From contig JAAEPF010000017.1 in assembly GCA_024222295.1 (NCBI GenBank), forward strand, positions 62,001 to 126,000: 64,000 nt of DNA, written 5' to 3'. The position numbers were made by a program, and so were the translations under genes. The DNA comes from Actinomycetes bacterium. GTDB taxonomy: Bacteria; Actinomycetota; Acidimicrobiia; Acidimicrobiales; Microtrichaceae. Of the stretch, positions 1 through 64,000 are shown one piece after another (the first letter of the stretch is position 1; each line of letters opens with the position of its first letter). A model generated the notes under the pieces. That model made no database searches. It worked only from the letters and a program-made list of their open reading frames with translations, and was not told the origin of the DNA.

Positions 1-1740
1 GCTGGTGCCCACCCAGCCGACGACCGGGTCGGACCCGGCGGTGGGAGTGACTTCGACACGGGCCGCGTCTCCCCAGCGGTTGCCCGCGCTGGTCGGGTCG
101 ACGAGTTCCACGACGAGCGTGGCGTTGTCGCCGCGGTCTGAGTCGTTGCGGTAGAGCAACGGCGTGTCATTCGAGCGGGCTATGAGGAGGTCGAGGTCTC
201 CGTCGCCGTCCATGTCGAAGGGCACCACTGCGTGGCTGATGCCGTCGTCTTCGATCCCGACCGCGTCCGCGACGTCGTGGTAGGCGCCGTCGGCCATGAC
301 CCAGAACCTCGTGCGGTCGTCCTCGAAGGCACCCGTGAAACGGAACTCGACCTCGCTGTTCGATCCCGGTTCGCGGATCTGCATCCCGTTGGCCTGCACT
401 ACCTCCCTGGTGCCGTCGCCATCGAAGTCCTCGATCGCGGCGCCCCAACCCCAGTCACCCTCGCGCAGGCCGAACTCGTCGGTGGCGTCGGTGAACGTGG
501 CGTTGCCGTCGTTGAGGTAGAGCCGGTTGCCCGAGCAGCCGTTGAAGCCGGTCACCGGGCACTCCTCGCCTTCGTCCAGCGCATACGAGATGGAGGTGAC
601 GAACAGGTCCGCGAAGCCGTCGCCGTTGACATCGGCGGCGACGGCACCCATGCCGTTCTCGTCGGTGCCGACCCCGGCGCTGAACGTGACGTCCTCGAAA
701 CGGCTGCCCTCTACGTTGCGCAGCAGCATGCTCGTGCAGCCATCGCCCGCAATGGCCAGGTCCGGCCAGCCGTCGCCGTCGAAGTCGTTGAACACACCCG
801 TGAAGGCGACCGTGCCGCCGAGCGGGAGCCCGAAGTCGGCTGTGGCGTCGGTGAAGGACCCCGTGCCGTCGTTGAGCAACAACGCCGAGCGGGTGGGAGC
901 GGCATTCGGTTCGACCGGGAAGCCTGCGGCACGAAAGGCGATCGCCGACTCGCATGAGCTCGGGGCGTAGCCCTGCTGCCAGCCGTTCTGTGCCGACGCG
1001 ATCTCGAAGGCACGGCCGTTGTACACGTCGGAGTACCACTGCAGGACCAGCAGGTCGAGGAAGCCATCACCGTTGACGTCGGCCACGCTCGCGCCGTGGT
1101 GCCGCGAGCCGAGTTCCTCGTTGGCCACGGCCGGCCATTCGAGGCCCCGCTGAGCGGACTCCTCTGTGAAGCCGCCGTTGCCGTCGTTGACGTAGAGGGC
1201 GTTGGCGCGCATCGCGGTGCCGGTGACGAACAGGTCCATGTCGCCATCGCCCTCGATATCGAAGAACGCGCCCGCCGATGCCCCCTGGCCGTCATCAGGC
1301 CCACCGACGCCGGCGGACTCGCCCACGTCGGTGAACTGGCCCGACCCGTCGTTGATGTACAGGCCATTGGGCTTGCCGACCCGCGGCAGGAACACATCCA
1401 GATCGCCGTCGGAGTCCACGTCGGCCACGCTGGCACCCGCGGTCATGGCGGCCTCCCCGTAGAGGCCGAGGTCGGAATGGGTCTGGGTGAGCCCCGCCTC
1501 GGCGGACACGTCGGTGAACCGCATGCCCTTGATGGCCTCCTCGACGGCGGCGGGCAGGGCTGAATCGGCTTCGGGTGCATCCTCGCTGGCCTGGTTCTCG
1601 GCCCCGTCGGCGCGGGCCTCGGGGTCGGGTGAGGAGCAGGCCGCGAAGAGCACCGCGACAGCGCCGATGGCGGCCGCCGCGGCCCGCAGCACGGGGCGCG
1701 GGACGCCGCGGTCGCCAGTGCCCCGCTCAGCCATCGCCAT
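1..1740 (-). CDS. VCBS/FG-GAP repeat lipoprotein, CRTAC1/UnbV-like (5' part, runs off the window)
   Basis: Reading the minus strand from ATG 1740 gives 580 codons without a stop, so the 3' end lies outside the window. The N-terminus has basic residues, an Ala-rich hydrophobic stretch and a lipobox (LFAAC, Cys at about residue 34), so an exported lipoprotein is predicted. The rest is a series of Asp-rich calcium-binding VCBS/FG-GAP repeats of the form DxDxDGxxDL (for example DVDSDGDLDVF, DIEGDGDMDLF, DVNGDGFLDLL, DFDGDGWPDLA, DMDGDGDLDLL), as in beta-propellers. The last residues (NATLVVELVDP, NRWGDAARVEV) resemble the ASPIC/UnbV domain that ends CRTAC1 proteins. Function is probably extracellular binding or adhesion; the ligand is unknown. 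ATG 1734 is an alternative start. A TACCGT box 7 nt upstream supports ATG 1740. Confidence 0.85.
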   Translation of the reverse strand, partial: MAMAERGTGDRGVPRPVLRAAAAAIGAVAVLFAACSSPDPEARADGAENQASEDAPEADSALPAAVEEAIKGMRFTDVSAEAGLTQTHSDLGLYGEAAMTAGASVADVDSDGDLDVFLPRVGKPNGLYINDGSGQFTDVGESAGVGGPDDGQGASAGAFFDIEGDGDMDLFVTGTAMRANALYVNDGNGGFTEESAQRGLEWPAVANEELGSRHHGASVADVNGDGFLDLLVLQWYSDVYNGRAFEIASAQNGWQQGYAPSSCESAIAFRAAGFPVEPNAAPTRSALLLNDGTGSFTDATADFGLPLGGTVAFTGVFNDFDGDGWPDLAIAGDGCTSMLLRNVEGSRFEDVTFSAGVGTDENGMGAVAADVNGDGFADLFVTSISYALDEGEECPVTGFNGCSGNRLYLNDGNATFTDATDEFGLREGDWGWGAAIEDFDGDGTREVVQANGMQIREPGSNSEVEFRFTGAFEDDRTRFWVMADGAYHDVADAVGIEDDGISHAVVPFDMDGDGDLDLLIARSNDTPLLYRNDSDRGDNATLVVELVDPTSAGNRWGDAARVEVTPTAGSDPVVGWVGTS

Positions 1741-1747
1741 GACGACC

Positions 1748-1753
1748 ACGGTA
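1748..1753 (-). promoter_or_regulatory. Leaderless -10 box of the VCBS lipoprotein gene
   Basis: On the minus strand TACCGT stands 7 nt before ATG 1740 and no Shine-Dalgarno is visible. It fits the TANNNT plus 6-7 nt pattern seen before many first genes in this window. Confidence 0.5.
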
Positions 1754-1824
1754 GGCGTGCCGCGGGGCCTGCGCACAGCCCCATGAGCGGTCACACAGCG
1801 CCGGGAGGGGCTGCGGCGGGCTGG

Positions 1825-1830
1825 TAGGTT
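1825..1830 (+). promoter_or_regulatory. -10 box of purN-purH (leaderless)
   Basis: TAGGTT lies 8 nt before GTG 1839, with no Shine-Dalgarno between. Transcription is predicted to begin at or next to the start codon. Confidence 0.5.
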
Positions 1831-1838
1831 CGGCGGCT

Positions 1839-2402
1839 GTGCGACTCGCGGTGCTGGCCTCAGGAAGCGGAACCCTTCTCGACGCCATGGCCACCTCCGG
1901 GCTGTCGATCAGCCTGGTGATGGTCGACCGCCCCTGCGCAGTGCAGGACGTGGCGGCGCGCCATGGCATTGCGTGTGAGGTGGTGGAGCGCACCGACTTC
2001 GGTGACAGCTTCGACCGCGACGCCTTCACCAAGGACGTGGTGGCGACACTCGAACGCCACGAGATCGACCTGGTGGCCATGGCCGGTTGGGGAACGATTC
2101 TCGGCCCGGGGGCCTTCGATGCGTTCGGAGGGCGGATCATCAACACCCACCCGGCGCTGCTTCCCAGCTTCCCGGGATGGCACGCTGTGCGTGATGCGCT
2201 CGAAGCGGGTGTGAAGGTGACCGGCTGCACGGTGCACGTGGCGACCGCCAAGGTTGACGACGGCCCGATCCTCGCCCAGGAGGCGGTCGAGGTGCTGGCC
2301 GATGACGACGAGGCGAGCCTGCACGAACGCATCAAGGAAGTGGAGCGCCGCCTCTACACCCAGACAATCGCAGACATCCTCGAACGCGGGAGCGTTACCT
2401 GA
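1839..2402 (+). CDS. purN: Phosphoribosylglycinamide formyltransferase (PurN)
   Basis: Cytoplasmic folate-dependent enzyme that transfers a formyl group from 10-formyl-THF to GAR, the third step of de novo purine synthesis. The 187-residue length is normal. Visible family features are the N-terminal LASGSGTLLDAM loop, the catalytic stretch IINTHPALLPSFPG with Asn and His, and the later CTVHVATAKVDDGPI region carrying the conserved Asp. The chosen start is GTG 1839, which places the beta-strand RLAVLAS at the normal N-terminus and follows a TAGGTT box. One base separates its stop from the purH start, so the two are surely co-transcribed and probably translationally coupled. Confidence 0.95.
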   Translation: MRLAVLASGSGTLLDAMATSGLSISLVMVDRPCAVQDVAARHGIACEVVERTDFGDSFDRDAFTKDVVATLERHEIDLVAMAGWGTILGPGAFDAFGGRIINTHPALLPSFPGWHAVRDALEAGVKVTGCTVHVATAKVDDGPILAQEAVEVLADDDEASLHERIKEVERRLYTQTIADILERGSVT

Positions 2403-2403
2403 C

Positions 2404-3966
2404 ATGACACCGCCAGATGACACCGTCGGCAACGGCGGCCGGCCCCGCAGGGCACTCCTGTCGGCCTACGACAAGACCGGCATGGTGGAGCTCGGCTCGG
2501 CGCTGGTCGAGCTGGGTTGGGAGCTGGTCAGCTCCGGCGGCACCGCCAAGGTGCTAGCCGAGGCGGGCCTGCCGGTGATTCCCACCGCGGAGGCCACGGG
2601 CTTTCCCGAGATGCTCGGACACAGGGTGGTCACCCTGCACCCTGCGATTCACGGCGGAATCCTCGCTGACCGCAACGATGCGGAGCACCGCGCCGACATG
2701 GACACCCACGGCATCGTGCCGATCGACCTCGTCGCGGTCAACCTGTATCCGTTCACGTCCGACCCATCGGTGGAGCTCACCGACATCGGTGGCCCCACCA
2801 TGGTGCGTGCCGCCGCCAAGAACCACGAGTTCGTGACCGTGCTGGTCGATCCGGCCGACTACGGGCCGGTCCTCTCCGAGCTGCGTGACTCCGGTGACGT
2901 CTCCGCTGTGACCCGCCGAAGGCTGGCCCGTGACGCGTTCGCCCACACCGCCGCCTATGACAGCGCGATTGTCGAGTGGTTCGACCGCGGTGCCGAAGGT
3001 GGAGCGGGCGAGCTGCCCGACCGCGGTGAGTTGCCGCCCACGATCCACCTGTCCGCCACGCGTGAGCAGGTGTTGCGCTACGGCGAGAACCCGCACCAGC
3101 ACGGTGCCCGCTACAGCTTCTCCGGCGCCGGCTGCTGGGACACCGCCGTGCAGCACGGTGGCAAGGAGATGAGCTACCTCAACGTCTACGACGCCGATGC
3201 GGCGTGGAGGCTGGTGTGGTCCCTGGGTGACGACCCGGCCGCGGTGGTCATCAAGCACGCCAACCCCTGTGGCGCGGCGGTGGCCGATGACATCACCACG
3301 GCGTACCAGCGGGCGCACGAGTGCGACCCTGTGAGCGCGTTCGGCGGCATCGTGGCGGTCAACCGCAATGTGACCCACGCCATGGCCGAGGCGTTGTCTC
3401 CCGTGTTCACCGAGGTGCTGATTGCCCCGGGCTTCGACGAAGATGCCTTGTTGTTGCTGTTGGAGAAGCGCAACCTGCGAGTGCTCACCGCCGAGGCACC
3501 CAACGTGCCGGAGCTGGATGTGCGAAGCATCGAGGGCGGGCTGTTGGTGCAGACCCGTGACTCTGTGTCGATGGACCGATCCAACTGGCAGGTCGCGACC
3601 GAGAGGGCCCCGACCGACGAGGAGTGGACCGATCTGGAGCTCGCCTGGAAGGTGGCTGCGCGCGTCACGTCCAACACGATCGTGCTGGCCAAGGATGGTC
3701 AGGCGGTAGGCATCGGTGCGGGCCAGCAGAACCGGCGCGACGCCGGGCGGATCGCGGCGGAGAAGGCCGACGGACGCGCGGAGGGCGGGGCATGCGCGAG
3801 CGACGCGTTCTTCCCGTTCCGCGACGGGCTCGACGCCGCGGCGGAAGCGGGGGCCACAGCCGTGATCCAGCCCGGTGGATCAGTGCGTGACGAGGAAGTC
3901 ATCGACGCGGCCAACGAGGCCGGCATGGCGATGGTCTTCACCGGCGAACGCCACTTCAAGCACTGA
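2404..3966 (+). CDS. purH: Bifunctional AICAR transformylase / IMP cyclohydrolase (PurH)
   Basis: Catalyses the last two steps of IMP synthesis. With start ATG 2404 the product has 520 residues, the usual length. The frame stays open further upstream, but that part overlaps purN and has no homology. The N-terminal MGS-like cyclohydrolase domain (about residues 15-150) shows SAYDKTG, SSGGTAK and RVVTLHPAIHGGIL. The C-terminal transformylase domain shows KEMSYLNVYDADAAW, the catalytic VIKHANPCG, and the terminal GSVRDEEVIDAANE ... FTGERHFKH. It is the second gene of purN-purH. A conserved palindrome follows its stop by about 45 nt and probably ends the transcript. Confidence 0.97.
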   Translation: MTPPDDTVGNGGRPRRALLSAYDKTGMVELGSALVELGWELVSSGGTAKVLAEAGLPVIPTAEATGFPEMLGHRVVTLHPAIHGGILADRNDAEHRADMDTHGIVPIDLVAVNLYPFTSDPSVELTDIGGPTMVRAAAKNHEFVTVLVDPADYGPVLSELRDSGDVSAVTRRRLARDAFAHTAAYDSAIVEWFDRGAEGGAGELPDRGELPPTIHLSATREQVLRYGENPHQHGARYSFSGAGCWDTAVQHGGKEMSYLNVYDADAAWRLVWSLGDDPAAVVIKHANPCGAAVADDITTAYQRAHECDPVSAFGGIVAVNRNVTHAMAEALSPVFTEVLIAPGFDEDALLLLLEKRNLRVLTAEAPNVPELDVRSIEGGLLVQTRDSVSMDRSNWQVATERAPTDEEWTDLELAWKVAARVTSNTIVLAKDGQAVGIGAGQQNRRDAGRIAAEKADGRAEGGACASDAFFPFRDGLDAAAEAGATAVIQPGGSVRDEEVIDAANEAGMAMVFTGERHFKH

Positions 3967-4008
3967 CCCACCCCGGTGCGCTCGCCCCGGCGCCTACACC
4001 CTCGCTTC

Positions 4009-4047
4009 GTTGGTGCTGGATCACGCCAGGCGTGATCCAGCACCAGC
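4009..4047. repeat. Conserved intergenic palindrome, copy 1 (3' of purH)
   Basis: Inverted repeat with left arm TGGTGCTGGATCACGCC, a single central A, and a complementary right arm. It pairs 17 bp perfectly (4011-4027 with 4029-4045), plus a G-T and a G-C pair outside. It is followed by GCAGAACCGG, not a T-run. It belongs to the eight-copy family of this window. Confidence 0.9.
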
Positions 4048-4112
4048 AGAACCGGAGATGGGGACCGGCCGGAGGTCGGAGAACCGGTGGGGGAGCCCGA
4101 CCGGGCCGGCAC

Positions 4113-4118
4113 TACGAT
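4113..4118 (+). promoter_or_regulatory. -10 box of folD (leaderless)
   Basis: TACGAT ends 9 nt before ATG 4128 and no Shine-Dalgarno is seen. Confidence 0.5.
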
Positions 4119-4127
4119 CGAGGCGTA

Positions 4128-4988
4128 ATGACTGCGATCAAGATGGATGGCGAAGCCCTCGCCGCGAAGGTCAAGGCCGACCTGTCGGCGCGGATGAAGG
4201 TGCTAGCCGACGACGGGATCACCCCCGGCCTGGGCACCATCCTCGTGGGCGACGACGGCCCGTCACAGAAGTACGTGTCGATGAAACACGACGACTGTGC
4301 CCAGATCGGCATGCACTCAACCGACGTGCGCCTGCCGGCCGACGCAACACAGGCCCAGGTCGATGCAGCGGTCGACGAGCTCAACTCCAGCGACGAAGTC
4401 CACGCCTTCATCGTGCAGTACCCGTTCCCGAAGGGACTCGACTACGAGGCCGCGATCCTGCGGGTCGACCCGGCCAAGGACGCGGACGGCCTGCACCCGA
4501 CCAACCTCGGCCACCTGGTGATGGGCGTCGACGCTCCGCTGGCCTGTACCCCGGCCGGCATCCTCGAGATGCTCGGCGAGTACGAAGTGCCCGTGAAGGG
4601 CAGACATGTGGTGATCGTGGGCCGCGGACTCACGATCGGGCGGCCGCTCGCCAACCTGCTGGCTCTGAAGCGCCCCGAGGCCAACGCGGCGGTCACCGTC
4701 GTGCACACAGGCGTCGACGACATCGGTGCCTACACCCGCGAGGCCGACATCATCGTGGCCGCAGCGGGCGCCCCGGGGATCATCACGGCCGACATGGTGC
4801 GCCCCGGTGCTGCAGTGGTCGCCGCAGGCGTGAGCTTCCACGACGGCAAGCTGCTGTCGGATGTGGCCGACGGCGTGGAGGAAGTCGCCGGTTGGCTGTC
4901 GCCCAAGGCAGGTGGCGTGGGTCCGATGACCCGGGCGATGTTGTTGGCCAACACGGTGGCGGCGGCAGAACGCTCCGCGGCACGTTGA
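4128..4988 (+). CDS. folD: Methylenetetrahydrofolate dehydrogenase / cyclohydrolase (FolD)
   Basis: Interconverts 5,10-methylene-THF, methenyl-THF and 10-formyl-THF, supplying the 10-formyl-THF used by PurN and PurH just upstream. It is 286 residues from ATG 4128. An in-frame ATG at 4032 lies inside the upstream palindrome region and is unlikely. Family features: the catalytic Lys region YVSMKHDDC, FIVQYPFPKGLD, DPAKDADGLHPTNLG, PLACTPAGI, the dinucleotide-binding VVIVGRGLTIGRPLA (GRG instead of the common GRS), and C-terminal GGVGPMTRAMLLANT. metF follows 22 nt downstream on the same strand, so folD-metF is probably an operon. Confidence 0.95.
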   Translation: MTAIKMDGEALAAKVKADLSARMKVLADDGITPGLGTILVGDDGPSQKYVSMKHDDCAQIGMHSTDVRLPADATQAQVDAAVDELNSSDEVHAFIVQYPFPKGLDYEAAILRVDPAKDADGLHPTNLGHLVMGVDAPLACTPAGILEMLGEYEVPVKGRHVVIVGRGLTIGRPLANLLALKRPEANAAVTVVHTGVDDIGAYTREADIIVAAAGAPGIITADMVRPGAAVVAAGVSFHDGKLLSDVADGVEEVAGWLSPKAGGVGPMTRAMLLANTVAAAERSAAR

Positions 4989-5010
4989 GCCGGTACGCGG
5001 GAGTGCACCG

Positions 5011-5889
5011 ATGACCGAACGAATCGTGGACGCGCTGGCGGCGGGGCCGACCCTGAGCGTCGAGTTCTTCCCCCCGAAGACCGACAAGGGCCTCGAGAAC
5101 CTCGAGGCCACCATCGACGACCTGGTGCAGTTGACAGGCCCGGACGGCGACGCCCCGGAGCTGTCGTTCGTATCGATCACCTACGGGGCGGGTGGCAGCA
5201 CCCGTGACCGCACCCGCGACCTGGTCGTGAAGGTCAACGAGGAACGCGCTTTTCCGGCGATGCCCCACCTGACCTGCATGGGCCACACCCACGCCGAGAT
5301 CGACGATCTCCTGGCCGACTACGCGGCCAACGGTGTGCACAACGTGTTGGCCCTGGCGGGCGATCCGCCTGCCGACGGCTCCGAGCCGACCGGTGATTTC
5401 AACTACGCCACCGAGCTGATCGAGGCGGTGCATGCCGCCGGCGACTTCTCTGTGGGCGTGGCCGCCCACCCGGAGCTCCACCCCCGCTCACCCGACCGCC
5501 AGTCCGACCGCGAACACCTGGCTGCGAAGCTCAACGCGGCCGACTTCGGCATCACCCAGTTCTTCTTCGACGCCGACGACTACTTCACGATGGTCGACGA
5601 GCTGGCCGACCTCGGCTGCACCAAGCCGGTGTTGCCGGGGGTCATGCCGATGCTCAACCCGGCCACCGTGAAGCGGTTCGCCGGGATGGCAAAGGCGAAG
5701 TTCCCCGAGGACCTGGCCGCCCGCGTCGAGGCCACCGATTCCGACGAGGAGCGCATGGACGTGGTGGCCACCGCTGCCGCCGACCTGGCGGGCAAGCTGC
5801 TGGATGGGGGTGTGCCCGGCCTGCACCTCTACTGCCTCAACCGCTCCGACGTGGTGCGGGCCGTGCTGGAGCGCCTGCCGCAGCTCTGA
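5011..5889 (+). CDS. metF: 5,10-Methylenetetrahydrofolate reductase (MetF)
   Basis: FAD enzyme reducing methylene-THF to 5-methyl-THF for methionine synthesis. It is 292 residues, a TIM-barrel of normal bacterial size. It begins with the typical LSVEFFPPKTDKGLENLE containing the catalytic Glu, followed by SITYGAGGSTRDRT, HLTCMGHT, VLALAGDPP (usually RGDPP) and GVAAHPELHP. Start ATG 5011 has a GGGAG Shine-Dalgarno about 9 nt upstream, and the gene follows folD by 22 nt. A strong hairpin immediately after the stop ends the unit. No SAM riboswitch or other leader is present. Confidence 0.95.
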   Translation: MTERIVDALAAGPTLSVEFFPPKTDKGLENLEATIDDLVQLTGPDGDAPELSFVSITYGAGGSTRDRTRDLVVKVNEERAFPAMPHLTCMGHTHAEIDDLLADYAANGVHNVLALAGDPPADGSEPTGDFNYATELIEAVHAAGDFSVGVAAHPELHPRSPDRQSDREHLAAKLNAADFGITQFFFDADDYFTMVDELADLGCTKPVLPGVMPMLNPATVKRFAGMAKAKFPEDLAARVEATDSDEERMDVVATAAADLAGKLLDGGVPGLHLYCLNRSDVVRAVLERLPQL

Positions 5890-5906
5890 CCCAGCCGCTC
5901 GCCCGC

Positions 5907-5932
5907 CAAGGGCACGCAATGGCGTGCCCTTG
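5907..5932 (+). terminator. Hairpin terminator after metF
   Basis: CAAGGGCACGC and GCGTGCCCTTG form an 11-bp perfect stem with an AATG loop, 18 nt after the metF stop. It is C-rich afterwards and has no T-run, so termination strength is inferred from the stem. Confidence 0.7.
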
Positions 5933-6027
5933 ACCCCCTCAACCGGCGCTGACCAGACTGTGTGGCAGCCGCGAGCCCCCTGTTGCGTCGATTTCGTGTC
6001 GGGATGGGTCGACTCGTCGGCTGCCTG

Positions 6028-6033
6028 TACTCT
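6028..6033 (+). promoter_or_regulatory. Possible -10 box for the pilB operon
   Basis: TACTCT at 6028-6033 is followed by a short leader carrying the purine-rich Shine-Dalgarno GAGGGGAGG at about 6047-6056, upstream of GTG 6067. No clear -35 was found. Confidence 0.35.
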
Positions 6034-6066
6034 CCGGTCCAACGGGAAGAGGGGAGGCGCGCACCC

Positions 6067-8019
6067 GTGTTGCGCCGAAACAAGTCCGATGACCCAGCGC
6101 GTGCCCGCGGTACGCGCGCCATCGCGAAGGGTGCCATCCGGTTCGACAGTTCGGACCACGCGGTTCTCAACGACCAGATCCAACGCTGGCTGCATTCCGA
6201 GCGTCCCCGGCTCGGTGAGGTGCTGCTCGAGTTGGGCATCATCGAGCCCGACGCACTCCTCGACGCGCTGGAAGCACAGGCGCAGGCCGATCCCGCACAG
6301 AGGCTGCGGCTCGGCCAGGTACTCGTGCAACGCGGCGCTCTCGACGACGTAGCGCTGGCCGCGGCGCTCTCCCGCCAGTTCGGCGTGCCACTCGCGGACC
6401 TGCGCGCCGAGACCCCCGATCCCCACGCGGTGGAACTCATCCCCGAGGACCTGGCACGGGCCCACAAGGTCCTGCCGCTGAGCGTGGAGGGTGACCGGGT
6501 GCACCTCGCCTCGGCCGACCCTTACGACGTCGACGCGATCCGGGCGCTGGCGGAGCGTTGCGGCAAGGTCGCCATGCACATCGGCGCCGCGTCCGACATC
6601 GAGCGCCAGCTCGACCAGGCTTACAACGCACTGCGCGCGACCGACGAGATGATCCAGGCGTTCGAGCTGACCTACGACGAGTCGCTCTTCGCCACCGACT
6701 CCGCAGGCCACCTGAGCGTGGACGAGGACGCGCCCATCGTTCAGGTCGTCAACAGTGTGGTCACACAAGGTGTGAGGTCGCGGGCTTCCGACATCCACGT
6801 GGAACCAACCGTCGGGTCGCTGCGTGTTCGATACCGCATCGACGGTGCGATGACAGAGGCCATCACCCTGCCGCGTGCGATGGGTCCTGGCGTCGCCAGC
6901 CGCATCAAGGTGATGGCAGAACTCAACATCGTGGAGCGCCGACGGCCACAGGACGGCCAGTTCGGCCTGCAGGTGGACGGCCGGCCGATCGACGTGCGCT
7001 GCTCGGTGGTGCCCACCGTGAACGGCGAGAAGATCGTGTTGCGCCTGCTCGACAAGACCAGGTCGCTGATCTCGCTGCCCGACCTCGGCATGAGCGCCGA
7101 GGTGGCTGCTGCCTACCGCAAGATCGCGATCGCTCCGCTGGGGATGATCCTCTGCACCGGGCCCACCGGGTCGGGCAAGACCACCACGCTCTACGCCACG
7201 CTCAACGAGGTCAACGACCCCACCAAGAACGTGGTCACGATCGAGGACCCGGTCGAGTACCAGTTCGACGGCATCACCCAGATGCCCGTCACCGGCACCG
7301 GTATCAGCTTCGCCGAGGGCCTGCGCGGCATCCTGCGCCAGGACCCGGATGTGATCCTCGTCGGTGAGATCCGCGACGAGGAGACGGCGCGGATCGGCAT
7401 GCAGGCTTCGCTGACCGGCCACCTCGTGCTCAGCTCGCTGCACGCGGTCGACTCGGTTGCGGCGATCCACCGTTTCACCGACATGGGAATCGAGCCGTTC
7501 CTGGTGGCCTCCGCCATCAGCGGTGTGGTCGGACAGCGTCTGCTGCGTCGCATCTGCACCGGCTGCGCCACCGACGTGCAGCCCACCGAGGCAGAGATGC
7601 GCATGGTCCACAACCACACGGGTTCGACACCGGCGCGGTGGCTGCGCGGCGCGGGCTGCAACCTGTGCGCCGGCACCGGCTACCGCGGCCGCATCGGCGT
7701 GTACGAACTGCTCGAGGTCAATGACTCGATCCGCGACCTGATCGTGGCACGGGCCACACACCATGAGATCCGCGCCGCTGCCATCGCTGCGGGGATGCGC
7801 ACGATGCAGTCCCAGGCGTTTGCCCTCGTGGCGGCCGGCTACACGACGGTCGACGACGTGGTTCGCAACGTCTACGCACCGGGCATGGAGATGGAAGTTC
7901 CCGAGGGCGGATCTGCCCCGGCTCCGGGTGGTGTCGGTGCGCCGGTGCCACCGGCGGCCGACCCGTTCGCTCCGACCGGCCCGACAGCGGTGCCCGACCC
8001 ACCCCGTGAGGCGGGCTGA
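6067..8019 (+). CDS. pilB: Type IV pilus assembly ATPase PilB (GspE family)
   Basis: Hexameric cytoplasmic ATPase powering pilus extension. It is 650 residues from GTG 6067, which sits 9-10 nt after GAGGGGAGG; an ATG at 5962 lies before the ribosome site and is less likely. The N-terminus holds two MshEN/T2SSE_N-type modules (RLGEVLLELGI and RLGQVLVQRGAL). The ATPase core has SRASDIHVEP, Walker A GPTGSGKTT at about 365-373, Walker B DPDVILVGEIRDEETA at about 426, and a zinc tetracysteine (C497, C500, C531, C534) characteristic of PilB/GspE and absent from PilT. The last 35 residues are a Pro/Gly/Ala-rich tail. The stop overlaps the pilC start (TGATG). Confidence 0.96.
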   Translation: MLRRNKSDDPARARGTRAIAKGAIRFDSSDHAVLNDQIQRWLHSERPRLGEVLLELGIIEPDALLDALEAQAQADPAQRLRLGQVLVQRGALDDVALAAALSRQFGVPLADLRAETPDPHAVELIPEDLARAHKVLPLSVEGDRVHLASADPYDVDAIRALAERCGKVAMHIGAASDIERQLDQAYNALRATDEMIQAFELTYDESLFATDSAGHLSVDEDAPIVQVVNSVVTQGVRSRASDIHVEPTVGSLRVRYRIDGAMTEAITLPRAMGPGVASRIKVMAELNIVERRRPQDGQFGLQVDGRPIDVRCSVVPTVNGEKIVLRLLDKTRSLISLPDLGMSAEVAAAYRKIAIAPLGMILCTGPTGSGKTTTLYATLNEVNDPTKNVVTIEDPVEYQFDGITQMPVTGTGISFAEGLRGILRQDPDVILVGEIRDEETARIGMQASLTGHLVLSSLHAVDSVAAIHRFTDMGIEPFLVASAISGVVGQRLLRRICTGCATDVQPTEAEMRMVHNHTGSTPARWLRGAGCNLCAGTGYRGRIGVYELLEVNDSIRDLIVARATHHEIRAAAIAAGMRTMQSQAFALVAAGYTTVDDVVRNVYAPGMEMEVPEGGSAPAPGGVGAPVPPAADPFAPTGPTAVPDPPREAG

Positions 8020-9386
8020 TGACCACTACTGATCCGACACGTCCCCCCGATCCGGGCGGCACTGGAGCGGCGCAGGCCGCCGATGCGGCGACGCTCGAGC
8101 AGGGCGGGCCCCACGGTGGCAGCGCAGGGGATCCTGGCGGGAAGGGTCGCAAGCCACGCAGGTCTGCCCAGGCGAAGAAGCTGTCGAAGTTCCGCTACGA
8201 AGCGGTCGACCTCGAAGGCAACACGGTCAAGGGTGATACCCGGGCAGCGTCGGTCAACCAGGCCCGCAACGAGCTCGCCGTGCAGGGCTTGCGGGTGCGC
8301 AAGATCAGCGAACGCAAGGGCCTGCAAACCGAGATCACCCCGGCCAAGGTGCCCCTCGAAGAGGTGATGCACTTCAGTCGGCAGATGGCCACGTTCCTTC
8401 GCAGCGGCGTGCCCATGACCGAGGCGCTCGGCAACCTGGCCATCGACGCTGAGAACAAGCGGTTCCGCGAGGTGCTCAACGACGTGCTCGAACAGGTCGG
8501 CACGGGTGCCCGCATCACCGACGCGCTGGCGCAGCACTCCGACGTGTTCCCCAGCTACTTCATGGCGATGCTCGGCGCCGCCGAACTGACCGGCCGCATG
8601 GACGTGGCCTTCCAGCGGCTGCACACATATGTGAAGCGCGACATCGAGCTGCGCCGGGCGGTGCGCCGGGCGCTCGTGTACCCGATGATCCTGCTGGGTC
8701 TGTCGATCGTGGTGGTCGGCGTGATCGTGGTATTCGCGATCCCGCGGTTCGCGACGTTCTTCGAGGAGTTCGACGCCGAGCTGCCCCTGCCCACCCGGAT
8801 GCTGATGTCGGTGGCCGATTTCGTCACCTCGCCATACGGGATTATCACCGGCATCGTGCTGGCGTTGCTGCTCATCTTCGGGCTGATCTGGGCTTGCACA
8901 CCCACCGGCCGACGGGCGATCGACGGAGCACTGCTACGCCTGCCGCTCACCCGCAAGGTGGTCCAGTACTCCTCGACCGAGCGGTTCACCCGGGTGCTGG
9001 GGGCGTTGCTCGAGTCGGGTGTGGCGTTGCCACAGGCGCTGCCGAGCGCCGTGGATGCCTCCAACAACCTGGTGTTCAAGGAACGGCTCACCACTGCGAT
9101 GGAAGCGGTGCTTCAGGGTGCCGGGTTCGCGGGCCCCCTGGCAGACACGGACCTGTTCCCGGCGACGGTGATCCAGATGATCCGGGTGGGGGAGCGCTCC
9201 GGTGAGCTGTCGGGCCAGCTCGAGAACGCGGCCGGCTTCTACGAGGAGGAGCTCGAGTACGCGATCGAGAAGATGACCGCCTGGTTCGAGCCGCTCACCG
9301 TGATCTTCATCGGTGTGGTCGTGGGTTTCGTGGCGGTCGCGATGGTGAGCGCCATGTACGGCATCTACAACCAGGTCGACTTTTAG
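8019..9386 (+). CDS. pilC: Type IV pilus inner-membrane platform protein PilC
   Basis: Polytopic protein that links the PilB/PilT motors to pilin insertion. It is 455 residues. The first about 50 are disordered (Pro/Gly/Ala-rich, then Lys/Arg-rich). Two T2SSF domains follow: the first around VMHFSRQMATFLRSGVPMTEAL and the second around VQYSSTERFTRVLGALLESGVALPQAL. Transmembrane segments are visible after each (ALVYPMILLGLSIVVVGVIVV, ITGIVLALLLIFGLIWAC, LTVIFIGVVVGFVAVAMVSAM). It ends with the family-typical MYGIYNQVDF. The gene overlaps pilB by one base, so translation is coupled. Confidence 0.96.
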   Translation: MTTTDPTRPPDPGGTGAAQAADAATLEQGGPHGGSAGDPGGKGRKPRRSAQAKKLSKFRYEAVDLEGNTVKGDTRAASVNQARNELAVQGLRVRKISERKGLQTEITPAKVPLEEVMHFSRQMATFLRSGVPMTEALGNLAIDAENKRFREVLNDVLEQVGTGARITDALAQHSDVFPSYFMAMLGAAELTGRMDVAFQRLHTYVKRDIELRRAVRRALVYPMILLGLSIVVVGVIVVFAIPRFATFFEEFDAELPLPTRMLMSVADFVTSPYGIITGIVLALLLIFGLIWACTPTGRRAIDGALLRLPLTRKVVQYSSTERFTRVLGALLESGVALPQALPSAVDASNNLVFKERLTTAMEAVLQGAGFAGPLADTDLFPATVIQMIRVGERSGELSGQLENAAGFYEEELEYAIEKMTAWFEPLTVIFIGVVVGFVAVAMVSAMYGIYNQVDF

Positions 9387-9456
9387 GGCCGTGGATGTTG
9401 GACCGTGCGCTGGAGCGGTTCTGTTGGGGAGATGTGCCCGGGCCGTCGATCGGTAG

Positions 9457-9486
9457 TTGACAGCAGGCTGGCCCAGCTAGTGACAT
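9457..9486 (+). promoter_or_regulatory. Probable dedicated promoter of the pilin gene
   Basis: A perfect TTGACA -35 at 9457-9462 is followed after 18 nt by TGACAT (9481-9486) as a possible -10. The sequence there is relatively A/T-rich. It lies about 90 nt before the pilin start, between pilC and pilA. This would give a leader with a strong Shine-Dalgarno. Confidence 0.5.
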
Positions 9487-9572
9487 TGTCAGATCGGCTA
9501 GGGGGGTTGGGGTATCTCCTGGCGGGCCCGGGGCGGGCACGTCCGGGAACCAGAACCCCCAAGGGAGAGTTC

Positions 9573-9941
9573 ATGAACATGATCAACGAACGCAAGCGCA
9601 ACCGTGGCCAGAGCGGCTTCACCCTGATCGAACTGCTGGTTGTGATCGCCATCCTCGCCGTGCTGGGCGGTGTAGCTGTGTTCGCTGTCGGGAACCTCAC
9701 CGACAATGCCGACGACAGTGCCTGTCAGGTTGAGAAGAACACAATGATTACAGCCAATCAGGCGGCCATCGCCGAGGGCGGGCAACCTCCGGCTGTTGTT
9801 CTCGATTTCTTGGATGCATCAAGTGTCATCGACAACGCGGGAACCCTTGAAGGCAAGTACTGGTCCATCTCCAACACGGCCGGAAGCGCCAATGCCCCCG
9901 TCGGCTTCGGGTCCAACGCTGATGGCGACTGCGACTCGTAG
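9573..9941 (+). CDS. pilA: Type IV major prepilin (PilA-like)
   Basis: Short 122-residue prepilin. The leader is basic (MNMINERKRNRGQSG), followed by the cleavage/methylation motif G|FTLIE with Glu5 and a long hydrophobic helix (ELLVVIAILAVLGGVAVFAVG). Mature protein has two cysteines, one after the helix (SACQVEK) and one five positions from the C-terminus region (DGDCDS), compatible with a D-region-like disulfide. Start ATG 9573 has AAGGGAGAG about 4-11 nt upstream. The gene has its own TTGACA promoter and a strong terminator, so it can be expressed much more highly than the ATPases around it. Codon use after about 9720 is less GC-rich than in its neighbours, which may reflect a variable surface. 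Confidence 0.93.
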   Translation: MNMINERKRNRGQSGFTLIELLVVIAILAVLGGVAVFAVGNLTDNADDSACQVEKNTMITANQAAIAEGGQPPAVVLDFLDASSVIDNAGTLEGKYWSISNTAGSANAPVGFGSNADGDCDS

Positions 9942-9962
9942 ACGGAATGCTCACGAACTGAC

Positions 9963-9999
9963 GAACAGGCGGGGCTTCGGCCCCGCCTGTTCTAGTTTT
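9963..9999 (+). terminator. Strong intrinsic terminator of pilA (TTCG tetraloop)
   Basis: A 13-bp perfect stem (GAACAGGCGGGGC, 9963-9975, with 9980-9992) closed by a TTCG tetraloop and followed by TAGTTTTG. It is the clearest canonical Rho-independent terminator in the window. The TAGTTT overlapping its tail could serve as a -10 for pilT. Confidence 0.92.
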
Positions 10000-10019
10000 G
10001 CGGCGATGAAGGGATCTTC

Positions 10020-11231
10020 GTGACCGCCACTGCGCCGCTCGACCCGTACCTCTCCTATCTGATGGCCACCGAGGCCACCGACCTGCACCTGTCGGTCGGT
10101 TCGGCCCCCCGGGTTCGCATCGACGGCCAGCTCGTGACTATCCCCGACGCGCCCATGTGCACCGCAGAGTTCCTCGACTCGGTCACCGACGGCCTGCTCT
10201 CGTCGACTGACCGGGCCAGGCTCGACACGGAGCGCCAGGTCGACATGTCCTTCGCCTGGCAGTCAGCGGAACACTCCGCCCGGTTCAGGGCCAACGCCTT
10301 CTTCCAGAGCGACCGCCCCGCGCTCGCCCTCCGCCTCATCCCGTCGGAGATCCCGACACCTGAGTCGATCGGCCTGCCCGAGAGCACCGCAGCGCTGGTC
10401 AACCGACCCTACGGCCTCGTGCTGATGACCGGCCCCACCGGGTCGGGCAAGTCCACCACGTTGGCGGCGATGATCGGCTGGATCAACCAGCACCGCCCGG
10501 TGCACGTGCTCACGATCGAAGACCCGATCGAATACGTGCACTCCTCGGCCACGGCGTTGGTCAACCAGCGCGAGGTGGGCAGCGACTGTACGAGCTTTGC
10601 CGAGGCGCTGCGTTCGGCGTTGCGTGAGGACCCCGACGTGATCCTCGTGGGCGAGATGCGCGATCTGGAAACGATCCGCCTCGCGCTCACGCTCGCGGAG
10701 ACCGGCCACCTGGTGTTCGGCACGGTGCACACCAACGATGCCGCCCAGACGGTCGACCGCATCGTCGATGCGTACCCGGCCGACCAGCAGCCCCAGATCC
10801 GCACCCAGTTCTCCATGACCCTCGCAGCGGTGATCTCCCAGCGCCTGATCCCGCGCATCGGCCGCGGCCGCGTGGCGGCGTACGAGGTGATGATGGGCAC
10901 CACAGCGATCACCAACCTGATCCGCGAGGGCCAGACCCGCCAGATCCGCAACGCCATCGCGACCGGATCCAAGGACGGGATGATGCTGCTCGAGCACTCC
11001 CTCAACCAGCTGGTGAAGGCCGGGGTGGTCACCTACGACGCAGCTGTTGCGAATTCGGTCTACTCCGACGAGATCGAGCTGCCACCCGGCGCAGTTCTCG
11101 ATCCGGTCACCGGCCGCGCGACCCAGCCCGGTCAGTCCGCCGGTGCGGCACCACACCCCACCGCCCCCGGTTCCCAGCCGCTCGGCACGGACCCTCTCAC
11201 CGGCCAGCCTCTCGGCGGAACGGGCAACTGA
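10020..11231 (+). CDS. pilT: Type IV pilus retraction ATPase PilT
   Basis: Hexameric ATPase for pilus depolymerisation and twitching. It is 403 residues from GTG 10020, preceded by GAAGGG at 7 nt. Features: ATDLHLSVGSAPRVRIDG at the N-terminus, Walker A GPTGSGKST at about 138, LTIEDPIEYVH, Walker B REDPDVILVGEMRD, the His box GHLVFGTVHTNDAAQTVDRI, then the PilT-typical AYEVMMGTTAITNLIREGQ and GMMLLEHSL (the AIRNLIRE-like and GMxTxdxSL regions). There is no zinc tetracysteine, which separates it from PilB. The last 55 residues are a Pro/Gly/Thr-rich tail. Confidence 0.95.
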   Translation: MTATAPLDPYLSYLMATEATDLHLSVGSAPRVRIDGQLVTIPDAPMCTAEFLDSVTDGLLSSTDRARLDTERQVDMSFAWQSAEHSARFRANAFFQSDRPALALRLIPSEIPTPESIGLPESTAALVNRPYGLVLMTGPTGSGKSTTLAAMIGWINQHRPVHVLTIEDPIEYVHSSATALVNQREVGSDCTSFAEALRSALREDPDVILVGEMRDLETIRLALTLAETGHLVFGTVHTNDAAQTVDRIVDAYPADQQPQIRTQFSMTLAAVISQRLIPRIGRGRVAAYEVMMGTTAITNLIREGQTRQIRNAIATGSKDGMMLLEHSLNQLVKAGVVTYDAAVANSVYSDEIELPPGAVLDPVTGRATQPGQSAGAAPHPTAPGSQPLGTDPLTGQPLGGTGN

Positions 11232-11286
11232 CCATCCCCGGCCCTCGGATTCGGCAGCCCGCACATGGGGCTGACAGGGTGACGCC

Positions 11287-12132
11287 GTGACCACGACGAT
11301 CCTGCTCGTAGTCGGGTGCTTCGTGTTCCTGGCGATCGGCTCGTTCGTGTGCGTCATCATCGACCGGTTGCCCCACAAGCTCGACGAGCCCGACGAGTTC
11401 GGCGACGTCTGGGGATCGCGCCCATGGCGCGAGGTGATCCACGGCAAGAGCCGGTGCAGTTCCTGCTCGGCGGTCATCAAGGCATACGACAACGTGCCGG
11501 TTGCGTCGTATGTGGCGCTACGCGGCAAGTGCCGTAGCTGCGGCGCGCGCATCCCCGGATACCACCCTCTGGTGGAGTTGGCTGCTCCCGTTGCCTTCGT
11601 GCTGGCGCTGTGGGTGCTCGGCACGACCTGGCTGCTCGCACCGGTGTTGTGGTTCATCCCGGTGGCGCTGGCGGTTGCCGTGATCGACCTGCGGACCCTG
11701 ATCGTGCCAACCGCGATCGTGTGGCCGGCCACAGGTGTGCTGGTGGCGGTGTCTGTCGGAGCCGCCGGCCTGACAGGGGAGTGGGGCCGCCTGCTTGTGG
11801 CGCTGATCGGGGTGGCAGTGGTGGCAGGGCCGTTGTTCCTGCTGTGGTTCGCGATCCCCGCCGGCATGGGCTTCGGCGACGTGCGCCTGGCGGTGTCGGT
11901 CGGCTTGCTGGTCGGCTTCTACGGCGGAACGCGCCCGATGGCCGGTGTCGCACTTGGGGTGATCACCCTGCTGGCGGCCTCGGCGCTGGGCCTGCTGATC
12001 GGATTCGTGGCTCTGGGGGTGCGCGGCCGCAAGGCACAGGTGCCTTTCGGCCCCGGGTTCGTGCTCGGCGGATTCGGCGTTGCGCTGATGGCGGAGCCGA
12101 TCCTCGAGTCGTGGGGGCTGTATGCAACCTGA
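11287..12132 (+). CDS. pilD: Prepilin peptidase / N-methyltransferase PilD
   Basis: Integral membrane aspartyl protease that cleaves the G|F prepilin sites seen in the neighbouring genes and methylates the new N-terminus. It is 281 residues from GTG 11287. The cytoplasmic N-terminal domain has two zinc CxxC pairs (SRCSSCSAV and GKCRSCGARI) and is of the full-length bifunctional type. The two catalytic aspartates are in VAVIDLRTLIVP and GMGFGDVRLA. About seven or eight membrane helices are visible. It follows pilT by 55 nt on the same strand. Confidence 0.94.
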   Translation: MTTTILLVVGCFVFLAIGSFVCVIIDRLPHKLDEPDEFGDVWGSRPWREVIHGKSRCSSCSAVIKAYDNVPVASYVALRGKCRSCGARIPGYHPLVELAAPVAFVLALWVLGTTWLLAPVLWFIPVALAVAVIDLRTLIVPTAIVWPATGVLVAVSVGAAGLTGEWGRLLVALIGVAVVAGPLFLLWFAIPAGMGFGDVRLAVSVGLLVGFYGGTRPMAGVALGVITLLAASALGLLIGFVALGVRGRKAQVPFGPGFVLGGFGVALMAEPILESWGLYAT

Positions 12133-12278
12133 GCCGATGCTTGGATTCCGGGTCAATCACCCATGCACCTGAAGGCCCCCTACCTTGACGGTGCCTTTGA
12201 CGCCGACAAGCCTTGTGGGATCCCCGAAGTGGCTGTTGATCGGCCACAGATGGGGTAATGGGCCAGGGAAGGGGAGTT

Positions 12279-12752
12279 GTGACCAGCAGCGGCCGCAGCC
12301 CGCAGGGCGGATTCATGCACACCCGCCTCTCCCGCCGCGGCCAGGCAGGCTTCACGCTGTTGGAAGCGATCGTGAGCCTCGCCCTGGTGTCAGGTGTCGT
12401 GCTCTCCCTGGCGGCCGGTCTACTCACCACCGTTCGGTCGTCCACGAGTGCGAAGGACACCCAGTTGGCCGATGCCGCACTGTCGGCATACGCGGAGAGC
12501 TTCAAGGGTGAGACGCTCGGTTCTTGTTCGCCGGGGGACGGCACCTTCCCGGAGCCGGAGCCGGCCTGGTTCGCGGCGAGTGCCAGCGTTGACTCCTGGG
12601 CCGTTACGAAGGTCGAGGAATGGAACGGTTCGGGGTGGGGACCCTGCACGGGGAGTTCTGACGCTCACCGCCTTACGGTCGAAGTGAAGGTCGAGGCCTC
12701 TGACGGCCAGCAGACCGCGACCGGGCAGGTCGTTGTCAGGAACGAATCCTGA
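12279..12752 (+). CDS. Minor prepilin, PilV-like
   Basis: Prepilin-like protein of 157 residues from GTG 12279, which follows GGAAGGGGAG by about 4 nt. ATG 12258 and ATG 12315 are alternatives in the same frame. The motif GQAG|FTLLEAIVSLALVSGVVLSLAAGLL gives the peptidase site, Glu5 and the assembly helix. The mature domain is small, with a Cys pair (SCSPGDG, GPCTGSS). PilV-type minor pilins prime assembly and form tip complexes; here the role is inferred from position, before two larger prepilin-like genes. Stop and next start overlap (TGATG). Confidence 0.8.
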   Translation: MTSSGRSPQGGFMHTRLSRRGQAGFTLLEAIVSLALVSGVVLSLAAGLLTTVRSSTSAKDTQLADAALSAYAESFKGETLGSCSPGDGTFPEPEPAWFAASASVDSWAVTKVEEWNGSGWGPCTGSSDAHRLTVEVKVEASDGQQTATGQVVVRNES

Positions 12753-14740
12753 TGGGTTCGCGCGCTCGCCCCGACGCCCGACGGACGGCCGACCGGCGGT
12801 TGCGGTCCCAGGCAGGCTTCACGCTCGTCGAGATGCTCGTGGGCATCGCCCTGTCCGTGATCCTGATCGGACCGGTGGGAGCCTGGCTGGTGCTGATCTT
12901 CACCAGCCAGGCACCAGCGGCAGCAGGGTTCACCGATGCAGGGCAGTCGAGGCTGCTCAACACCTACGTGACCCGTGACGTCTCGTCCGCAGAGCTGATA
13001 ACCGACGAGTCGGATGACCTGAAAGCCTGCACGGGAGCGGAGGTCGACCAGGTGCTACTCAACATCTACGACCTCGGGGACTCGAAGCAGTTCGTCGTGT
13101 ACGGAACCGGCTCAGGCGGATCGAGCCTGATGCGGTGGACCTGTGATCTCACTGCGGCGCACAACGTGATCGACCAGACAGAGATCATCCGGGGCGCAAC
13201 GACGATCACGGCCGGTTGCGACAGCGATTGCGGTCGCGTGACGGTCGAGGCAACGCTCGAAAGCGGCCACGAAACCTCGGTAACCGCAAGCCGGAGGGCC
13301 TCTGCAGCCGCCTTGCTCGGATTCGGGGGCACGCAGCGCCCGGTCGCGATCATCTCGCAGGAGTCCAGGACCGAGCGGTCCAAGGACGGGCCACTGACCG
13401 TGGAACTCAGCGCCGCGCAGTCGTGGGACCCCGACTCGACCGACCCTCTCTTGTTCGCATGGTCGATCGACGGCCCTGCCAACGCCGGCCTGTCCGCAAC
13501 GACCGGAGAGACCACGACCGCATCGTTCGCGACCGCGAGCGACGCCGAGTACGTGGTCACCCTTCGCGCAACCGATGAATCGGGAAACGTCGGCACCGCT
13601 TCGCAACGCGTGCTCCTGACGAACCAGGACCCGGTGATCGACACACGTGAATGCACAGCAGTTGGTCGCACCGTCTCCTGCACGGCCACGGCACACGACC
13701 CCGACGCCAGTGCGACACCGCAGCTGCTCTGGTCCTACCCGGTTGACGACGCAGGCGGAGTGGGCACGCAAGGGGGCGGCAACGCGTCTTTCGACATCCC
13801 CGTGGACGTCACGGCCGCCACGGTGTCCGTCACCGTCACGGCGACCGACGTCGAGGGCGGGGCCGATGTCAGCTCGGTGGACGTGGCCATTGGCACACCG
13901 GCGTCCGGGCCCATAGCGATCTCACCCGCGCCGAAGGCCTCCGGGAACGGGCTTCTCCAACTGGTGGCAAGCACGGAGTCCGACGTCTCCGTCACCTTCA
14001 GTACCGATGCCGACAACTTCGCGGGGTGGGAGTTGCGGCCATTGGGTTCCACCGTCGTGCTGGCGGAGTCCGACCAGTCGGTGTGGGCGCACGAGTTTCT
14101 CGCGGGCGACTCCGGCAGGTTCACAATCGCGAGGATTCCCGTGAACGCCGCCAGCCCCGTGGAGACAACCGACTTCCGGATCAACGCCCCGCCAACAGCG
14201 TCCTTTGACGACCCATCGACCACAAGCCCTGCACCCCAGACGCTCACGTTCGTGGACACGTCAGGGGACGACTTCGGGATCCAGTCCCGCAGGTGGGCGT
14301 TCGACGCCGCATCGCCCGCCGGTGCCGGGTTCTCGGGATCCGGCACGCCCGCGCCGGCCACGTTCACCAATCCGGGGAGCTACCTGGTGGTGTTGACCGT
14401 GACGGATGCCGACGGCCTCGAGTCCACCGCCAGCCGTTTCGTCCGGGTTGGTGGAACTCCGGCACAGCCGGCCCCGCCGACGTGGGTCGGCGACACGGTG
14501 TTCTTCGAGCCGCTTGCCGGGGCCACCGGCTATCGCGTCACGTTCGCCTACGAAGGGTTCGAAGAAGACGGAACCACTCCGTGCGTGCGCCCGATCGATC
14601 GCTGGGTCGCGGCGACCGGCCCGTTCGAGGTCCGCGACGTCGGCAACCCCTGTCCGGTGCCGTCCAGAACGACCGCGTCACTTGCCGTTCGGGCCAACGC
14701 GGCCATCGGCCCCGCGTCAATCGGAGTCGAACGCCCATGA
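12752..14740 (+). CDS. Large minor prepilin (PilW-like) with PKD/Ig-like domains
   Basis: Prepilin of 662 residues, far longer than ordinary PilW (about 200-350). N-terminus: SQAG|FTLVEMLVGIALSVILIG, with Glu5 and a hydrophobic helix. A PilW-like globular part follows (to about 190). Beyond that are beta-rich modules: a PKD-like domain at about 195-290 (AAQSWDPDSTDPLLFAWSIDG, YVVTLRATDESGN), further Ig-like repeats, a second PKD-like domain at about 479-570 (PPTASFDDPSTTSPAPQTLT, SYLVVLTVTDADGLES) and an FN3-like C-terminus (VFFEPLAGATGYRVTF). PKD modules are usual in cell-surface adhesins, so a pilus-tip adhesin is a reasonable inference. Four-base overlap (ATGA) with the next gene. Confidence 0.85.
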   Translation: MGSRARPDARRTADRRLRSQAGFTLVEMLVGIALSVILIGPVGAWLVLIFTSQAPAAAGFTDAGQSRLLNTYVTRDVSSAELITDESDDLKACTGAEVDQVLLNIYDLGDSKQFVVYGTGSGGSSLMRWTCDLTAAHNVIDQTEIIRGATTITAGCDSDCGRVTVEATLESGHETSVTASRRASAAALLGFGGTQRPVAIISQESRTERSKDGPLTVELSAAQSWDPDSTDPLLFAWSIDGPANAGLSATTGETTTASFATASDAEYVVTLRATDESGNVGTASQRVLLTNQDPVIDTRECTAVGRTVSCTATAHDPDASATPQLLWSYPVDDAGGVGTQGGGNASFDIPVDVTAATVSVTVTATDVEGGADVSSVDVAIGTPASGPIAISPAPKASGNGLLQLVASTESDVSVTFSTDADNFAGWELRPLGSTVVLAESDQSVWAHEFLAGDSGRFTIARIPVNAASPVETTDFRINAPPTASFDDPSTTSPAPQTLTFVDTSGDDFGIQSRRWAFDAASPAGAGFSGSGTPAPATFTNPGSYLVVLTVTDADGLESTASRFVRVGGTPAQPAPPTWVGDTVFFEPLAGATGYRVTFAYEGFEEDGTTPCVRPIDRWVAATGPFEVRDVGNPCPVPSRTTASLAVRANAAIGPASIGVERP

Positions 14741-17292
14741 GCGTTGCCAACAGCCCTTCACCAGTTGGTCCGGCCGGGTTCGGCGTCCGCCGGGCGCGCA
14801 ATCAGTCGGGCTATGTGCTTGGTGTCGTACTGGCCGCAATGGGTGTGGGCCTGACCGTCATCACCGCGCTTCTGGGGCTCTCCTTCGCCACCCACTCGAG
14901 CGCCATCTCCCAGCAGAGCCTGGCCCGTGAGGCTCGTGCCGCTGACGGTGCGCTGGAGGTCGGCGTGGTCGAGCTGCGGGCCTCCGACAGTCCTGTGACG
15001 GACTGCCCGACCATCCCCGGCACCGTGAGCATGCAGCTGCTGGGCGACGCGTCCGACCCCACGGACCCGGAAGAGGATGTGTTGCTCTCGTGCACCGCTG
15101 CACTCGACCCCAACCCCAATGTGAACGGCGACCTGAAGGTCCTGGGTGACGAGTACCGCGGTCAGGCCCTGGCTTCTCCGTTGGACTTGGTGGACTCCTC
15201 GGTGACGCTCAGGCACCAGGGTGAATCACCGCTGACGTTCGTGGGTGATGTGAGGGTGAGCGGCGCGGGGGCCGTGGCCGGACCCGGGCCCGGGCCCGGA
15301 GCGTGGGTTTCGGGAAGGTATGTGCAGGGAGCCGGCTCCGACTGTCCGAGCAGTTCAGACCACCCGGCTGACCCCGGCAGGGTGTTGGTGGATGCCGATG
15401 ACGGCGGCAGCCCGACCTGTGGCGATCCCGGGGTGGCAGCACAGACCGTCCCGCTCAACCTGCCCCCCAAGCCAGGGAACGAGCCTGCCGTGCCGGAGTG
15501 CTCGCCGCCGGGAGTGGCCAGTGTGGATCCTGGCCTGTACGGGCCGGTCGCGGTCAGCCAGCTCAATTCGTTGCTCGACTCCGGCTGCGATGTGCGATTC
15601 GCACCGACCGGCTCGCTTGACGTGTTCTGGTTCGATGCTGGCGAGAAGGGCTCGATCGACTTCACCTCCGAGGTGAACTACGTGTTCGGCAGCGATCCGG
15701 GCGGGGCAGGCAGCTGTGACCCCGCGCAGCCGGGGGTGACAGTGGTCCTGGGGGCCGGGACCAGCGTCGACCACCAGGCCGGCAACGTATCGATGTGCGC
15801 GGTAGACGGATGGCCTGCCCTCGCGCAGGCCGCCGATGCGCACACCCAACCTGAGCTGACGATGTTGGCCTCCGGCCTCGGACCGGGAGATCCGACCGGT
15901 TCGGCCGCAGCTGACCCTGAAGCCTGGCCAAGCGGGCTACTCCCTGTTCTGGGCCAGCCATCCAACCTCCTCGTGGAAGCTGAGATCGGGTTTCCGGGTG
16001 GTGGCGATGTCGACTCACTCGCGCTGCGGTTCAAGAGCTTCGAGGATCCTCGGTCGTTCCCCGCGAATCGGAAGTTGAACGTGCTGATCGATGACGGGCC
16101 CGGAACCCCGGTGATCTGCCAGATGAACAGCCTCGACCGAGGCCGGGTGGACGACCACATGGAGACGATCGTCGACCTCGGCAGCTGCCCGAACGCGCTG
16201 AAGGCCGGAAACCACGTGCTTCATGGCAAGCGAATCCGCGTCCTGTTCCACGGAGATGGCGTGGTCGGCAGCGAGTTGCACGTTGCTGAACTGGGTCTCC
16301 TGGTCAACGGTGTGGTCATTCGACCGGAGTTGGCCACCGGCACCTATACCGATCCCGGTCTGGCAGTGGACGATCCGGATAGCGGGTATGCCCACGGCGG
16401 CGAGCAGAACTGCTCCGTGCTCTGGAGCGGGATCGACTTCCCCCACGTCTGTAGCCGGTCCGGGGGTGTCCCTGAGCACGATCTGCACTTCCGTATTCCC
16501 GACCTGTCCGGGACCGAGCGGGTTCAGGAGGTGCGCTTGCTCCTCGACATCGCCGACCAAGCGATGGGTCTTCCTGCGGCGGTGTCGAAGAACGTGACGG
16601 CGTCGCGCGGCTCTCCGGGGCCCGGCAAGACCACTGTTGCTGTCGCCGAGTGCGACGCGGAGTCGGTCTATGACACCTACGCCCGTTCGGAACAGACGGT
16701 TTCCCTGGCAGTGCCGTTGTGCGGTGTAGCGACCATCGATGACCTCTCGGACCGCACGGTTTCCATGACCGTTCTGGCGGAGTCGACGATGGACGCCGAA
16801 TGGGAATGCCTCGGTTGCACGATGCCGGCAGGGGTCGAGCTGCCGTGGATCCAGGACGCACGTCTACTCGTGATCACAGGCGAGCCGACTGATCCACCGA
16901 GCATCAAGTTGACGATCGATGAAGAGAACGGGTCCATCTTCCGGGTGGTTGGAGACACCGTGCTACCCGAAACGAACCTGGACGTCGTGTGGGCAGGAAG
17001 CGCTTCCAGCGAACCGTTGTTCGGGGGCCAACTCTCGGTGTGGAGCCTCGGTTCGAAGGGGGAACCGGGCAGTTCGGTGGGTGTCCTATGTTGTGGAACG
17101 GACGAACCGACCCTGGTGCTCGAGGCCGAACTCGACCACGACGAAGATGGTGAGTACGAAACCCGCGGGGTGGCTCGAATCCGCGTAAAGGACGATCCGG
17201 CTCCGGGCACGGTGACCGTCAGCGACTGGCAGCTGTGCGACCGGTCGGGTTGTGACGCCGAAGTGGTGAGTCGGGTGCCCGCCCAGGGCTAG
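14737..17292 (+). CDS. Very large pilus-associated protein with PilX-like N-terminus
   Basis: Product of 851 residues starting at ATG 14737, which overlaps the upstream stop; the frame is open further upstream but only within the previous gene. N-terminus: NQSGYVLGVVLAAMGVGLTVITALLGL, a single hydrophobic helix after a possible QSG|Y cleavage site, like the PilX N-terminal domain and lacking Glu5. The remaining about 800 residues are exported by prediction, Cys-rich (many Cys pairs such as DCPT, SCTA, DCPSS) and beta-rich, without a family I can name. Position as last gene of the pilV/pilW/pilX-like run suggests a tip or adhesin component comparable in role, not in sequence, to PilY1. Confidence 0.8.
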   Translation: MSVANSPSPVGPAGFGVRRARNQSGYVLGVVLAAMGVGLTVITALLGLSFATHSSAISQQSLAREARAADGALEVGVVELRASDSPVTDCPTIPGTVSMQLLGDASDPTDPEEDVLLSCTAALDPNPNVNGDLKVLGDEYRGQALASPLDLVDSSVTLRHQGESPLTFVGDVRVSGAGAVAGPGPGPGAWVSGRYVQGAGSDCPSSSDHPADPGRVLVDADDGGSPTCGDPGVAAQTVPLNLPPKPGNEPAVPECSPPGVASVDPGLYGPVAVSQLNSLLDSGCDVRFAPTGSLDVFWFDAGEKGSIDFTSEVNYVFGSDPGGAGSCDPAQPGVTVVLGAGTSVDHQAGNVSMCAVDGWPALAQAADAHTQPELTMLASGLGPGDPTGSAAADPEAWPSGLLPVLGQPSNLLVEAEIGFPGGGDVDSLALRFKSFEDPRSFPANRKLNVLIDDGPGTPVICQMNSLDRGRVDDHMETIVDLGSCPNALKAGNHVLHGKRIRVLFHGDGVVGSELHVAELGLLVNGVVIRPELATGTYTDPGLAVDDPDSGYAHGGEQNCSVLWSGIDFPHVCSRSGGVPEHDLHFRIPDLSGTERVQEVRLLLDIADQAMGLPAAVSKNVTASRGSPGPGKTTVAVAECDAESVYDTYARSEQTVSLAVPLCGVATIDDLSDRTVSMTVLAESTMDAEWECLGCTMPAGVELPWIQDARLLVITGEPTDPPSIKLTIDEENGSIFRVVGDTVLPETNLDVVWAGSASSEPLFGGQLSVWSLGSKGEPGSSVGVLCCGTDEPTLVLEAELDHDEDGEYETRGVARIRVKDDPAPGTVTVSDWQLCDRSGCDAEVVSRVPAQG

Positions 17293-17295
17293 GTT
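17290..17295 (+). promoter_or_regulatory. -10 box of the LLM gene, overlapping the upstream stop codon
   Basis: TAGGTT at 17290-17295 contains the TAG stop of the preceding gene. It lies 5 nt before GTG 17301 and 8 nt before ATG 17304, with no Shine-Dalgarno, so a leaderless start is likely. Confidence 0.5.
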
Positions 17296-17303
17296 CGCTT
17301 GTG

Positions 17304-18200
17304 ATGAAGATCGGTGTGGCGTTGCCGACTATGGCGGAGGGGTACTCGAGGGCCACCACCCTCGAATGGTCTGCTGGGATTGACGCGGGGCCTTACTCGT
17401 CGATCAGCTGTGGCGAGCGGATCACATTCCGCAATGTCGAGATGATGGTCACGCTGTCAGCCGCGGCTGCGCTCACCGAGCGGGTGAAGGTGTTCGCCAA
17501 CCTCGTGGTCGCGCCGTTCCACCCAGCGGCGCTGGCCGCAAAGGAGCTCGCCACGCTCGATGTGCTCTGCGATGGCAGGCTCGTCGTCGGCGTGGGAGTC
17601 GGTGGCCGCGAGCACGACTACCGGGCGGCCGACTCCAGCTTCGACAACCGCCACGAACGCCTCGACCAGGCCGTGGCGGAGATGCGCTCGATCTGGGCAG
17701 GCAACGCCCCGTTTGAGGGGGCCGACCCTGTCGGCCCCACCCCGGTGCAGGGAGATGGCATCGAGATCCTCGCCGGGGCGATGGGCCCCAAGGGACTCGG
17801 TCGGGCGGCCAAGTGGGCCGACGGCGTATCGGGCTTCGCCCTCACCGCGGACGGCCACGAGATCCGCGAGTCCGCCGAGGCGGCCAAGGCGCAGTGGCAC
17901 CGTGCCGGGCGCGACGCCGGGCCCCGGTTCATCACCGGCTGCTTCTACTTACTCGGTACCCCGGACCCGCAGGCCGAGCTGCGGCAGTTCACCTACGACT
18001 ACCTGGAGATCTTCGGCAAGACGATCGCGCGGTCGCTTGCCGATGATGCACCCGTGTGGAACCCGGCCCGCCTCGAACGGGTTCTCGACGATGCAGCTGC
18101 CGCTGGCGCGGATGAGTTCATACTCGTGCCCGGCACCGTCGACCCGGCTTGTCTCGCCGCCACCACCGAAGTGGTCGGCAACTGGCTTGCCTCTCGCTGA
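17304..18200 (+). CDS. LLM-class (luciferase-like, probably F420-dependent) oxidoreductase
   Basis: Alpha/beta-barrel oxidoreductase of 298 residues. The N-terminus MKIGVALPTMAEGYSR, then TERVKVFANLVVAPFHPAALAAKELATLDVLCDGRLVVGVGVGG and the (N)RHERLDQAVAEMRSIW helix, are typical of the actinobacterial luciferase-like monooxygenase family, most of which use coenzyme F420. Substrate cannot be told. Start is ATG 17304 or the adjacent GTG 17301. The gene has its own promoter overlapping the pilus cluster stop, so it is not part of the pilus operon. A conserved palindrome follows the stop by about 66 nt. Confidence 0.88.
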   Translation: MKIGVALPTMAEGYSRATTLEWSAGIDAGPYSSISCGERITFRNVEMMVTLSAAAALTERVKVFANLVVAPFHPAALAAKELATLDVLCDGRLVVGVGVGGREHDYRAADSSFDNRHERLDQAVAEMRSIWAGNAPFEGADPVGPTPVQGDGIEILAGAMGPKGLGRAAKWADGVSGFALTADGHEIRESAEAAKAQWHRAGRDAGPRFITGCFYLLGTPDPQAELRQFTYDYLEIFGKTIARSLADDAPVWNPARLERVLDDAAAAGADEFILVPGTVDPACLAATTEVVGNWLASR

Positions 18201-18266
18201 GTTCCCGGGTCCCACCGACCCGTCACGCCTATTGCTGTCGTTGGGCGACGGCCATCCGTTCTCGCT

Positions 18267-18309
18267 TTGTCGGTGCTGAATCACGCCAGGCGTGATTCAG
18301 CACCAACAG
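18267..18309. repeat. Conserved intergenic palindrome, copy 2 (3' of the LLM gene)
   Basis: Left arm GGTGCTGAATCACGCC, central A, complementary right arm GGCGTGATTCAGCACC (16 bp), then a C-A mismatch and further pairs outside. Compared with copy 1 the G-C pair inside the stem has become A-T on both arms (GGATCAC/GTGATCC to GAATCAC/GTGATTC). Confidence 0.9.
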
Positions 18310-18426
18310 AAGCCCCGGCGATGCGGGTCTCCGGACGTCCGGTGCGGTCCTAGCAGACCGGTGGTGACTTGTGACCGGGTCGCGCGACCCGTTGTCAGGG
18401 TCCCCGTGCGCGGCGATGGTCGGGTC

Positions 18427-19371
18427 ATGGGAGATCAACGAGCAATCACACTCGCCGCCGACCAGCACGGACTGGTCACCACCCGCCAGCTTCTGGCCCG
18501 GGGCATGAGTCCACAGCAGGTCAACCGGATGCAGCACGGGTCCGACTGGGAGCTCACCAATCCGACCGTGCTGCGGCACCGGGCGGCTCCGCACACGCCA
18601 GCACAACGGGTGGCCGGCTACGTGATGACCGTGGCCGAAGAGGCGATCCTGTCGCACGAGTCGGCCGGCGCCTGGTGGGGGTTGCGCGGGTGCAGGCTGG
18701 AAGACCCGGTGCAGGTCACCACGGCGATCAGGCGCCACCGCCACCTCGACGGTCTGGAGCTGCGCACGGTCCGCAGTCTCGATGAGCGCTGGGTAACCCG
18801 CCACGACGGAGTACGGGTGGCCCGCCCCGAACTGGTCGCCATGCAGCTGATGGGCACGATGCAGTACGAGCGTGCAGAGCGGTTCGTCGACCAGCTGTGG
18901 TCGATGAAGCTGTTGAGCGGGCGTTCGCTGGCGATGATGCTGGCCGACCTGTCCGCCTCGGGCCGCAACGGGATCGCCAACCTGCGCCGCTTCTACCTCG
19001 CCCGCGGAGATGGCTACACGCCGCCGGATTCGATGCTCGAGGCCCGCGTCGAGAGGATCCTGGCCCGAGCCGGAATAGCGGTCCGCCGACAGGTCGACCT
19101 GGGCGACGGCCACTGGTCGGCGCGCGTGGACTTCCTGCATGAGCACCTGCCCGTCGTGGTCGAGGTGCAAAGCGAGCTGCACCATTCGAGCCTCACCGAC
19201 ACCGAGCACGACCGCCGTCGGCTTGCCCAGCTCGAGGCCGACGGATTCGCGGTTGTAGCTGTGACCGATAGGGAGGTGTGGGCCAACCCGCTCTCTGTGG
19301 TGTCGAGGGTCCGCAAGGGGATCCGTATCGCCCAGGCCGGTTTCGTTGGCGCTGAATCACCCGTGGCGTGA
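18427..19371 (+). CDS. AbiEi-antitoxin-like N-terminus plus DUF559 nuclease-like domain
   Basis: 314 residues from ATG 18427, preceded by GATGGT at 6 nt; an ATG 135 nt upstream lies next to the palindrome and is unlikely. The N-terminal 60 residues (ADQHGLVTTRQLLARGMSP, LTNPTVLRHRAAP, LSHESAGAWWGL) resemble the winged-helix of AbiEi-type antitoxins. The C-terminal about 100 residues (PDSMLEARVERILARAGI, WSARVDFLHEHLPVVVEVQS, DRRRLAQLEADGFAVVAVTD) look like DUF559, a restriction-endonuclease-like fold. This architecture is common and standalone in actinobacteria. No toxin partner is adjacent, so a toxin-antitoxin role is not supported. The 3' end of the gene runs into a conserved palindrome, with the TGA inside the hairpin. 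Confidence 0.75.
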   Translation: MGDQRAITLAADQHGLVTTRQLLARGMSPQQVNRMQHGSDWELTNPTVLRHRAAPHTPAQRVAGYVMTVAEEAILSHESAGAWWGLRGCRLEDPVQVTTAIRRHRHLDGLELRTVRSLDERWVTRHDGVRVARPELVAMQLMGTMQYERAERFVDQLWSMKLLSGRSLAMMLADLSASGRNGIANLRRFYLARGDGYTPPDSMLEARVERILARAGIAVRRQVDLGDGHWSARVDFLHEHLPVVVEVQSELHHSSLTDTEHDRRRLAQLEADGFAVVAVTDREVWANPLSVVSRVRKGIRIAQAGFVGAESPVA

Positions 19372-19383
19372 TCCAGCGCCAGC
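19345..19383. repeat. Conserved palindrome, copy 3 (overlaps the DUF559 gene stop)
   Basis: GTTGGCGCTGAATCAC (19345-19360) pairs with GTGATCCAGCGCCAGC (19368-19383), with one A-C mismatch, a T-G pair in the outer part and a 7-nt loop CCGTGGC. The stop codon TGA 19369-19371 is inside the right arm, so this copy is partly coding. Confidence 0.85.
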
Positions 19384-19466
19384 AAAGGGGGAGGGTGTGG
19401 CAGAGAACGTCAGGAATTGGGCAGGGCTGCCGTTGCATCCGACGAGCACGCGGAATCAGGTGTCGG

Positions 19467-19472
19467 TACGAT
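19467..19472 (+). promoter_or_regulatory. Possible -10 box of the aldehyde dehydrogenase gene
   Basis: TACGAT at 19467-19472 would give a leader of about 75 nt ending in AAAAGGGG before GTG 19554. No convincing -35 was found. Confidence 0.35.
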
Positions 19473-19553
19473 CGCGGGACCGCAGTCACGCGGGCCGGCT
19501 GCTGACGACGGGAAACCCCCGCAAGGACGGCCCGGCGACCAAAAGGGGACACA

Positions 19554-20990
19554 GTGAAGGTCTACGAGAACCACTACATCAACGGCACGTGGGCTCCCGG
19601 CACCGGGAGCAACACGATCGACGTGATCGACTCCGCCACCGAAGAGGTCATCGGGCGCGTACCCGAAGGCACAGCGGCCGATGTCGACGCCGCCGTCGCA
19701 GCCGCCAAGGAGGCCTTCGACTCCTGGTCGAACACCCCCACCGACATCCGCGCCAAGTACCTGCGTGACATCGGTGCCAACCTTGCCGCCCGCTACGACG
19801 ACATCGTCGACACGATCTCCGCCGAGGTCGGCTCTCCCAAGGCCTTCGCCCAGATGGTCCAGGCCGGGCTGTCGCTCGGTGAGTGGGACTCGTTCGCCAA
19901 CCTCGTCGAGAACTACGAGTTCGAGGAAACGGTCGGCAACTCGCTGGTGGTCCGCGAGCCGATCGGTGTCGTCGGCGCCATCACGCCGTGGAACTACCCC
20001 CTCTACCTGATCATCTGCAAGGTCACCCCGGCGCTCGCAGCCGGCTGCACCGTGGTGCTCAAGCCGTCTGAGATCACCCCGCTCAACGCGTACATCCTCG
20101 CCGAGGTTCTCGACGAGGTCGGCCTGCCCGCAGGCGTGTTCAACATGGTCGTCGGCACCGGCCCCGAGGTGGGCGCGGCGCTCAGCTCGCATGCCGACGT
20201 GGACATGGTCAGCTTCACCGGCTCCGGCCGCGCCGGCGCCGAGGTGCAGCGCGCCGCTGCCGCCACCGCCAAGCGTGTCGGCCTCGAGCTCGGCGGCAAG
20301 TCCGCCAACATCGTGCTCGACGACGCCGATCCGGCCGCCATCGGCCTCGCCTCGGTATTCGGCTGCATGCTCAACTCCGGCCAGACCTGCTCGGCGCTCA
20401 CCCGCCTGCTGGTGCCCGAGTCCCGCAAGGACGAGTACACCGACGCGATCCTCGCCGAGGCCTCGCAGATCCGTCTCGTCGACCCCAAGGCCGACGAGCC
20501 CGACATGTTCCACGCCCTCGGCCCGCTCAGCTCCAAGGCCCACCAGGAGCGTGTGCGCTCCTTCATCCAGAAGGGCATCGACGAGGGTGCCACAGTCGCC
20601 CTGGGCGGCCCCGAGCAGCCGGAGGACATGGAGAAGGGCTACTACGTGAAGCCCACCGTGTTCACCGACGTGACTCCCGACATGACAATCGCCCAGGAGG
20701 AGATCTTCGGCCCGGTGCTGTCGATCATCACCTACTCCGATGACGACGAGGCCGTCGAGATCGCGAACGACACCGTCTACGGCCTGGCCGGAGCGGTGCA
20801 GTCGGCTGACCAGGACCGTGCCCTGTCGGTCGCACGCCGGATGCGGACCGGCCAGATCGACGTGAACGGTGGCTCGTTCAACCCGGCAGCCCCGTTCGGT
20901 GGCTACAAGCAGTCCGGCAATACCCGTGAGCGTGGTCGCTGGGGTCTCGAGGAGTTCCTCGAGACCAAGTCGATCCAGCTCCCCGGCTGA
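19554..20990 (+). CDS. NAD(P)-dependent aldehyde dehydrogenase
   Basis: Oxidises an aldehyde to the acid. It is 478 residues, standard ALDH superfamily length. Conserved features: VVGAITPWNYPLYLIICKVTPALAAGCTVVLKPSE (cofactor site), FTGSGRAGAEV, catalytic base Glu245 in LELGGKS, nucleophile Cys279 in NSGQTCSALTR, EEIFGPVLSI and PFGGYKQSG near the end. The LLxxSGRNxG-type substrate clues are not specific enough to name the substrate. Start GTG 19554 follows AAAAGGGG by about 6 nt. It is flanked on both sides by copies of the palindrome, so it is a monocistronic unit. Confidence 0.93.
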   Translation: MKVYENHYINGTWAPGTGSNTIDVIDSATEEVIGRVPEGTAADVDAAVAAAKEAFDSWSNTPTDIRAKYLRDIGANLAARYDDIVDTISAEVGSPKAFAQMVQAGLSLGEWDSFANLVENYEFEETVGNSLVVREPIGVVGAITPWNYPLYLIICKVTPALAAGCTVVLKPSEITPLNAYILAEVLDEVGLPAGVFNMVVGTGPEVGAALSSHADVDMVSFTGSGRAGAEVQRAAAATAKRVGLELGGKSANIVLDDADPAAIGLASVFGCMLNSGQTCSALTRLLVPESRKDEYTDAILAEASQIRLVDPKADEPDMFHALGPLSSKAHQERVRSFIQKGIDEGATVALGGPEQPEDMEKGYYVKPTVFTDVTPDMTIAQEEIFGPVLSIITYSDDDEAVEIANDTVYGLAGAVQSADQDRALSVARRMRTGQIDVNGGSFNPAAPFGGYKQSGNTRERGRWGLEEFLETKSIQLPG

Positions 20991-21010
20991 CCCACCCGAT
21001 CCCGGTTGGC

Positions 21011-21027
21011 GCCCCGGTCCCCGGGGC
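21011..21027 (+). terminator. GC hairpin after aldehyde dehydrogenase
   Basis: GCCCCGG-TCC-CCGGGGC, a 7-bp all-GC stem 20 nt after the stop and 20 nt before palindrome copy 4. Together they could act as a tandem terminator. Confidence 0.5.
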
Positions 21028-21046
21028 GGCTCATTCTCAGTGCTCC

Positions 21047-21085
21047 GTTCGAGCTGGATCACGGTTTCGGTGATCCAGCTCGAAC
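21047..21085. repeat. Conserved intergenic palindrome, copy 4 (3' of aldehyde dehydrogenase)
   Basis: GTTCGAGCTGGATCAC (21047-21062) pairs perfectly with GTGATCCAGCTCGAAC (21070-21085) across the loop GGTTTCG. The outer stem sequence differs from the other copies on both arms (TTCGAGCT/AGCTCGAA against TTGGTGCT/AGCACCAA), while ATCAC/GTGAT is kept. Confidence 0.9.
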
Positions 21086-21154
21086 ATTTCAGGGCTAACC
21101 CGGTGGGCGTCCACAGCCCTGCAGGGCGTAGCGTGGAACGTCTCACCCCACCCT

Positions 21155-21160
21155 TAGGTT
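21155..21160 (+). promoter_or_regulatory. Possible -10 box of the ABC exporter operon
   Basis: TAGGTT lies 10 nt before GTG 21171, without a Shine-Dalgarno. The spacing is at the long end of the leaderless pattern. Confidence 0.35.
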
Positions 21161-21170
21161 GCATTCCGTC

Positions 21171-23210
21171 GTGACCGCGCACACCCCCACAGACGAAGAG
21201 GTACCCGACGACGAGTCGCCCTCGGGCGGTGGCGTCTTCGGCGACCCTCCGGTCGGGACTACCGACGAAGACCGGGAGACCGTGGCGGAGGGCGCCGGCG
21301 CAACGATGGGCGACGGCGAAGAGGCGGCCCTGTCGATCTCGATGGGCTTCAAGCTCGTGTGGCGCTTCGTGAAGCTCCATCCGGGGCCGTTCGTGTTGTC
21401 GATTTTCGGCGGTGTCGGCTGGGCGGTGATGCTCGTGGCGGCCGCGGTGATCCTCGGCCGGGTGACCGACGAAGTGATCGAGCCGGCCTTCACCACGGGA
21501 GTCGAGAGCTCCACGGTGTGGTGGGCGGTCATCGCCCTCATGGCCGTTGGAGCACTTCGCGGACTGACGGTCGTGGTGCGCCGTTGGTTCGGGTCGGTGA
21601 CCGAGGCTCGCATGCAGCGCTCGTTGCGCACGGCAGTCGCTGACCGGCTGCTCGAGATGCCGTCGTCGTCCTACCGCCGGCGACCGACCGGCCAGCTGCT
21701 GGCCACATCCGACGTCGACGTCCTCACGGCCACCCAGATGCTGATGCCGTTGCCGTTCTCCCTCGGAGTGGCCGCCCTGTCGATCGTTTCGCTGGTCAGC
21801 CTGTGGCTGGCGGACCCGGTGTTCGCCCTGGTCGCACTGCTGCTGTTCCCGGCGCTGGCCTGGCTGTCGAAGTACTACACCAACAGGATCCACGAACCGG
21901 CTGCGCGGGTGCAGGCCAAGCTCGGCGTCGTGTCCTCGATCGCCCACGAGAGCTTCGACGGCGTGATGGTCGTCAAGACCCTCGCCCGCGAGGGCCCGGA
22001 ACGAGAGCGATTCAACGAGGCATCCGACAGCCTCGCCCAGGAGCGCATCGGGCTCGCCCGGCTCCATTCGATCTTCGAGCCGATGATCACCATGCTGCCG
22101 AATCTGGGCATGGTCACCCTGCTTCTCGCCGGCGCATGGCGCATCGAACAGGGAGGCGCCACCGCGGGTGACCTCGTGCAGGCGATCGCGCTGTTCGGCT
22201 GGCTGGCGTTCCCGATGCGGGTGGTCGGCTTCCTGTTCCAGGCGATGCCCCGGGCGGTCGTGTCGATCGCACGCGTCGATGACCTGCTCACCGAGCCCAC
22301 CGACCCCGCCTACGCACCTGAGCAGGACGAGATCACCCCGGCACAGTGGAAGGTCGTGGAGCCCAGCGCCGCCGGAAGCACCGAGGTGCCGGCGACCGTT
22401 GCCCGGAAGGGCACCGCCACCGCCACCTTGCCTGCCGGCCCGCTGTCGCTGCAGCTGGATGGCGTCGGTTTCGCCTACGGCGAATCGCCGGTGCTGCACG
22501 ACCTGAGCTTCACCGCCCAGCCGGGTGAGGTGATGGCCCTCGTGGGCTCCACGGGCTCGGGCAAGTCGACCCTCGTGAACCTGCTGGCACACCTCGATGC
22601 CCCCAATGACGGCCGGATCTGCATCGGCGGGGTCGACACATCCGAACTCGACGCCGACGAGCTGCGGCGAAACGTGTCCATCGCCTTCCAGGAGAGCTAC
22701 CTGTTCGCCGAGTCGATCGCCGACAACGTCCGACTGGGACGCGAAGTCGACGACGTCGAGGTTGCCAGATCCCTTCAGAGGTCCATGGCGGCCGGCTTCG
22801 TCGACGAACTCCCGGACGGCGTCGACACGGTCGTGGGCGAGCGCGGCATCACGCTCTCGGGAGGCCAGCGCCAGCGGGTCGCGCTGGCCCGGGCCCTGGC
22901 CGGCGGGCCTCGTGTGGTGGTGCTCGACGACTCGACGTCGGCGGTCGACCCCGTGGTGGAGTCAGCGATCCTCGAAGGCCTGCGCCAGGGGGACACGACC
23001 ATGCTGGTGATAGCCCACCGGCTCTCCACCATCCAGCTCGCGGACCGGATCGTGCACCTCGACGAGGGCACAGTGCGGTCGGTCGGCACCCATGAGGAAC
23101 TGCTCGAGGACCCCGAATACGTCGCACTGGTGACCGCCTACGAAGACGAGCCGTTCGAGGAAGAGCCCTCCGCAGCGCCATCGCCAGTAGATGGGGGAGG
23201 CCGGCTGTGA
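21171..23210 (+). CDS. ABC exporter half-transporter, degenerate-site subunit
   Basis: 679 residues. An acidic, disordered N-terminal extension of about 55 residues precedes six membrane helices of an ABC_membrane domain (about 60-350). The C-terminal ATPase (about 420-650) has Walker A GSTGSGKST, signature LSGGQRQRVALARAL and H-loop VIAHRLST. Walker B reads VVVLDDSTS, with Asp in place of the catalytic Glu, as in the degenerate site of heterodimeric exporters. It overlaps the next half-transporter by 4 nt (GTGA), so the two surely form a heterodimer. Substrate unknown (lipid or drug exporter class). Start taken as GTG 21171; a TTG four codons upstream is possible. Confidence 0.92.
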   Translation: MTAHTPTDEEVPDDESPSGGGVFGDPPVGTTDEDRETVAEGAGATMGDGEEAALSISMGFKLVWRFVKLHPGPFVLSIFGGVGWAVMLVAAAVILGRVTDEVIEPAFTTGVESSTVWWAVIALMAVGALRGLTVVVRRWFGSVTEARMQRSLRTAVADRLLEMPSSSYRRRPTGQLLATSDVDVLTATQMLMPLPFSLGVAALSIVSLVSLWLADPVFALVALLLFPALAWLSKYYTNRIHEPAARVQAKLGVVSSIAHESFDGVMVVKTLAREGPERERFNEASDSLAQERIGLARLHSIFEPMITMLPNLGMVTLLLAGAWRIEQGGATAGDLVQAIALFGWLAFPMRVVGFLFQAMPRAVVSIARVDDLLTEPTDPAYAPEQDEITPAQWKVVEPSAAGSTEVPATVARKGTATATLPAGPLSLQLDGVGFAYGESPVLHDLSFTAQPGEVMALVGSTGSGKSTLVNLLAHLDAPNDGRICIGGVDTSELDADELRRNVSIAFQESYLFAESIADNVRLGREVDDVEVARSLQRSMAAGFVDELPDGVDTVVGERGITLSGGQRQRVALARALAGGPRVVVLDDSTSAVDPVVESAILEGLRQGDTTMLVIAHRLSTIQLADRIVHLDEGTVRSVGTHEELLEDPEYVALVTAYEDEPFEEEPSAAPSPVDGGGRL

Positions 23211-25003
23211 GCATCATCGACCCGGCTCCCAAGACCGACGACGAGCCGTCGGAGGCCAAGGCACTCGAGGTGCTGCGGGCCGGTGTGGCGGCCAGCCCCG
23301 AGCTGCGCAAGGGCTTCTTCGCCTCGGTCAGCTTCGCGATGGTGGTGTCCGCCGGTCGACTCGTTGTGCCCGTGTCGATCCAGCAGATCCTCGACAAGGG
23401 CTTCAGCGACTCCGGGCCCGACTGGACCTTCATCGTCACGGCGTGCCTTGTCGCATACGTGGCGATCCTCGCCCTGGCGGTGCTTGACCGGTTCACCCTC
23501 CTGCGCCTCATGACGACCGCCGAGCGGGTGCTCTATGGCCTGCGCACCCGCGCCTTCGGCCATGTGCACGACCTGAGCCTCGCCCACCATGGCGACTCCA
23601 AGCGGGGCGTGTTGGTGGCACGCGTAACCTCCGACATCGAGGTGCTCGCACAGTTCGCGTCCTGGGGAGCCATCTCCTGGGTGGTCAACCTCACGATGAT
23701 CGTGGTCGCGCTGATAGCGCTGGCCGCCTACCAGTGGCAGCTCGCGGTGGTCGTGTTCGTGTTGCTGGTCCCGGTTGTGCCGATCATGCGCACCGTCCAG
23801 AAGCGCCAACTGCGCGCCTACGACAACCTGCGCACCAGCGTGTCCGACACCCTTTCCACGATCTCGGAGACCATCGGCGGGGTTCGGGTCCTCCGCTCCT
23901 ACGGCGCCGTGCGGCGTGCCCGGCGCGAGCTCCACGAATCGATCGAGAAGCAGTACCGCAACCAGCTCGTCGCCCGGTTCTACTTCGCCATTATGTTCCC
24001 CGTTTCCGACCTGTTCAGCGGGCTCACCCTCGCAGGTGTCGTCGGTGTCGGGGTGTGGTGGGGGCCGGGTTGGGGCATGGCCGCGGGCACCCTCGTGGCC
24101 TGCTTGTTCATAACCAACCTGATCGTGCAGCCCGTCGCCGAGATCGGCGAGATCCTCGACCAGACACAGACCGCGCTCGCCGGTTGGCGCAAGGTGCTCG
24201 ACCTGATCGAGGAACCGGTGGACGTGCCCGAGCCGGACCACTCCGATGTGCTTCCACCCGGGGAACTGTCGATCGATGCCCAGGGTGTGTGCTTCGAGTA
24301 CGAGCCCGGCAGGCCGGTGCTCCGCGATGTCGACCTGCACCTGCCCGCCGGGATCAACGTGGCGATAGTGGGCGAGACCGGTTCCGGAAAGACGACGTTC
24401 GCGAAGCTGCTCTGCCGACTGGCTGACCCGACCGCGGGCACCGTGTCGGTAGGCGGTGTGGATCTTCGGGGTGTCGGTCGGGTGCAGCGAGCCGCCGGTG
24501 TGCGGCTGGTGCCCCAGGACGGCTTCCTGTTCGACACGACGATGCTGGACAATGTCCGCTACGGCCGTCCCGACGCCACAGACGACGAGGTCATGGCGTC
24601 CTTCGAGCAGCTCGGTCTCAAGGAATGGCTTGCCGGCATGCCCGACGGACTCGAAACCGAGGTCGGGGAGCGCGGCGACGCGCTGTCGGTCGGCGAGCGC
24701 CAACTCGTCGCATTGGCCCGGGCCCAGCTCGCCGATCCCGGCCTGTTGATCCTCGACGAGGCAACCTCCAACATCGACCCCGAAACCGAACGGAAGCTGG
24801 GCGAAGCCCTGGCCACGCTCGCGGAGGGGCGCACCACGGTCAGCATCGCTCACAGGCTCTCCACCGCAGAGGCTGCCGACCTGGTCGTCGTGTTCGACGC
24901 CGGCGAGATCGTGCAGAAGGGCACGCACGCCGAGCTCGTCTCCGAGGGCGGCGTCTACGGCGACCTGTACCAGTCCTGGATCGGCAACACCCGCAAGGGC
25001 TGA
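23207..25003 (+). CDS. ABC exporter half-transporter, catalytic partner
   Basis: 598 residues from GTG 23207. Six-helix membrane domain (about 40-320), then an ATPase domain with Walker [10 protein letters not shown], Walker [14 protein letters not shown] with the catalytic Glu, and H-loop SIAHRLST. Its signature motif is [15 protein letters not shown] instead of LSGGQ. Thus this subunit has the good Walker B and a changed signature, while the upstream partner has the good signature and a changed Walker B. Because each ATP site is built from Walker motifs of one subunit and the signature of the other, one composite site is fully canonical and the other doubly degenerate, as in TM287/288-type exporters. 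Confidence 0.93.
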
Positions 25004-25036
25004 GTGCCCCCTTTTCCGGCTGCACGGGCAAGGCAG

Positions 25037-25042
25037 TAGATT
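25037..25042 (+). promoter_or_regulatory. Possible -10 box of mdh
   Basis: TAGATT at 25037-25042, about 47 nt before GTG 25090. The predicted leader contains CTGAGGAG, a good Shine-Dalgarno. Confidence 0.4.
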
Positions 25043-25089
25043 TGCCGCTGCAAGAATCGCCCGAAACACCACCTCCTGAGGAGTCCCCC

Positions 25090-26079
25090 GTGCCCAAAGC
25101 CCCACTTCGCGTCGCCGTCACCGGAGCGGCCGGCCAGATCGGCTATTCGCTGCTGTTCCGCATCGCCAGCGGCGAGATGCTCGGTGAGGACCAGCCGGTC
25201 ATCCTCCAGATGCTCGAGATCACCCCGGCCCTCGATGCCCTGCGTGGGGTCGCCATGGAGCTGGATGACTGCGCGTTCCCCCTGGTGGCCGACATCGTGC
25301 AGACCGACGACGCCAACACCGCATTCGGCGACGCCGACGTGGCCCTGCTCGTGGGTGCCATGCCCCGCAAGGCCGGCATGGAGCGTTCCGACCTGCTCTC
25401 CGCCAACGGTGGCATCTTCAAGCCACAGGGCGAGGCGCTCGGAGCTTCGGCCAAGAAGGACGTCAAGATCCTCGTCGTGGGCAACCCCGCCAACACCAAC
25501 GCCCTCATCGCGATGAACAACGCCGAGGGTCTCGATCAGGGTCGTTTCACGGCCATGACCCGCCTCGACCACAACCGTGCGATGGCCCAGCTGGGCCAGA
25601 AGCTCGGCGCCCCGGTCTCCGAGATCACCAACATGACGATCTGGGGCAACCACTCCACCACCCAGTACCCCGACCTGTTCAACTGCCACGTGGCCGGCCG
25701 CAACGCCGCCCAGGCGGTCGGCGACCAGGCCTGGCTGGAGGACACCTTCATCCCCACCGTCGCCAAGCGCGGCGCCGCCATCATCGACGCCCGCGGCGCC
25801 AGCTCAGCCGCTTCTGCTGCCAACGCTGCCATCGACCACATCCGCAGCTGGCATCTCGGCACTCCGGAAGGCGACTGGGTGTCGATGGCGGTTCCGTCCG
25901 ATGGCTCCTACGGCGTGCCCGAAGGCATCATCTCGTCGTTCCCGTGCACCTGCGCCGACGGCGAGTACTCGATCGTGCAGGATGTCGAGATCAACGACTT
26001 CTCCCGCGCACGCATCGATGCCTCCGTCGCAGAGCTGGTTGAGGAGCGCGACGCCGTGGCCGAACTCGGCCTGATCTGA
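25090..26079 (+). CDS. mdh: NAD-dependent malate dehydrogenase
   Basis: TCA-cycle enzyme converting malate to oxaloacetate. It is 329 residues from GTG 25090, which follows CTGAGGAG by 7-8 nt; the frame is open 155 codons further upstream, but that overlaps the exporter gene. Features: [21 protein letters not shown] (NAD binding), the substrate-binding Arg stretch [35 protein letters not shown], and the catalytic-His motif [12 protein letters not shown]. This is the cytosolic-type bacterial MDH of actinobacteria. It functions with the succinate dehydrogenase encoded at 34.6-38.1 kb. A hairpin and a palindrome copy follow. Confidence 0.96.
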
Positions 26080-26100
26080 CCAACCGCCAGCAACTGAAAC

Positions 26101-26138
26101 CACCGCCCAGCGTCACCATCTGGAGGCACTGGGCGGTG
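26101..26138 (+). terminator. Hairpin terminator after mdh
   Basis: CACCGCCCAG (26101-26110) pairs perfectly with CTGGGCGGTG (26129-26138) over an 18-nt loop, 21 nt after the mdh stop. It is followed by ACTTCGTTTT, a weak T-run. Confidence 0.75.
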
Positions 26139-26162
26139 ACTTCGTTTTGGACCACCGTTCTG

Positions 26163-26202
26163 CTGGCGCTGGATCACGCCTGGCGTGATCCAGCTCGACC
26201 AG
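26163..26202. repeat. Conserved intergenic palindrome, copy 5 (3' of mdh)
   Basis: GCTGGATCACGCC-T-GGCGTGATCCAGC pairs 13 bp perfectly. The outer right arm (TCGACCAG) no longer matches the left arm (CTGGC), leaving an internal loop before CTGG/CCAG. This is the most decayed copy, and it stands behind a separate terminator. Confidence 0.85.
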
Positions 26203-26266
26203 AACGCCGTTGCAGGCGCTGGAGAACCGGTAGGCGCTCGGTTCGGGACCTGGCCAGAATGGGGCG

Positions 26267-26815
26267 ATGGCGCATGCCGTTCCACAGCCGGTCGTCGAGC
26301 CGATCGAGATCCGTGGTGACCTGCTGAGCCTCGTCACCACGGTCGAGGCCGACCGGGCCGAGATCAACCGGATCCGGGCCACGCCCGAGGTGTGGCTCCG
26401 CTGGCGCGGTGACGATCTGGACGCCAAGTTCGACGAGAACCTCGCGGATGCAGAGACCCACCAGCTCACGATCCGGGATCGGCAGGAGACGATCGTCGGA
26501 ATGGTCCAGTTCTGGGAGGAGGACGACCCGGAGTACCGCCATGCCGGAATCGACATCTTCATCGACCCCTCGGCACACAGGAGCGGCCTCGGCGCCGGCA
26601 CGCTTCGTACCCTCATCTCGTGGCTGATCGACGAGCGGGGCTACCATCGCGTGACCATCGACCCCGCGGCCGACAACGATGCCGCGATCGCCTGCTACGC
26701 GAGCGTCGGCTTCAGGTCGGTCGGCCTGCTGCGGCAGTACGAGCGACAGCCCGACGGCACCTGGGCCGACGGCCTGTTGATGGACCTGCTGGCGGCCGAT
26801 TTCCTCCGATCCTGA
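26267..26815 (+). CDS. GNAT acetyltransferase, AAC(6')-like
   Basis: 182-residue acetyl-CoA-dependent N-acetyltransferase. The acetyl-CoA loop is SAHRSGLGAGTLRTL (about 104-118). The C-terminal part HRVTIDPAADNDAAIACYASVGFRSVG followed by GLLMDLLAADF resembles the AAC(6')/RimJ side of the GNAT superfamily, with WEEDDPEYRHAGIDIFI before it. Such chromosomal genes often have unknown substrates, so aminoglycoside resistance is only a possibility. ATG 26267 lies 6 nt after CAGAAT, a near match to the leaderless -10. Palindrome copies lie on both sides, so the gene stands alone. Confidence 0.82.
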   Translation: MAHAVPQPVVEPIEIRGDLLSLVTTVEADRAEINRIRATPEVWLRWRGDDLDAKFDENLADAETHQLTIRDRQETIVGMVQFWEEDDPEYRHAGIDIFIDPSAHRSGLGAGTLRTLISWLIDERGYHRVTIDPAADNDAAIACYASVGFRSVGLLRQYERQPDGTWADGLLMDLLAADFLRS

Positions 26816-26872
26816 GCAGGCCGGTGCTCCGCTGGCGCGGGCCCTGCTGCTGGTGCCCTGTCCCTGCCGCTT

Positions 26873-26913
26873 TGTTGGTGCTGGATCACGCCTGGCGTGA
26901 TCCAGCACCAACA
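26873..26913. repeat. Conserved intergenic palindrome, copy 6 (between convergent genes)
   Basis: The longest perfect copy: a 20-bp arm from TGTTGGTG to ATCACGCC, central T, and an exact complement. It sits between the GNAT gene (+) and the Fpg/Nei gene (-), where a bidirectional terminator is expected. It is followed by GAACCGG, as in copy 1. Confidence 0.92.
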
Positions 26914-26925
26914 GAACCGGTCGGG

Positions 26926-27783
26926 CTACTTGAGGAACTTCGAGGTCGTGTTGTCGGCCAGGACCTTGCCGTCGGTCTGGCAGGTCGGGCAGTAGTCGAC
27001 TTCGTAGCGGCTGTACTCGACGGCTCGCACGGTGTCGCCACACACCGGGCAGGTTTCACCCTTGCGGCGGTGGACCGCGCCCGGCCGGTCGGCCGACTTC
27101 GACATCGCTGACAGGGTGCGCTCGTGCTCCAGGGCGTCGCCTATGCAGTCGTTCATCGCCGTGAACAGCGCCGAGCGTTGCTCGTCGGTCAGCTTTGCGC
27201 TCATGGCGAAAGGCGACAGCTTGGCGCGGTGACAAGTCTCATTGGCCAGCATCCGCCCCAGCCCGGTCACCCCGTGCTGGTCGCGCAGGAATCCATGCAC
27301 ACGCTGGTTCTTCGCCGCCAGCGCCTCTGAGAAGGCGGCCTCGTCGACCTCGTCGGCATCAGGGCCCAGCCCGTCCAGTGGCGCCTGGGTCAGCGGGTCG
27401 CCCTCGATCACCCACACGCCGGCCTTGCGTTCGGTCCCTGCTTCGGTGAGCAACAGGGCCGGGCCGTCCTCGAAGCGCCAGCGGGCGATCCCGAAGCGCG
27501 GCTTGCGGCTCAGCTTCTCGTCGGGCACGAGGCGGCCGCCCTGCATCAGGTGAACCACAAACGTGAGCGCGACGGCGTCGCCGTCGGGTTGTCCGAAGCG
27601 CATGAGCAGGTGCTTGCCACGCCGACCGACACCCTGCAGCACCATGCCGACTGCGCCGCCCGGGTCGGGCACGGCCGTCTTGAGCGCCGTGAAGGTGATC
27701 GGCTCGAAGCGCGCCAGGACCTGGCCGCCGAATGACTCGGTGAGCCGTTCGGCGTGGGCCTGTATCTCCGGGAGCTCGGGCAC
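26926..27783 (-). CDS. Fpg/Nei-family DNA glycosylase / AP lyase
   Basis: Base-excision repair enzyme of 285 residues from GTG 27783. It begins VPELPEI with the catalytic Pro and Glu of the family. It has GVGRRGKHLLMRF with the conserved Lys, the H2TH-region GLGRMLANETCHRAKLSPF, and a C-terminal zinc finger CPVC ... CPTC (ETCPVCGDTVRAVEYSRYEVDYCPTCQ region). It is more like the actinobacterial Nei-type than classical MutM; the exact lesion specificity cannot be read. A TACCGT box 8 nt upstream could give a leaderless transcript, but the gene also follows the SCP2-like gene by 18 nt and may be in an operon with it. Confidence 0.93.
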   Translation of the reverse strand: MPELPEIQAHAERLTESFGGQVLARFEPITFTALKTAVPDPGGAVGMVLQGVGRRGKHLLMRFGQPDGDAVALTFVVHLMQGGRLVPDEKLSRKPRFGIARWRFEDGPALLLTEAGTERKAGVWVIEGDPLTQAPLDGLGPDADEVDEAAFSEALAAKNQRVHGFLRDQHGVTGLGRMLANETCHRAKLSPFAMSAKLTDEQRSALFTAMNDCIGDALEHERTLSAMSKSADRPGAVHRRKGETCPVCGDTVRAVEYSRYEVDYCPTCQTDGKVLADNTTSKFLK

Positions 27784-27801
27784 TCCGAGACGGTACCCGG
27801 G

Positions 27802-28191
27802 TCAGAACTGGGTCTGATCGCGAAGTGAGCCGAGAGCGTCTCCGGCGGCGGCGAGCTGGTCGGCGCCACGGATGAGCAGGGTCACGTCACCACCGAGCTT
27901 CAGGCGCCCCTGCATGAAGGCCACCTGTGCGGATGACTCGCCCTGCGCGATCTCTGCTGCGGTGTCGTAGTCGAGTTCCATGGTGGCGCTGGGATCGCCC
28001 TCCGGTTTGCCTGCGGACACCCCGGCTCCGTCGGGTCCGAATCGCACGGTGTAGGTGACCTTGCCGGACGGAGCGCCCTTGACCGTGTACCCGATCGTGG
28101 TCTCCGAATCGCCCTGCTCGTCAACCGATGCCCAGCCATCGGCGAGGGCCTTGTCGGCTGCCACCATCCATTCGTCATCCAGGTACTGCAC
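27802..28191 (-). CDS. SCP2 sterol-carrier-like protein
   Basis: 129 residues from GTG 28191. The C-terminal half carries the SCP2 pattern: YDTAAEIAQGESSAQVAFMQGRLKLGGDVTLLIRGADQL, with the typical FMQGRLKxxGD core. SCP2-fold proteins bind acyl or steroid-like ligands in a hydrophobic tunnel. No signal peptide is present, so it is cytosolic. TAGGGT lies 6 nt before the GTG, and the divergent gene at 28247 starts 55 nt away. Confidence 0.82.
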   Translation of the reverse strand: MQYLDDEWMVAADKALADGWASVDEQGDSETTIGYTVKGAPSGKVTYTVRFGPDGAGVSAGKPEGDPSATMELDYDTAAEIAQGESSAQVAFMQGRLKLGGDVTLLIRGADQLAAAGDALGSLRDQTQF

Positions 28192-28197
28192 ATCATG

Positions 28198-28203
28198 ACC
28201 CTA
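28198..28203 (-). promoter_or_regulatory. Leaderless -10 box of the SCP2-like gene
   Basis: On the minus strand TAGGGT stands 6 nt before GTG 28191. The opposite strand has GAGGCT 6 nt before ATG 28247, a poorer match, so this 55-bp gap probably holds two back-to-back leaderless promoters. Confidence 0.55.
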
Positions 28204-28246
28204 CTGTCGGCTGCGGGGCGCGTTCACAGCGTGCGAGGCTGTCGAC

Positions 28247-29176
28247 ATGCCAGCTGTGGAGCCCGCCGACGAGTACCGACACGATTGCGACCCGGAGGTG
28301 GAGCTCTGGAACGAGAGCTACTACCTCGACTGGTTCGCCGAGGACCTGTCGGTGGGCGGCTATGTCCGCATCGGCTTCTATCCCAATCTCGGCAAGGTCT
28401 GGTACTGGGCGTGCCTGGTCGGTGAAGGCCGGCCGCTGGTGACCGTGATCGACCACGAGGTCGACATGCCCAGCTCATCGAGCTCGCTCGAGATCCGCCA
28501 CGACGGGCTCTGGGCCGACCATGCGATCGAGACGCCCAACGAGCACATGTCGGTCAACCTCGAGGCATTCGCGCTTGCTCTCGACGACCCGGCGTCGGTC
28601 TATGGGGATCCACGGGGCGACCGGGTGCCGTTCGGGTTCGAGCTCGACTTCCTCACCGACCGCGGCGCCTACATGTGGCCGCCGGTGACCCCGCGCTACG
28701 AGATCCCGTGCCGCGTCCAGGGTGAGGTGCTGGTTGGCGACGAGAAGATCACTGTCGACGGTTGGGGCCAGCGCGACCACTCGTGGGGTGCTGCGCGTGA
28801 CTGGTGGTCCAACCAGTGGAGCTGGACCGCCGGCCGGCTCGAGGACAGCACCCGCTTCCACGGGGTCGGTGGCTTCTTCCCCGGTGAGGACTGGGGCGTG
28901 GCGTACCGGTTGGATCCTCACACCAGTGAGTTCGTCGACACCCACGAGGTGTCGCTCGATGTCACCGAGGGCCGCGAGCGTCTGCCGGAGACCACGCGGA
29001 TCGGCTACTGCGACCTCGACTTCACGGTCACGCCACTGGCGTTCTCACCGGTCGGACTGTTCCATCCGGAGGACGGTCGCCTCGCCCGCTTCCCGCGTGC
29101 CCTTGCCCGATTCGATGCCGCCGACGGCCGCACCGGCGGCGGCTGGATCGAGTGGAACCAACCCCCGGTCGACTGA
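28247..29176 (+). CDS. AttH/CrtC-like (DUF7064/7065-type) protein
   Basis: 309-residue soluble protein. The central motif GWGQRDHSWGAARDWW and the later TRFHGVGGFFPGEDW match the pattern of the AttH/carotenoid-hydratase-like lipocalin fold found in DUF7064/7065 proteins of actinobacteria. These are often linked to lipid or terpenoid metabolism. Activity cannot be assigned. Neighbour SCP2 (divergent) would fit a lipid-related role, as inference. It converges on the HNH gene with 12 nt between the stops. Confidence 0.65.
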   Translation: MPAVEPADEYRHDCDPEVELWNESYYLDWFAEDLSVGGYVRIGFYPNLGKVWYWACLVGEGRPLVTVIDHEVDMPSSSSSLEIRHDGLWADHAIETPNEHMSVNLEAFALALDDPASVYGDPRGDRVPFGFELDFLTDRGAYMWPPVTPRYEIPCRVQGEVLVGDEKITVDGWGQRDHSWGAARDWWSNQWSWTAGRLEDSTRFHGVGGFFPGEDWGVAYRLDPHTSEFVDTHEVSLDVTEGRERLPETTRIGYCDLDFTVTPLAFSPVGLFHPEDGRLARFPRALARFDAADGRTGGGWIEWNQPPVD

Positions 29177-29188
29177 CGGCGACCTGGG

Positions 29189-29545
29189 TCAGGCGGGGTC
29201 GAACTCGGCCGCGAGGCGGGTGCTGATCTCGCGGTAGCGCAGCAGGAAGGCCTGCTCGTCGAGCTTCTTGCGCCGCATCCAGGTCGTCGTTTCCATGTTG
29301 CACTTGCTCGCGTTGCACGACCGGCACGCCGGCACGACGTTGGTGACGGTGTAGCGGCCACCGCGTGACAGTGCGAGCACGCAGTCTTTCTGGAGCGCAG
29401 CGGCGTCTTTCGAGCAGTAGGCGCACCCGCCCCAGGCCTCCTTCAGCGCTTCCCACTGGTCATCCGTGAGGTCGTTGTCGGCCTTTGCCATCCGCCGTGC
29501 ACGCTTGCGTGACGCCCGGGCGCGCCGTGACCTGCTCGCAGCCAT
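29189..29545 (-). CDS. Small HNH-fold protein with Cys in place of the first catalytic His
   Basis: 118 residues from ATG 29545; the frame continues upstream across the neighbouring lipoprotein gene but without homology. The N-terminus is Arg/Ser/Ala-rich. The HNH-like zinc core is CAYCSK (Cys41, Cys44), QKDCVLALSRGG, TNVVPACRSCNASK (Cys74, Cys77). Normal HNH enzymes have Asp-His at the position seen here as Asp54-Cys55. The zinc ligands and Asn are kept, the general-base His is not. It may be a non-catalytic DNA-binding variant, or the family may use another residue. TAGCGT is 7 nt upstream of ATG 29545. Confidence 0.75.
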   Translation of the reverse strand: MAASRSRRARASRKRARRMAKADNDLTDDQWEALKEAWGGCAYCSKDAAALQKDCVLALSRGGRYTVTNVVPACRSCNASKCNMETTTWMRRKKLDEQAFLLRYREISTRLAAEFDPA

Positions 29546-29552
29546 GGCCGCG

Positions 29553-29558
29553 ACGCTA
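29553..29558 (-). promoter_or_regulatory. Leaderless -10 box of the HNH gene
   Basis: TAGCGT on the minus strand, 7 nt before ATG 29545, no Shine-Dalgarno. Confidence 0.5.
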
Positions 29559-29589
29559 GTGAGCGACGCGCAGCCGTGCGCGGAGCCGG

Positions 29590-30402
29590 TCAGCCGCGTT
29601 CGCGGAGTTGGTAGGAGTTGCGGAACTCGTCCTGGATGACGGTCGCAATCCCGTCGATGTCCTCCACCACCAGGGGCTCGTCGAGCACTCTGGCCTGGAA
29701 GGACCAACCGTCGGGCAGGGCAAGTCGGTCGCCCAAGCCCGCAAGTGTGTCGAGCGTCTGCTCCGGGTCGATCTCGATGCTGTAGGACTGCATCACGTAC
29801 ACGGAGCCGTCGGGCCCGGTCAGCTCGTATACCTCGCGGCCCTCGTCGAAGATGAATTCGGTGTCGCGCAACACGGAAGTCTCGGTCAACGGGGTGCGGT
29901 CCCCGAAGCCCTCCTCGAGGTCGACGGTCGTGATGGAGCGCATCTCCACTGCGCCGAATGTGCGGAGCTCGCCCGTACCGGCGAGACCTTTGGCGAGGAT
30001 CCGATCGAGGACCCAGAAGCGGGGCCCGTTGGGCACGGCCAGCACGGCTCCCATCTCGGCGGCCGTTGCCTCGGCGTCGATGGCATCGAATCCTGCCTGG
30101 TCGCAGTCGTTGAGGCCCTGGGTACCCCACACCTGCGCGGTCGCACCGCCATCGCCCGTGGTGACCACCAGAACCTCGCAGTACCGCTGCCCGTACTGGT
30201 CGGCGAGGCCGGCACCTGCCGGGACCTGTGTGTCCGTGGTTGTGTCCGGCTCTTCGGCCGTGCTCGACGGTTCGGTGGACTCTGCGACCTCGGCCGCGGT
30301 ATCCGCGTCGTCGGCGGCCGGGTCGGCGTCATCGCCGGTGCACGCGCCAGCAACGGCCAGCAACGTGGTCAGCGCAGCGGCCAAGGCAAGACGGATTCGC
30401 AT
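29590..30402 (-). CDS. Putative lipoprotein, function unknown
   Basis: 270 residues starting MRIRLALAAALTTLLAVAGAC, a lipoprotein signal with lipobox AGAC (Cys21). It is followed by an acidic Asp/Glu/Ala/Thr-rich linker of about 45 residues and a globular domain beginning DQYGQRYCEVLVV and VWGTQGLNDC. Two Cys in that stretch may pair. No family with a known role is recognised. TACTGT stands 7 nt before the start. It diverges from the MFS-YbaK gene with a 54-nt shared promoter gap. Confidence 0.75.
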   Translation of the reverse strand: MRIRLALAAALTTLLAVAGACTGDDADPAADDADTAAEVAESTEPSSTAEEPDTTTDTQVPAGAGLADQYGQRYCEVLVVTTGDGGATAQVWGTQGLNDCDQAGFDAIDAEATAAEMGAVLAVPNGPRFWVLDRILAKGLAGTGELRTFGAVEMRSITTVDLEEGFGDRTPLTETSVLRDTEFIFDEGREVYELTGPDGSVYVMQSYSIEIDPEQTLDTLAGLGDRLALPDGWSFQARVLDEPLVVEDIDGIATVIQDEFRNSYQLRERG

Positions 30403-30409
30403 CGTCGGG

Positions 30410-30415
30410 ACAGTA
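30410..30415 (-). promoter_or_regulatory. Leaderless -10 box of the lipoprotein gene
   Basis: TACTGT on the minus strand, 7 nt before ATG 30402. Confidence 0.5.
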
Positions 30416-30444
30416 GTGGACGCAGTTCACGACCTGATTGCCCG

Positions 30445-30450
30445 TAGGGT
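30445..30450 (+). promoter_or_regulatory. Leaderless -10 box of the MFS-YbaK gene
   Basis: TAGGGT, 6 nt before ATG 30457; the divergent -10 for the lipoprotein gene is 30 nt away. Confidence 0.55.
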
Positions 30451-30456
30451 GCTGGC

Positions 30457-32532
30457 ATGTCCGAAGCCGCGCCCCCGATAGACGCGCCGGCGGAGCGTTC
30501 CGGCCCCGCCCCCGCCCTCACACTGCTGGCAACCGGTCTCGGGCTGTTCATGGTGTTCCTCGACGCCACGATCGTGAACGTGGCGCTGCCCGCCATCCAG
30601 TCCGACTTCGATGTGGGCGAGAGCGGAGTGCAGTGGGTCGTCGCCGCCTACAGCCTCACCATGGGCATGTTCATGATGACCTCCGCGACGTTGTCGGATG
30701 CCAACGGCCGTCGCAAGGCGTTCCTGATCGGCATCGCCATCTTCAGCGTTGCCTCACTGGCTTGCGGCCTTGCTCCGTCGCTCGGGGTACTCAACCTGTC
30801 CCGGGCAGTTCAGGGTGTCGGCGCGGCGGTGGTCAACGTGGCCTCGCTGGCGCTGGTCGGCGCCGCATATCCGGATCCGGCGGCGAAGGCGAAGGCTGTC
30901 GGCCTGTGGACGGGCATCGCTGCGATCGGCATCGCGATCGGTCCGACCGTTGGCGGGGTGCTCACCGAATCGATCAGCTGGCGGGCCGTGTTCCTGGTGA
31001 ATCCCGTGGTGGGTCTGGTCACCGCCGGACTGACCGTCATGTTCGTCCGGGAGTCCTCTTCGCCGACGAAGCACAGCTTCGACCTGACCGGACAGCTGCT
31101 CTTCATAGTCGGCATCGGTGCGATCACGTTCGCCCTCGTGCAGGCGCCCGTGTTCGGCTTCAGCTCTCCGGTGATCATCGGGTCGATTGTCCTCTCCCTC
31201 GTGGTGCTCGTCGTGTTCGTGCGGTTCGAGCTCAACTCCGAGGACCCGATGATGGACGTGCGCGTGTTCTCCGACATCGCGTACACCGCGGCCATCTTCA
31301 CGATGTTCGCGGCACTGTTCTGTGCCTACGGCACCCTGTTGGTGATCACGCAGTACTTCCAGAACGTGCGGGACTTCAGCCCGGAGCGCGCCGGAGTACT
31401 TCTGCTGGCCTTCTCGTTGCCTTCGATGATCCTGGCGCCCATTGCCGGTCGCCTGGCCGCCCGCTTCGGAGGTCGGCGCCCTGCGCTCGCCGGGCTGAGC
31501 CTGATCACCCTGGGCACTGCCGCGCTCGCCTTCAGCGCCGGGAGGGAAGTCTGGGTCACAGCAGTTGGATTGTTCATGGTCGGCGCAGGCGTGGGTCTGT
31601 CGGTGTCGCCGGCGACGGCGATGGCGATGGCTTCGATCAGCCCGGAACGCTCCGGCATGGCGTCGGGCATCCTCAGCACCCAGCGTGCAATCGGATCGAC
31701 TGCGGGTTTCGCGATCATGGGCAGCCTCCTGGCGCTCGTTGTGGGAGCCCAGTTGCCGGACAAGCTCGAGCCGGTCATCCCCGACGATTCCGATCGTGAC
31801 CAGGTCGTTGCAGATGTCGTGGATGCAGCGAATCCGTCGGCGGTGCCCGCCACTGTCGGCCCGAAGTCAGACCCTGATCCGCGCGACGAGGTGGTGGCGG
31901 CGACCGACTCGGCGTTCGTGGATGGCATCAAGGCGGCCCAGCTGTCGGGCACCGCTGTGGTGTTCGGTGCGCTGCTGTTCGGCTGGTTCGCGTTCCCGAC
32001 GGGCCGCAAGCAGGAGAGCGAGACCGAGCTTGGCGAAGCCGCGCTGCTCCAGGCGAGCCCGGATGACCCGTCCATCCGCAAGGTGATCGATGCGGCGAGG
32101 AGTGCGGGACTGGACATCTCGCCCTACCGGTTCCCCCAGGGAACGCGAAGTGCCGACGACGCGGCAAAGGCGATCGGTGTCGATGTCGAACGGATTGTGA
32201 AGAGCCTCGTGTTCGAGGTCGACGGCCGAATGGTGGTGGCCCTGGTCGGTGGTGCCGACATGGTCGACGAGCGGTTGTTGGCCGTGGCTGCCGGAGGTGG
32301 CAAGGCGAGTCGCCCTGATGCCGACGCGGTCCGAACCGCGACTGGGTTCGCAATCGGTGGCGTTCCACCCTTCGGGTACACCGAGGTGCTGTCGTCCTAC
32401 GTTGACCAGGCCCTGCTGGATCAGCTGACCGTGTGGGCCGCCGCCGGGACGGGTCAGGACGTATTCGAAGTGAGCCCCCACGAAGTCGTGCGCATCAGCG
32501 GCGCAGAGGTCACCAACCTGAAACGGGAGTGA
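30457..32532 (+). CDS. MFS drug exporter (DHA2/14-helix type) fused to a YbaK/aminoacyl-tRNA deacylase domain
   Basis: 691 residues in one uninterrupted frame. Residues about 20-515 are a 14-helix EmrB/QacA-type exporter: FMVFLDATIVNVALPAIQ (motif D1), DANGRRKAF (motif A), RAVQGVGAAVVNVASLAL, GPTVGGVLTESISWRAVF (motif C), with a charged loop before the last helix. After a short linker, residues about 538-690 form a YbaK/ProX-type editing domain: ISPYRFPQGTRSADDAA, IVKSLVFEVDGRMVVALVGG with the conserved Lys, TGFAIGGVPPFGY and VFEVSPHEVVRISGAEV. YbaK domains hydrolyse mischarged tRNA. The joined protein is unusual; no stop or frameshift separates the parts. Each half alone is a confident assignment; why they are joined is unknown. 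Confidence 0.88.
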   Translation: MSEAAPPIDAPAERSGPAPALTLLATGLGLFMVFLDATIVNVALPAIQSDFDVGESGVQWVVAAYSLTMGMFMMTSATLSDANGRRKAFLIGIAIFSVASLACGLAPSLGVLNLSRAVQGVGAAVVNVASLALVGAAYPDPAAKAKAVGLWTGIAAIGIAIGPTVGGVLTESISWRAVFLVNPVVGLVTAGLTVMFVRESSSPTKHSFDLTGQLLFIVGIGAITFALVQAPVFGFSSPVIIGSIVLSLVVLVVFVRFELNSEDPMMDVRVFSDIAYTAAIFTMFAALFCAYGTLLVITQYFQNVRDFSPERAGVLLLAFSLPSMILAPIAGRLAARFGGRRPALAGLSLITLGTAALAFSAGREVWVTAVGLFMVGAGVGLSVSPATAMAMASISPERSGMASGILSTQRAIGSTAGFAIMGSLLALVVGAQLPDKLEPVIPDDSDRDQVVADVVDAANPSAVPATVGPKSDPDPRDEVVAATDSAFVDGIKAAQLSGTAVVFGALLFGWFAFPTGRKQESETELGEAALLQASPDDPSIRKVIDAARSAGLDISPYRFPQGTRSADDAAKAIGVDVERIVKSLVFEVDGRMVVALVGGADMVDERLLAVAAGGGKASRPDADAVRTATGFAIGGVPPFGYTEVLSSYVDQALLDQLTVWAAAGTGQDVFEVSPHEVVRISGAEVTNLKRE

Positions 32533-32584
32533 CAGAGGACCGATTCCGCTCGGATGGGGGCGGTGATGCCGGCGAAGCTCCTGA

Positions 32585-32630
32585 CGGAGCGGATCGGATG
32601 GTTCGCCCCCAGAACATCCGATCCGCTCCG
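32585..32630. repeat. Long inverted repeat after the MFS-YbaK gene
   Basis: CGGAGCGGATCGGATG (32585-32600) pairs perfectly over 16 bp with 32615-32630, and the loop itself contains GTTC/GAAC pairing around GCCCCCA. It starts 53 nt after the stop. Its sequence is unrelated to the eight-copy palindrome that follows at 32771. The gap 32533-32851 (319 nt) holds only these two structures and no gene. Confidence 0.8.
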
Positions 32631-32770
32631 CGAAGGAGTCCCTCCATCCGGCGTGGCCGGAACGGTCTCGGATCTGCTTGCTTGCCAGCATGCGATCTGG
32701 AATCACATTAGGAAACCCGTCGCCCGAACGGAACAGGGAGAACTACCCGCCCCGCGCGCCTGTCTTGTCC

Positions 32771-32815
32771 TTTGTTGGCGCTGAATCACGCTGAGAGTGA
32801 TTCAGCGCCAACAAA
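32771..32815. repeat. Conserved intergenic palindrome, copy 7 (between convergent genes)
   Basis: TTTGTTGGCGCTGAATCAC (32771-32789) pairs perfectly over 19 bp with 32797-32815; loop GCTGAGA. Left arm begins with Ts and right arm ends with As, so an RNA from either strand ends the stem in Us or As symmetrically. It lies between the MFS-YbaK (+) and queF-like (-) genes. Confidence 0.92.
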
Positions 32816-32851
32816 ACGTCACGAATCCGCGCAATCGAGATTGTGGCGCAG

Positions 32852-33268
32852 TCAGGACCCGGGCGGCGGGTGCTCGACCACGGTGGTGATGCCCCCGCGC
32901 GGGTTCTGTGTCAGCCGCACCGACACGTCTGACACCGAGGGAGAGTGGTGGGCGATCGCGTCGTGGATCTCGAGCGCCAGGTATTCGGCGAAGATCCGCC
33001 GGTCCCGGAAGGTCACGAGCCAGAGCTTCAGCGACTTGGACTCGACCGCATGCGTCTGCGCCGTGTATGAGATCTCGGCGTTGTAGATGTCGGGCTGCAC
33101 TCCCTCAACGGCCGGACAAAGGGCTTCGAGTTCGTCGGTGCGAAACGTCACGCGCACGGGTGAGTCGACCTCGAAGAACTCGAGCCGGCCGTACTCGCCG
33201 GGGTCGACCCGCCTACCGAGCATGGACACGTCGGCCATCTCGCCTTGGCTGTCATCACGTTTGGTCAT
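32852..33268 (-). CDS. QueF-like protein (preQ0 reductase family), divergent
   Basis: 138 residues from ATG 33268, with AGAGGTGG just upstream. The core matches QueF, which reduces 7-cyano-7-deazaguanine to preQ1 using NADPH: the thioimide-forming Cys51 in ALCPAVEGVQPD with Asp60, and the NADPH motif ESKSLKLW (76-83) followed by FRDRRIFAEYLALEI. Two differences are visible: two extra residues between the catalytic Cys and Asp, and Ala94 where classical QueF has His (FHE becomes FAE). No other queuosine genes are near. QueF activity is likely but not certain; an altered substrate is possible. Confidence 0.75.
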   Translation of the reverse strand: MTKRDDSQGEMADVSMLGRRVDPGEYGRLEFFEVDSPVRVTFRTDELEALCPAVEGVQPDIYNAEISYTAQTHAVESKSLKLWLVTFRDRRIFAEYLALEIHDAIAHHSPSVSDVSVRLTQNPRGGITTVVEHPPPGS

Positions 33269-33353
33269 GCCACCTCTTCGATCTCGTCCAATTGGCCGAG
33301 CACCTTTCGGGGAAGCCGGGTGACGCGTACCGTGATCGCGAGGCCGGCGCCCG

Positions 33354-33872
33354 TCAGGAGTCGGAGCACTCTTTGTCGAAGTACTCGCTGATCGCGTCGT
33401 TGGCCGAGTTGTACTCGGGAGTGTCGAGCGCCTCGCTGCCCGACAGCAACCCTTCGGAGGCCACCTTGCCGATCGCCTCGGCCACTACGTCGATGTCATC
33501 GTGCAAGTCGCTCGGCAACACGTCCTTCAGCTCCTCGGCCTCCTTCTGTGCGGCCGTAGCACCTTCCTCGCCCCCGAGCGCCTGTATGTAGAGCGAGGCG
33601 TACTCGGTTGCCAACGTGAAGCAGTCGTCGAGGTCGCCGAGGTTGGGAAGCTGGTCGTCGAGCTCGTCGAGGTCCGGAATCTGGTCCTCCAGGTCATCAA
33701 GGCCGGGGATGCCGGAATCGCTGGAACCCGAGTCCTCGGATCCGGAGTCGGAACCCTCGCGCTCGTCGCTGCTGCGAGCAGCGGAGTCGCCGCTGTCGTC
33801 GCTCGAGCAGGCGGTGCCAACAAGGGCTATCGCGGCCAACGCGATCATCGGGAGCACGAAGAGCTTGCGCAT
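33354..33872 (-). CDS. Tandem lipoprotein A, function unknown
   Basis: 172 residues from ATG 33872 (CCGGAGG 7 nt upstream); an ATG ten codons earlier would spoil the signal peptide. Signal MRKLFVLPMIALAAIALVGTAC gives lipobox VGTAC. A low-complexity Ser/Asp/Glu linker and Asp/Leu-rich repeats (GLDDLEDQIPDLDELDDQLP) follow. The C-terminal about 90 residues (CFTLATEYASLYIQAL to YFDKEC) are shared with the next upstream gene, including LHDDIDVV, VASEGLL, PEYNSAN and the two outer cysteines. No known domain is recognised. Confidence 0.75.
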   Translation of the reverse strand: MRKLFVLPMIALAAIALVGTACSSDDSGDSAARSSDEREGSDSGSEDSGSSDSGIPGLDDLEDQIPDLDELDDQLPNLGDLDDCFTLATEYASLYIQALGGEEGATAAQKEAEELKDVLPSDLHDDIDVVAEAIGKVASEGLLSGSEALDTPEYNSANDAISEYFDKECSDS

Positions 33873-33965
33873 GCCAACCTCCGGTAGGTCTGCAACGGCC
33901 ACAGTCGCGGCCGCGGGCCGATCCTATCGCCGGGATCCCGCATCGGTTCCAGAACCTGAGGGTTC

Positions 33966-34532
33966 TCAGCCGCAGCCGTTGTCGAACCAGCCGGCCAACA
34001 CGGTATTTGCGTTGTTGTACGCGGGGGCCTCGAAGGCCGCACCGCCTTCGAGCACACCTGCCGAGGCGACGGTCGCAATCGCGCCGACCACCACGTCGAG
34101 GTCGTCGTGAAGTGCCGGCGGCAGCAGGGCCTTGAGCTGGGTTGCCGCCGTGCGGGCCTCGGCTGCTCCCCTGCGACCGTCGAGCGCGAGGAGGTGCAGC
34201 CTGCCGTAGGCGGCGCCCATCTCGATGCATGCTCGCGGTCCGGCCAGATCCGGTATCTGCTCCTCGAGCGCTTCGCGGTCCACCAGTGTGATGTCGGGGG
34301 TAGTTTCCACGGGGCCCGGGTCGGGCAAGTCGATCGATGTCGTGGCGGTGTCGTCTTCGGCCGACGGGGCGGTCGGGGGCGGCAGGTTGGCCGCCTCTTG
34401 TAGGGTCCTGGGTGCTGTGGTGGTGGTCGTCGGGGCGGTCTGTGGCCCCAGATCCTGGCGTGCGCACGAGGCCGCCAACATGGCAGGCAGCGCGAGGAGG
34501 ACCATCACAAGCGTGAGTCTGTGAACCGCCAT
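33966..34532 (-). CDS. Tandem lipoprotein B, paralogue of A
   Basis: 188 residues; the signal MAVHRLTLVMVLLALPAMLAASC carries lipobox LAASC. A Thr/Pro-rich linker is followed by a domain alignable with lipoprotein A: ACIEMGAAYGRLHLLAL, LPPALHDDLDVVVGAI, VASAGVLEG, PAYNNAN, WFDNGC. The pattern LPxxLHDDxDVV(x)2AI(x)2VASxG(x)LxG, then PxYNxAN, FD and Cys, defines the pair. It lies 39 nt downstream of sdhB on the same strand and could be read from the sdh operon. Function unknown. Confidence 0.75.
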   Translation of the reverse strand: MAVHRLTLVMVLLALPAMLAASCARQDLGPQTAPTTTTTAPRTLQEAANLPPPTAPSAEDDTATTSIDLPDPGPVETTPDITLVDREALEEQIPDLAGPRACIEMGAAYGRLHLLALDGRRGAAEARTAATQLKALLPPALHDDLDVVVGAIATVASAGVLEGGAAFEAPAYNNANTVLAGWFDNGCG

Positions 34533-34571
34533 GTGCCCCCCAGTTGTCGGCGGCTCGGAGCCGCCGCTCGA

Positions 34572-35351
34572 TCATCCGATCTTTCGTTCGCCCAGTCGCC
34601 GCCTGTTGACCAGGTTGGCCTTCATGTAGTCACGGTTCATCATCGCAATGAAGTCGACCGAGATCTCCTTCGGGCATGCCTCCTGGCACTCGCCATGGTT
34701 GGTGCAGCTGCCGAAGTACTCCTCCATGGTGTTCACCATGTTGATCGAACGCGACCAGCGCTCGGCCTGGCCCTGGGGGAGCTGGTTGAGGTGCTGCATC
34801 TTGGCGGCGGTGAACAGGTTGGCAGCGGAGTTGGGGCATGCGGCAACGCATGCGCCGCACCCGATGCAGGCCGCCGCGTCCATGGCGGAGTCGGCTGCGT
34901 CCTTGGGGATCGGGATCTCGTTGGCGTCCGGCGGTGCCCCGGTGTTGACGTTGACGTAGCCGCCGGCCTCCACGATCCGGTCGAAGGCTGCCCGGTTGAC
35001 CATGAGGTCCCTGATGATCGGGAACCCGCCGGCGCGCCACGGCTCGATCGTGATGGTGTCGCCGTCGTTGAACTGGCGCATGTGGAGCTGGCAGGTGGCC
35101 GTGCTCTTCTGCGGGCCGTGCGCTTGGCCGTTGATCACGACACCGCACGTGCCGCAGATACCCTCTCTGCAGTCATGGTCGAAGGTGATCGGCTCCTTGT
35201 TTGCCTCGATCAGCTCCTCGTTGACCAGGTCGAGCATCTCGAGGAACGAGGCGTCGTCGGACACCTTCGTGGAATGGGTCTCGAACTGGCCTGCGGCGTC
35301 GGGGCCGGGCTGGCGCCACACGCGCAACGTGAGGTTCAGCGTCTTGCTCAT
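34572..35351 (-). CDS. sdhB: Succinate dehydrogenase / fumarate reductase iron-sulfur subunit
   Basis: 259 residues from ATG 35351 (GAGGAA upstream). It passes electrons from SdhA flavin to the membrane quinone site. Visible cluster ligands are [10 protein letters not shown] and a later Cys (CQLHMRQF) for [2Fe-2S], [12 protein letters not shown] for [4Fe-4S], and [12 protein letters not shown] for the third cluster. The frame is open 74 codons upstream, but that lies in the intergenic and sdhA 3' region. Last gene of sdhC-sdhA-sdhB, separated by 38 nt from sdhA. Confidence 0.95.
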
Positions 35352-35389
35352 CGGTTCCTCGCTTCTTCGAGCATCCTTGGTCCGCCCTG

Positions 35390-37318
<1,929 letters not shown>

Positions 37319-37341
37319 TTGTGGTCCTTCTTTGGGTCGGC

Positions 37342-38094
37342 TCAGCCGACTATCCCGAGCTGCACTGAGATCGGGAAGGAGACGTTGACGACGGTGATCG
37401 CTACGGCGATGCCGCCTGCGATCCAACGGCGAATGCCGTTGTAACGGGGGCTGTTGATCCCCATGGACTGGAACATCGACCAGGCCCCGTGGAAGAGGTG
37501 TATTCCGAGCGCGATGTTGGCGACGATGTACAGCAGCGCCACCGGTACCCGTTCGAAGCTCGCCACCATGTTGTCGTAGACGTCGCCCTTCACGAAGTCG
37601 GGGTTGACCGCCTTGACGCCCCAGGTGAAGTCCGCGAGGTGCCACAGAAGGAACAGGGCGACGATGATCCCCGTCCAGCGCATCGAACGGCTGGCGAAGT
37701 TGGCCGCGATGTAGCTGCGCGGGGACTGGTACTTGGTGGGCCGGGAACGATGGTTCATCCTCGTGAGAGCTATGGCGGAAGCGATGTGGGCCCCGAATGC
37801 GACGACCAGCCCGATGCGGAATGCCCAGAGCACCCAGGTCTTCGGAACCAGCGGATAGAGGAGCGTCTTGAGCGACTCCGCATAGGCGTCCAGCTCTTCT
37901 GCACCGAAGTACATCTTGGTGTTGCCGAAGGCGTGTGCGATCACGAAGCCGATCAGCAGGATGCCTGTGACGGCCATGATCCACTTCAGGCCGACGGCTG
38001 TGGAGAGGAAGTCCAGTGGCCATGGCTTGCGGTTGCGGTGTGGCCCGTTGACCTCCGGAGCGTCTGCTCCGGGGCGCTCAATGGCTTGGGTCAT
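37342..38094 (-). CDS. sdhC: Succinate dehydrogenase cytochrome b subunit (type B)
   Basis: 250 residues from ATG 38094, which has GGAGG exactly 8 nt upstream. In-frame GTG 38142 and GTG 38172 are less likely. Five membrane helices are visible, with heme/quinone-type histidines: [76 protein letters not shown] and a final [16 protein letters not shown] single large cytochrome b subunit without SdhD is the type B, di-heme arrangement. First gene of the operon. TAGTTT at 38148-38153 on this strand would start an mRNA with a leader of about 45 nt. Confidence 0.93.
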
Positions 38095-38147
38095 GCCCAG
38101 TGCCTCCGAGGGGTTGGCGTCGGCCGACCTCGTGTCGGCCACCTGTG

Positions 38148-38153
38148 AAACTA
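38148..38153 (-). promoter_or_regulatory. Possible -10 box of the sdh operon
   Basis: TAGTTT on the minus strand. It implies a leader of about 45 nt with GGAGG before ATG 38094. Confidence 0.4.
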
Positions 38154-38225
38154 CTTCGGCCCGACGGGGCACGGAAAACGCCCCTCACTTGCACCGGTCA
38201 AGTCGTTCCCGAACGCTGACCTCGG

Positions 38226-38231
38226 TAGGTT
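38226..38231 (+). promoter_or_regulatory. Leaderless -10 box of prmA
   Basis: TAGGTT, 6 nt before GTG 38238; divergent from the sdh promoter. Confidence 0.55.
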
Positions 38232-38237
38232 CGAGGC

Positions 38238-39131
38238 GTGGGATCCGACGGTGAGTCGCAATGGCCACTGGCCCCGCAGGGTCGGGTGCCGGTGGAGGTG
38301 AGCCACACGGGAGCCGCTGGGGAGCTGGTGGCCGACCAGCTGCTGGTGCGGGGTGCATCGGCGGTAGCCGAGCTCGACGGGGGCGACCGGCTGGTGGGAG
38401 ACCTGGAGCCCGGGGCGGTCGGTGGCCTGCAGCGCTGGTGCGCTGAGCGTCTACCCGGCTCGGTTGTGCGCCAGCTCGAGGTCGACCCGGCGTGGAGTGA
38501 TTCTTGGCGCGAACACGCGGTGGCCCAGCGCGCCGGACGGGTGCTGATCAGGCCGAAGTGGGTCGAACCCGACCTACCGCAGGTGAACCATGGCGGCGCC
38601 GAGGCGGGCATGCCCGGAGGCGTGACGGTCGAGGTGGTGGTCGACCCGGAGTCGACCTTCGGCTCCGGCAGCCATCCGACGACCGCCATGTGCGCGGAGA
38701 TCCTCGGCGACATCGTCGACGGCGGTGAACGGGTGCTCGACGTGGGCACGGGCAGCGGGGTGTTGGCGGTCACGGCCCTGCTGCTCGGCGCCGGCTCCGC
38801 GACCGGGGTGGACATCGACCCGGCCGCCGAGCGCGAGTCGACCCACTGCGCCGAGCTGAATGGTGTGGCTGATCGCTACCGCTACAGCTCAGCCGGCCTA
38901 CCGGCAGCGGGGGACCGGTATGACCTCGTGGTGGCGAACCTGCTCGTCGGCACGATCGAGGAGCTGGGCCGTGTGCTGGGCGCATCGTTGGTTGATGGCG
39001 GTGCGATCGTGCTGAGCGGCTTCCTCGCGCACCAGCGCGGGCGGGTGCTCGAAGCCGTGGGTGCCGTGGACGACGACGTGAGCTGGGAGCTTCAGGAGGG
39101 CGGATGGGTGGCAGTTGTGCTGCGCCACTGA
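38238..39131 (+). CDS. prmA: Ribosomal protein L11 methyltransferase (PrmA)
   Basis: SAM-dependent trimethylation of ribosomal protein L11. It is 297 residues from GTG 38238. The N-terminal substrate-recognition half is poorly conserved, as usual. The catalytic half shows the PrmA entry motif DPESTFGSGSHPTTAMCAEIL, SAM motif I VLDVGTGSGVLAVTALLLG, ATGVDIDPAA, and VVANLLVGTIEELG as motif IV. It is followed by a hairpin at 39240. 50S ribosome maturation is its normal context; neighbours give no added clue. Confidence 0.9.
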   Translation: MGSDGESQWPLAPQGRVPVEVSHTGAAGELVADQLLVRGASAVAELDGGDRLVGDLEPGAVGGLQRWCAERLPGSVVRQLEVDPAWSDSWREHAVAQRAGRVLIRPKWVEPDLPQVNHGGAEAGMPGGVTVEVVVDPESTFGSGSHPTTAMCAEILGDIVDGGERVLDVGTGSGVLAVTALLLGAGSATGVDIDPAAERESTHCAELNGVADRYRYSSAGLPAAGDRYDLVVANLLVGTIEELGRVLGASLVDGGAIVLSGFLAHQRGRVLEAVGAVDDDVSWELQEGGWVAVVLRH

Positions 39132-39239
39132 AGTGCAAAGGTCGAGTGGCCCAGCGTCGCTGTGACTCCCTGCCACTCATCGTTTGCGGTTGAGTGGCCC
39201 AGCACATCCCGCGGGCACGACCCTCGGCCTGAAAACCTA

Positions 39240-39275
39240 CGAGCCCGTCGATCGGGGCGACAATCGACGGGCTCG
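39240..39275 (+). terminator. Hairpin in the prmA-MoxR gap
   Basis: CGAGCCCGTCGAT (39240-39252) pairs perfectly over 13 bp with 39263-39275; loop CGGGGCGACA. It lies 108 nt after prmA. The gap 39132-39462 (331 nt) also has two copies of GAGTGGCCCAGC (39144-39155 and 39192-39203), whose meaning is unknown. No credible gene is seen. Confidence 0.65.
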
Positions 39276-39450
39276 GGTGGTTGGGGTTGGGGGGATGTAC
39301 CGATAGGAACCGTCGCAGCGCCGGCCGGATTCCCGGGGCTCATGATTGAGACGAATCAGTGGGCGAAATCCCGAGCGCTCTCTCAGGTGCCGAGTCGAGT
39401 CGGTCCAGTGGCCGGTCGACAACCGCTCCCGCAGCCAACTGGTCGTTGGG

Positions 39451-39456
39451 TATGGT
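39451..39456 (+). promoter_or_regulatory. Leaderless -10 box of the MoxR-type ATPase gene
   Basis: TATGGT, 6 nt before ATG 39463. Confidence 0.55.
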
Positions 39457-39462
39457 CGACGG

Positions 39463-40863
39463 ATGGCGAAGCCGAGCACCATTGGAGAACTACGGGCATC
39501 CGGATGGGAGTCCGTTCCCGTCAAGACCGAGATCAGGCGCAATGCCGCCCAGCGGATCGCGGCGGGTGAGCAGCTGTTCCCAGAAGTCCTCGGCTACGAG
39601 GACACGGTGTTCCCCCAGCTGGAGAACGCACTGCTGGCCGGCCACGACGTGATCTTCCTCGGCGAACGTGGCCAGGCCAAGACCCGCATGATCCGCGAAC
39701 TCGTCGACCTGCTCGATGAATGGATGCCGATCGTCGAGGGATCCGAGATCAACGACGACCCCTACAACCCCGTTTCGGCACACGCGAAGTCACTGGTCGA
39801 GGAGATGGGCAACGACACCCCGATCGACTGGGTGCACCGCAGCATGCGCTTCGGCGAGAAGCTGGCCACGCCCGACACCTCGATCGCGGACCTGATCGGC
39901 GAGGTCGACCCGATCAAGGTGGCCGAGGGTCGTTACCTGTCCGACGAGCTGACGCTGCACTACGGGCTGGTGCCGCGCACCAACCGGGGCGTGTTCGCGA
40001 TCAACGAGCTGCCTGATCTGGCCGAGCGCATCCAGGTGGGCCTGCTCAACGTGCTCGAGGAACGTGACGTGCAGATCCGCGGCTACAAGGTGCGCCTGCC
40101 GCTCGATGTGCTGCTGGTGGCCTCGGCCAACCCGGAGGACTACACCAACCGCGGCCGGTTGATCACCCCGCTCAAGGACCGCTTCGGCAGCCAGGTGCGC
40201 ACCCACTATCCGCTGGATGTGGACACCGAGGTCACGATCATCAAGCAGGAGGCGCAGCCCTTCGAGGCCGACGGGGTTGCCGTGAGGGTGCCTGACCACA
40301 TGGTCGAGGTGGTCGCCACGTTGAGTCAGCTGGCCCGTGACAGCGCCCACATCTCGCAGCGCTCCGGTGTGTCGGTGCGCCTGTCGGTCTCCAACTTCGA
40401 GGTGATGGTCGCCAACGCGGCGCGCCGCGCCCTGTCCTCCGGGGAGGACGAGGTCGTACCCCGGATCTGTGACCTCGAGGCGTTGCCTGCGTCCACTGCG
40501 GGCAAGGTGGAGATCGAGACCCTGGAGGACGGCCGCGAAGGCCAGATCCTCGATCACCTGATCCGCTCGGCCATCCTCGAGGTGTTCCGGGAGCGGGTAA
40601 CCCCTCAGCAGTTGACCGCCGTGGTGGAGCAGATCGAGCAAGCCGATCCGGTCGAGACCGGCGAGGACATCTCCTCTGCGGACTACATGTCACTCATCGA
40701 ATCGCTGCCGGCGTTCCGGGGCCCGGTCTCCGAGCTGGTCGGCGCCGAGCCGACCCAGGGCGAAACGGCGTCGGCGATCGAGTTGGTCCTCGAGGGGCTG
40801 CACCTCTCCAAGCGCCTCAACAAGGACGCCGTGGGCGCCCGGGCGCAGTACCGCTCGCGCTGA
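39463..40863 (+). CDS. MoxR / magnesium-chelatase-I-like AAA+ ATPase
   Basis: 466 residues from ATG 39463. AAA+ core: Walker A GERGQAKTR (67-75, the variant normal in this subfamily), RGVFAINELPDL as Walker B region, and RLPLDVLLVASANPEDYTNRGRLITPLKDRFGSQVRTHYPLD as the sensor/Arg-finger part typical of ChlI/MoxR proteins. The C-terminal part is helical, with SQRSGVSVRLSVSNFEVM. A VWA-domain protein is encoded two genes downstream, and MoxR ATPases normally work with VWA partners as chaperone-like pairs. No magnesium chelatase or chlorophyll genes occur here, so photosynthesis is not implied. Confidence 0.88.
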   Translation: MAKPSTIGELRASGWESVPVKTEIRRNAAQRIAAGEQLFPEVLGYEDTVFPQLENALLAGHDVIFLGERGQAKTRMIRELVDLLDEWMPIVEGSEINDDPYNPVSAHAKSLVEEMGNDTPIDWVHRSMRFGEKLATPDTSIADLIGEVDPIKVAEGRYLSDELTLHYGLVPRTNRGVFAINELPDLAERIQVGLLNVLEERDVQIRGYKVRLPLDVLLVASANPEDYTNRGRLITPLKDRFGSQVRTHYPLDVDTEVTIIKQEAQPFEADGVAVRVPDHMVEVVATLSQLARDSAHISQRSGVSVRLSVSNFEVMVANAARRALSSGEDEVVPRICDLEALPASTAGKVEIETLEDGREGQILDHLIRSAILEVFRERVTPQQLTAVVEQIEQADPVETGEDISSADYMSLIESLPAFRGPVSELVGAEPTQGETASAIELVLEGLHLSKRLNKDAVGARAQYRSR

Positions 40864-40864
40864 G

Positions 40865-41557
40865 ATGACGCCTTCGGGCGACACCCGCTACCCGCCCCCG
40901 GGCGATCTGGCCGCGTTGCGCGAGACACTCGTGGCCGCCTCGGATCCGTCGAAGGCGCCCGAGATGGAGAGCTACCTGAAGAATCAGTTCCCGATGCTCG
41001 GTGTGGGCTCGGTTCCGCGGCGCGCAGCCCAGAAGGAGTTCATGGCCGCCAAGGTGTCGGCCGGCCCCGACGCATGCGTGGCCGCGGCCCACCGGTTGTG
41101 GGCAGAACCTGAGCGGGAGTTCCAGTACGTCGGCTGCGACCTGCTGCGCCGGGTCGCCCGGCGCCTGCCGTCCTCGGCGCTCGGCGACGTGCGCGAGTTG
41201 GTGGCCACGAAGTCCTGGTGGGACACGGTCGACTCCCTGGCGAAGGTCGTCGGAACACTTGTGACGTCGCACCCGCAGCGCCGCTCGGAGCTCGACGACT
41301 GGGTGGTGGACGACGACATGTGGGTCGCCCGCGCGGCGATCCTGCATCAGCTCAGCATGAAGCAGGACGCGGATCCGGACCTGGTCTTCCGGTACTGCGA
41401 GGCGCAGATCGGCCACAGCGACTTCTTCATCCGCAAGGCGATCGGCTGGGCATTGCGTGACCTGGCCCGGTCCTATCCCGATGAGGTCTGGCAGTTCGTG
41501 GACTCACACCCCGACCTGTCACCCCTGTCGGTGCGCGAGGCCACAAAGCACCGATGA
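40865..41557 (+). CDS. alkD: DNA alkylation repair protein, AlkD-like
   Basis: 230-residue HEAT-repeat DNA glycosylase family protein. Conserved features are EMESYLKNQFPMLGVGSVPRRA at the N-terminus, then KSWWDTVDSLAKVVG, WVARAAILHQLSMK, SDFFIRKAIGWALRDLARSYPDEV and LSPLSVREATKHR. Together they match AlkD, which removes N3/N7-alkylpurines. ATG 40865 is one base after the upstream stop, so it is in the MoxR transcript. The mixture of repair and MoxR/VWA functions may be incidental. A palindrome copy starts 19 nt after the stop. Confidence 0.92.
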   Translation: MTPSGDTRYPPPGDLAALRETLVAASDPSKAPEMESYLKNQFPMLGVGSVPRRAAQKEFMAAKVSAGPDACVAAAHRLWAEPEREFQYVGCDLLRRVARRLPSSALGDVRELVATKSWWDTVDSLAKVVGTLVTSHPQRRSELDDWVVDDDMWVARAAILHQLSMKQDADPDLVFRYCEAQIGHSDFFIRKAIGWALRDLARSYPDEVWQFVDSHPDLSPLSVREATKHR

Positions 41558-41575
41558 CCCCCGCAATGGGTGTTC

Positions 41576-41616
41576 TGTTGGTGCTCAATCACGGAATCCG
41601 TGATTGAGCACCAACA
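41576..41616. repeat. Conserved intergenic palindrome, copy 8 (3' of alkD)
   Basis: Perfect 20-bp arms (41576-41595 with 41597-41616) around a central A; inner arms read CAATCACGGA/TCCGTGATTG. Compared with copies 1 and 2, this carries a further compensated change (GG or GA to CA on the left, CC or TC to TG on the right). It ends the MoxR-alkD unit and separates it from the VWA gene. Confidence 0.92.
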
Positions 41617-41667
41617 AAGCGTCGGTGGGGAAGCAGCGGGCGGGGAGATCGCGCCACGGGGCAGCGG

Positions 41668-41673
41668 TAGCCT
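41668..41673 (+). promoter_or_regulatory. Leaderless -10 box of the VWA gene
   Basis: TAGCCT, 6 nt before ATG 41680. Confidence 0.55.
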
Positions 41674-41679
41674 GCGGTG

Positions 41680-43683
41680 ATGGCGAGGCCCCGGTTCAGA
41701 TACTCACCCTGGGACGGTACCCAGCGCGGATTCGAGCTCGATGCGCTCGACGTGATGGGCGAGCTCACCGACGACCTGCTCTACCACGGCGACGTCAACG
41801 CGGCCCTGCGCCGGATGCTCCAGTCGGGCTTCGAGGACCGCAACGGCGAACGAATCCAGGGCCTGCGCGACATCCTCGACAAGCTGAAGGAGCGGCGCGA
41901 GGACACGCTCGACCGCTTCGACCTCGGCGGCGTCTACGACGAGATCGCCGAGGAACTGAAGGACGTCGTCGACACCGAGCGCGGCGCGATCGACGATCGG
42001 CTGACCCAGGACCTCGCATCCGGCGACGACCGCCGATCGGAGCTCGCCCGGCAGTCAGCCGACGAGAGGCACCTCGAGCTCGACATGCTGCCGCCCGACC
42101 TCGCCGGGCAGGTGAAGAGCCTGGAGAACCACGACTTCATCTCCCCTGAGGCCGAGCAGCGGTTCAACGAGCTCACCGAGAAGCTCCGGGAGCAGCTGAT
42201 GCAGCAGTACGTCGACCAGCTCAGCGGCGCAGTGCAGGACATGTCACCCGAGGACATGGCCCGCATGAAGGACATGATGGCGGCGCTCAACGAGATGCTC
42301 GAGCAGCGGGCCGCCGGCGAGGAGCCCGACTTCGAGGGCTTCATGAACGAGTTCGGCGACTTCTTCCCCGAGAACCCCCAGACCCTCGACGAGCTGCTCG
42401 AGATCATGGCCCAGCGCATGGCTGCCGCCCAGGCGATGCTCAACTCGATGACCCCCGAGCAGCGGGCGCAGCTCCAGCAGCTGAGCGACCAGTTGTTGGA
42501 GGACATGGACCTGCGCTGGCAGGCCGACCAGTTGGGGCGCAACCTGCGCGAGGCGTTTCCTGACGCGGGCTGGGACAACGCCTACCAGTTCGAGGGAGCC
42601 GACCCGCTCGACATGGCCTCCGCGATGGAGGCGATGGGCGAGCTGGGTGACCTGGACCAGCTGGAGCAGATGCTGAAGGGCTCCCCCCAGCCGGGCGCCC
42701 TGGGTGAGGTCGACACCGACCGCGTGCGCGAGCTGCTGGGTGAGGAGCCCGCCGCCAGCCTCGAGCGCATGGCGGAGATCACCAAGATGCTCACCGAAGC
42801 CGGCCTCATCGAGCAGAAGGAAGGCCGCCTGGAACTGACCCCGGCCGGCCTGCGACGGCTGGGCGCCAACGCACTGACGGAGCTGTTCGGCACCCTCGAG
42901 AAGGACCGCCTCGGCGGCCACCAGCAAGAAGACATGGGCATCGGGCACGAGCGGGCCTACCAGACCAAGCCCTACGAATACGGCGATCCGTTCAACCTCG
43001 ACATCAACCAGACCATCCGCAATGCAATCCGACGCGGCGAGGGGTCACCGGTGCGCCTCACCCCCGACGACTTCGAGATCGAGCAGACCGAGCAGACCGT
43101 GCGGGTCTCGACGGTGCTGATGCTCGACCTGTCGCTCTCCATGCCGATGCGCGACAACTTCCTGCCGGCCAAGAAGGTCGCCATGGCGCTGCACAGCCTC
43201 ATCTCCATGCAGTACCCGCGCGACTACCTCGGCCTGGTCGGGTTCTCCGAGGTGGGCCGCATCCTCACCGCCGAGCAGCTCCCCGAGGTGAGCTGGGACT
43301 TCGTGTACGGCACCAACATGCAGCACGGCTTCCAGCTGGCCCGCCAGTTGCTGGCCCGCGAGACCGGCACGAAGCAGATCATCATGATCACCGACGGCGA
43401 GCCGACCGCCCACATCAACCGGTTCGGCGAACCCGAGTTCCACTACCCGCCGGTGCGCGAAACGGTGGATGCGACCCTCCTGGAGGTCTCTCGCTGCACC
43501 CGCGACGACATCCGAATCAACACGTTCATGTTGGACCCCGACCCGGGTCTGCAGCGCTTCGTGGAGAACCTCACGAAGATGAACCGCGGCAGGGCGTTCT
43601 TCACGTCCCCTGACACCCTCGGTGACTACGTGCTGGTCGACTTCCTCGACCAGCGGCGCAACCTCATCAAGGGCCGCCGATAG
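41680..43683 (+). CDS. VWA-domain protein, probable partner of the MoxR ATPase
   Basis: 667 residues from ATG 41680 (GTG 41677 is adjacent but fits the -10 spacing less well). The N-terminal two thirds are acidic and strongly helical, with Met/Glu/Gln-rich coiled-coil-like stretches (for example LTEKLREQLMQQYVDQL, LEIMAQRMAAAQAMLNSM). The C-terminal VWA domain (about 475-650) has the metal-ion site DLSLSMPM at about 483, the Thr-containing VSWDFVYGTNMQHG and MITDGEPTA. No signal peptide or membrane helix is seen, so it is cytosolic. Family knowledge links such proteins with MoxR ATPases in metal insertion or complex assembly; the client is unknown. Confidence 0.85.
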   Translation: MARPRFRYSPWDGTQRGFELDALDVMGELTDDLLYHGDVNAALRRMLQSGFEDRNGERIQGLRDILDKLKERREDTLDRFDLGGVYDEIAEELKDVVDTERGAIDDRLTQDLASGDDRRSELARQSADERHLELDMLPPDLAGQVKSLENHDFISPEAEQRFNELTEKLREQLMQQYVDQLSGAVQDMSPEDMARMKDMMAALNEMLEQRAAGEEPDFEGFMNEFGDFFPENPQTLDELLEIMAQRMAAAQAMLNSMTPEQRAQLQQLSDQLLEDMDLRWQADQLGRNLREAFPDAGWDNAYQFEGADPLDMASAMEAMGELGDLDQLEQMLKGSPQPGALGEVDTDRVRELLGEEPAASLERMAEITKMLTEAGLIEQKEGRLELTPAGLRRLGANALTELFGTLEKDRLGGHQQEDMGIGHERAYQTKPYEYGDPFNLDINQTIRNAIRRGEGSPVRLTPDDFEIEQTEQTVRVSTVLMLDLSLSMPMRDNFLPAKKVAMALHSLISMQYPRDYLGLVGFSEVGRILTAEQLPEVSWDFVYGTNMQHGFQLARQLLARETGTKQIIMITDGEPTAHINRFGEPEFHYPPVRETVDATLLEVSRCTRDDIRINTFMLDPDPGLQRFVENLTKMNRGRAFFTSPDTLGDYVLVDFLDQRRNLIKGRR

Positions 43684-43853
43684 CCCTCGTGGGCCCCGAA
43701 TCAGGGGTCTTGCGGCCTTGTCGACTCCAGAAAATCCCAGCGCCTTAGCTGCCCGACGAACGCCCTTGGTGGCAAATGAGCGGGGTTTTGGTGTGAAATC
43801 GGCCCAAATCCCACGCTGAGTGATTCGCGCGCCATGCACTGTGGAGAAACCGC
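43684..43853. other. Gap between the VWA gene and the whiB promoter, no gene seen
   Basis: This 170-nt stretch, the first part of the 355-nt gap before whiB, has no coding frame with homology. A short GGCCCCGAATCAGGGGTC hairpin-like sequence just after the VWA stop (about 43690) may end that transcript. Confidence 0.4.
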
Positions 43854-43913
43854 TTGACGCCCTTGGGGAATGGGGCAAGGATACCCAATCACATCGATGT
43901 AATTACAGCGATG
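43854..43913 (+). promoter_or_regulatory. whiB promoter region with an interrupted palindromic operator
   Basis: TTGACG (43854-43859) could be a -35, with AAGGAT/GATACC about 17-20 nt later as -10. Immediately downstream, 43892-43913 is a 22-bp palindrome: CATCG, A, TGTAA, then TTACA, G, CGATG. All arms pair except the A/G position. TGTAATTACA at its centre is a perfect 10-bp palindrome and very A/T-rich for this genome. It is a good candidate operator. The leader from here to ATG 44039 is about 140 nt and also contains a CCCGGGA/TCCCGGG hairpin (43998-44019). Confidence 0.5.
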
Positions 43914-44038
43914 GGCCATCAACGAGGGTAAGACAGACTGCGTTGCCCGCACGGCACCGAGGCCGTGGGTCACCGTCACCACCAGCAAACCGCACGCCCC
44001 GGGAGGGGGATTTCCCGGGCGGACCAAGCGGAGGACAC

Positions 44039-44362
44039 ATGAGCCAGACCATGAGCCAGGGGCCGGAAGCAGTGCCCGAGACCGTTGTCGGTCTCGAGCC
44101 GATCGAGCCAGAGGAGAGTTGGCAGAACTTCGCCAACTGCCTCGGAGTGGATCCCGACCTGTTCTTCCCCGAGCGCGGGGCTTCCACCAAGGAAGCCAAG
44201 TCCGTGTGCCGGGCATGCGTGGTGCGCGAGGACTGCCTCGAGTACGCGCTCGAAAACAGCGAGAAGTTCGGCATATGGGGTGGACTCAGTGAGCGTGAGC
44301 GTCGTCGCCTGCGTCGTGCCCGGGCCCTCGCCCGCGCTGAGCGTGAGAGTCGCACCGCCTAG
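44039..44362 (+). CDS. WhiB-family [4Fe-4S] transcriptional regulator
   Basis: 107 residues from ATG 44039, which follows GCGGAGGAC by 5 nt. Four cluster cysteines are Cys34, Cys57, Cys60 and Cys66 (ANC, then VCRACVVREDC). The actinobacterial WhiB turn GIWGGLSERERRRLRR is followed by a basic C-terminal tail (RARALARAERE) for DNA binding. WhiB proteins bind sigma factor region 4 and respond to redox or NO. The subgroup is not certain. A long leader with an operator-like palindrome suggests strong regulation. An in-frame upstream ATG at 43820 lies before the ribosome site and is rejected. Confidence 0.93.
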   Translation: MSQTMSQGPEAVPETVVGLEPIEPEESWQNFANCLGVDPDLFFPERGASTKEAKSVCRACVVREDCLEYALENSEKFGIWGGLSERERRRLRRARALARAERESRTA

Positions 44363-44440
44363 CTGACCAACCCGCCATCCCGATTCTGGCCAGATCTGCT
44401 GCCCAGCGGCGGACCGTGCTGGAGTCGCGGGTTCGGCACG

Positions 44441-45040
44441 TCAGCGAGGCCGGTTGACCCCAGCCTCTGTGACCACGATGTCCAGGGGAACGTCCCATGG
44501 CCGCGCGTCGATCAGCGCCACCACCTGCACCTCGTAGGCAACACCCACCAACACGGGCCTGCCGGCCGCTGGTTCGGCAGCCGGCAGCCTTCCCAGCGCC
44601 CGGTCGTAGTAACCCGCACCGAAGCCGACCCGCGTGCCCGCCCTATCCACGGCCACGCACGGAACCAGGACCACGTCAAGGTCTTCCACGCCTACCGGTG
44701 GCCCCACCGGCTCCCCGATTCCGAACCGGTTCGGCCTCAGCTCGGCACCACGGGCCCAGGCGGCGAACTCCATGGTGGGTGAGCCACCCGGGTCGATTCT
44801 CGGCAGGCACAGGGCTTTGCCGTCGGTGCGAAGGGCACGCCACATGCCCGACAGGTCGACTTCGTCACCGGTGGCGGCGTAGGCGCCGACGATGTCGGCG
44901 CCTGCCACCTCCTCGAGCGCCCCGAGCGTGTTGGCGATGTGTCGGCTGTGCGCGGCCCGCACGGCGGCGTCGAGTGACCGCCGAGCGGAGAGGCCCTGGC
45001 GGCGTGCCACGTCCGGCGGGGTGGGTCGGTCTGCGCCCAT
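44441..45040 (-). CDS. 5-formyltetrahydrofolate cyclo-ligase
   Basis: 199 residues from ATG 45040, with TAGCTT 6 nt upstream. The enzyme converts 5-formyl-THF to 5,10-methenyl-THF with ATP, re-entering the folate pool used by FolD, MetF, PurN and PurH at the start of the window. Features: RRQGLSARRSLD at the N-terminus, CLPRIDPGGSPTMEF, FGIGEPVGP, LVPCVAVDRAGTRVGFGAGYYDR, and PWDVPLDIVVTEAGV at the end, all typical of the family. Converges with whiB and diverges from tatA. Confidence 0.92.
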   Translation of the reverse strand: MGADRPTPPDVARRQGLSARRSLDAAVRAAHSRHIANTLGALEEVAGADIVGAYAATGDEVDLSGMWRALRTDGKALCLPRIDPGGSPTMEFAAWARGAELRPNRFGIGEPVGPPVGVEDLDVVLVPCVAVDRAGTRVGFGAGYYDRALGRLPAAEPAAGRPVLVGVAYEVQVVALIDARPWDVPLDIVVTEAGVNRPR

Positions 45041-45046
45041 GCCCCG

Positions 45047-45052
45047 AAGCTA
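45047..45052 (-). promoter_or_regulatory. Leaderless -10 box of the cyclo-ligase gene
   Basis: TAGCTT on the minus strand, 6 nt before ATG 45040. Confidence 0.55.
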
Positions 45053-45101
45053 GGCGAACCACTCCGAGGGCTGTCGCTGCGGCAACCGTGCCCGACTCGG
45101 G

Positions 45102-45107
45102 TACGAT
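45102..45107 (+). promoter_or_regulatory. Leaderless -10 box of tatA
   Basis: TACGAT, 6 nt before ATG 45114. Confidence 0.6.
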
Positions 45108-45113
45108 GCAATC

Positions 45114-45305
45114 ATGTTCAGCGGTAACGAATGGCTGATCGTCGTGATCATCGCCCTGGTGCTCTTCGGTGGATCCCAGATACCGAAGCTCGCCAAGAAC
45201 CTGGGCCAGGCCCAGGGCGAGTTCAAGAAGGGTCTCACCGAAGGCAAGGACGAGACCGAGGACGACGAGTCAGCCGATTCAGAGGAGAATTCCTCCAAGA
45301 AGTGA
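45114..45305 (+). CDS. tatA: Twin-arginine translocase subunit TatA/E
   Basis: 63-residue protein: a short N-terminus, one membrane helix (EWLIVVIIALVLFGGSQIPKLAKNLGQ) with the invariant FG motif before an amphipathic helix, then an acidic Glu/Asp/Ser-rich tail. It forms the pore-like assembly of the Tat pathway for folded proteins. tatC is not in the window. Leaderless start at ATG 45114. Confidence 0.93.
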   Translation: MFSGNEWLIVVIIALVLFGGSQIPKLAKNLGQAQGEFKKGLTEGKDETEDDESADSEENSSKK

Positions 45306-45390
45306 TTCTCGCGGGGGACCCTGCGAACGGGTCTGAATTGCGCGCCCAGCCGGACATGCGGCTCGTTGGCGCTGGCCGCTCGGGCAGGGC

Positions 45391-45696
45391 TCAGACGCCC
45401 TGGGTTGCCAGACCCTCGTCTTCGGCCGTGTCGTCGCAACGAAGGCCGGCCTTGGTGGCTTCCTTCGCCCGTGCCTTGATGATGCGGCGGCGCTGACGCT
45501 CCGAGGTGCCGCCCCACACGCCGTGGTCGATCCGGTTAGCGATCGCGTACTCGAGGCAGGTCACGGCCACGGGGCAGTCCTCGCACAACCGCTTGGCCAC
45601 TTCGACGCCTACGCCGTCTGAGGGGAAGAACATGGCTGGTGCCGAAGAGGCACAATTGCCGGCGGCCATCCACTTCGTCTCCGTGCTTGTCTCCAT
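45391..45696 (-). CDS. Second WhiB-family regulator
   Basis: 101 residues from ATG 45696. Cysteines Cys15, Cys38, Cys41 and Cys47 (NCASS, LCEDCPVAVTC) bind the [4Fe-4S] cluster. The WhiB turn is HGVWGGTSERQRRRIIKARAKEA. It differs from the other WhiB of this window in its short N-terminus and acidic C-terminal tail, so they are paralogues of separate subfamilies. It is divergent from htrA across a 204-nt gap with repeated elements. Confidence 0.92.
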   Translation of the reverse strand: METSTETKWMAAGNCASSAPAMFFPSDGVGVEVAKRLCEDCPVAVTCLEYAIANRIDHGVWGGTSERQRRRIIKARAKEATKAGLRCDDTAEDEGLATQGV

Positions 45697-45711
45697 ACGC
45701 CAAGTACGACG

Positions 45712-45798
45712 GTCTGTAGACTCCGTTTGTTCCCCGGTGTCCTGATCTTGACGACAGTCTGAGCTTTCCTACAGACGTTCTTTACCCAGAGTCCTGAT
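45712..45798. promoter_or_regulatory. Repeated elements between the second whiB and htrA
   Basis: GTCTGTAG (45712-45719) and its exact reverse complement CTACAGAC (45769-45776) lie 49 nt apart. GTCCTGAT occurs twice in direct orientation (45739-45746, 45791-45798). The interval is A/T-richer than the surroundings. They could be binding sites for a regulator of either gene; this is inference. Confidence 0.4.
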
Positions 45799-45900
45799 TC
45801 GCCTACTAAACGCGCAAATATCGCACTGCTCTGAGAACACTCACTGGTTCGAGCCCGGGTGACGTGGGCAAGCGAACGGCTAGCGCGCATACTCGGCTTC

Positions 45901-47349
45901 ATGCACGAAGACGACCAGATCGGGGCCCCGCAAAGCGTCGGAGGCCACCCGGGTTCCTCCCAGCCGCCGACCCCCCGACCGCACCAGCCGCCGGTTGCAC
46001 CGCCCACGTCGACCCCACTCACCCCACCTGTTTCGCCAGGTGCGGGCGGAGGCGAAACCCCCTCCTCGCCCCCGCCCGCGCCGGCTTGGCAGCCCCCTGG
46101 CGGATGGACCCCGCCGGCAGCCGAGCCCACGTCACGTCCCGTGACCGCACCCATCCCCCCGGTCGGTGGCGCAGTCCCGCCACAGGGGCCACCCCCTGCC
46201 GATGCGCCACCCTTCCCCGCACCCGGTCCCATGGGTCCGTCGGGTGCGCCCCATCCCGGCAACCAGCGCTCCGGCGGTGGCATCAAGGCTGCGCTCATCG
46301 GAGGCCTCGTCGGAGCCATCGTGGCCGGAGGAATCACCGCTGCCGCCATGACCATCCGCGACGACGAGGCTCCGCTCAACGTCGCGGCGCCCGCCTCGTT
46401 GCCCGATCGCGAGTCCAGCACGATCGTGGGCGATGACCTCGACATTCGCGCCGTGCTCGACAAGGTGCGCCCTTCGGTGGTGTCGATCCACACGGGCTCC
46501 CGCCAGGGTGAGGCTGCCGGCTCCGGCATCGTGCTTAGCGAGGGAGGCCTCGTGCTGACCAACGCACACGTTGTCGAAGGGGCCAATCGCATCGAGGTCG
46601 ACTTCTCCGATGGCCAGAGCGTCGAAGCACGTCTTATCGGCGCCGCACCGAAGTCCGACGTGGCACTCATCCAGGCCAGCGGGCTCGACGGCGCAGCGGT
46701 GCCGGCCGAGCTCGGATCATCCGGTGACCTGCTGGTTGGCGACGACGTCGTGGCAATCGGCAACGCGCTCAACCTCGGCGCCGAGCCCAGCGTGACCACC
46801 GGCATCGTGTCGCAGACCGGCCGCTCGATCGTTGCCCCCGACGGCACCGTGCTGGATGACCTGATCCAGACCGACGCCGCGATCAACCCTGGCAACTCCG
46901 GCGGTCCGCTCGTCAACGCGCAGGGGCAGGTTGTCGGCGTTAACACTGCCATCCTCGCCGATGCGCAGAGCATCGGCTTCGCCCTCGAGATCGACTCCAT
47001 CCGCGAGCTGATCGGGGATCTCCAGGACGGCAAGGACGCCGAAAAAGAGCGCGCCGTGCTCGGCGTCGCCACTCTCGACGTCGCACGGATCGACAACGAC
47101 GTGGCAGACCGATTCTCGGTGACCGCCACCTCCGGGGCGTTCATCCAGGACATCACCTCGGGTTCCGGCGCAGACGCGGCAGGCCTTCAGGCAGGCGACG
47201 TGATCATCGAGGTCGACGGCCGCAAGATCCGCAATTCCGAAGACGTGGGCCAGGAAGTCCGCTCGAAGGAAGCGGGCGAGTCCATCACGATCCTCATCGA
47301 ACGCACCGGCGAACAACAGTCGGTCACCGCCACTCTCGGCTCGGGCTGA
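45901..47349 (+). CDS. HtrA/DegP-type membrane-anchored serine protease with PDZ domain
   Basis: 482 residues from ATG 45901 (CATACT 7 nt upstream). A cytosolic Pro-rich region of about 120 residues precedes one membrane helix (GGIKAALIGGLVGAIVAGGITAAAM). The extracytoplasmic protease domain has catalytic His223 (TNAHVV), Asp253 (KSDVALIQ) and Ser333 (GNSGGPL). The C-terminal PDZ domain (about 385-475) contains GADAAGLQAGDVIIEVDG. This is the usual actinobacterial HtrA layout for envelope quality control. Confidence 0.94.
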   Translation: MHEDDQIGAPQSVGGHPGSSQPPTPRPHQPPVAPPTSTPLTPPVSPGAGGGETPSSPPPAPAWQPPGGWTPPAAEPTSRPVTAPIPPVGGAVPPQGPPPADAPPFPAPGPMGPSGAPHPGNQRSGGGIKAALIGGLVGAIVAGGITAAAMTIRDDEAPLNVAAPASLPDRESSTIVGDDLDIRAVLDKVRPSVVSIHTGSRQGEAAGSGIVLSEGGLVLTNAHVVEGANRIEVDFSDGQSVEARLIGAAPKSDVALIQASGLDGAAVPAELGSSGDLLVGDDVVAIGNALNLGAEPSVTTGIVSQTGRSIVAPDGTVLDDLIQTDAAINPGNSGGPLVNAQGQVVGVNTAILADAQSIGFALEIDSIRELIGDLQDGKDAEKERAVLGVATLDVARIDNDVADRFSVTATSGAFIQDITSGSGADAAGLQAGDVIIEVDGRKIRNSEDVGQEVRSKEAGESITILIERTGEQQSVTATLGSG

Positions 47350-47402
47350 CTGGCGGCACCAGAACGTTTCGGAGGATCCGTCGCAACCTCCGGACCGTCG
47401 GC

Positions 47403-47433
47403 GGGCCACCTCCACCTTGCGTGGGGGTGGCCC
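47403..47433 (+). terminator. Hairpin terminator after htrA
   Basis: GGGCCACCTCCAC (47403-47415) pairs with GTGGGGGTGGCCC (47421-47433) over 13 positions including one T-G pair; loop CTTGC. It starts about 54 nt after the stop. Confidence 0.7.
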
Positions 47434-47495
47434 TCGTCGCTTCGGGCCGCCCACGCCACGAGCCGGTCGGGTGAGGCCATCGCGGCGGGTTCGTC

Positions 47496-47501
47496 TATCC
47501 T
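47496..47501 (+). promoter_or_regulatory. Leaderless -10 box of the 95-aa protein gene
   Basis: TATCCT, 7 nt before ATG 47509. Confidence 0.5.
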
Positions 47502-47508
47502 CGCTCAT

Positions 47509-47796
47509 ATGTCGGAGCACACAACCGTGGACGAAGAGGGCGAGGAAGAACTGCCCCCGATCGCCACAGCACGGATCACCTATACAGGCCCAACGGCCCC
47601 TCACTGGGAGATCACCTCCGATGACGGCGACCCGGAGCTGATCGATGCGTTCCGTACCCGGGTCATGGCGCGACTCATGTTGTTGCCGCCCCATGACCCG
47701 CAGTTCCGGCGCAATCGCGACCGCGTAGACCGCGACGGCCAGGGCGAGCGCATCGAGGTGGTCTGGGAGACCGGCATGGAGGACCACTCCCGCTGA
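47509..47796 (+). CDS. Small hypothetical protein
   Basis: 95 residues, soluble and charged, with no signal or membrane helix. The acidic N-terminus (EEGEEELPP) leads to a stretch RITYTGPTAPHWEITSDDGDP and an Arg-rich helix AFRTRVMARLMLLPPHDPQFRRNRDR. I do not recognise a family. Its own leaderless-type -10 and the preceding terminator mark it as a separate unit. ppk follows 59 nt later with its own -10. Confidence 0.65.
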   Translation: MSEHTTVDEEGEEELPPIATARITYTGPTAPHWEITSDDGDPELIDAFRTRVMARLMLLPPHDPQFRRNRDRVDRDGQGERIEVVWETGMEDHSR

Positions 47797-47843
47797 GTTC
47801 GTCCGGGTCGGTTCCGTTAGCCCGCGACCTGCCGGTGAGTTCG

Positions 47844-47849
47844 TAGAAT
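47844..47849 (+). promoter_or_regulatory. Leaderless -10 box of ppk
   Basis: TAGAAT, the best match to TATAAT among these boxes, 6 nt before ATG 47856. No PHO-like GTTCACC box was seen near it. Confidence 0.6.
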
Positions 47850-47855
47850 GGACTC

Positions 47856-49958
47856 ATGGCCGACTCCGCGGAGACCGACGCTGACGACCCACAACAGCGC
47901 TACCTCAACCGCGAGCTGTCGTGGCTCGACTTCAATGGCCGCGTTCTGGCGCTCGCCGATGATCCCGCCACACCGCTGCTGGAGCGGGTGAAGTTCCTCG
48001 CGATCTTCAGCGCCAATCTCGATGAGTTCTTCCAGGTCCGCGTGGCCGGCCTGAAGGACCAGATCGCTGCAGGTGTGCGCAGCCGCACCCCTGATGGCCG
48101 CACCGCCGGCGAGCAGCTGGCACTCATAACCGACCGCGCTGCCGAGCTGAGTGCCCGGGCCGACGCGATCTTCCTCGGACCGGTGTGTGGCCAGCTCGCC
48201 GAGGCCGGTGTGCGGTTCTCCACATGGGCACAGCTGGACGACGACGACCGCGAATGGCTGGCCGACGAGTTCGACCGCCGCATCTTCCCGGTGCTCACGC
48301 CCCTCGCCGTCGACCCGGGTCATCCGTTCCCGTACATCTCCAGCCTGTCGCTCAACCTGGGTGTGATCGTGCGCGATCCGGTCACCGAGGAGCGGCGCTT
48401 CGCGCGGGTGAAGGTGCCACCGTTGCTGCCGCGTTTCGTGGTGATGCCTGATGGTGAGCGCTTCGTGCCGGTCGAGCAGGTGATCGCCGCCCACACAGCC
48501 GAGCTGTTCCCCGGCATGGAGGTCGAGGACAGCGTGGCGTTCAGGGTCACCAGAAACGCCGACCTCACCGTCGAGGAAGAGGAGGCCGACGACCTTCTCG
48601 AGGCCATCGAGCTGGAGTTGCGCCGCCGCCGGTTCGGCAAGGCCGTGCGGCTGGAGGTCGAGGACGACATCTCATCGGAATCACTCGACCTGATCCGCGA
48701 CGAGCTGGAGCTCGACGAAGCGGACGTCTTTGCACACGAGGCTCCCATCAGCCTCGATGGCCTCTGGTCGGTCTACGCACTCGACCGTGACGACCTGAAG
48801 TACAACGACTTCCAGCCGGTCACCCAGCGCCGCCTGCATCCCGACGAAGACGACGCCGAACGCAACATCTTCACCGTGGTGTCCGAGGGTGACGTGTTGG
48901 TCCACCACCCCTACGACAGCTTCGCCAGCTCTGTCGAGGAGTTCATCCGCCAGGCCGCGCGCGATCCCCACGTGCTCACGATCAAGCTCACCCTCTACCG
49001 CACATCCGGCGACTCGCCGATCATCGCGGCGCTCATCAACGCGGCTGAGCGCGGCAAGCAGGTGGTTGCGCTCGTGGAGCTCAAGGCCCGATTCGACGAG
49101 GAGAACAACATCGAGTGGGCGCGCCGCCTGGAGCGCTCGGGCGTGCATGTGGTCTACGGCCTGGTCGGGCTCAAGACCCACACCAAGACCTGCCTGATCG
49201 TGCGCGAGGAAGGCGATGGCGTCGGCCGCTACTGCCATGTCGGTACCGGCAACTACAACTCCAAGACGGCCAGGCTCTACGAGGACTTCGGGCTGCTCAC
49301 CGGGGATCCTGCGTTCGGCTCCGACCTCACTCAGCTGTTCAACTATCTCACCGGCTACGCCCGCGACGTGGAGTACGAGAAGCTCCTGGTGGCTCCGCAC
49401 ACGCTGCGGCCGAGGATCGTGGAGCTGATCCGCCGCGAGCGCGAAGCGCCCAAGGGCACCGGCCACGTGGTGATGAAGATGAACAGCCTCGTGGATGCGG
49501 ACATGATCGACGAGCTGTACGCGGCGTCGGGCGACGGGGTGCGCGTCGACCTCGTCGTGCGCGGCATCTGCTGCCTGCGCCCCGGCGTGCCCGGCCTGTC
49601 GGACAACATCACGGTGCGCAGCATCGTGGGCCGCTACCTCGAGCACTCTCGTGTCTACCGGTTCGCCAACGGCGGGGGTACGGCCAAGCCGGTGCACTAC
49701 ATCGGGTCTGCCGACCTGATGCCCCGCAACCTCGACCGGCGGGTCGAGGCGGTAGTGCCGATCGAGGACCCTGCGCTCCAGGAGCAGCTCGACCAGGTGC
49801 TGGGCGTGGCGCTCGCCGACGACCAGCTGGCGTGGACCCAGCGAGACGACGCATGGCGCAAGGTCCCCCGCCGCGGCGAAGGTGATGGCGTCGGCGTGGA
49901 GGCGCATCTGCAACTGGAAGAGGACGCGCGCAAGCGCTCCGAGGTGGAGATGCGGTGA
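47856..49958 (+). CDS. ppk: Polyphosphate kinase 1
   Basis: 700 residues, normal length. It polymerises the gamma-phosphate of ATP into polyphosphate reversibly. N-terminal helical domain RYLNRELSWLDFNGRVL and LERVKFLAIFSANLDEFFQVRV; head domain; catalytic phospholipase-D-like domains with HHPYDSFASSVEEFI, LKARFDEENNIEWARRLE, the autophosphorylated His in VGLKTHTKTCLIVREE, GTGNYNSKTARLYEDFGLLT, and the second motif near IGSADLMPRNLDRRVE. It overlaps the Nudix gene by 4 nt (GTGA). It is the first gene of a run of phosphate-related genes that includes the pst operon. Confidence 0.97.
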   Translation: MADSAETDADDPQQRYLNRELSWLDFNGRVLALADDPATPLLERVKFLAIFSANLDEFFQVRVAGLKDQIAAGVRSRTPDGRTAGEQLALITDRAAELSARADAIFLGPVCGQLAEAGVRFSTWAQLDDDDREWLADEFDRRIFPVLTPLAVDPGHPFPYISSLSLNLGVIVRDPVTEERRFARVKVPPLLPRFVVMPDGERFVPVEQVIAAHTAELFPGMEVEDSVAFRVTRNADLTVEEEEADDLLEAIELELRRRRFGKAVRLEVEDDISSESLDLIRDELELDEADVFAHEAPISLDGLWSVYALDRDDLKYNDFQPVTQRRLHPDEDDAERNIFTVVSEGDVLVHHPYDSFASSVEEFIRQAARDPHVLTIKLTLYRTSGDSPIIAALINAAERGKQVVALVELKARFDEENNIEWARRLERSGVHVVYGLVGLKTHTKTCLIVREEGDGVGRYCHVGTGNYNSKTARLYEDFGLLTGDPAFGSDLTQLFNYLTGYARDVEYEKLLVAPHTLRPRIVELIRREREAPKGTGHVVMKMNSLVDADMIDELYAASGDGVRVDLVVRGICCLRPGVPGLSDNITVRSIVGRYLEHSRVYRFANGGGTAKPVHYIGSADLMPRNLDRRVEAVVPIEDPALQEQLDQVLGVALADDQLAWTQRDDAWRKVPRRGEGDGVGVEAHLQLEEDARKRSEVEMR

Positions 49959-50386
49959 GCCGCTCCGGTGTGATCAAGGCCGCCGGCGGCGTCGTGTGGC
50001 GCCCGCGCACCGACGGTGTGGAGGTGCTGGTGGTGCACCGCGACCGCTACGACGACTGGACGCTTCCCAAGGGCAAGCTCGACAAGGGCGAGAAGCACAA
50101 GCAGGCCGCGCTGCGAGAGGTGCGCGAGGAGACCGGCGTGAAGTGCGAGCTCGGCCCCAAGCTGACCCGCATTACCTACAGCACGCCGTTGGGCGACAAG
50201 GCGGTCAAGTGGTGGGCCATGCAGCCGGTCGGTGACTCGGACGAGCTCGGCCCCGATGACCCGGGCGAGATCTCCGCGGTCGAGTGGCTTCCCTTCGAGG
50301 CGGCGTGGGAACGGGTGACCTACCGGGCAGACCGCGACGTGCTGGCAGCGTTCGCACAACGGGTCCTCGGCTACCAGCGCGCCTGA
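49955..50386 (+). CDS. Nudix hydrolase, MutT1-like
   Basis: 143 residues from GTG 49955. Nudix box GKLDKGEKHKQAALREVREETG (about 37-58) fits GX5EX7REUXEEXGU, with strand WTLPKGKL before it. Adjacent ppk-mutT1 is also the arrangement in mycobacteria, where MutT1 hydrolyses 8-oxo-(d)GTP or diadenosine polyphosphates. Here the histidine-phosphatase domain of mycobacterial MutT1 is missing, so only the Nudix half is present. Translationally coupled to ppk by a 4-nt overlap. Confidence 0.88.
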   Translation: MSRSGVIKAAGGVVWRPRTDGVEVLVVHRDRYDDWTLPKGKLDKGEKHKQAALREVREETGVKCELGPKLTRITYSTPLGDKAVKWWAMQPVGDSDELGPDDPGEISAVEWLPFEAAWERVTYRADRDVLAAFAQRVLGYQRA

Positions 50387-50435
50387 GGCTCAGGAGCCGC
50401 AGGGCTGTCGGGCGCCCTCTGTAGGTTCCGGCGCT

Positions 50436-50453
50436 GTTCACCCTGCGTTCACC
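50436..50453 (+). promoter_or_regulatory. PHO-box-like tandem repeat upstream of pstS
   Basis: GTTCACC occurs at 50436-50442 and again at 50447-50453, exactly 11 bp apart in the same orientation. Streptomyces PhoP boxes are built from 11-bp direct repeats with a conserved GTTCACC. A probable -10 (TAGCTT, 50485-50490) follows, and pstS begins 55 nt after it. The likely binder is the RegX3/PhoP-type regulator encoded at 57330-58079. Binding is inferred. Confidence 0.75.
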
Positions 50454-50484
50454 TCGCTGTGGTTCGAGCTTCAATCGGCTTTCC

Positions 50485-50490
50485 TAGCTT
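50485..50490 (+). promoter_or_regulatory. Probable -10 box of the pst operon
   Basis: TAGCTT, 32 nt after the second GTTCACC. It predicts a leader of about 50 nt carrying the strong AAGGAGAG site before TTG 50546. Confidence 0.5.
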
Positions 50491-50545
50491 GCGGTTCGTC
50501 GGCGGAATCCCCCCGCAGCGAACGACCGAACCAAGGAGAGATCCT

Positions 50546-51550
50546 TTGAAGCTCACCCGCTCCGGCCGCTTGGCCAAGTTCATGGCAATTCCGGCTGCCG
50601 CAATGCTCATCGCAGGTGCCTGCAGCAGCGATGACGACTCCGGAGGAGGAACCGGGGGCGTTCTCGTCATCTCGGGTTCCTCGACCGTGGAGCCGATCAG
50701 CACCGACGTGGCCGAGAAGTTCAGCGAGGCGAACCCCGAGGTCGAAATCTCGGTCGACGGTCCCGGCACCGGAGACGGCTTCGAGTTGTTCTGCAACGGC
50801 GAGACCGACATCAACGATGCATCCTCGAAGATCAAGGACGAGCAGATCGAGGCTTGCGAGGCCAACGGCATCGAGTTCATCGAGCTGCGCATCGGCAACG
50901 ACGGCATCGCGACCATGACAAGCGAGGCCAACGAGGCCGTCTCCTGCCTGGCCGTCGGCGACATCTACGGCCTGGTCGGCCCGGAGTCCCAGGGCTTCGA
51001 GACCTGGGATGCAGCCGATGACCTCGCAACCGAGGTGGGCGGCAACGGCGGTCTCCCGGATGCCGAATTGTCGATCACCGGCCCCGGTGAGGAATCCGGC
51101 ACCTACGCCAGCTTCGTCGAGCTCGCGCTGGAGGACATTGCCGAGGAACGTGGCGAGCCTGCACAGACCCGTCCCGACTACCAGGCCTCCCCTGACGACA
51201 ACGTGATCATCCAGGGCATCCAGGGCTCGGACACCAGCTTCGGCTGGGTCGGCTTCGCCTTCGCCCGTAACGCCGAGGGAGTCAAGGTGCTCGAGGTCGA
51301 CGAGGGTGACGGCTGCGTCGCCCCCACCGACGAGTCCATCGCCGACAACACCTACCCCCTCAGCCGACCGCTGTTCATCTACGTGAACAAGGCCAAGGCC
51401 GAGTCCAACCAGGCACTGGCCGACTTCGTCGACTACTACCTCACCGACTCGATCAAGTCGGTGTCCGACGTCGGCTACGTCGATCTGTCCAGCGAGTCCC
51501 TGACCGAAACCCAGGAGCGGTGGAACAGCCGCACCACGGGCGCAGCCTGA
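50546..51550 (+). CDS. pstS: Phosphate-binding lipoprotein PstS
   Basis: 334 residues from TTG 50546, chosen because AAGGAGAG lies 5 nt before it; ATG 50582 would also leave a signal peptide. The signal ends in lipobox IAGAC, then a Ser/Asp/Gly linker. The phosphate-binding protein shows VISGSSTVEPISTDVAEKF, VDGPGTGDGFELFCNGETDINDASSKI, GPGEESGTYASFVEL and SRPLFIYVNKAKA. It delivers phosphate to PstCA in the membrane. It follows the GTTCACC repeats, so phosphate-starvation induction is expected. A large hairpin follows before pstC. Confidence 0.95.
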   Translation: MKLTRSGRLAKFMAIPAAAMLIAGACSSDDDSGGGTGGVLVISGSSTVEPISTDVAEKFSEANPEVEISVDGPGTGDGFELFCNGETDINDASSKIKDEQIEACEANGIEFIELRIGNDGIATMTSEANEAVSCLAVGDIYGLVGPESQGFETWDAADDLATEVGGNGGLPDAELSITGPGEESGTYASFVELALEDIAEERGEPAQTRPDYQASPDDNVIIQGIQGSDTSFGWVGFAFARNAEGVKVLEVDEGDGCVAPTDESIADNTYPLSRPLFIYVNKAKAESNQALADFVDYYLTDSIKSVSDVGYVDLSSESLTETQERWNSRTTGAA

Positions 51551-51574
51551 GTCACCTGTATCCAGCCACTGACT

Positions 51575-51620
51575 CTCCGGTAATGTCGGGGCGGGCCGAG
51601 AGCCCGCCCCGACTCCGGAG
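51575..51620 (+). other. Intercistronic stem-loop between pstS and pstC
   Basis: GTCGGGGCGGG (51585-51595) pairs perfectly with 51603-51613 (loop CCGAGAG). A flanking CTCCGG/CCGGAG stem (51575-51580 with 51615-51620) extends the structure. Such hairpins after pstS commonly reduce downstream read-through or stabilise the upstream mRNA, giving more PstS than PstCAB. There is no T-run, so partial termination or a processing barrier is inferred. Confidence 0.75.
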
Positions 51621-51701
51621 CGTCATCGACCGTTCCGACCCCCTCGACCAAGCCGCCGGGCACCTCCCCGAAACCGCCCGGCCCCCAGCTTTGGGAGCAC
51701 C

Positions 51702-52646
51702 ATGTCCGACCTAGGCCTGCGTGAGCACAAACGCCTCACGGTGAGCGACCTCGTCGGCGACAAGAAGCGGACCCGGGCCGAGAACACGGCCCGCCGCATC
51801 CTCCTCGCGGCGGCGCTCACCTCCGTGGTGATCAGCGCCGCGATCATCCTTTCCCTCGCAGGCGAGGCCTGGACCTTCATCTCCCAGGTGGAGCTTTCCG
51901 CGCTGTGGAGCGACGGCTGGTTCCCACGCCGCGGTATGTACGACCTGCGCACGATCATCGTGGGATCGCTGCTGGTGACCGTCGTGGCGATGTTGGTGGC
52001 GGTGCCACTCGGTCTCGGCGCCGCCATCTACCTGTCCGAGTACGCCCCCCCACGGGTGCGCAAGATCCTCAAGCCCACGATCGAGATCCTCGCCGGCATC
52101 CCGTCAGTGGTTCTCGGCTTCTTCGCCCTGTCGTTCATCTCGCCCGAACTCGTGCAACGGATCTTCGCCTCGGCCGACTTCTTCTCGATGGCGGCCGCCG
52201 GCATCGCGGTGGGCATCCTCGTGATCCCGCTCGTGGCCACGATCTCCGAGGACGCGATGCGTTCGGTGCCCAACTCGCTCCGCGAAGCCTCCTACGGGGT
52301 GGGCGCCCGAAAGATCACGACCACCGTGAAGGTTGTCATCCCTGCTGCGGTGTCCGGGCTCGTGGCGGCGTTCATCGTGGCGGTGTCACGAGCCATCGGC
52401 GAGACGATGGTGGTGTTCCTGGCTGCGGGTGCAACCGGCGGTTCCCTGTTCACCGTGGACGTGCTCGGCCCGGGCCAGACCATGACGGCGGCCATGGCCT
52501 CCCAGGCGGCCGGCACGGACCAGGTCAAGGGTGAGGCCCTCACGTTCCAGAGCCTGTTCTTCGTCGGAATGCTGTTGTTCCTGTTCACCCTTGGCCTCAA
52601 CCTGGCCGCGGACCGGTTCGTGCGCAAGGTGCGCCACGCCTACTGA
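51702..52646 (+). CDS. pstC: Phosphate ABC transporter permease PstC
   Basis: 314 residues, six membrane helices. The first is ILLAAALTSVVISAAIILSLA. The large core of the permease domain is LRTIIVGSLLVTVVAMLVAVPLGLGAAIYLSEYAPP, then EILAGIPSVVLGFFAL and the ABC-permease coupling loop LREASYGVGARKITTTVKVVIPAAVSGL. GETMVVFLAAGATGG follows. ATG 51702 has GGGAG upstream. It forms the channel with PstA, fed by PstS and driven by PstB. Confidence 0.95.
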   Translation: MSDLGLREHKRLTVSDLVGDKKRTRAENTARRILLAAALTSVVISAAIILSLAGEAWTFISQVELSALWSDGWFPRRGMYDLRTIIVGSLLVTVVAMLVAVPLGLGAAIYLSEYAPPRVRKILKPTIEILAGIPSVVLGFFALSFISPELVQRIFASADFFSMAAAGIAVGILVIPLVATISEDAMRSVPNSLREASYGVGARKITTTVKVVIPAAVSGLVAAFIVAVSRAIGETMVVFLAAGATGGSLFTVDVLGPGQTMTAAMASQAAGTDQVKGEALTFQSLFFVGMLLFLFTLGLNLAADRFVRKVRHAY

Positions 52647-52665
52647 CTGAGGACCCAGACCAGCG

Positions 52666-53637
52666 ATGAGCGTCATTTCCACACCTGCCGGCGTCGGGCC
52701 GACCGCAGCGACCCACAAGGTCAACAAGGCCCTCAAGTCCGGCCGCGGCGATGTCAGCGGCACCGTGTTCATGATCATCATGCTGGTGTCGTTGCTGATG
52801 TCAGTGGTGATCCTCGCAGTCCTCGTGGTCGACATGCTGGTGCTCGCCGAGCCGGTGATCACCACCCGGTTCGGTGACTTCATCACGGGCACGCTCAAGT
52901 CCAAGCCCGAGGCCTCTGGCATCAGCCAGGGCCTCAAGGGAACGTTCTGGATCGGCGTGTTCACCGTGGTGATCTCGTTCCCGCTGGGCATCGCGGCGGC
53001 TATCTACCTCGAGGAGTACGCCCACCACGAGAGCAAGCTGGCGCGTTTCATCGACCTCAACATCCGCAACCTCGCCGGCGTCCCGTCGGTGGTGTACGGA
53101 ATCCTGGGCTTCACGCTCTTCGTGAAGGCGATGGGGAGCATCACCGGGCCCGAGTCACAGGGCAAGAGCGTGATCTCAGCCGGCCTCACACTTGCGATCC
53201 TGGTGCTGCCGATCGTGATCATCACCGCTGCGGAGGCCATCCGGGCGGTTCCCAACGAGCTCCGCGAGGCCGGGTTCGGCGTGGGAGCGACCCGCTGGGA
53301 GGTCGTACGCCACCACGTTCTGCCCTACGCCGCCCCCGGAGTTCTCACCGGCACCGTGCTTGCGCTCGCCCGGGCGCTGGGAGAGGCCGCTCCGCTGATC
53401 CTGGTCGGAGCATCGACCGGGTTTCTCTCCTCAGGTGGTGGCTTCTTCGACGTCACGTCGCTGCAGGAGCGGTTCACGGCACTGCCGATGATCATCACCA
53501 GCTGGGCGAAGAAGCCCGCCAACCTCGGTTGGGACGAGGTGGCGGGCGCGGCGGTCATCGTGCTGCTGGCCGTGGTTCTCGTGGCCAACACGGCCGCAAT
53601 CCTGTTGCGCAACCGCTTCGAGAAGAAGAGGCAGTAG
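52666..53637 (+). CDS. pstA: Phosphate ABC transporter permease PstA
   Basis: 323 residues with an N-terminal polar stretch and six helices. [49 protein letters not shown] and the coupling loop [36 protein letters not shown] are PstA-typical. [13 protein letters not shown] follows. It starts 19 nt after pstC and ends 2 nt before pstB, so it is part of one operon. Confidence 0.95.
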
Positions 53638-53639
53638 AA

Positions 53640-54536
53640 ATGAGTGAGAAGATGCACACGGCACCGAGGAGAAACGCGGTTGTGAGCACCGGAGAGAGTG
53701 AACTCGTGAGCGAGCCGTCCGTGGCAGTGGAGCCGGAGGTGCTGGCAGACCGCGAGGTGGTGTTCGAACTGCGCGAACTCGACGTCTACTACGGCGAGTT
53801 CAAGGCCGTCCGCGACGTCACCATGGACGTGCATCGTCACGAGATCACCGCCTTCATCGGCCCGTCCGGCTGCGGCAAGACCACCGTGCTGCGCTGCCTC
53901 AATCGAATGAACGACCTGATCGAGACGGCTCGGGTCGACGGCACCATCAGCTATCACGGTGTCAACCTCTATGACCCCCAGGTCAATCCTGTGGAGGTCC
54001 GCAAGCGGATCGGCATGGTCTTCCAGAAGCCCAATCCGTTCCCGAAGTCCGTGTACGACAACGTCGCCTACGGACCGCGCATCGTCGGCAAGGTGAAGAA
54101 GTCCGAGATGGACGACGCCGTGGAGAAGGCACTCCGAGGCGCTGCGCTGTGGGATGAGGTCAAGGACCGGCTCCACGAATCCGGCATGGGGCTGTCCGGT
54201 GGCCAGCAGCAGCGGCTGTGCATCGCACGGGCCATTGCCACCGAGCCCGAGGTGCTGCTGATGGACGAGCCCTGCTCAGCACTCGACCCGATCGCCACGG
54301 CGGCGATCGAGGACCTGATGGCCGACATCAAGTCCGACTACACGATCGTGATCGTTACCCACAACATGCAGCAGGCGGCCCGTGTCAGCGACCGCACCGC
54401 CTTCTTCACTGCCGAGGTCAACCCCGATTCGGATCGTCGCACCGGGCTCCTGGTGGAGTGCGACGAAACCAGCCTGATCTTCTCGAACCCGACTGACGAG
54501 CGAACCGAGAACTACATCACCGGCCGTTTCGGATAG
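53640..54536 (+). CDS. pstB: Phosphate ABC transporter ATPase PstB
   Basis: 298 residues from ATG 53640. The first about 45 residues are an extension beyond the usual start of PstB. ATPase motifs: Walker [10 protein letters not shown], the PstB-specific [11 protein letters not shown]-loop [21 protein letters not shown], signature [15 protein letters not shown], Walker [14 protein letters not shown], and H-loop [14 protein letters not shown]. It ends [16 protein letters not shown], typical of the family. PhoU follows by 26 nt. Confidence 0.97.
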
Positions 54537-54562
54537 TCCCGAACCGGCACTGAGAGGGCCAC

Positions 54563-55333
54563 GTGACTGGAGACGAACTCAGGATCGAGTACCACCAGGA
54601 ACTCGACAATCTGAAGAGCGAGCTTGTCCGGCTGGGCGCCATGACCGCAGAGACGGTTGGCATGGGTACGGCGGTGCTACTTGATCGCGACCTTGCAGGC
54701 GCACAGCGGCTGATCGACGGAGACGACGCCATCGACGAGCTGAGCCTGCAGCTCGAGGAGGAGTGCTTCCGTCTGCTCGCCCTGCAGCAACCGATGGCGG
54801 GTGACCTCCGGATGCTGCTCACGACGCTGCGCGTGATCAGTGAGCTGGAACGGTCCGCCGACCTGATGGTCAACGTCTGCAAGGCATCAAGGCGCGTCTA
54901 CGACCTTGAGTTCACACCGAAGCTGCGTGGTCTCATCGAGCAGATGGGAGTGGAGGCAGCGTTTCTCATTCGCACGGCGATCGACTCGTTCGTCGACGCC
55001 GACACCTCCCTCGCCGCAGCGCTCGACGACATCGACGACCGACTTGATGACCTGCAGATCTCCTACGTGGAGGCGATCTTCGAGTCACACCAGGTGGAGA
55101 ACCTCTCGCTTCGCGGAGCGGTCCAGCTCGCCCTGATCGGGCGCTACTACGAGCGTGTCGGCGACCATGCCGTGAACATCGGCGAGCGAGTGATCTACAT
55201 GGTCACCGGGTGGCTCCCGGAATCCAACGCCGCGGCCCGCAACGCGCTGCGCAGCGCCAACTCCTCCGCCGAGGCGAGCCTTGGCGTGGTGCCGCCTCCC
55301 GACGAGGCAGCCGACGGCGAGTCGGGGGACTGA
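54563..55333 (+). CDS. phoU: Phosphate signalling protein PhoU
   Basis: 256 residues from GTG 54563. Two helical PhoU repeats: YHQELDNLKSELVRLGAMTAETV and a matching later half, with metal-binding stretches ALQQPMAGDLRMLLTTLRVISELERSADLMVNV and LIGRYYERVGDHAVNIGERVIYMVTG. PhoU relays the transport state of PstSCAB to the sensor kinase and keeps the regulon off in phosphate excess. It lies between pstB and the kinase/regulator pair, with surE in between. The C-terminal 30 residues are a disordered acidic tail. Confidence 0.95.
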   Translation: MTGDELRIEYHQELDNLKSELVRLGAMTAETVGMGTAVLLDRDLAGAQRLIDGDDAIDELSLQLEEECFRLLALQQPMAGDLRMLLTTLRVISELERSADLMVNVCKASRRVYDLEFTPKLRGLIEQMGVEAAFLIRTAIDSFVDADTSLAAALDDIDDRLDDLQISYVEAIFESHQVENLSLRGAVQLALIGRYYERVGDHAVNIGERVIYMVTGWLPESNAAARNALRSANSSAEASLGVVPPPDEAADGESGD

Positions 55334-55336
55334 CCG

Positions 55337-56143
55337 TTGAGGGTCCTCGTCACCAACGACGACGGTCTGCACGCGCCCGGGCTGTCGCATCTCGCCGGTG
55401 CAGCGGCACGGGCCGGCCACCAGGTGCTGGCCGTGGCGCCGGAGCAGAACCGATCCGGCTCGGCTGCAGCCATCGACGACCTCGGTGAGCAGAGCTCGAT
55501 CCGCTGCCGCGCCAAGACGCTGGCGGGCCTCGACGGCGTCGAGGCCTACGAGCTCGACGCCCCACCGGCGCTGTGTGTCGTCGCAGCGATGATCCAGGCT
55601 TTCGGTGACCCACCTGAGCTGGTGCTCTCGGGCATCAACCCGGGGCTCAACACCGGGCGTTCCACCCTGCACTCGGGAACGGTGGGAGCCGTGCTGACCG
55701 CAGCCAACTTCGGGGTGTCGGGTGTGGCGGTGAGCATCGCCGGCCATGAGCCCACGATCCGTAACTGGGGTGTGGCTGCCGACCTTGCGGTGCAGGCCGT
55801 CGATTGGGTGCGCGCCCAGGACGGTGTTTCGACACTCAACCTCAACGTGCCGGACCTGCCGGCCTCCCAACTGTCCGAGCCGGTGCTGGCATCACTGGCG
55901 CGCAAGGGAGCCGTGCACACCGAAGTGCTGGAGCGCGATGACGAGTGGATCCGCCTCGGCTTTCGTGAGACGACTGACGAGTTGCCCGAGGGCACCGATA
56001 CGAGGGTCACTGCCGACGGTCATCCCGCCGTCACCCCCATCACGGGCATCCGTGTCGGCGAGATCACACCGGAACAGGGAGCCAGACTGCTCGTATGCCT
56101 CGCGGCCTCGCCGAGGTCGGACGCCAACGGGGTCGGGACATGA
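55337..56143 (+). CDS. surE: 5'/3'-nucleotidase SurE
   Basis: 268 residues starting at TTG 55337, chosen because it begins the family-invariant RVLVTNDDGLHAPGL and lies 3 nt after the phoU stop. Metal site residues (Asp-Asp in NDDG, Ser and Asn) appear with APEQNRSGSAAAI, VLSGINPGLNTGRSTLHSGTVGAVLTAANFGVSGVAVS. SurE hydrolyses nucleoside monophosphates and short polyphosphate, so it suits a phosphate-salvage role in this cluster. Its stop overlaps the kinase start (ATGA). Confidence 0.93.
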   Translation: MRVLVTNDDGLHAPGLSHLAGAAARAGHQVLAVAPEQNRSGSAAAIDDLGEQSSIRCRAKTLAGLDGVEAYELDAPPALCVVAAMIQAFGDPPELVLSGINPGLNTGRSTLHSGTVGAVLTAANFGVSGVAVSIAGHEPTIRNWGVAADLAVQAVDWVRAQDGVSTLNLNVPDLPASQLSEPVLASLARKGAVHTEVLERDDEWIRLGFRETTDELPEGTDTRVTADGHPAVTPITGIRVGEITPEQGARLLVCLAASPRSDANGVGT

Positions 56144-57333
56144 CAGCCGCCCTGCTGGCGGTGGCGGTGGCCATGACCTTGGGGGCCATCGGTGGACGCC
56201 GGTCCTTCGCCAGGCTTGTCAATCGTCCCCCCGCTGCTCCCCCTGAGGCCGTCGACCCGCCGTCGGACCAGTCGCCGCTGGGCCCGATGTATGGCCTGGG
56301 GCCGCTGGCAGCGGCTGTGGAGCGGATCGAGCACGGGGTTGTCGTCGTCAATGGGGCTGGCGAGGAGACGTACCGCAACGAGGCCGCCACGAGACTCGCC
56401 ACAGCCCGTCACGGGCACGCACTCGTGGAGAACTGCGTGAGGCGACTGCTGGCCGACGCCCGCGACGGCACCAGCCAGCATGAGTCGGTCGATCTCTTCG
56501 GCCCGCCGGCAGAGCTGTTCGAGGTGTCGGCGCACCCGTTCGCGGATGGCCATGGAACCGGCGCCCTTGCGATCGTCGAGGACCGGTCCGACGCCCGCCG
56601 CACCGAGACTGTGCGGCGGGACTTCGTGGCCAACATCTCCCACGAACTCAAGACCCCCATCGGCGCCCTCGGACTTCTCGCGGAGACCCTCGACGCGGAG
56701 GAGGATCCCGAAGTGGTGCACAGGCTGGCGCGACGAATGGTCGCCGAGGCACACCGCGCCGCCAGCACCATCGACGACCTCCTGGAGCTGAGTCGCATCG
56801 AGTTCGCGGACGATTCGGACCACGAGGAGCTGTCGCTCGACGACCTGATCGCCGAGGCCGTGTCGAGGATGGGCAACGCGGCTGAGCAGGCTGGGGTGAA
56901 GTTACGCACCGATCTTCCGTCGAGCGTCGTGCTGCACGGCGACCGCCGTCAGCTGGTCTCCGCGGTATTCAACCTGCTCGACAACGCCGTGAAGTATTCG
57001 AGCGACGGCGACGAGGTCGAGGTCCGGGCCCACCGGGAGCCGGCAGGCACCGTGGCCACAGTGGTGGTCGAGGACCACGGCATCGGGATTCCCGGCCGGC
57101 TGCACGATCGGGTCTTCGAGCGCTTCTACCGGGTGGACCGTGCCCGCGCACGAAGCACGGGTGGCACCGGCCTCGGACTGGCGATCGTTCGCCACGTGGT
57201 TTCCAACCACGGAGGCCAGGTCGAACTCGACTCGCTCGAGGGGCGGGGGAGCGTGTTCACGCTGGTTCTCCCGTGTCAGCCGCCGGCGGGGGAAGCGGCG
57301 GCCGACTTCTCCCAGCAGGAGCCCCCGCGGTGA
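56140..57333 (+). CDS. senX3: Sensor histidine kinase, SenX3-like (phosphate sensing)
   Basis: 397 residues from ATG 56140; a GTG-type upstream extension would only overlap surE. A single N-terminal membrane helix (ALLAVAVAMTLGAIG) is followed by a PAS-like domain (about 60-150). The HisKA has phospho-acceptor His168 in FVANISHELKTPIGAL. The ATPase has NLLDNAVKYS (N box), EDHGIGIP (G1) and STGGTGLGLAIVRHVV (G2). The one-helix, no-large-extracellular-domain design matches SenX3/PhoR kinases controlled through PhoU and Pst. It overlaps the regulator gene by 4 nt. Confidence 0.92.
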   Translation: MTAALLAVAVAMTLGAIGGRRSFARLVNRPPAAPPEAVDPPSDQSPLGPMYGLGPLAAAVERIEHGVVVVNGAGEETYRNEAATRLATARHGHALVENCVRRLLADARDGTSQHESVDLFGPPAELFEVSAHPFADGHGTGALAIVEDRSDARRTETVRRDFVANISHELKTPIGALGLLAETLDAEEDPEVVHRLARRMVAEAHRAASTIDDLLELSRIEFADDSDHEELSLDDLIAEAVSRMGNAAEQAGVKLRTDLPSSVVLHGDRRQLVSAVFNLLDNAVKYSSDGDEVEVRAHREPAGTVATVVVEDHGIGIPGRLHDRVFERFYRVDRARARSTGGTGLGLAIVRHVVSNHGGQVELDSLEGRGSVFTLVLPCQPPAGEAAADFSQQEPPR

Positions 57334-58079
57334 ACACGACACCGCGGGCGACACAGGACCATGCCGAGACGCCCCAGCCACCCACGCGGGTACTGGTGGT
57401 GGAGGACGAGGAAGCTTTCATCGACGCACTACAGGTGGGTCTCGCCCGCGAGGGCTTCGCGCTCTCGGTTGCGCGCGACGGAGCCGAGGCGATCACGGCG
57501 TTCGATGCCGTGGCTCCCGACCTGGTGTTGCTCGACGTGATGCTCCCGACGCTGTCGGGAATCGACGTCTGCCGTGAGCTCCGCCAGCGAAGCGACGTGC
57601 CGATCATCATGGTGACCGCCAAGGCGTCCGAGATCGACACGGTCGTGGGTCTCGAAGTCGGAGCCGACGACTACGTGGCCAAGCCGTACCGATTGCGCGA
57701 ACTGGTTGCACGGATGCGTGCAGTGCTGCGCAGGCGCGGCGGGCGTGACACATCCCCCGTCGTCGAGGCTCCGGAGTCGGTGCTGCGCGGCGGAGCCGTG
57801 GAACTGGACATCGACCGCCACGAGGTGCGTGTCGACGGCGAACAGGTGTCGTTGCCGCTCAAGGAATTCGAGGTCCTCGCGTTGCTGATGGAGAACGCCG
57901 GGAGGGTGCTCCCGCGCGCAACGTTGATCGATCGAGTCTGGGGCCACGACTACGTGGGCGACACCAAGACACTGGACGTGCACATCAAGCGGATCAGGGC
58001 CAAGGTCGAAGACGACCCGGCCAATCCGCGATTGATCACGACGATCCGCGGGCTTGGCTACAAGTTCATCGCTGAGTGA
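57330..58079 (+). CDS. regX3: OmpR-family response regulator, RegX3-like
   Basis: 249 residues from GTG 57330, overlapping the senX3 stop (GTGA). Receiver domain VLVVEDEEAFIDALQVGL with phosphorylated Asp69 (LVLLDVMLP), Thr and Lys later (VTAKAS, VAKPYR). The C-terminal winged helix (about 155-249) has VSLPLKEFEVLALLMENAGRVLPRATLIDRVWG and TLDVHIKRIRAKVEDDPANPRLITTIRGLGYKF. It is the expected binder of the GTTCACC repeats upstream of pstS. Confidence 0.92.
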   Translation: MNTTPRATQDHAETPQPPTRVLVVEDEEAFIDALQVGLAREGFALSVARDGAEAITAFDAVAPDLVLLDVMLPTLSGIDVCRELRQRSDVPIIMVTAKASEIDTVVGLEVGADDYVAKPYRLRELVARMRAVLRRRGGRDTSPVVEAPESVLRGGAVELDIDRHEVRVDGEQVSLPLKEFEVLALLMENAGRVLPRATLIDRVWGHDYVGDTKTLDVHIKRIRAKVEDDPANPRLITTIRGLGYKFIAE

Positions 58080-58086
58080 TTCAGCG
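58070..58086 (+). terminator. Small hairpin overlapping the regX3 stop
   Basis: CGCTGA and TCAGCG pair over 6 bp with loop GTGAT, and the TGA stop is at the loop. It is weak and offered only as a possible end of the pst-to-regX3 transcript. Confidence 0.3.
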
Positions 58087-58149
58087 CTGGGTGAGGCGTG
58101 CGCAGGGCTGAAGCGTCCGCCGCGGGCCGGGACTGTCGGCGTGCAGCCG

Positions 58150-58155
58150 TAGCAT
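58150..58155 (+). promoter_or_regulatory. Leaderless -10 box of the MFS gene
   Basis: TAGCAT, 6 nt before GTG 58162. Confidence 0.55.
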
Positions 58156-58161
58156 GAAGCC

Positions 58162-59649
58162 GTGAGCGGGAGGCCCCCACGACCCACCGGTAGATCGACT
58201 GCCATCGACGTCAACGCGCCGTTCGGCCGCCTCGCGCTGGCACATATCTTCTCGGTTGGCGGCGACGCCCTGGTGGCGATGGCGCTCGCCGGGTCCCTCT
58301 TCTTCTCGGTCGACCCCGCGGGCGCACGCTGGCGGATATTCGGCTATCTCGTGTTCACGATGGCCCCGTTCGCGGTGGTCGGGCCGCTGGTCGGGCCGGC
58401 CATGGACCGCGCCCGGGGTGGGCGCCGGATCATGCTGCTCGTGTCCACCTGGGGCCGCGTGCTGGTGGCTGTGCTCATGGTCGGAAGCGTGTCCTCCGAG
58501 AGCCTGCTGCTGTTCCCCGAGGCGTTCCTCATGCTGATCCTCGCCAAGGCCTACCAGGTGGCCAAGGCGGCGATCGTGCCCACTGTCACCGAGGGCGACG
58601 CAGCGCTCGTGGAGGCCAACTCCAAGCTGCAGCTGCTGTCGGGTCTGGGTGGCTTCGCGATGGGCCTGCCCGGACTCCTGCTGCTTCTGATCGGGCCGTC
58701 GGCGGTGATGGTGCTGGCGGCGCTGACCTTCGTGGCGGCCGGACTGGCATCGCTGCGCGTGCCGGCAACCACGGTTGCCGCCGAGGAGGCCGGCGAGGAC
58801 GAGGTCGCCGAGCTGCGAAGCGGGGCCGTGGTGTCGGCCGGGTCGGCCATGGCCACGTTGCGGGCCATCGTCGGCTTCGTCACCTTCCTCATGGCCTTCG
58901 CCCTGCGCGGCGACGACCGCATCTCGCGACCGGGAGAGGTCCTCGGCCGCGTGTCAGCCGCCGCGCTCGACCACGACCCTGTCACGGTCGCCGACCTGGC
59001 GCCCGCCGGTGCGCCTCCGACATGGCACTTCGGAGTGATCGTTGCGGTGAGCGTCGCCGGAGGCCTTGGGGGCGCAGCCATCGCACCGGTGATGCGCAAG
59101 ATCTTCCGCGAGGAGTTCGTGTTGCTCGCGAGCCTCGCCGTGGCAGCCTGCGCCGGCGGAGCCGGGCTGTTGTTCGGAGGGCTGTTCGGCCAGGCACTGC
59201 TTGCATCTGGGGTCGCCCTCGCCGCCGCGGCCGGCAAGCAGGCGTTCGACGCGGTGGTGCAGCGTGACGCGCCCGACGCCAACCGCGGCCGCACCTTCTC
59301 CCGCTTCGAGTCGCGTTTCCAGATCGCGTGGGTGCTCGGTGCGCTCGCACCCGTGATCATCCCGATGCCCACACCCTTGGGCGGTTTGATCGTCGGAGTC
59401 CTTGCCGTTGCTGCAGGTGCGTTCTACGCGACGGGCATGCGGGCGGTCGCCAAGGGCCAGGTGCCACCCCGCCTTCCAACGGCGCGTGAAGCTGCCACCG
59501 AGGTGAACCGCTGGCGCCGCAACCGCAAACAACGTCCGCCTGGCGATGGACCTCCACCGGCTCCACCCGCTCCGCCTCCGGCCTCCCCGCCGCCTGGCGG
59601 CGGACCGCCACCCCCTGCACCGCCTCCTGCCGGCCCACCGCCGCGCTGA
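58162..59649 (+). CDS. MFS transporter with Pro-rich C-terminal tail
   Basis: 495 residues from GTG 58162. About 11-12 membrane helices span residues 25-440 (for example LVFTMAPFAVVGPLVGPAM with DRARGGRRIML as the motif A region, and GVIVAVSVAGGLGGAAIAPVM). A charged/polar interruption lies around residues 215-290. The last about 50 residues are almost only Pro, Gly and Ala after a basic stretch (EVNRWRRNRKQRPPG), a cytosolic tail of unknown role. The substrate is not identifiable. Confidence 0.8.
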   Translation: MSGRPPRPTGRSTAIDVNAPFGRLALAHIFSVGGDALVAMALAGSLFFSVDPAGARWRIFGYLVFTMAPFAVVGPLVGPAMDRARGGRRIMLLVSTWGRVLVAVLMVGSVSSESLLLFPEAFLMLILAKAYQVAKAAIVPTVTEGDAALVEANSKLQLLSGLGGFAMGLPGLLLLLIGPSAVMVLAALTFVAAGLASLRVPATTVAAEEAGEDEVAELRSGAVVSAGSAMATLRAIVGFVTFLMAFALRGDDRISRPGEVLGRVSAAALDHDPVTVADLAPAGAPPTWHFGVIVAVSVAGGLGGAAIAPVMRKIFREEFVLLASLAVAACAGGAGLLFGGLFGQALLASGVALAAAAGKQAFDAVVQRDAPDANRGRTFSRFESRFQIAWVLGALAPVIIPMPTPLGGLIVGVLAVAAGAFYATGMRAVAKGQVPPRLPTAREAATEVNRWRRNRKQRPPGDGPPPAPPAPPPASPPPGGGPPPPAPPPAGPPPR

Positions 59650-59824
59650 GCCTGTGCCGCGCTGAGCGTGCGCTGAGCGTGTGCTGCGCCACTCAGGCCC
59701 CGCGGTGCAGTGGCCACGCGTCTATCTGACGCGAGGCGACTCGAGATATGTGGATGAGTAGTCCAGCACAGCCGGATGAGCTGGCCGACCGCCGGGGTGG
59801 ACCGTCGGATCGGCCGCGATGGGC

Positions 59825-61183
59825 TCAGAAGTCGGGGGCGTCGGGGATCTCGAAGTCCCCGTCGAAGGGCACGTCGCGGGCCTCGATGCCCACACGCGCC
59901 ATCCAGAGCCCCGGCGCGTCGAGCTCGGATGCGGTCGGAAGGTGCTCGGGGTCGTCCCACAGAGTTTCCAAGGCCTCCGAGTCGGAGCGTTGCACGATGC
60001 CGTCGATGAATGCGCCACCGCGGTCGAAGGTGGCCTGTGACAGCTCGAGGCCGAACAACCTCTCCACGAACCGGGTCTGGGGTCCCGCCTCCACGCGGCG
60101 CCTGCGAAGGGCTTCGGTCACCCGGGAGTACTCCGAGAGCAGGTTTGCGCCGACCGAGTCGAGTACGTGGTCGACCCACCCCTCGACCGTGGCGACCAGG
60201 GCTTCGGCCTCGGGCATGAGGGCGCGCTGGCGGTCGGACTGCATCGCGCCGAGCAGGCGGTCGGGATCGGCGGCAAGCGACTGAAGCGCCTCCATGTCAC
60301 CGCCGCCCTCCTCGAACGCGTCGTCGAGGCCGAGCTCGCGGGCCTGGCGCTCGATGAGCTCGGGATCGTCGGTAAACGAGCGGGTGTACTCCTCGATGAT
60401 CCCCACCAGCCGCTCGCGAACATGGGGGATACACAGAACCTGATGGTGAGCAGCGTCCGACAGGCACACCCACAGGCGGATGTCGTTGGTGGGCAGGCTC
60501 CACTCACGGGCGAACTCGTCGACGTTGGAGAGCACCATCGCCAGTGGCTGACCCGCAGGTCGCGGTATCGGCAGTTCGTAGTGGCCGAGCGCACGGGCGG
60601 CCAGGTGGCCGGCGGTGGAGCCGGACATCATCGACAACAGCATCGGACCCATCATGGAAAGCAGCTGCTCGAGCATCTGGGGCGGTAGCGGGCCCAAGCC
60701 CGGAATCGAAGGGGTGTCACCGAACTCGCCCAGGTCGCCAAGGTCACCGAGCTCCCCGAGCTGTGCCGACAGGCCCCGCCCCATCGAATCGGCGAGGCCT
60801 CCGAGCATCGGGCGCTGGTCCTCGAGGAACCGCCTGGCCCACTGGCTGCGGTTCATCGGTTCCACGCGCAGCGGCTCCGCGAACCCGAGCCCGCTGTGGT
60901 TCGCGATCTGAAGCTCTGCCACCCGTGCCAGGCCCTCAACCGCTATGCGGTCAGCGGGGTCGATGTTGGCCTCGCTGTGACCCTCGTTGGCGATGCCGGC
61001 GGCGATCTGAGCGGCCTGCTCCCACTGGTTCTGGGCGCCCATCATCCGGCTCATCTCGCCGAAGAATGCACCCATTCCCTCGAAGGGGTTGTCGTCGCTG
61101 TGCCCAGCGGGCTCGTCCGGGGGGTTGTCCACGACGCCCATGGTAGGGCTGCTGGGCGAGGCTTGGCCCCGGGACGGGTCCAT
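59825..61183 (-). CDS. DUF2342-like protein lacking a visible HExxH motif
   Basis: 452 residues from ATG 61183; ATG 61141 is an alternative. The sequence pattern (NPFEGMGAFFGEMSRMM, MMSGSTAGHLAARALGHYELPIPRP, LSNVDEFAREWSLPTNDIRLWVCLSDAAHHQVL, EGWVDHVLDSVGANLL, RFVERLFGLELSQATFDRGGAFI) is that of the actinobacterial DUF2342 family, often named zinc-dependent metalloprotease or F420-biosynthesis-associated. Where a metalloprotease motif would be expected, this protein has LSDAAHHQ, so no HExxH is present and catalysis is doubtful. It lies 37 nt downstream of the PDZ gene on the same strand, and no separate -10 box was found, so they are probably one operon. Confidence 0.8.
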   Translation of the reverse strand: MDPSRGQASPSSPTMGVVDNPPDEPAGHSDDNPFEGMGAFFGEMSRMMGAQNQWEQAAQIAAGIANEGHSEANIDPADRIAVEGLARVAELQIANHSGLGFAEPLRVEPMNRSQWARRFLEDQRPMLGGLADSMGRGLSAQLGELGDLGDLGEFGDTPSIPGLGPLPPQMLEQLLSMMGPMLLSMMSGSTAGHLAARALGHYELPIPRPAGQPLAMVLSNVDEFAREWSLPTNDIRLWVCLSDAAHHQVLCIPHVRERLVGIIEEYTRSFTDDPELIERQARELGLDDAFEEGGGDMEALQSLAADPDRLLGAMQSDRQRALMPEAEALVATVEGWVDHVLDSVGANLLSEYSRVTEALRRRRVEAGPQTRFVERLFGLELSQATFDRGGAFIDGIVQRSDSEALETLWDDPEHLPTASELDAPGLWMARVGIEARDVPFDGDFEIPDAPDF

Positions 61184-61220
61184 GGCTGAGGAGCCATTGG
61201 GGTTGGCGCCGCGACCCGGG

Positions 61221-62324
61221 TCAGGAGGGAAAGTCGCCCACGGTGACCGGGACCGAGTGTTGCTCCTCGCCGCGGTAGAGACCGATGGTCACGGTCGAGC
61301 CGATGTCGGTTGTGTCCAGCTGATCCACCAGGTCGCCGAGGCTCTGGATGCGCGCATCGCCAAGGGAGACGATCAAGTCGCCGTCCTGGATCCCTGCGGT
61401 CGCCGCCGGGCTGCCGGTCTTGACATCCAGCACGACGGCACCGGCCATGTCGTCGGTGGACGTGGCCGCGCGCACACCCATCCAGCCGTGGTGGGATGTG
61501 CCGGTTGTGAGCATCTGGGCCACGAGCTCGCGGATTGTCTCCGCCTTGTAGGCCACGGAGTGGTTGCCGTCGACGCCGAACACCCAGCCGCCGAGCGCTC
61601 CGCTCGGATCTGTGAGGGGTCCGTAGGACTGCACGTGGCCATCGAGTGCGAGGAGGTTGGTGGCGAGCGAGTCATCGGCCCTCAGTACCTCGGAGTCGAC
61701 GTCCGTGATCGTCATGGGCTCGCCGCGGATCCGACCCGTGCCGTCGCGGTGGACGAGTTCCACCTGCTCGCCGACAGACATCTCCTCACCGAAGCCCGGG
61801 TTGCTGCCCATCGGCTGGTCGAGGCCCAGGAGCACCATGCCCGAGACGTCGTCGGTGGCGACCACGGTGGCACCGGTGGTGTCGTCGCCGAGGGTGACGA
61901 CGATGTCGTCCGCATCCTCCAGCCGTTCGCCTTCGGACTCGGCCGCGGGGCCGTCAGCGGAGCTGAGCGTCACCGCGTGGCGGCCGTGGTCCACGATCAC
62001 GGCTACTTCCTCGCGGGTGGCGCCACCGGTGTCCACCTCGACTGTTGCTAGCGCGTAGCCGGTCGCTGCTTCGAACGGCTCCGGATTGCCTTGCGGCCGG
62101 CTGTCGGTGGACCGCGAAATGACGGCCGTCACGCCCAGGACGAGTGCGGCCAGCACGACCATCACCACGACCATGTGGAACCCGCGGCTGCGGTCGGCCC
62201 TCTGGCGTCCCTGCAGGCCTACTTCGCTCGGGTGTCTCCAGGTCCGGTGTCCCGCAGCGGGCGGTGCGGCAAGCGCGTCCTGATCGTCTGACCCGTCCGG
62301 CTGGACACGACCATCTCCTTCCAT
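61221..62324 (-). CDS. Membrane-anchored PDZ protein, trypsin-fold without obvious catalytic residues
   Basis: 367 residues from ATG 62324. A polar cytosolic segment precedes one membrane helix (about 50-70, VVVMVVLAALVLGVTAVI). An external region of about 190 residues has trypsin-like beta pattern (DDIVVTLGDDTTGATVVATD, GMVLLGLD, GEQVELVHRDGTG). At the nucleophile position it reads DPSGALGGWVFG instead of GNSGGP, so it is a probable pseudoprotease. The C-terminal PDZ domain (about 270-360) has GSPAATAGIQDGDLIVSLGDARI. It may act as a scaffold for envelope proteases or partner the DUF2342-like product. TATCTT lies 7 nt upstream. Confidence 0.82.
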   Translation of the reverse strand: MEGDGRVQPDGSDDQDALAAPPAAGHRTWRHPSEVGLQGRQRADRSRGFHMVVVMVVLAALVLGVTAVISRSTDSRPQGNPEPFEAATGYALATVEVDTGGATREEVAVIVDHGRHAVTLSSADGPAAESEGERLEDADDIVVTLGDDTTGATVVATDDVSGMVLLGLDQPMGSNPGFGEEMSVGEQVELVHRDGTGRIRGEPMTITDVDSEVLRADDSLATNLLALDGHVQSYGPLTDPSGALGGWVFGVDGNHSVAYKAETIRELVAQMLTTGTSHHGWMGVRAATSTDDMAGAVVLDVKTGSPAATAGIQDGDLIVSLGDARIQSLGDLVDQLDTTDIGSTVTIGLYRGEEQHSVPVTVGDFPS

Positions 62325-62331
62325 GGAACAG

Positions 62332-62337
62332 AAGATA
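62332..62337 (-). promoter_or_regulatory. Leaderless -10 box of the PDZ-DUF2342 operon
   Basis: TATCTT on the minus strand, 7 nt before ATG 62324. Confidence 0.5.
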
Positions 62338-62449
62338 CTGACGTTTGCGCGGTGCTGGATCGCGGCCAGCGGGCCCTGCGGGCGATCGTCTGGCAGGGTG
62401 TCGTCACGAATCTGTCACCGTTCGTCTGTCCGCGGACGTTCCTCTTACC

Positions 62450-62455
62450 TACGAT
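62450..62455 (+). promoter_or_regulatory. Leaderless -10 box of moaE
   Basis: TACGAT, 7 nt before GTG 62463. Confidence 0.55.
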
Positions 62456-62462
62456 GGTGCCT

Positions 62463-62963
62463 GTGACCGCCGAGCTGGCCCCGCCCCCGGGCAACGAGTG
62501 GATCGGGCTTTGCCCCCAGGAGCTGGATCCGTCGGCCGCGCACGAATGGCTGGTGCGGCCGGACTGCGGTGCCGTCGTCGTCTTCACGGGCAACGTCCGC
62601 GACCATGCAGGCGAGCGCAGTGGCGTCGAGCTGCTCACCTACGAGGCCTGGGAAACCGAGGCGGGGGCGCGCCTCGAAGCGGTTGCTGCCGAGCTGCGCC
62701 GGCGCTGGCCGGAAGCAGGCCGCGTGGCGCTGCTGCACCGAACCGGCGACGTTGCGCTGAGCCGACCCGCAGTGGTCGTGGGTGTGTCCGCCCCCCACAG
62801 GGCAGCAGCGTTCGAGGCAGCTCGCTTCGGCATAGACGCCGTCAAGGCTGCGGTGCCGATCTGGAAGCGAGAGCGCTGGGCGGGCGGCGAGGACTGGGGC
62901 CTCGACGGCGCGGAACTGGTCGACCCCGCACAGGTTGTCTCGGCCACGGGCAGGGCAGTCTGA
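62463..62963 (+). CDS. moaE: Molybdopterin synthase catalytic subunit MoaE
   Basis: 166 residues from GTG 62463. With MoaD it inserts sulfur into precursor Z to make molybdopterin. Family features: GAVVVFTGNVRDHAGERSGVELLTYEAWE, RVALLHRTGDVALSRPAVVVGVSAPHRAAAFEAARFGIDAVKAAVPIWKRE, with the catalytic Lys residues in the last stretch. No other molybdenum-cofactor genes are in the window. It overlaps the following small gene by one base (TGATG), so moaE, the small membrane protein gene and mreB form one chain. Confidence 0.93.
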   Translation: MTAELAPPPGNEWIGLCPQELDPSAAHEWLVRPDCGAVVVFTGNVRDHAGERSGVELLTYEAWETEAGARLEAVAAELRRRWPEAGRVALLHRTGDVALSRPAVVVGVSAPHRAAAFEAARFGIDAVKAAVPIWKRERWAGGEDWGLDGAELVDPAQVVSATGRAV

Positions 62964-63148
62964 TGCCGGCTCTCGTGTTCCTTGCTCTTGCGGTGTCCGT
63001 GAGCGTGATCGGCACACTCATCCTGTGGGCACGGCACCGCCAGCCCGACACACCCGATGCGTCGATCGAGGAGTTCCGCTCGAAGATGGCAGCCCTCGGC
63101 GACGAGGACCCATCACAGGGCCGCGGCGTCGGCAGGCCGGGAGTCTGA
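62963..63148 (+). CDS. Small single-span membrane protein
   Basis: 61 residues from ATG 62963: PALVFLALAVSVSVIGTLILWARH is one membrane helix, then a short cytosolic tail (TPDASIEEFRSKMAALG and a polar end). No family name is known to me. Its position directly before mreB, with overlapping start and stop, suggests a link to the cell-envelope machinery, but this is inference. Confidence 0.7.
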   Translation: MPALVFLALAVSVSVIGTLILWARHRQPDTPDASIEEFRSKMAALGDEDPSQGRGVGRPGV

Positions 63149-64000
63149 CCCTGGCCCGCGACCTGGCGATCGACCTCGGTACGGCCAACACGTTGGTATA
63201 CGCGCGGGGCGAGGGCATTGTGCTCAACGAGCCCTCGGTGATCGCCCTCAACGACCGTTCGGGCACGGTGCTGGAGTTCGGCCGCGACGCCTGGAAGATG
63301 ATCGGCCGCACCCCGAGCTACATCGTGGCGGTACGCCCGTTGCGCGGCGGGGCGATCACCGATTTCGAGGTCACCCAGGAGATGATCCGCATCATCCTCA
63401 AGGAGGTGGGGGTCAACCGCCGCAACCGCCCTCGTGTGGTCATCTGCGTGCCCTCGGCGATCACGGCGGTGGAGAAGCGAGCCGTGACCGAGGCGGCCCG
63501 CAAGGCAGGTGCCGTCGAGGCACAACTGATCGACCAGCCGATGGCGGCGGCGATCGGTGCCGGGCTCCCGATCAACGAACCGCTGGCAAACATGGTCGTC
63601 GACATCGGCGGCGGCACGTCGGAGACGGCGCTCATCTCCCTGGGTGGGGTCGTGGCGCTCGAGGCGGTGCGCGTGGGGTCGTTCGACATCGACGCGGCGA
63701 TCATCCACTACATCCGTCGCGAGTACGGCATTGCGATCGGCGAGCAGACAGCCGAGGAGATCAAGATCCTCGTTGGTTCCGCCCATGAGACGCCCGACGA
63801 GGTGCGGGCCGAGGTGCGGGGCCGCGAGCTGATGTCGGGCCTCCCCAAGAACGTCATCCTGTCTGCCCCGGAGGTGCGCGAGGCGATCGCGGATCCGGTC
63901 AACGCAATCGTCGATTCGGTGCTCTCGTGTGTCGCCGAGGCTCCCCCGGAGTTGGCCCAGGACCTGATCGAACAGGGCATCAACCTCGTCGGTGGCGGGT
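63145..64000 (+). CDS. mreB: Rod-shape determining actin homologue MreB (5' part), probable CTG start
   Basis: Open to the window end (285 codons). The actin-like phosphate-1 motif AIDLGTANTLVYARGEGIVLNEPSV lies at the N-terminus. FGRDAWKMIGRTPSYIVAVRPLRGGAITDFEVTQEMI, RPRVVICVPSAITAVEKRAV, LIDQPMAAAIGAGLPI and phosphate-2 MVVDIGGGTSETALISLGG follow, as in MreB. No ATG, GTG or TTG exists in this frame near the beginning. CTG 63145-63147 overlaps the TGA (63146-63148) of the upstream gene, exactly as ATGA/GTGA overlaps elsewhere in the window. Start by translational coupling at CTG is therefore proposed; CTG 63151 is the alternative. MreB organises lateral cell-wall synthesis. Confidence 0.9.
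   Translation, partial: MTLARDLAIDLGTANTLVYARGEGIVLNEPSVIALNDRSGTVLEFGRDAWKMIGRTPSYIVAVRPLRGGAITDFEVTQEMIRIILKEVGVNRRNRPRVVICVPSAITAVEKRAVTEAARKAGAVEAQLIDQPMAAAIGAGLPINEPLANMVVDIGGGTSETALISLGGVVALEAVRVGSFDIDAAIIHYIRREYGIAIGEQTAEEIKILVGSAHETPDEVRAEVRGRELMSGLPKNVILSAPEVREAIADPVNAIVDSVLSCVAEAPPELAQDLIEQGINLVGGG

Follow-up and report, generated by a model that had tools for sequence, protein, structure and literature searches.

Exporters of the DHA2 class have 14 transmembrane helices, and in this transporter class the N-terminus is cytosolic. The trans-editing protein ProXp-x of the INS superfamily (PDB 2CX5, 2Z0K and 2Z0X; Thermus TTHA1699) is treated, in the accessible portion of a review that uses 2CX5 as its ProXp-x example, as a single-domain protein that deacylates Abu-tRNA and Ala-tRNA(Pro) (PMC11295145). 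The same portion describes the superfamily's members beyond the INS domain as single-domain proteins, although it also records ProXp-ala joined to ProRS in lower eukaryotes (protists) and carrying a C-terminal domain in plants. In these proteins an INS-superfamily domain is likewise joined to another, but the partner, in the text at hand, is not a transporter; it is either a synthetase or an extension assisting tRNA binding (PMC11295145). A tRNA-handling enzyme is combined with a membrane protein or anchor in LysX (LysRS-MprF) and in the membrane-anchored cyanobacterial synthetases, as far as the available parts of the sources describe them (PMC9437257; PMC4893482); these are synthetases, however, not deacylases, and LysX feeds lipid lysylation. 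No transporter fused to an INS-superfamily domain was found in the literature searched, which was mostly non-subscription and partly accessible.

Here we describe a gene of this kind in a window of 64,000 nucleotides, the whole stretch of DNA analysed, which is the interior of a 527-kb contig (C17, 527,196 bases) of genome G000 (3.76 Mb, 97% complete). Its editing-type domain resembles ProXp-x in aligning over the whole domain and in retaining the superfamily's Lys and GXXXP loop, but it is joined to a 14-helix exporter. The exporter part, in turn, is like the DHA2/EmrB-QacA exporters in scoring over the family cut-off, but is followed by a 155-residue enzyme-like tail that its three nearest unfused orthologues lack. 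Because both halves belong to known families, the novelty of the protein lies in its architecture. Our preferred reading, held tentatively at a probability of roughly 0.48, is that a ProXp-x-type deacylase was tethered to the exporter by a single fusion and is still active in the window organism, with no coupling to transport required.

An exporter and an editing-type domain in one frame

The fused gene and its parts are as follows.

30457..32532, plus strand: fused ORF, a single open frame of 691 amino acids plus stop
30457..32004, plus strand: DHA2/EmrB-type MFS exporter, residues 1-516 (TIGR00711, MFS_1 and the structure model)
32005..32064, plus strand: linker, residues 517-536 (by comparison with unfused orthologues)
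32065..32529, plus strand: ProXp-x-like editing domain of the INS superfamily, residues 537-691 (PF04073; 2CX5)
32200..32202, plus strand: codon of Lys582, the superfamily's conserved Lys (alignment of domain sequences)
32356..32370, plus strand: GXXXP loop, residues 634-638 (GGVPP), read from the sequence; a loop feature according to the accessible part of PMC11286415

The frame opens with an ATG at 30457, closes with a TGA at 32530-32532 and is unbroken throughout. The first-pass annotation had described one uninterrupted 691-codon frame holding an exporter and an editing domain, and this was borne out, with no stop or frameshift between the domains. Pfam matched the fused protein to MFS_1 at 28-417 (E 9.6e-50) and to tRNA_edit (PF04073) at 562-679 (E 2e-20), both above the gathering score.

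The exporter part scored 261.5 bits against the NCBIfam DHA2/EmrB model TIGR00711 (cut-off 230.2), the best stretch covering profile positions 3-409 of 485. An AlphaFold2 model, made from a four-row alignment (window, L014, L015 and L016, with L017 left out) in which two rows cover the tail, has 14 long predicted helices, counted from its helix list. Block mean confidence lay mostly at 66-93 across residues 21-510 and dropped at 201-210 and 461-480; pLDDT was mostly under 50 for residues 515-691. The cut-off score and the helix count agree with the earlier description of a complete 14-helix DHA2-type exporter. With 14 helices the N-terminus and the tail are predicted to share one side of the membrane, which fits the earlier picture of a C-terminal domain hanging in the cytosol. 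In a PDB search the exporter part aligned, over residues about 22-431, with 7Y58 (an antiseptic resistance protein, QacA-type), EfpA and EmrB, and the NCBIfam models matching the transporter were described as drug or antibiotic exporters almost throughout, among the 25 of 70 matches listed.

Three unfused orthologues of the transporter were found: L090 (56% identity, 526 aa), L091 (47%, 557 aa) and L092 (42%, 572 aa). All three end no more than about 60 residues past the last helix and lack the editing domain; the search row of L091 reaches residue 548 by running through a TAG, while its tblastn match ends at 517, also without an editing domain. No editing-domain gene was found in the 18 kb around L091 or L092 (L100, L101). 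The surroundings of L090 (L099, 9.6 kb) cover its upstream side, since the contig ends about 0.13 kb past the gene. Fused and unfused orthologues share a (V/I)(V/I)D-x-ANP motif (DAANP, DGANP or DSANP) between helices 13 and 14, at residues about 455-462, which marks this transporter subfamily.

For the tail, the nearest solved relative by sequence was 2CX5 (E 1e-26, residues about 537-690). The Cys-tRNA(Pro) deacylase 1DBU matched at E 5e-13, and ProXp-ala 5VXB was absent among the nine PDB sequences listed. By sequence, the domain appears nearest to the ProXp-x type. YbaK proper was considered and ruled out, the tail scoring 66.3 bits against the 153.25-bit cut-off of the equivalog model TIGR00011. 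Of the YbaK/ProX-type assignment first given to this domain, membership of the INS superfamily stands and identity with the YbaK equivalog does not.

A second fusion and the ancestry of the tail

A second fusion is present, in a single frame, in the Microthrixaceae MAG ACE_NR_ACTI2 (hereafter ACTI2; L014 and G214:C9 are one contig, counted once). The ACTI2 protein is 71% identical to the window protein over residues 31-689, and 671 residues of the two align with no gap, the junction being identical in place. The fusion is real, and it is kept in a second related genus. The same domain order was to be sought in other genomes, and its occurrence in ACTI2 means that the fusion is not absent from relatives.

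Beyond this pair the architecture was not seen again. A contig scan with the whole protein, which depends on exact short peptides and so finds close relatives only, gave four relatives, of which L014 spans both domains; matches to the remaining three are confined to the transporter part. The fusion is present in 2 of 33 family genomes (G000 and G214), that is, in two genera; PF04073 is without a match in the other two genomes of the G214 genus (G019, 96% complete; G215, 55%). Among 395 class genomes, matches over both domains at E <= 1e-75 occurred only in G000 and G214. Only G000 gave such a match among 396 phylum genomes, and likewise among 198 order genomes at E <= 1e-80, a sample that does not include G214. 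The family, order, class and phylum samples overlap, and the larger searches scored 2 to 5 top candidates per genome. A full-length query detects fusions with a related transporter; a fusion to an unrelated one would be missed.

The tail has many free relatives: a match to the window tail at E <= 1e-10 was found in 186 of 395 class genomes, and 175 of 397 order genomes have one to the ACTI2 tail at E <= 1e-12, G000 and G214 being included in both counts. Identity to the window tail is 51-59% for 18 f7-family proteins (tree members covering at least 135 positions), 63% for one partial f7 protein over 104 positions, and 49% for the ACTI2 tail, below the values for the f7 proteins. A 40-row tree groups the two fused tails as one clade (support 100/99), which joins 19 f7 proteins (support 89/87); its bootstrap was not fully converged, and a long-row warning covers ACTI2. 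The end branches are 0.31 for the window tail and 2.55 for the ACTI2 tail. The simplest reading is a single fusion after which the two tails evolved unequally.

Wear and constraint in the fused domains

In the available parts of two papers, the features of the INS superfamily are a Lys and a GXXXP loop (PMC11286415), and the Lys (K45 of Cc ProXp-ala) is called strictly conserved in the results and conserved "nearly universally" in the discussion (PMC10164551); its change to Ala dramatically impaired deacylation in all members tested (PMC10164551). The window tail keeps both K582 and the loop, G634-P638, and the conserved Lys and GGVPPFG motif (634-640) noticed in the first reading of the sequence are indeed there. 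The ACTI2 tail keeps the loop, and its Lys is replaced by Glu (K582E). We compared the Lys position in 57 distinct domain sequences, namely the 2 fused tails, 38 from the first two locus sets and 17 of 26 later loci (9 being duplicates). L058 and L059, whose frames are of ProRS length, were left out, and the set consists of best matches, not a random sample. Lys was found in 53 sequences, Glu in 2 (ACTI2 and the free protein L052) and Asn in 2 (L047 and L056).

The exceptions among free proteins are of the same family. L052, a free protein resembling ProXp-x (G202:C724, minus strand), comes from a 6.9-kb contig of a genome 83% complete and has Arg601 together with its Glu; L047 and L056 are free PF04073 proteins. 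Arg601 occurs in 6 of the 57 sequences. Both Glu sequences have it (N601R in ACTI2), and the other four, L122 and L125 among them, keep the Lys.

Conserved columns were taken from 29 free relatives, chosen from 38 by dropping the 9 most distant. Of 67 such columns the window tail keeps 55 and the ACTI2 tail 42, while in left-one-out comparisons the worst free relative keeps 59 of 71. By these counts the wear of the window tail slightly exceeds that of the worst free relative, and the wear of the ACTI2 tail does so clearly. The two fusions depart alike at G578E, Q579R and S598G, and both have lost N601 and H641. The S598G and H641Y changes of the window are also found in free relatives (L122, L125; L133).

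Between the two fusions, pN/pS was 0.27 for the transporter (bootstrap 0.22-0.33) and 0.53 for the tail (0.42-0.67), by a counting method with synonymous changes near saturation. By these values the tail, averaged over both branches, is still constrained, but less than the pump. Over 152 tail codons, position 2 differs at 29% and position 3 at 65%. In neutral substitution-only simulations the frame stayed open in 4-28% of cases at distances 1.6-0.2; an open frame by itself is weak evidence of constraint. Relative-rate tests found the ACTI2 tail to be faster than the window tail with all seven outgroups (p 0.002-0.02), and gave no clear difference for the transporter parts with two outgroups (p 0.06 and 1.0).

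The chief rival to our preferred reading is that the fused domain no longer edits in either lineage and is a relict, or else a structural, folding or partner-binding tail. K582E and the many other losses of ACTI2, and the acceleration of its domain but not clearly of its transporter, speak for it, and the window tail itself lacks N601, H641, G578 and Q579 of the free family. Set against this are the remaining constraint, seen in both the pN/pS of the tail and the difference between codon positions 2 and 3, and the retention of Lys and GXXXP in the window; we consider loss of editing in both lineages possible but rather unlikely.

Genome context and the role of the fused domain

The fusion gene stands alone, with a divergent ORF on one side and a convergent ORF on the other.

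29590-30402, divergent from the fusion: lipoprotein-like ORF, no Pfam match
32767..32817, no strand assigned: palindromic repeat between the fusion and the QueF-like ORF (folding energy -34.4 kcal/mol, z -7.9)
32852-33268, minus strand: convergent QueF-like ORF, QueF match E 5.6e-13

QueF is an enzyme of tRNA queuosine modification. The QueF-like ORF is therefore a second tRNA-related gene beside the fusion, but it was not seen, by eye, beside the ACTI2 fusion, and its position is probably due to chance. Also judged by eye, the ACTI2 gene (L014) is preceded by ABC-transporter ORFs and followed by an FAD-oxidase-like ORF. Rfam gave no match in 29000-34000, and a promoter and terminator scan of 30200-33000 returned none of either; the palindrome at 32767-32817 is a possible terminator, of the fusion gene or of another. 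A near-perfect palindrome with a 27-nt core, up to about 50 bp long, is dispersed in the window, with copies at 4015, 18275, 19351, 21053 (3 mismatches), 26168, 26880 and 32780. These are 14 strand-matches at 7 places with up to 3 mismatches, where 0.00 were expected; G000 has 31 forward and 29 reverse matches with up to 2 mismatches, and a reversed control had 0. Two further lipoprotein-like ORFs on the minus strand, 33354-33902 and 33966-34532, have no Pfam match and are paralogues (42% identity over 103 residues).

The fused tail is the single PF04073 match in G000, although at 97% completeness another could be missed. The ProRS proteins of G000 and G214 score over the proS_fam_I cut-off and match the ProRS model with the editing insert only in part. 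Because it is the sole PF04073 match and the ProRS is of family I, the tail is the only superfamily candidate found in the window organism. PF04073 matches are present in 11 of 33 family genomes and absent from 22; among the 17 good genomes (at least 90% complete, at most 5% contaminated), 5 have a match and 12 have none. As most genomes have no match, the function is dispensable in the family.

In the preferred reading, that of a tethered and still active deacylase, a DHA2 drug or metabolite exporter would have gained a ProXp-x-type trans-editing domain after its last helix by one gene fusion. In the window organism the domain would sit in the cytosol on the exporter's C-terminus, most likely deacylating mischarged tRNA, and may stand in for the missing free editing protein. 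By analogy with ProXp-x, the substrate would be Ala- or 2-aminobutyryl-tRNA. No mechanical link between transport and editing is required, and in the sister lineage, ACTI2, the domain may have decayed or changed its function. In favour of this reading are the intact frame in two genera, the single clade of the fused tails, the three tail-less orthologues, the K582, GXXXP loop and short branch of the window tail, its S598G and H641Y changes that recur in free relatives, the absence of another PF04073 match in G000, the family I ProRS and the pN/pS of the tail. Against it are the lost Lys and heavy wear of ACTI2, the lesser wear of the window tail with its loss of N601 and H641, the many family genomes with no PF04073 match and the low confidence of the modelled domain. 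We infer the activity, its substrate, its tethering to the membrane and the lack of coupling. Given the Glu of ACTI2 and the faster evolution of its domain, something besides deacylation probably helps to maintain the fusion.

A coupled function, in which the pump would expel an amino-acid analogue and its tail would clear any tRNA charged with that analogue in error, strikes us as improbable. The fusion has been kept in two genera, and there is a parallel in CtdA, a free editing protein that, in the accessible part of its description, protects against canavanine and adjoins a degradation operon (PMC10018355). But no amino-acid-analogue pathway was found among the ten ORFs around the gene scanned with Pfam, the surroundings of the ACTI2 fusion differ by eye, the Lys is lost there, and the NCBIfam models noted above are mostly those of drug or antibiotic exporters. 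Self-protection by export and editing of the same analogue, which the first-pass annotation had put forward, thus found no support in a lone gene whose neighbours differ and whose ACTI2 counterpart has Glu for Lys.

More improbable again is the reading of the domain as a sensor, of aminoacyl-tRNA or a free amino acid, by which the exporter is gated. Constraint that persists, as an average over both branches, despite the loss of the ACTI2 Lys would be in keeping with it, and the pairing of K582E with N601R in ACTI2, and of the same residues in L052, might convert what was a phosphate site into one for an amino acid. Yet there are two such co-occurrences only, and four of the six Arg601 sequences keep the Lys. 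In its specific form, with the editing fold as the exporter's cytosolic sensor or gate, binding aminoacyl-tRNA in the window protein and a free amino acid in ACTI2 (Lys to Glu, Asn601 to Arg), the proposal is, if anything, a shade less probable still. We know of no earlier transporter governed by an aminoacyl-tRNA editing domain, and a sensor or gate, if true, would be the first.

The chance that an assembly artefact or frameshift merged two adjacent genes is negligible: nothing but the rarity of the architecture favours it, the same fusion in one frame with an identical ungapped junction in a second MAG makes a frameshift or chimera very unlikely, the locus lies well inside its long contig, and no editing-domain gene stands beside L091 or L092, for which both flanks were covered.

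If the preferred reading of a tethered, active deacylase is true, an editing enzyme acting in trans and attached to a transporter would bring quality control of translation to the membrane, the site of amino-acid entry or exit. The fused pair, one with and one without the Lys, is also a natural test of whether the superfamily fold can be kept for a role other than deacylation.
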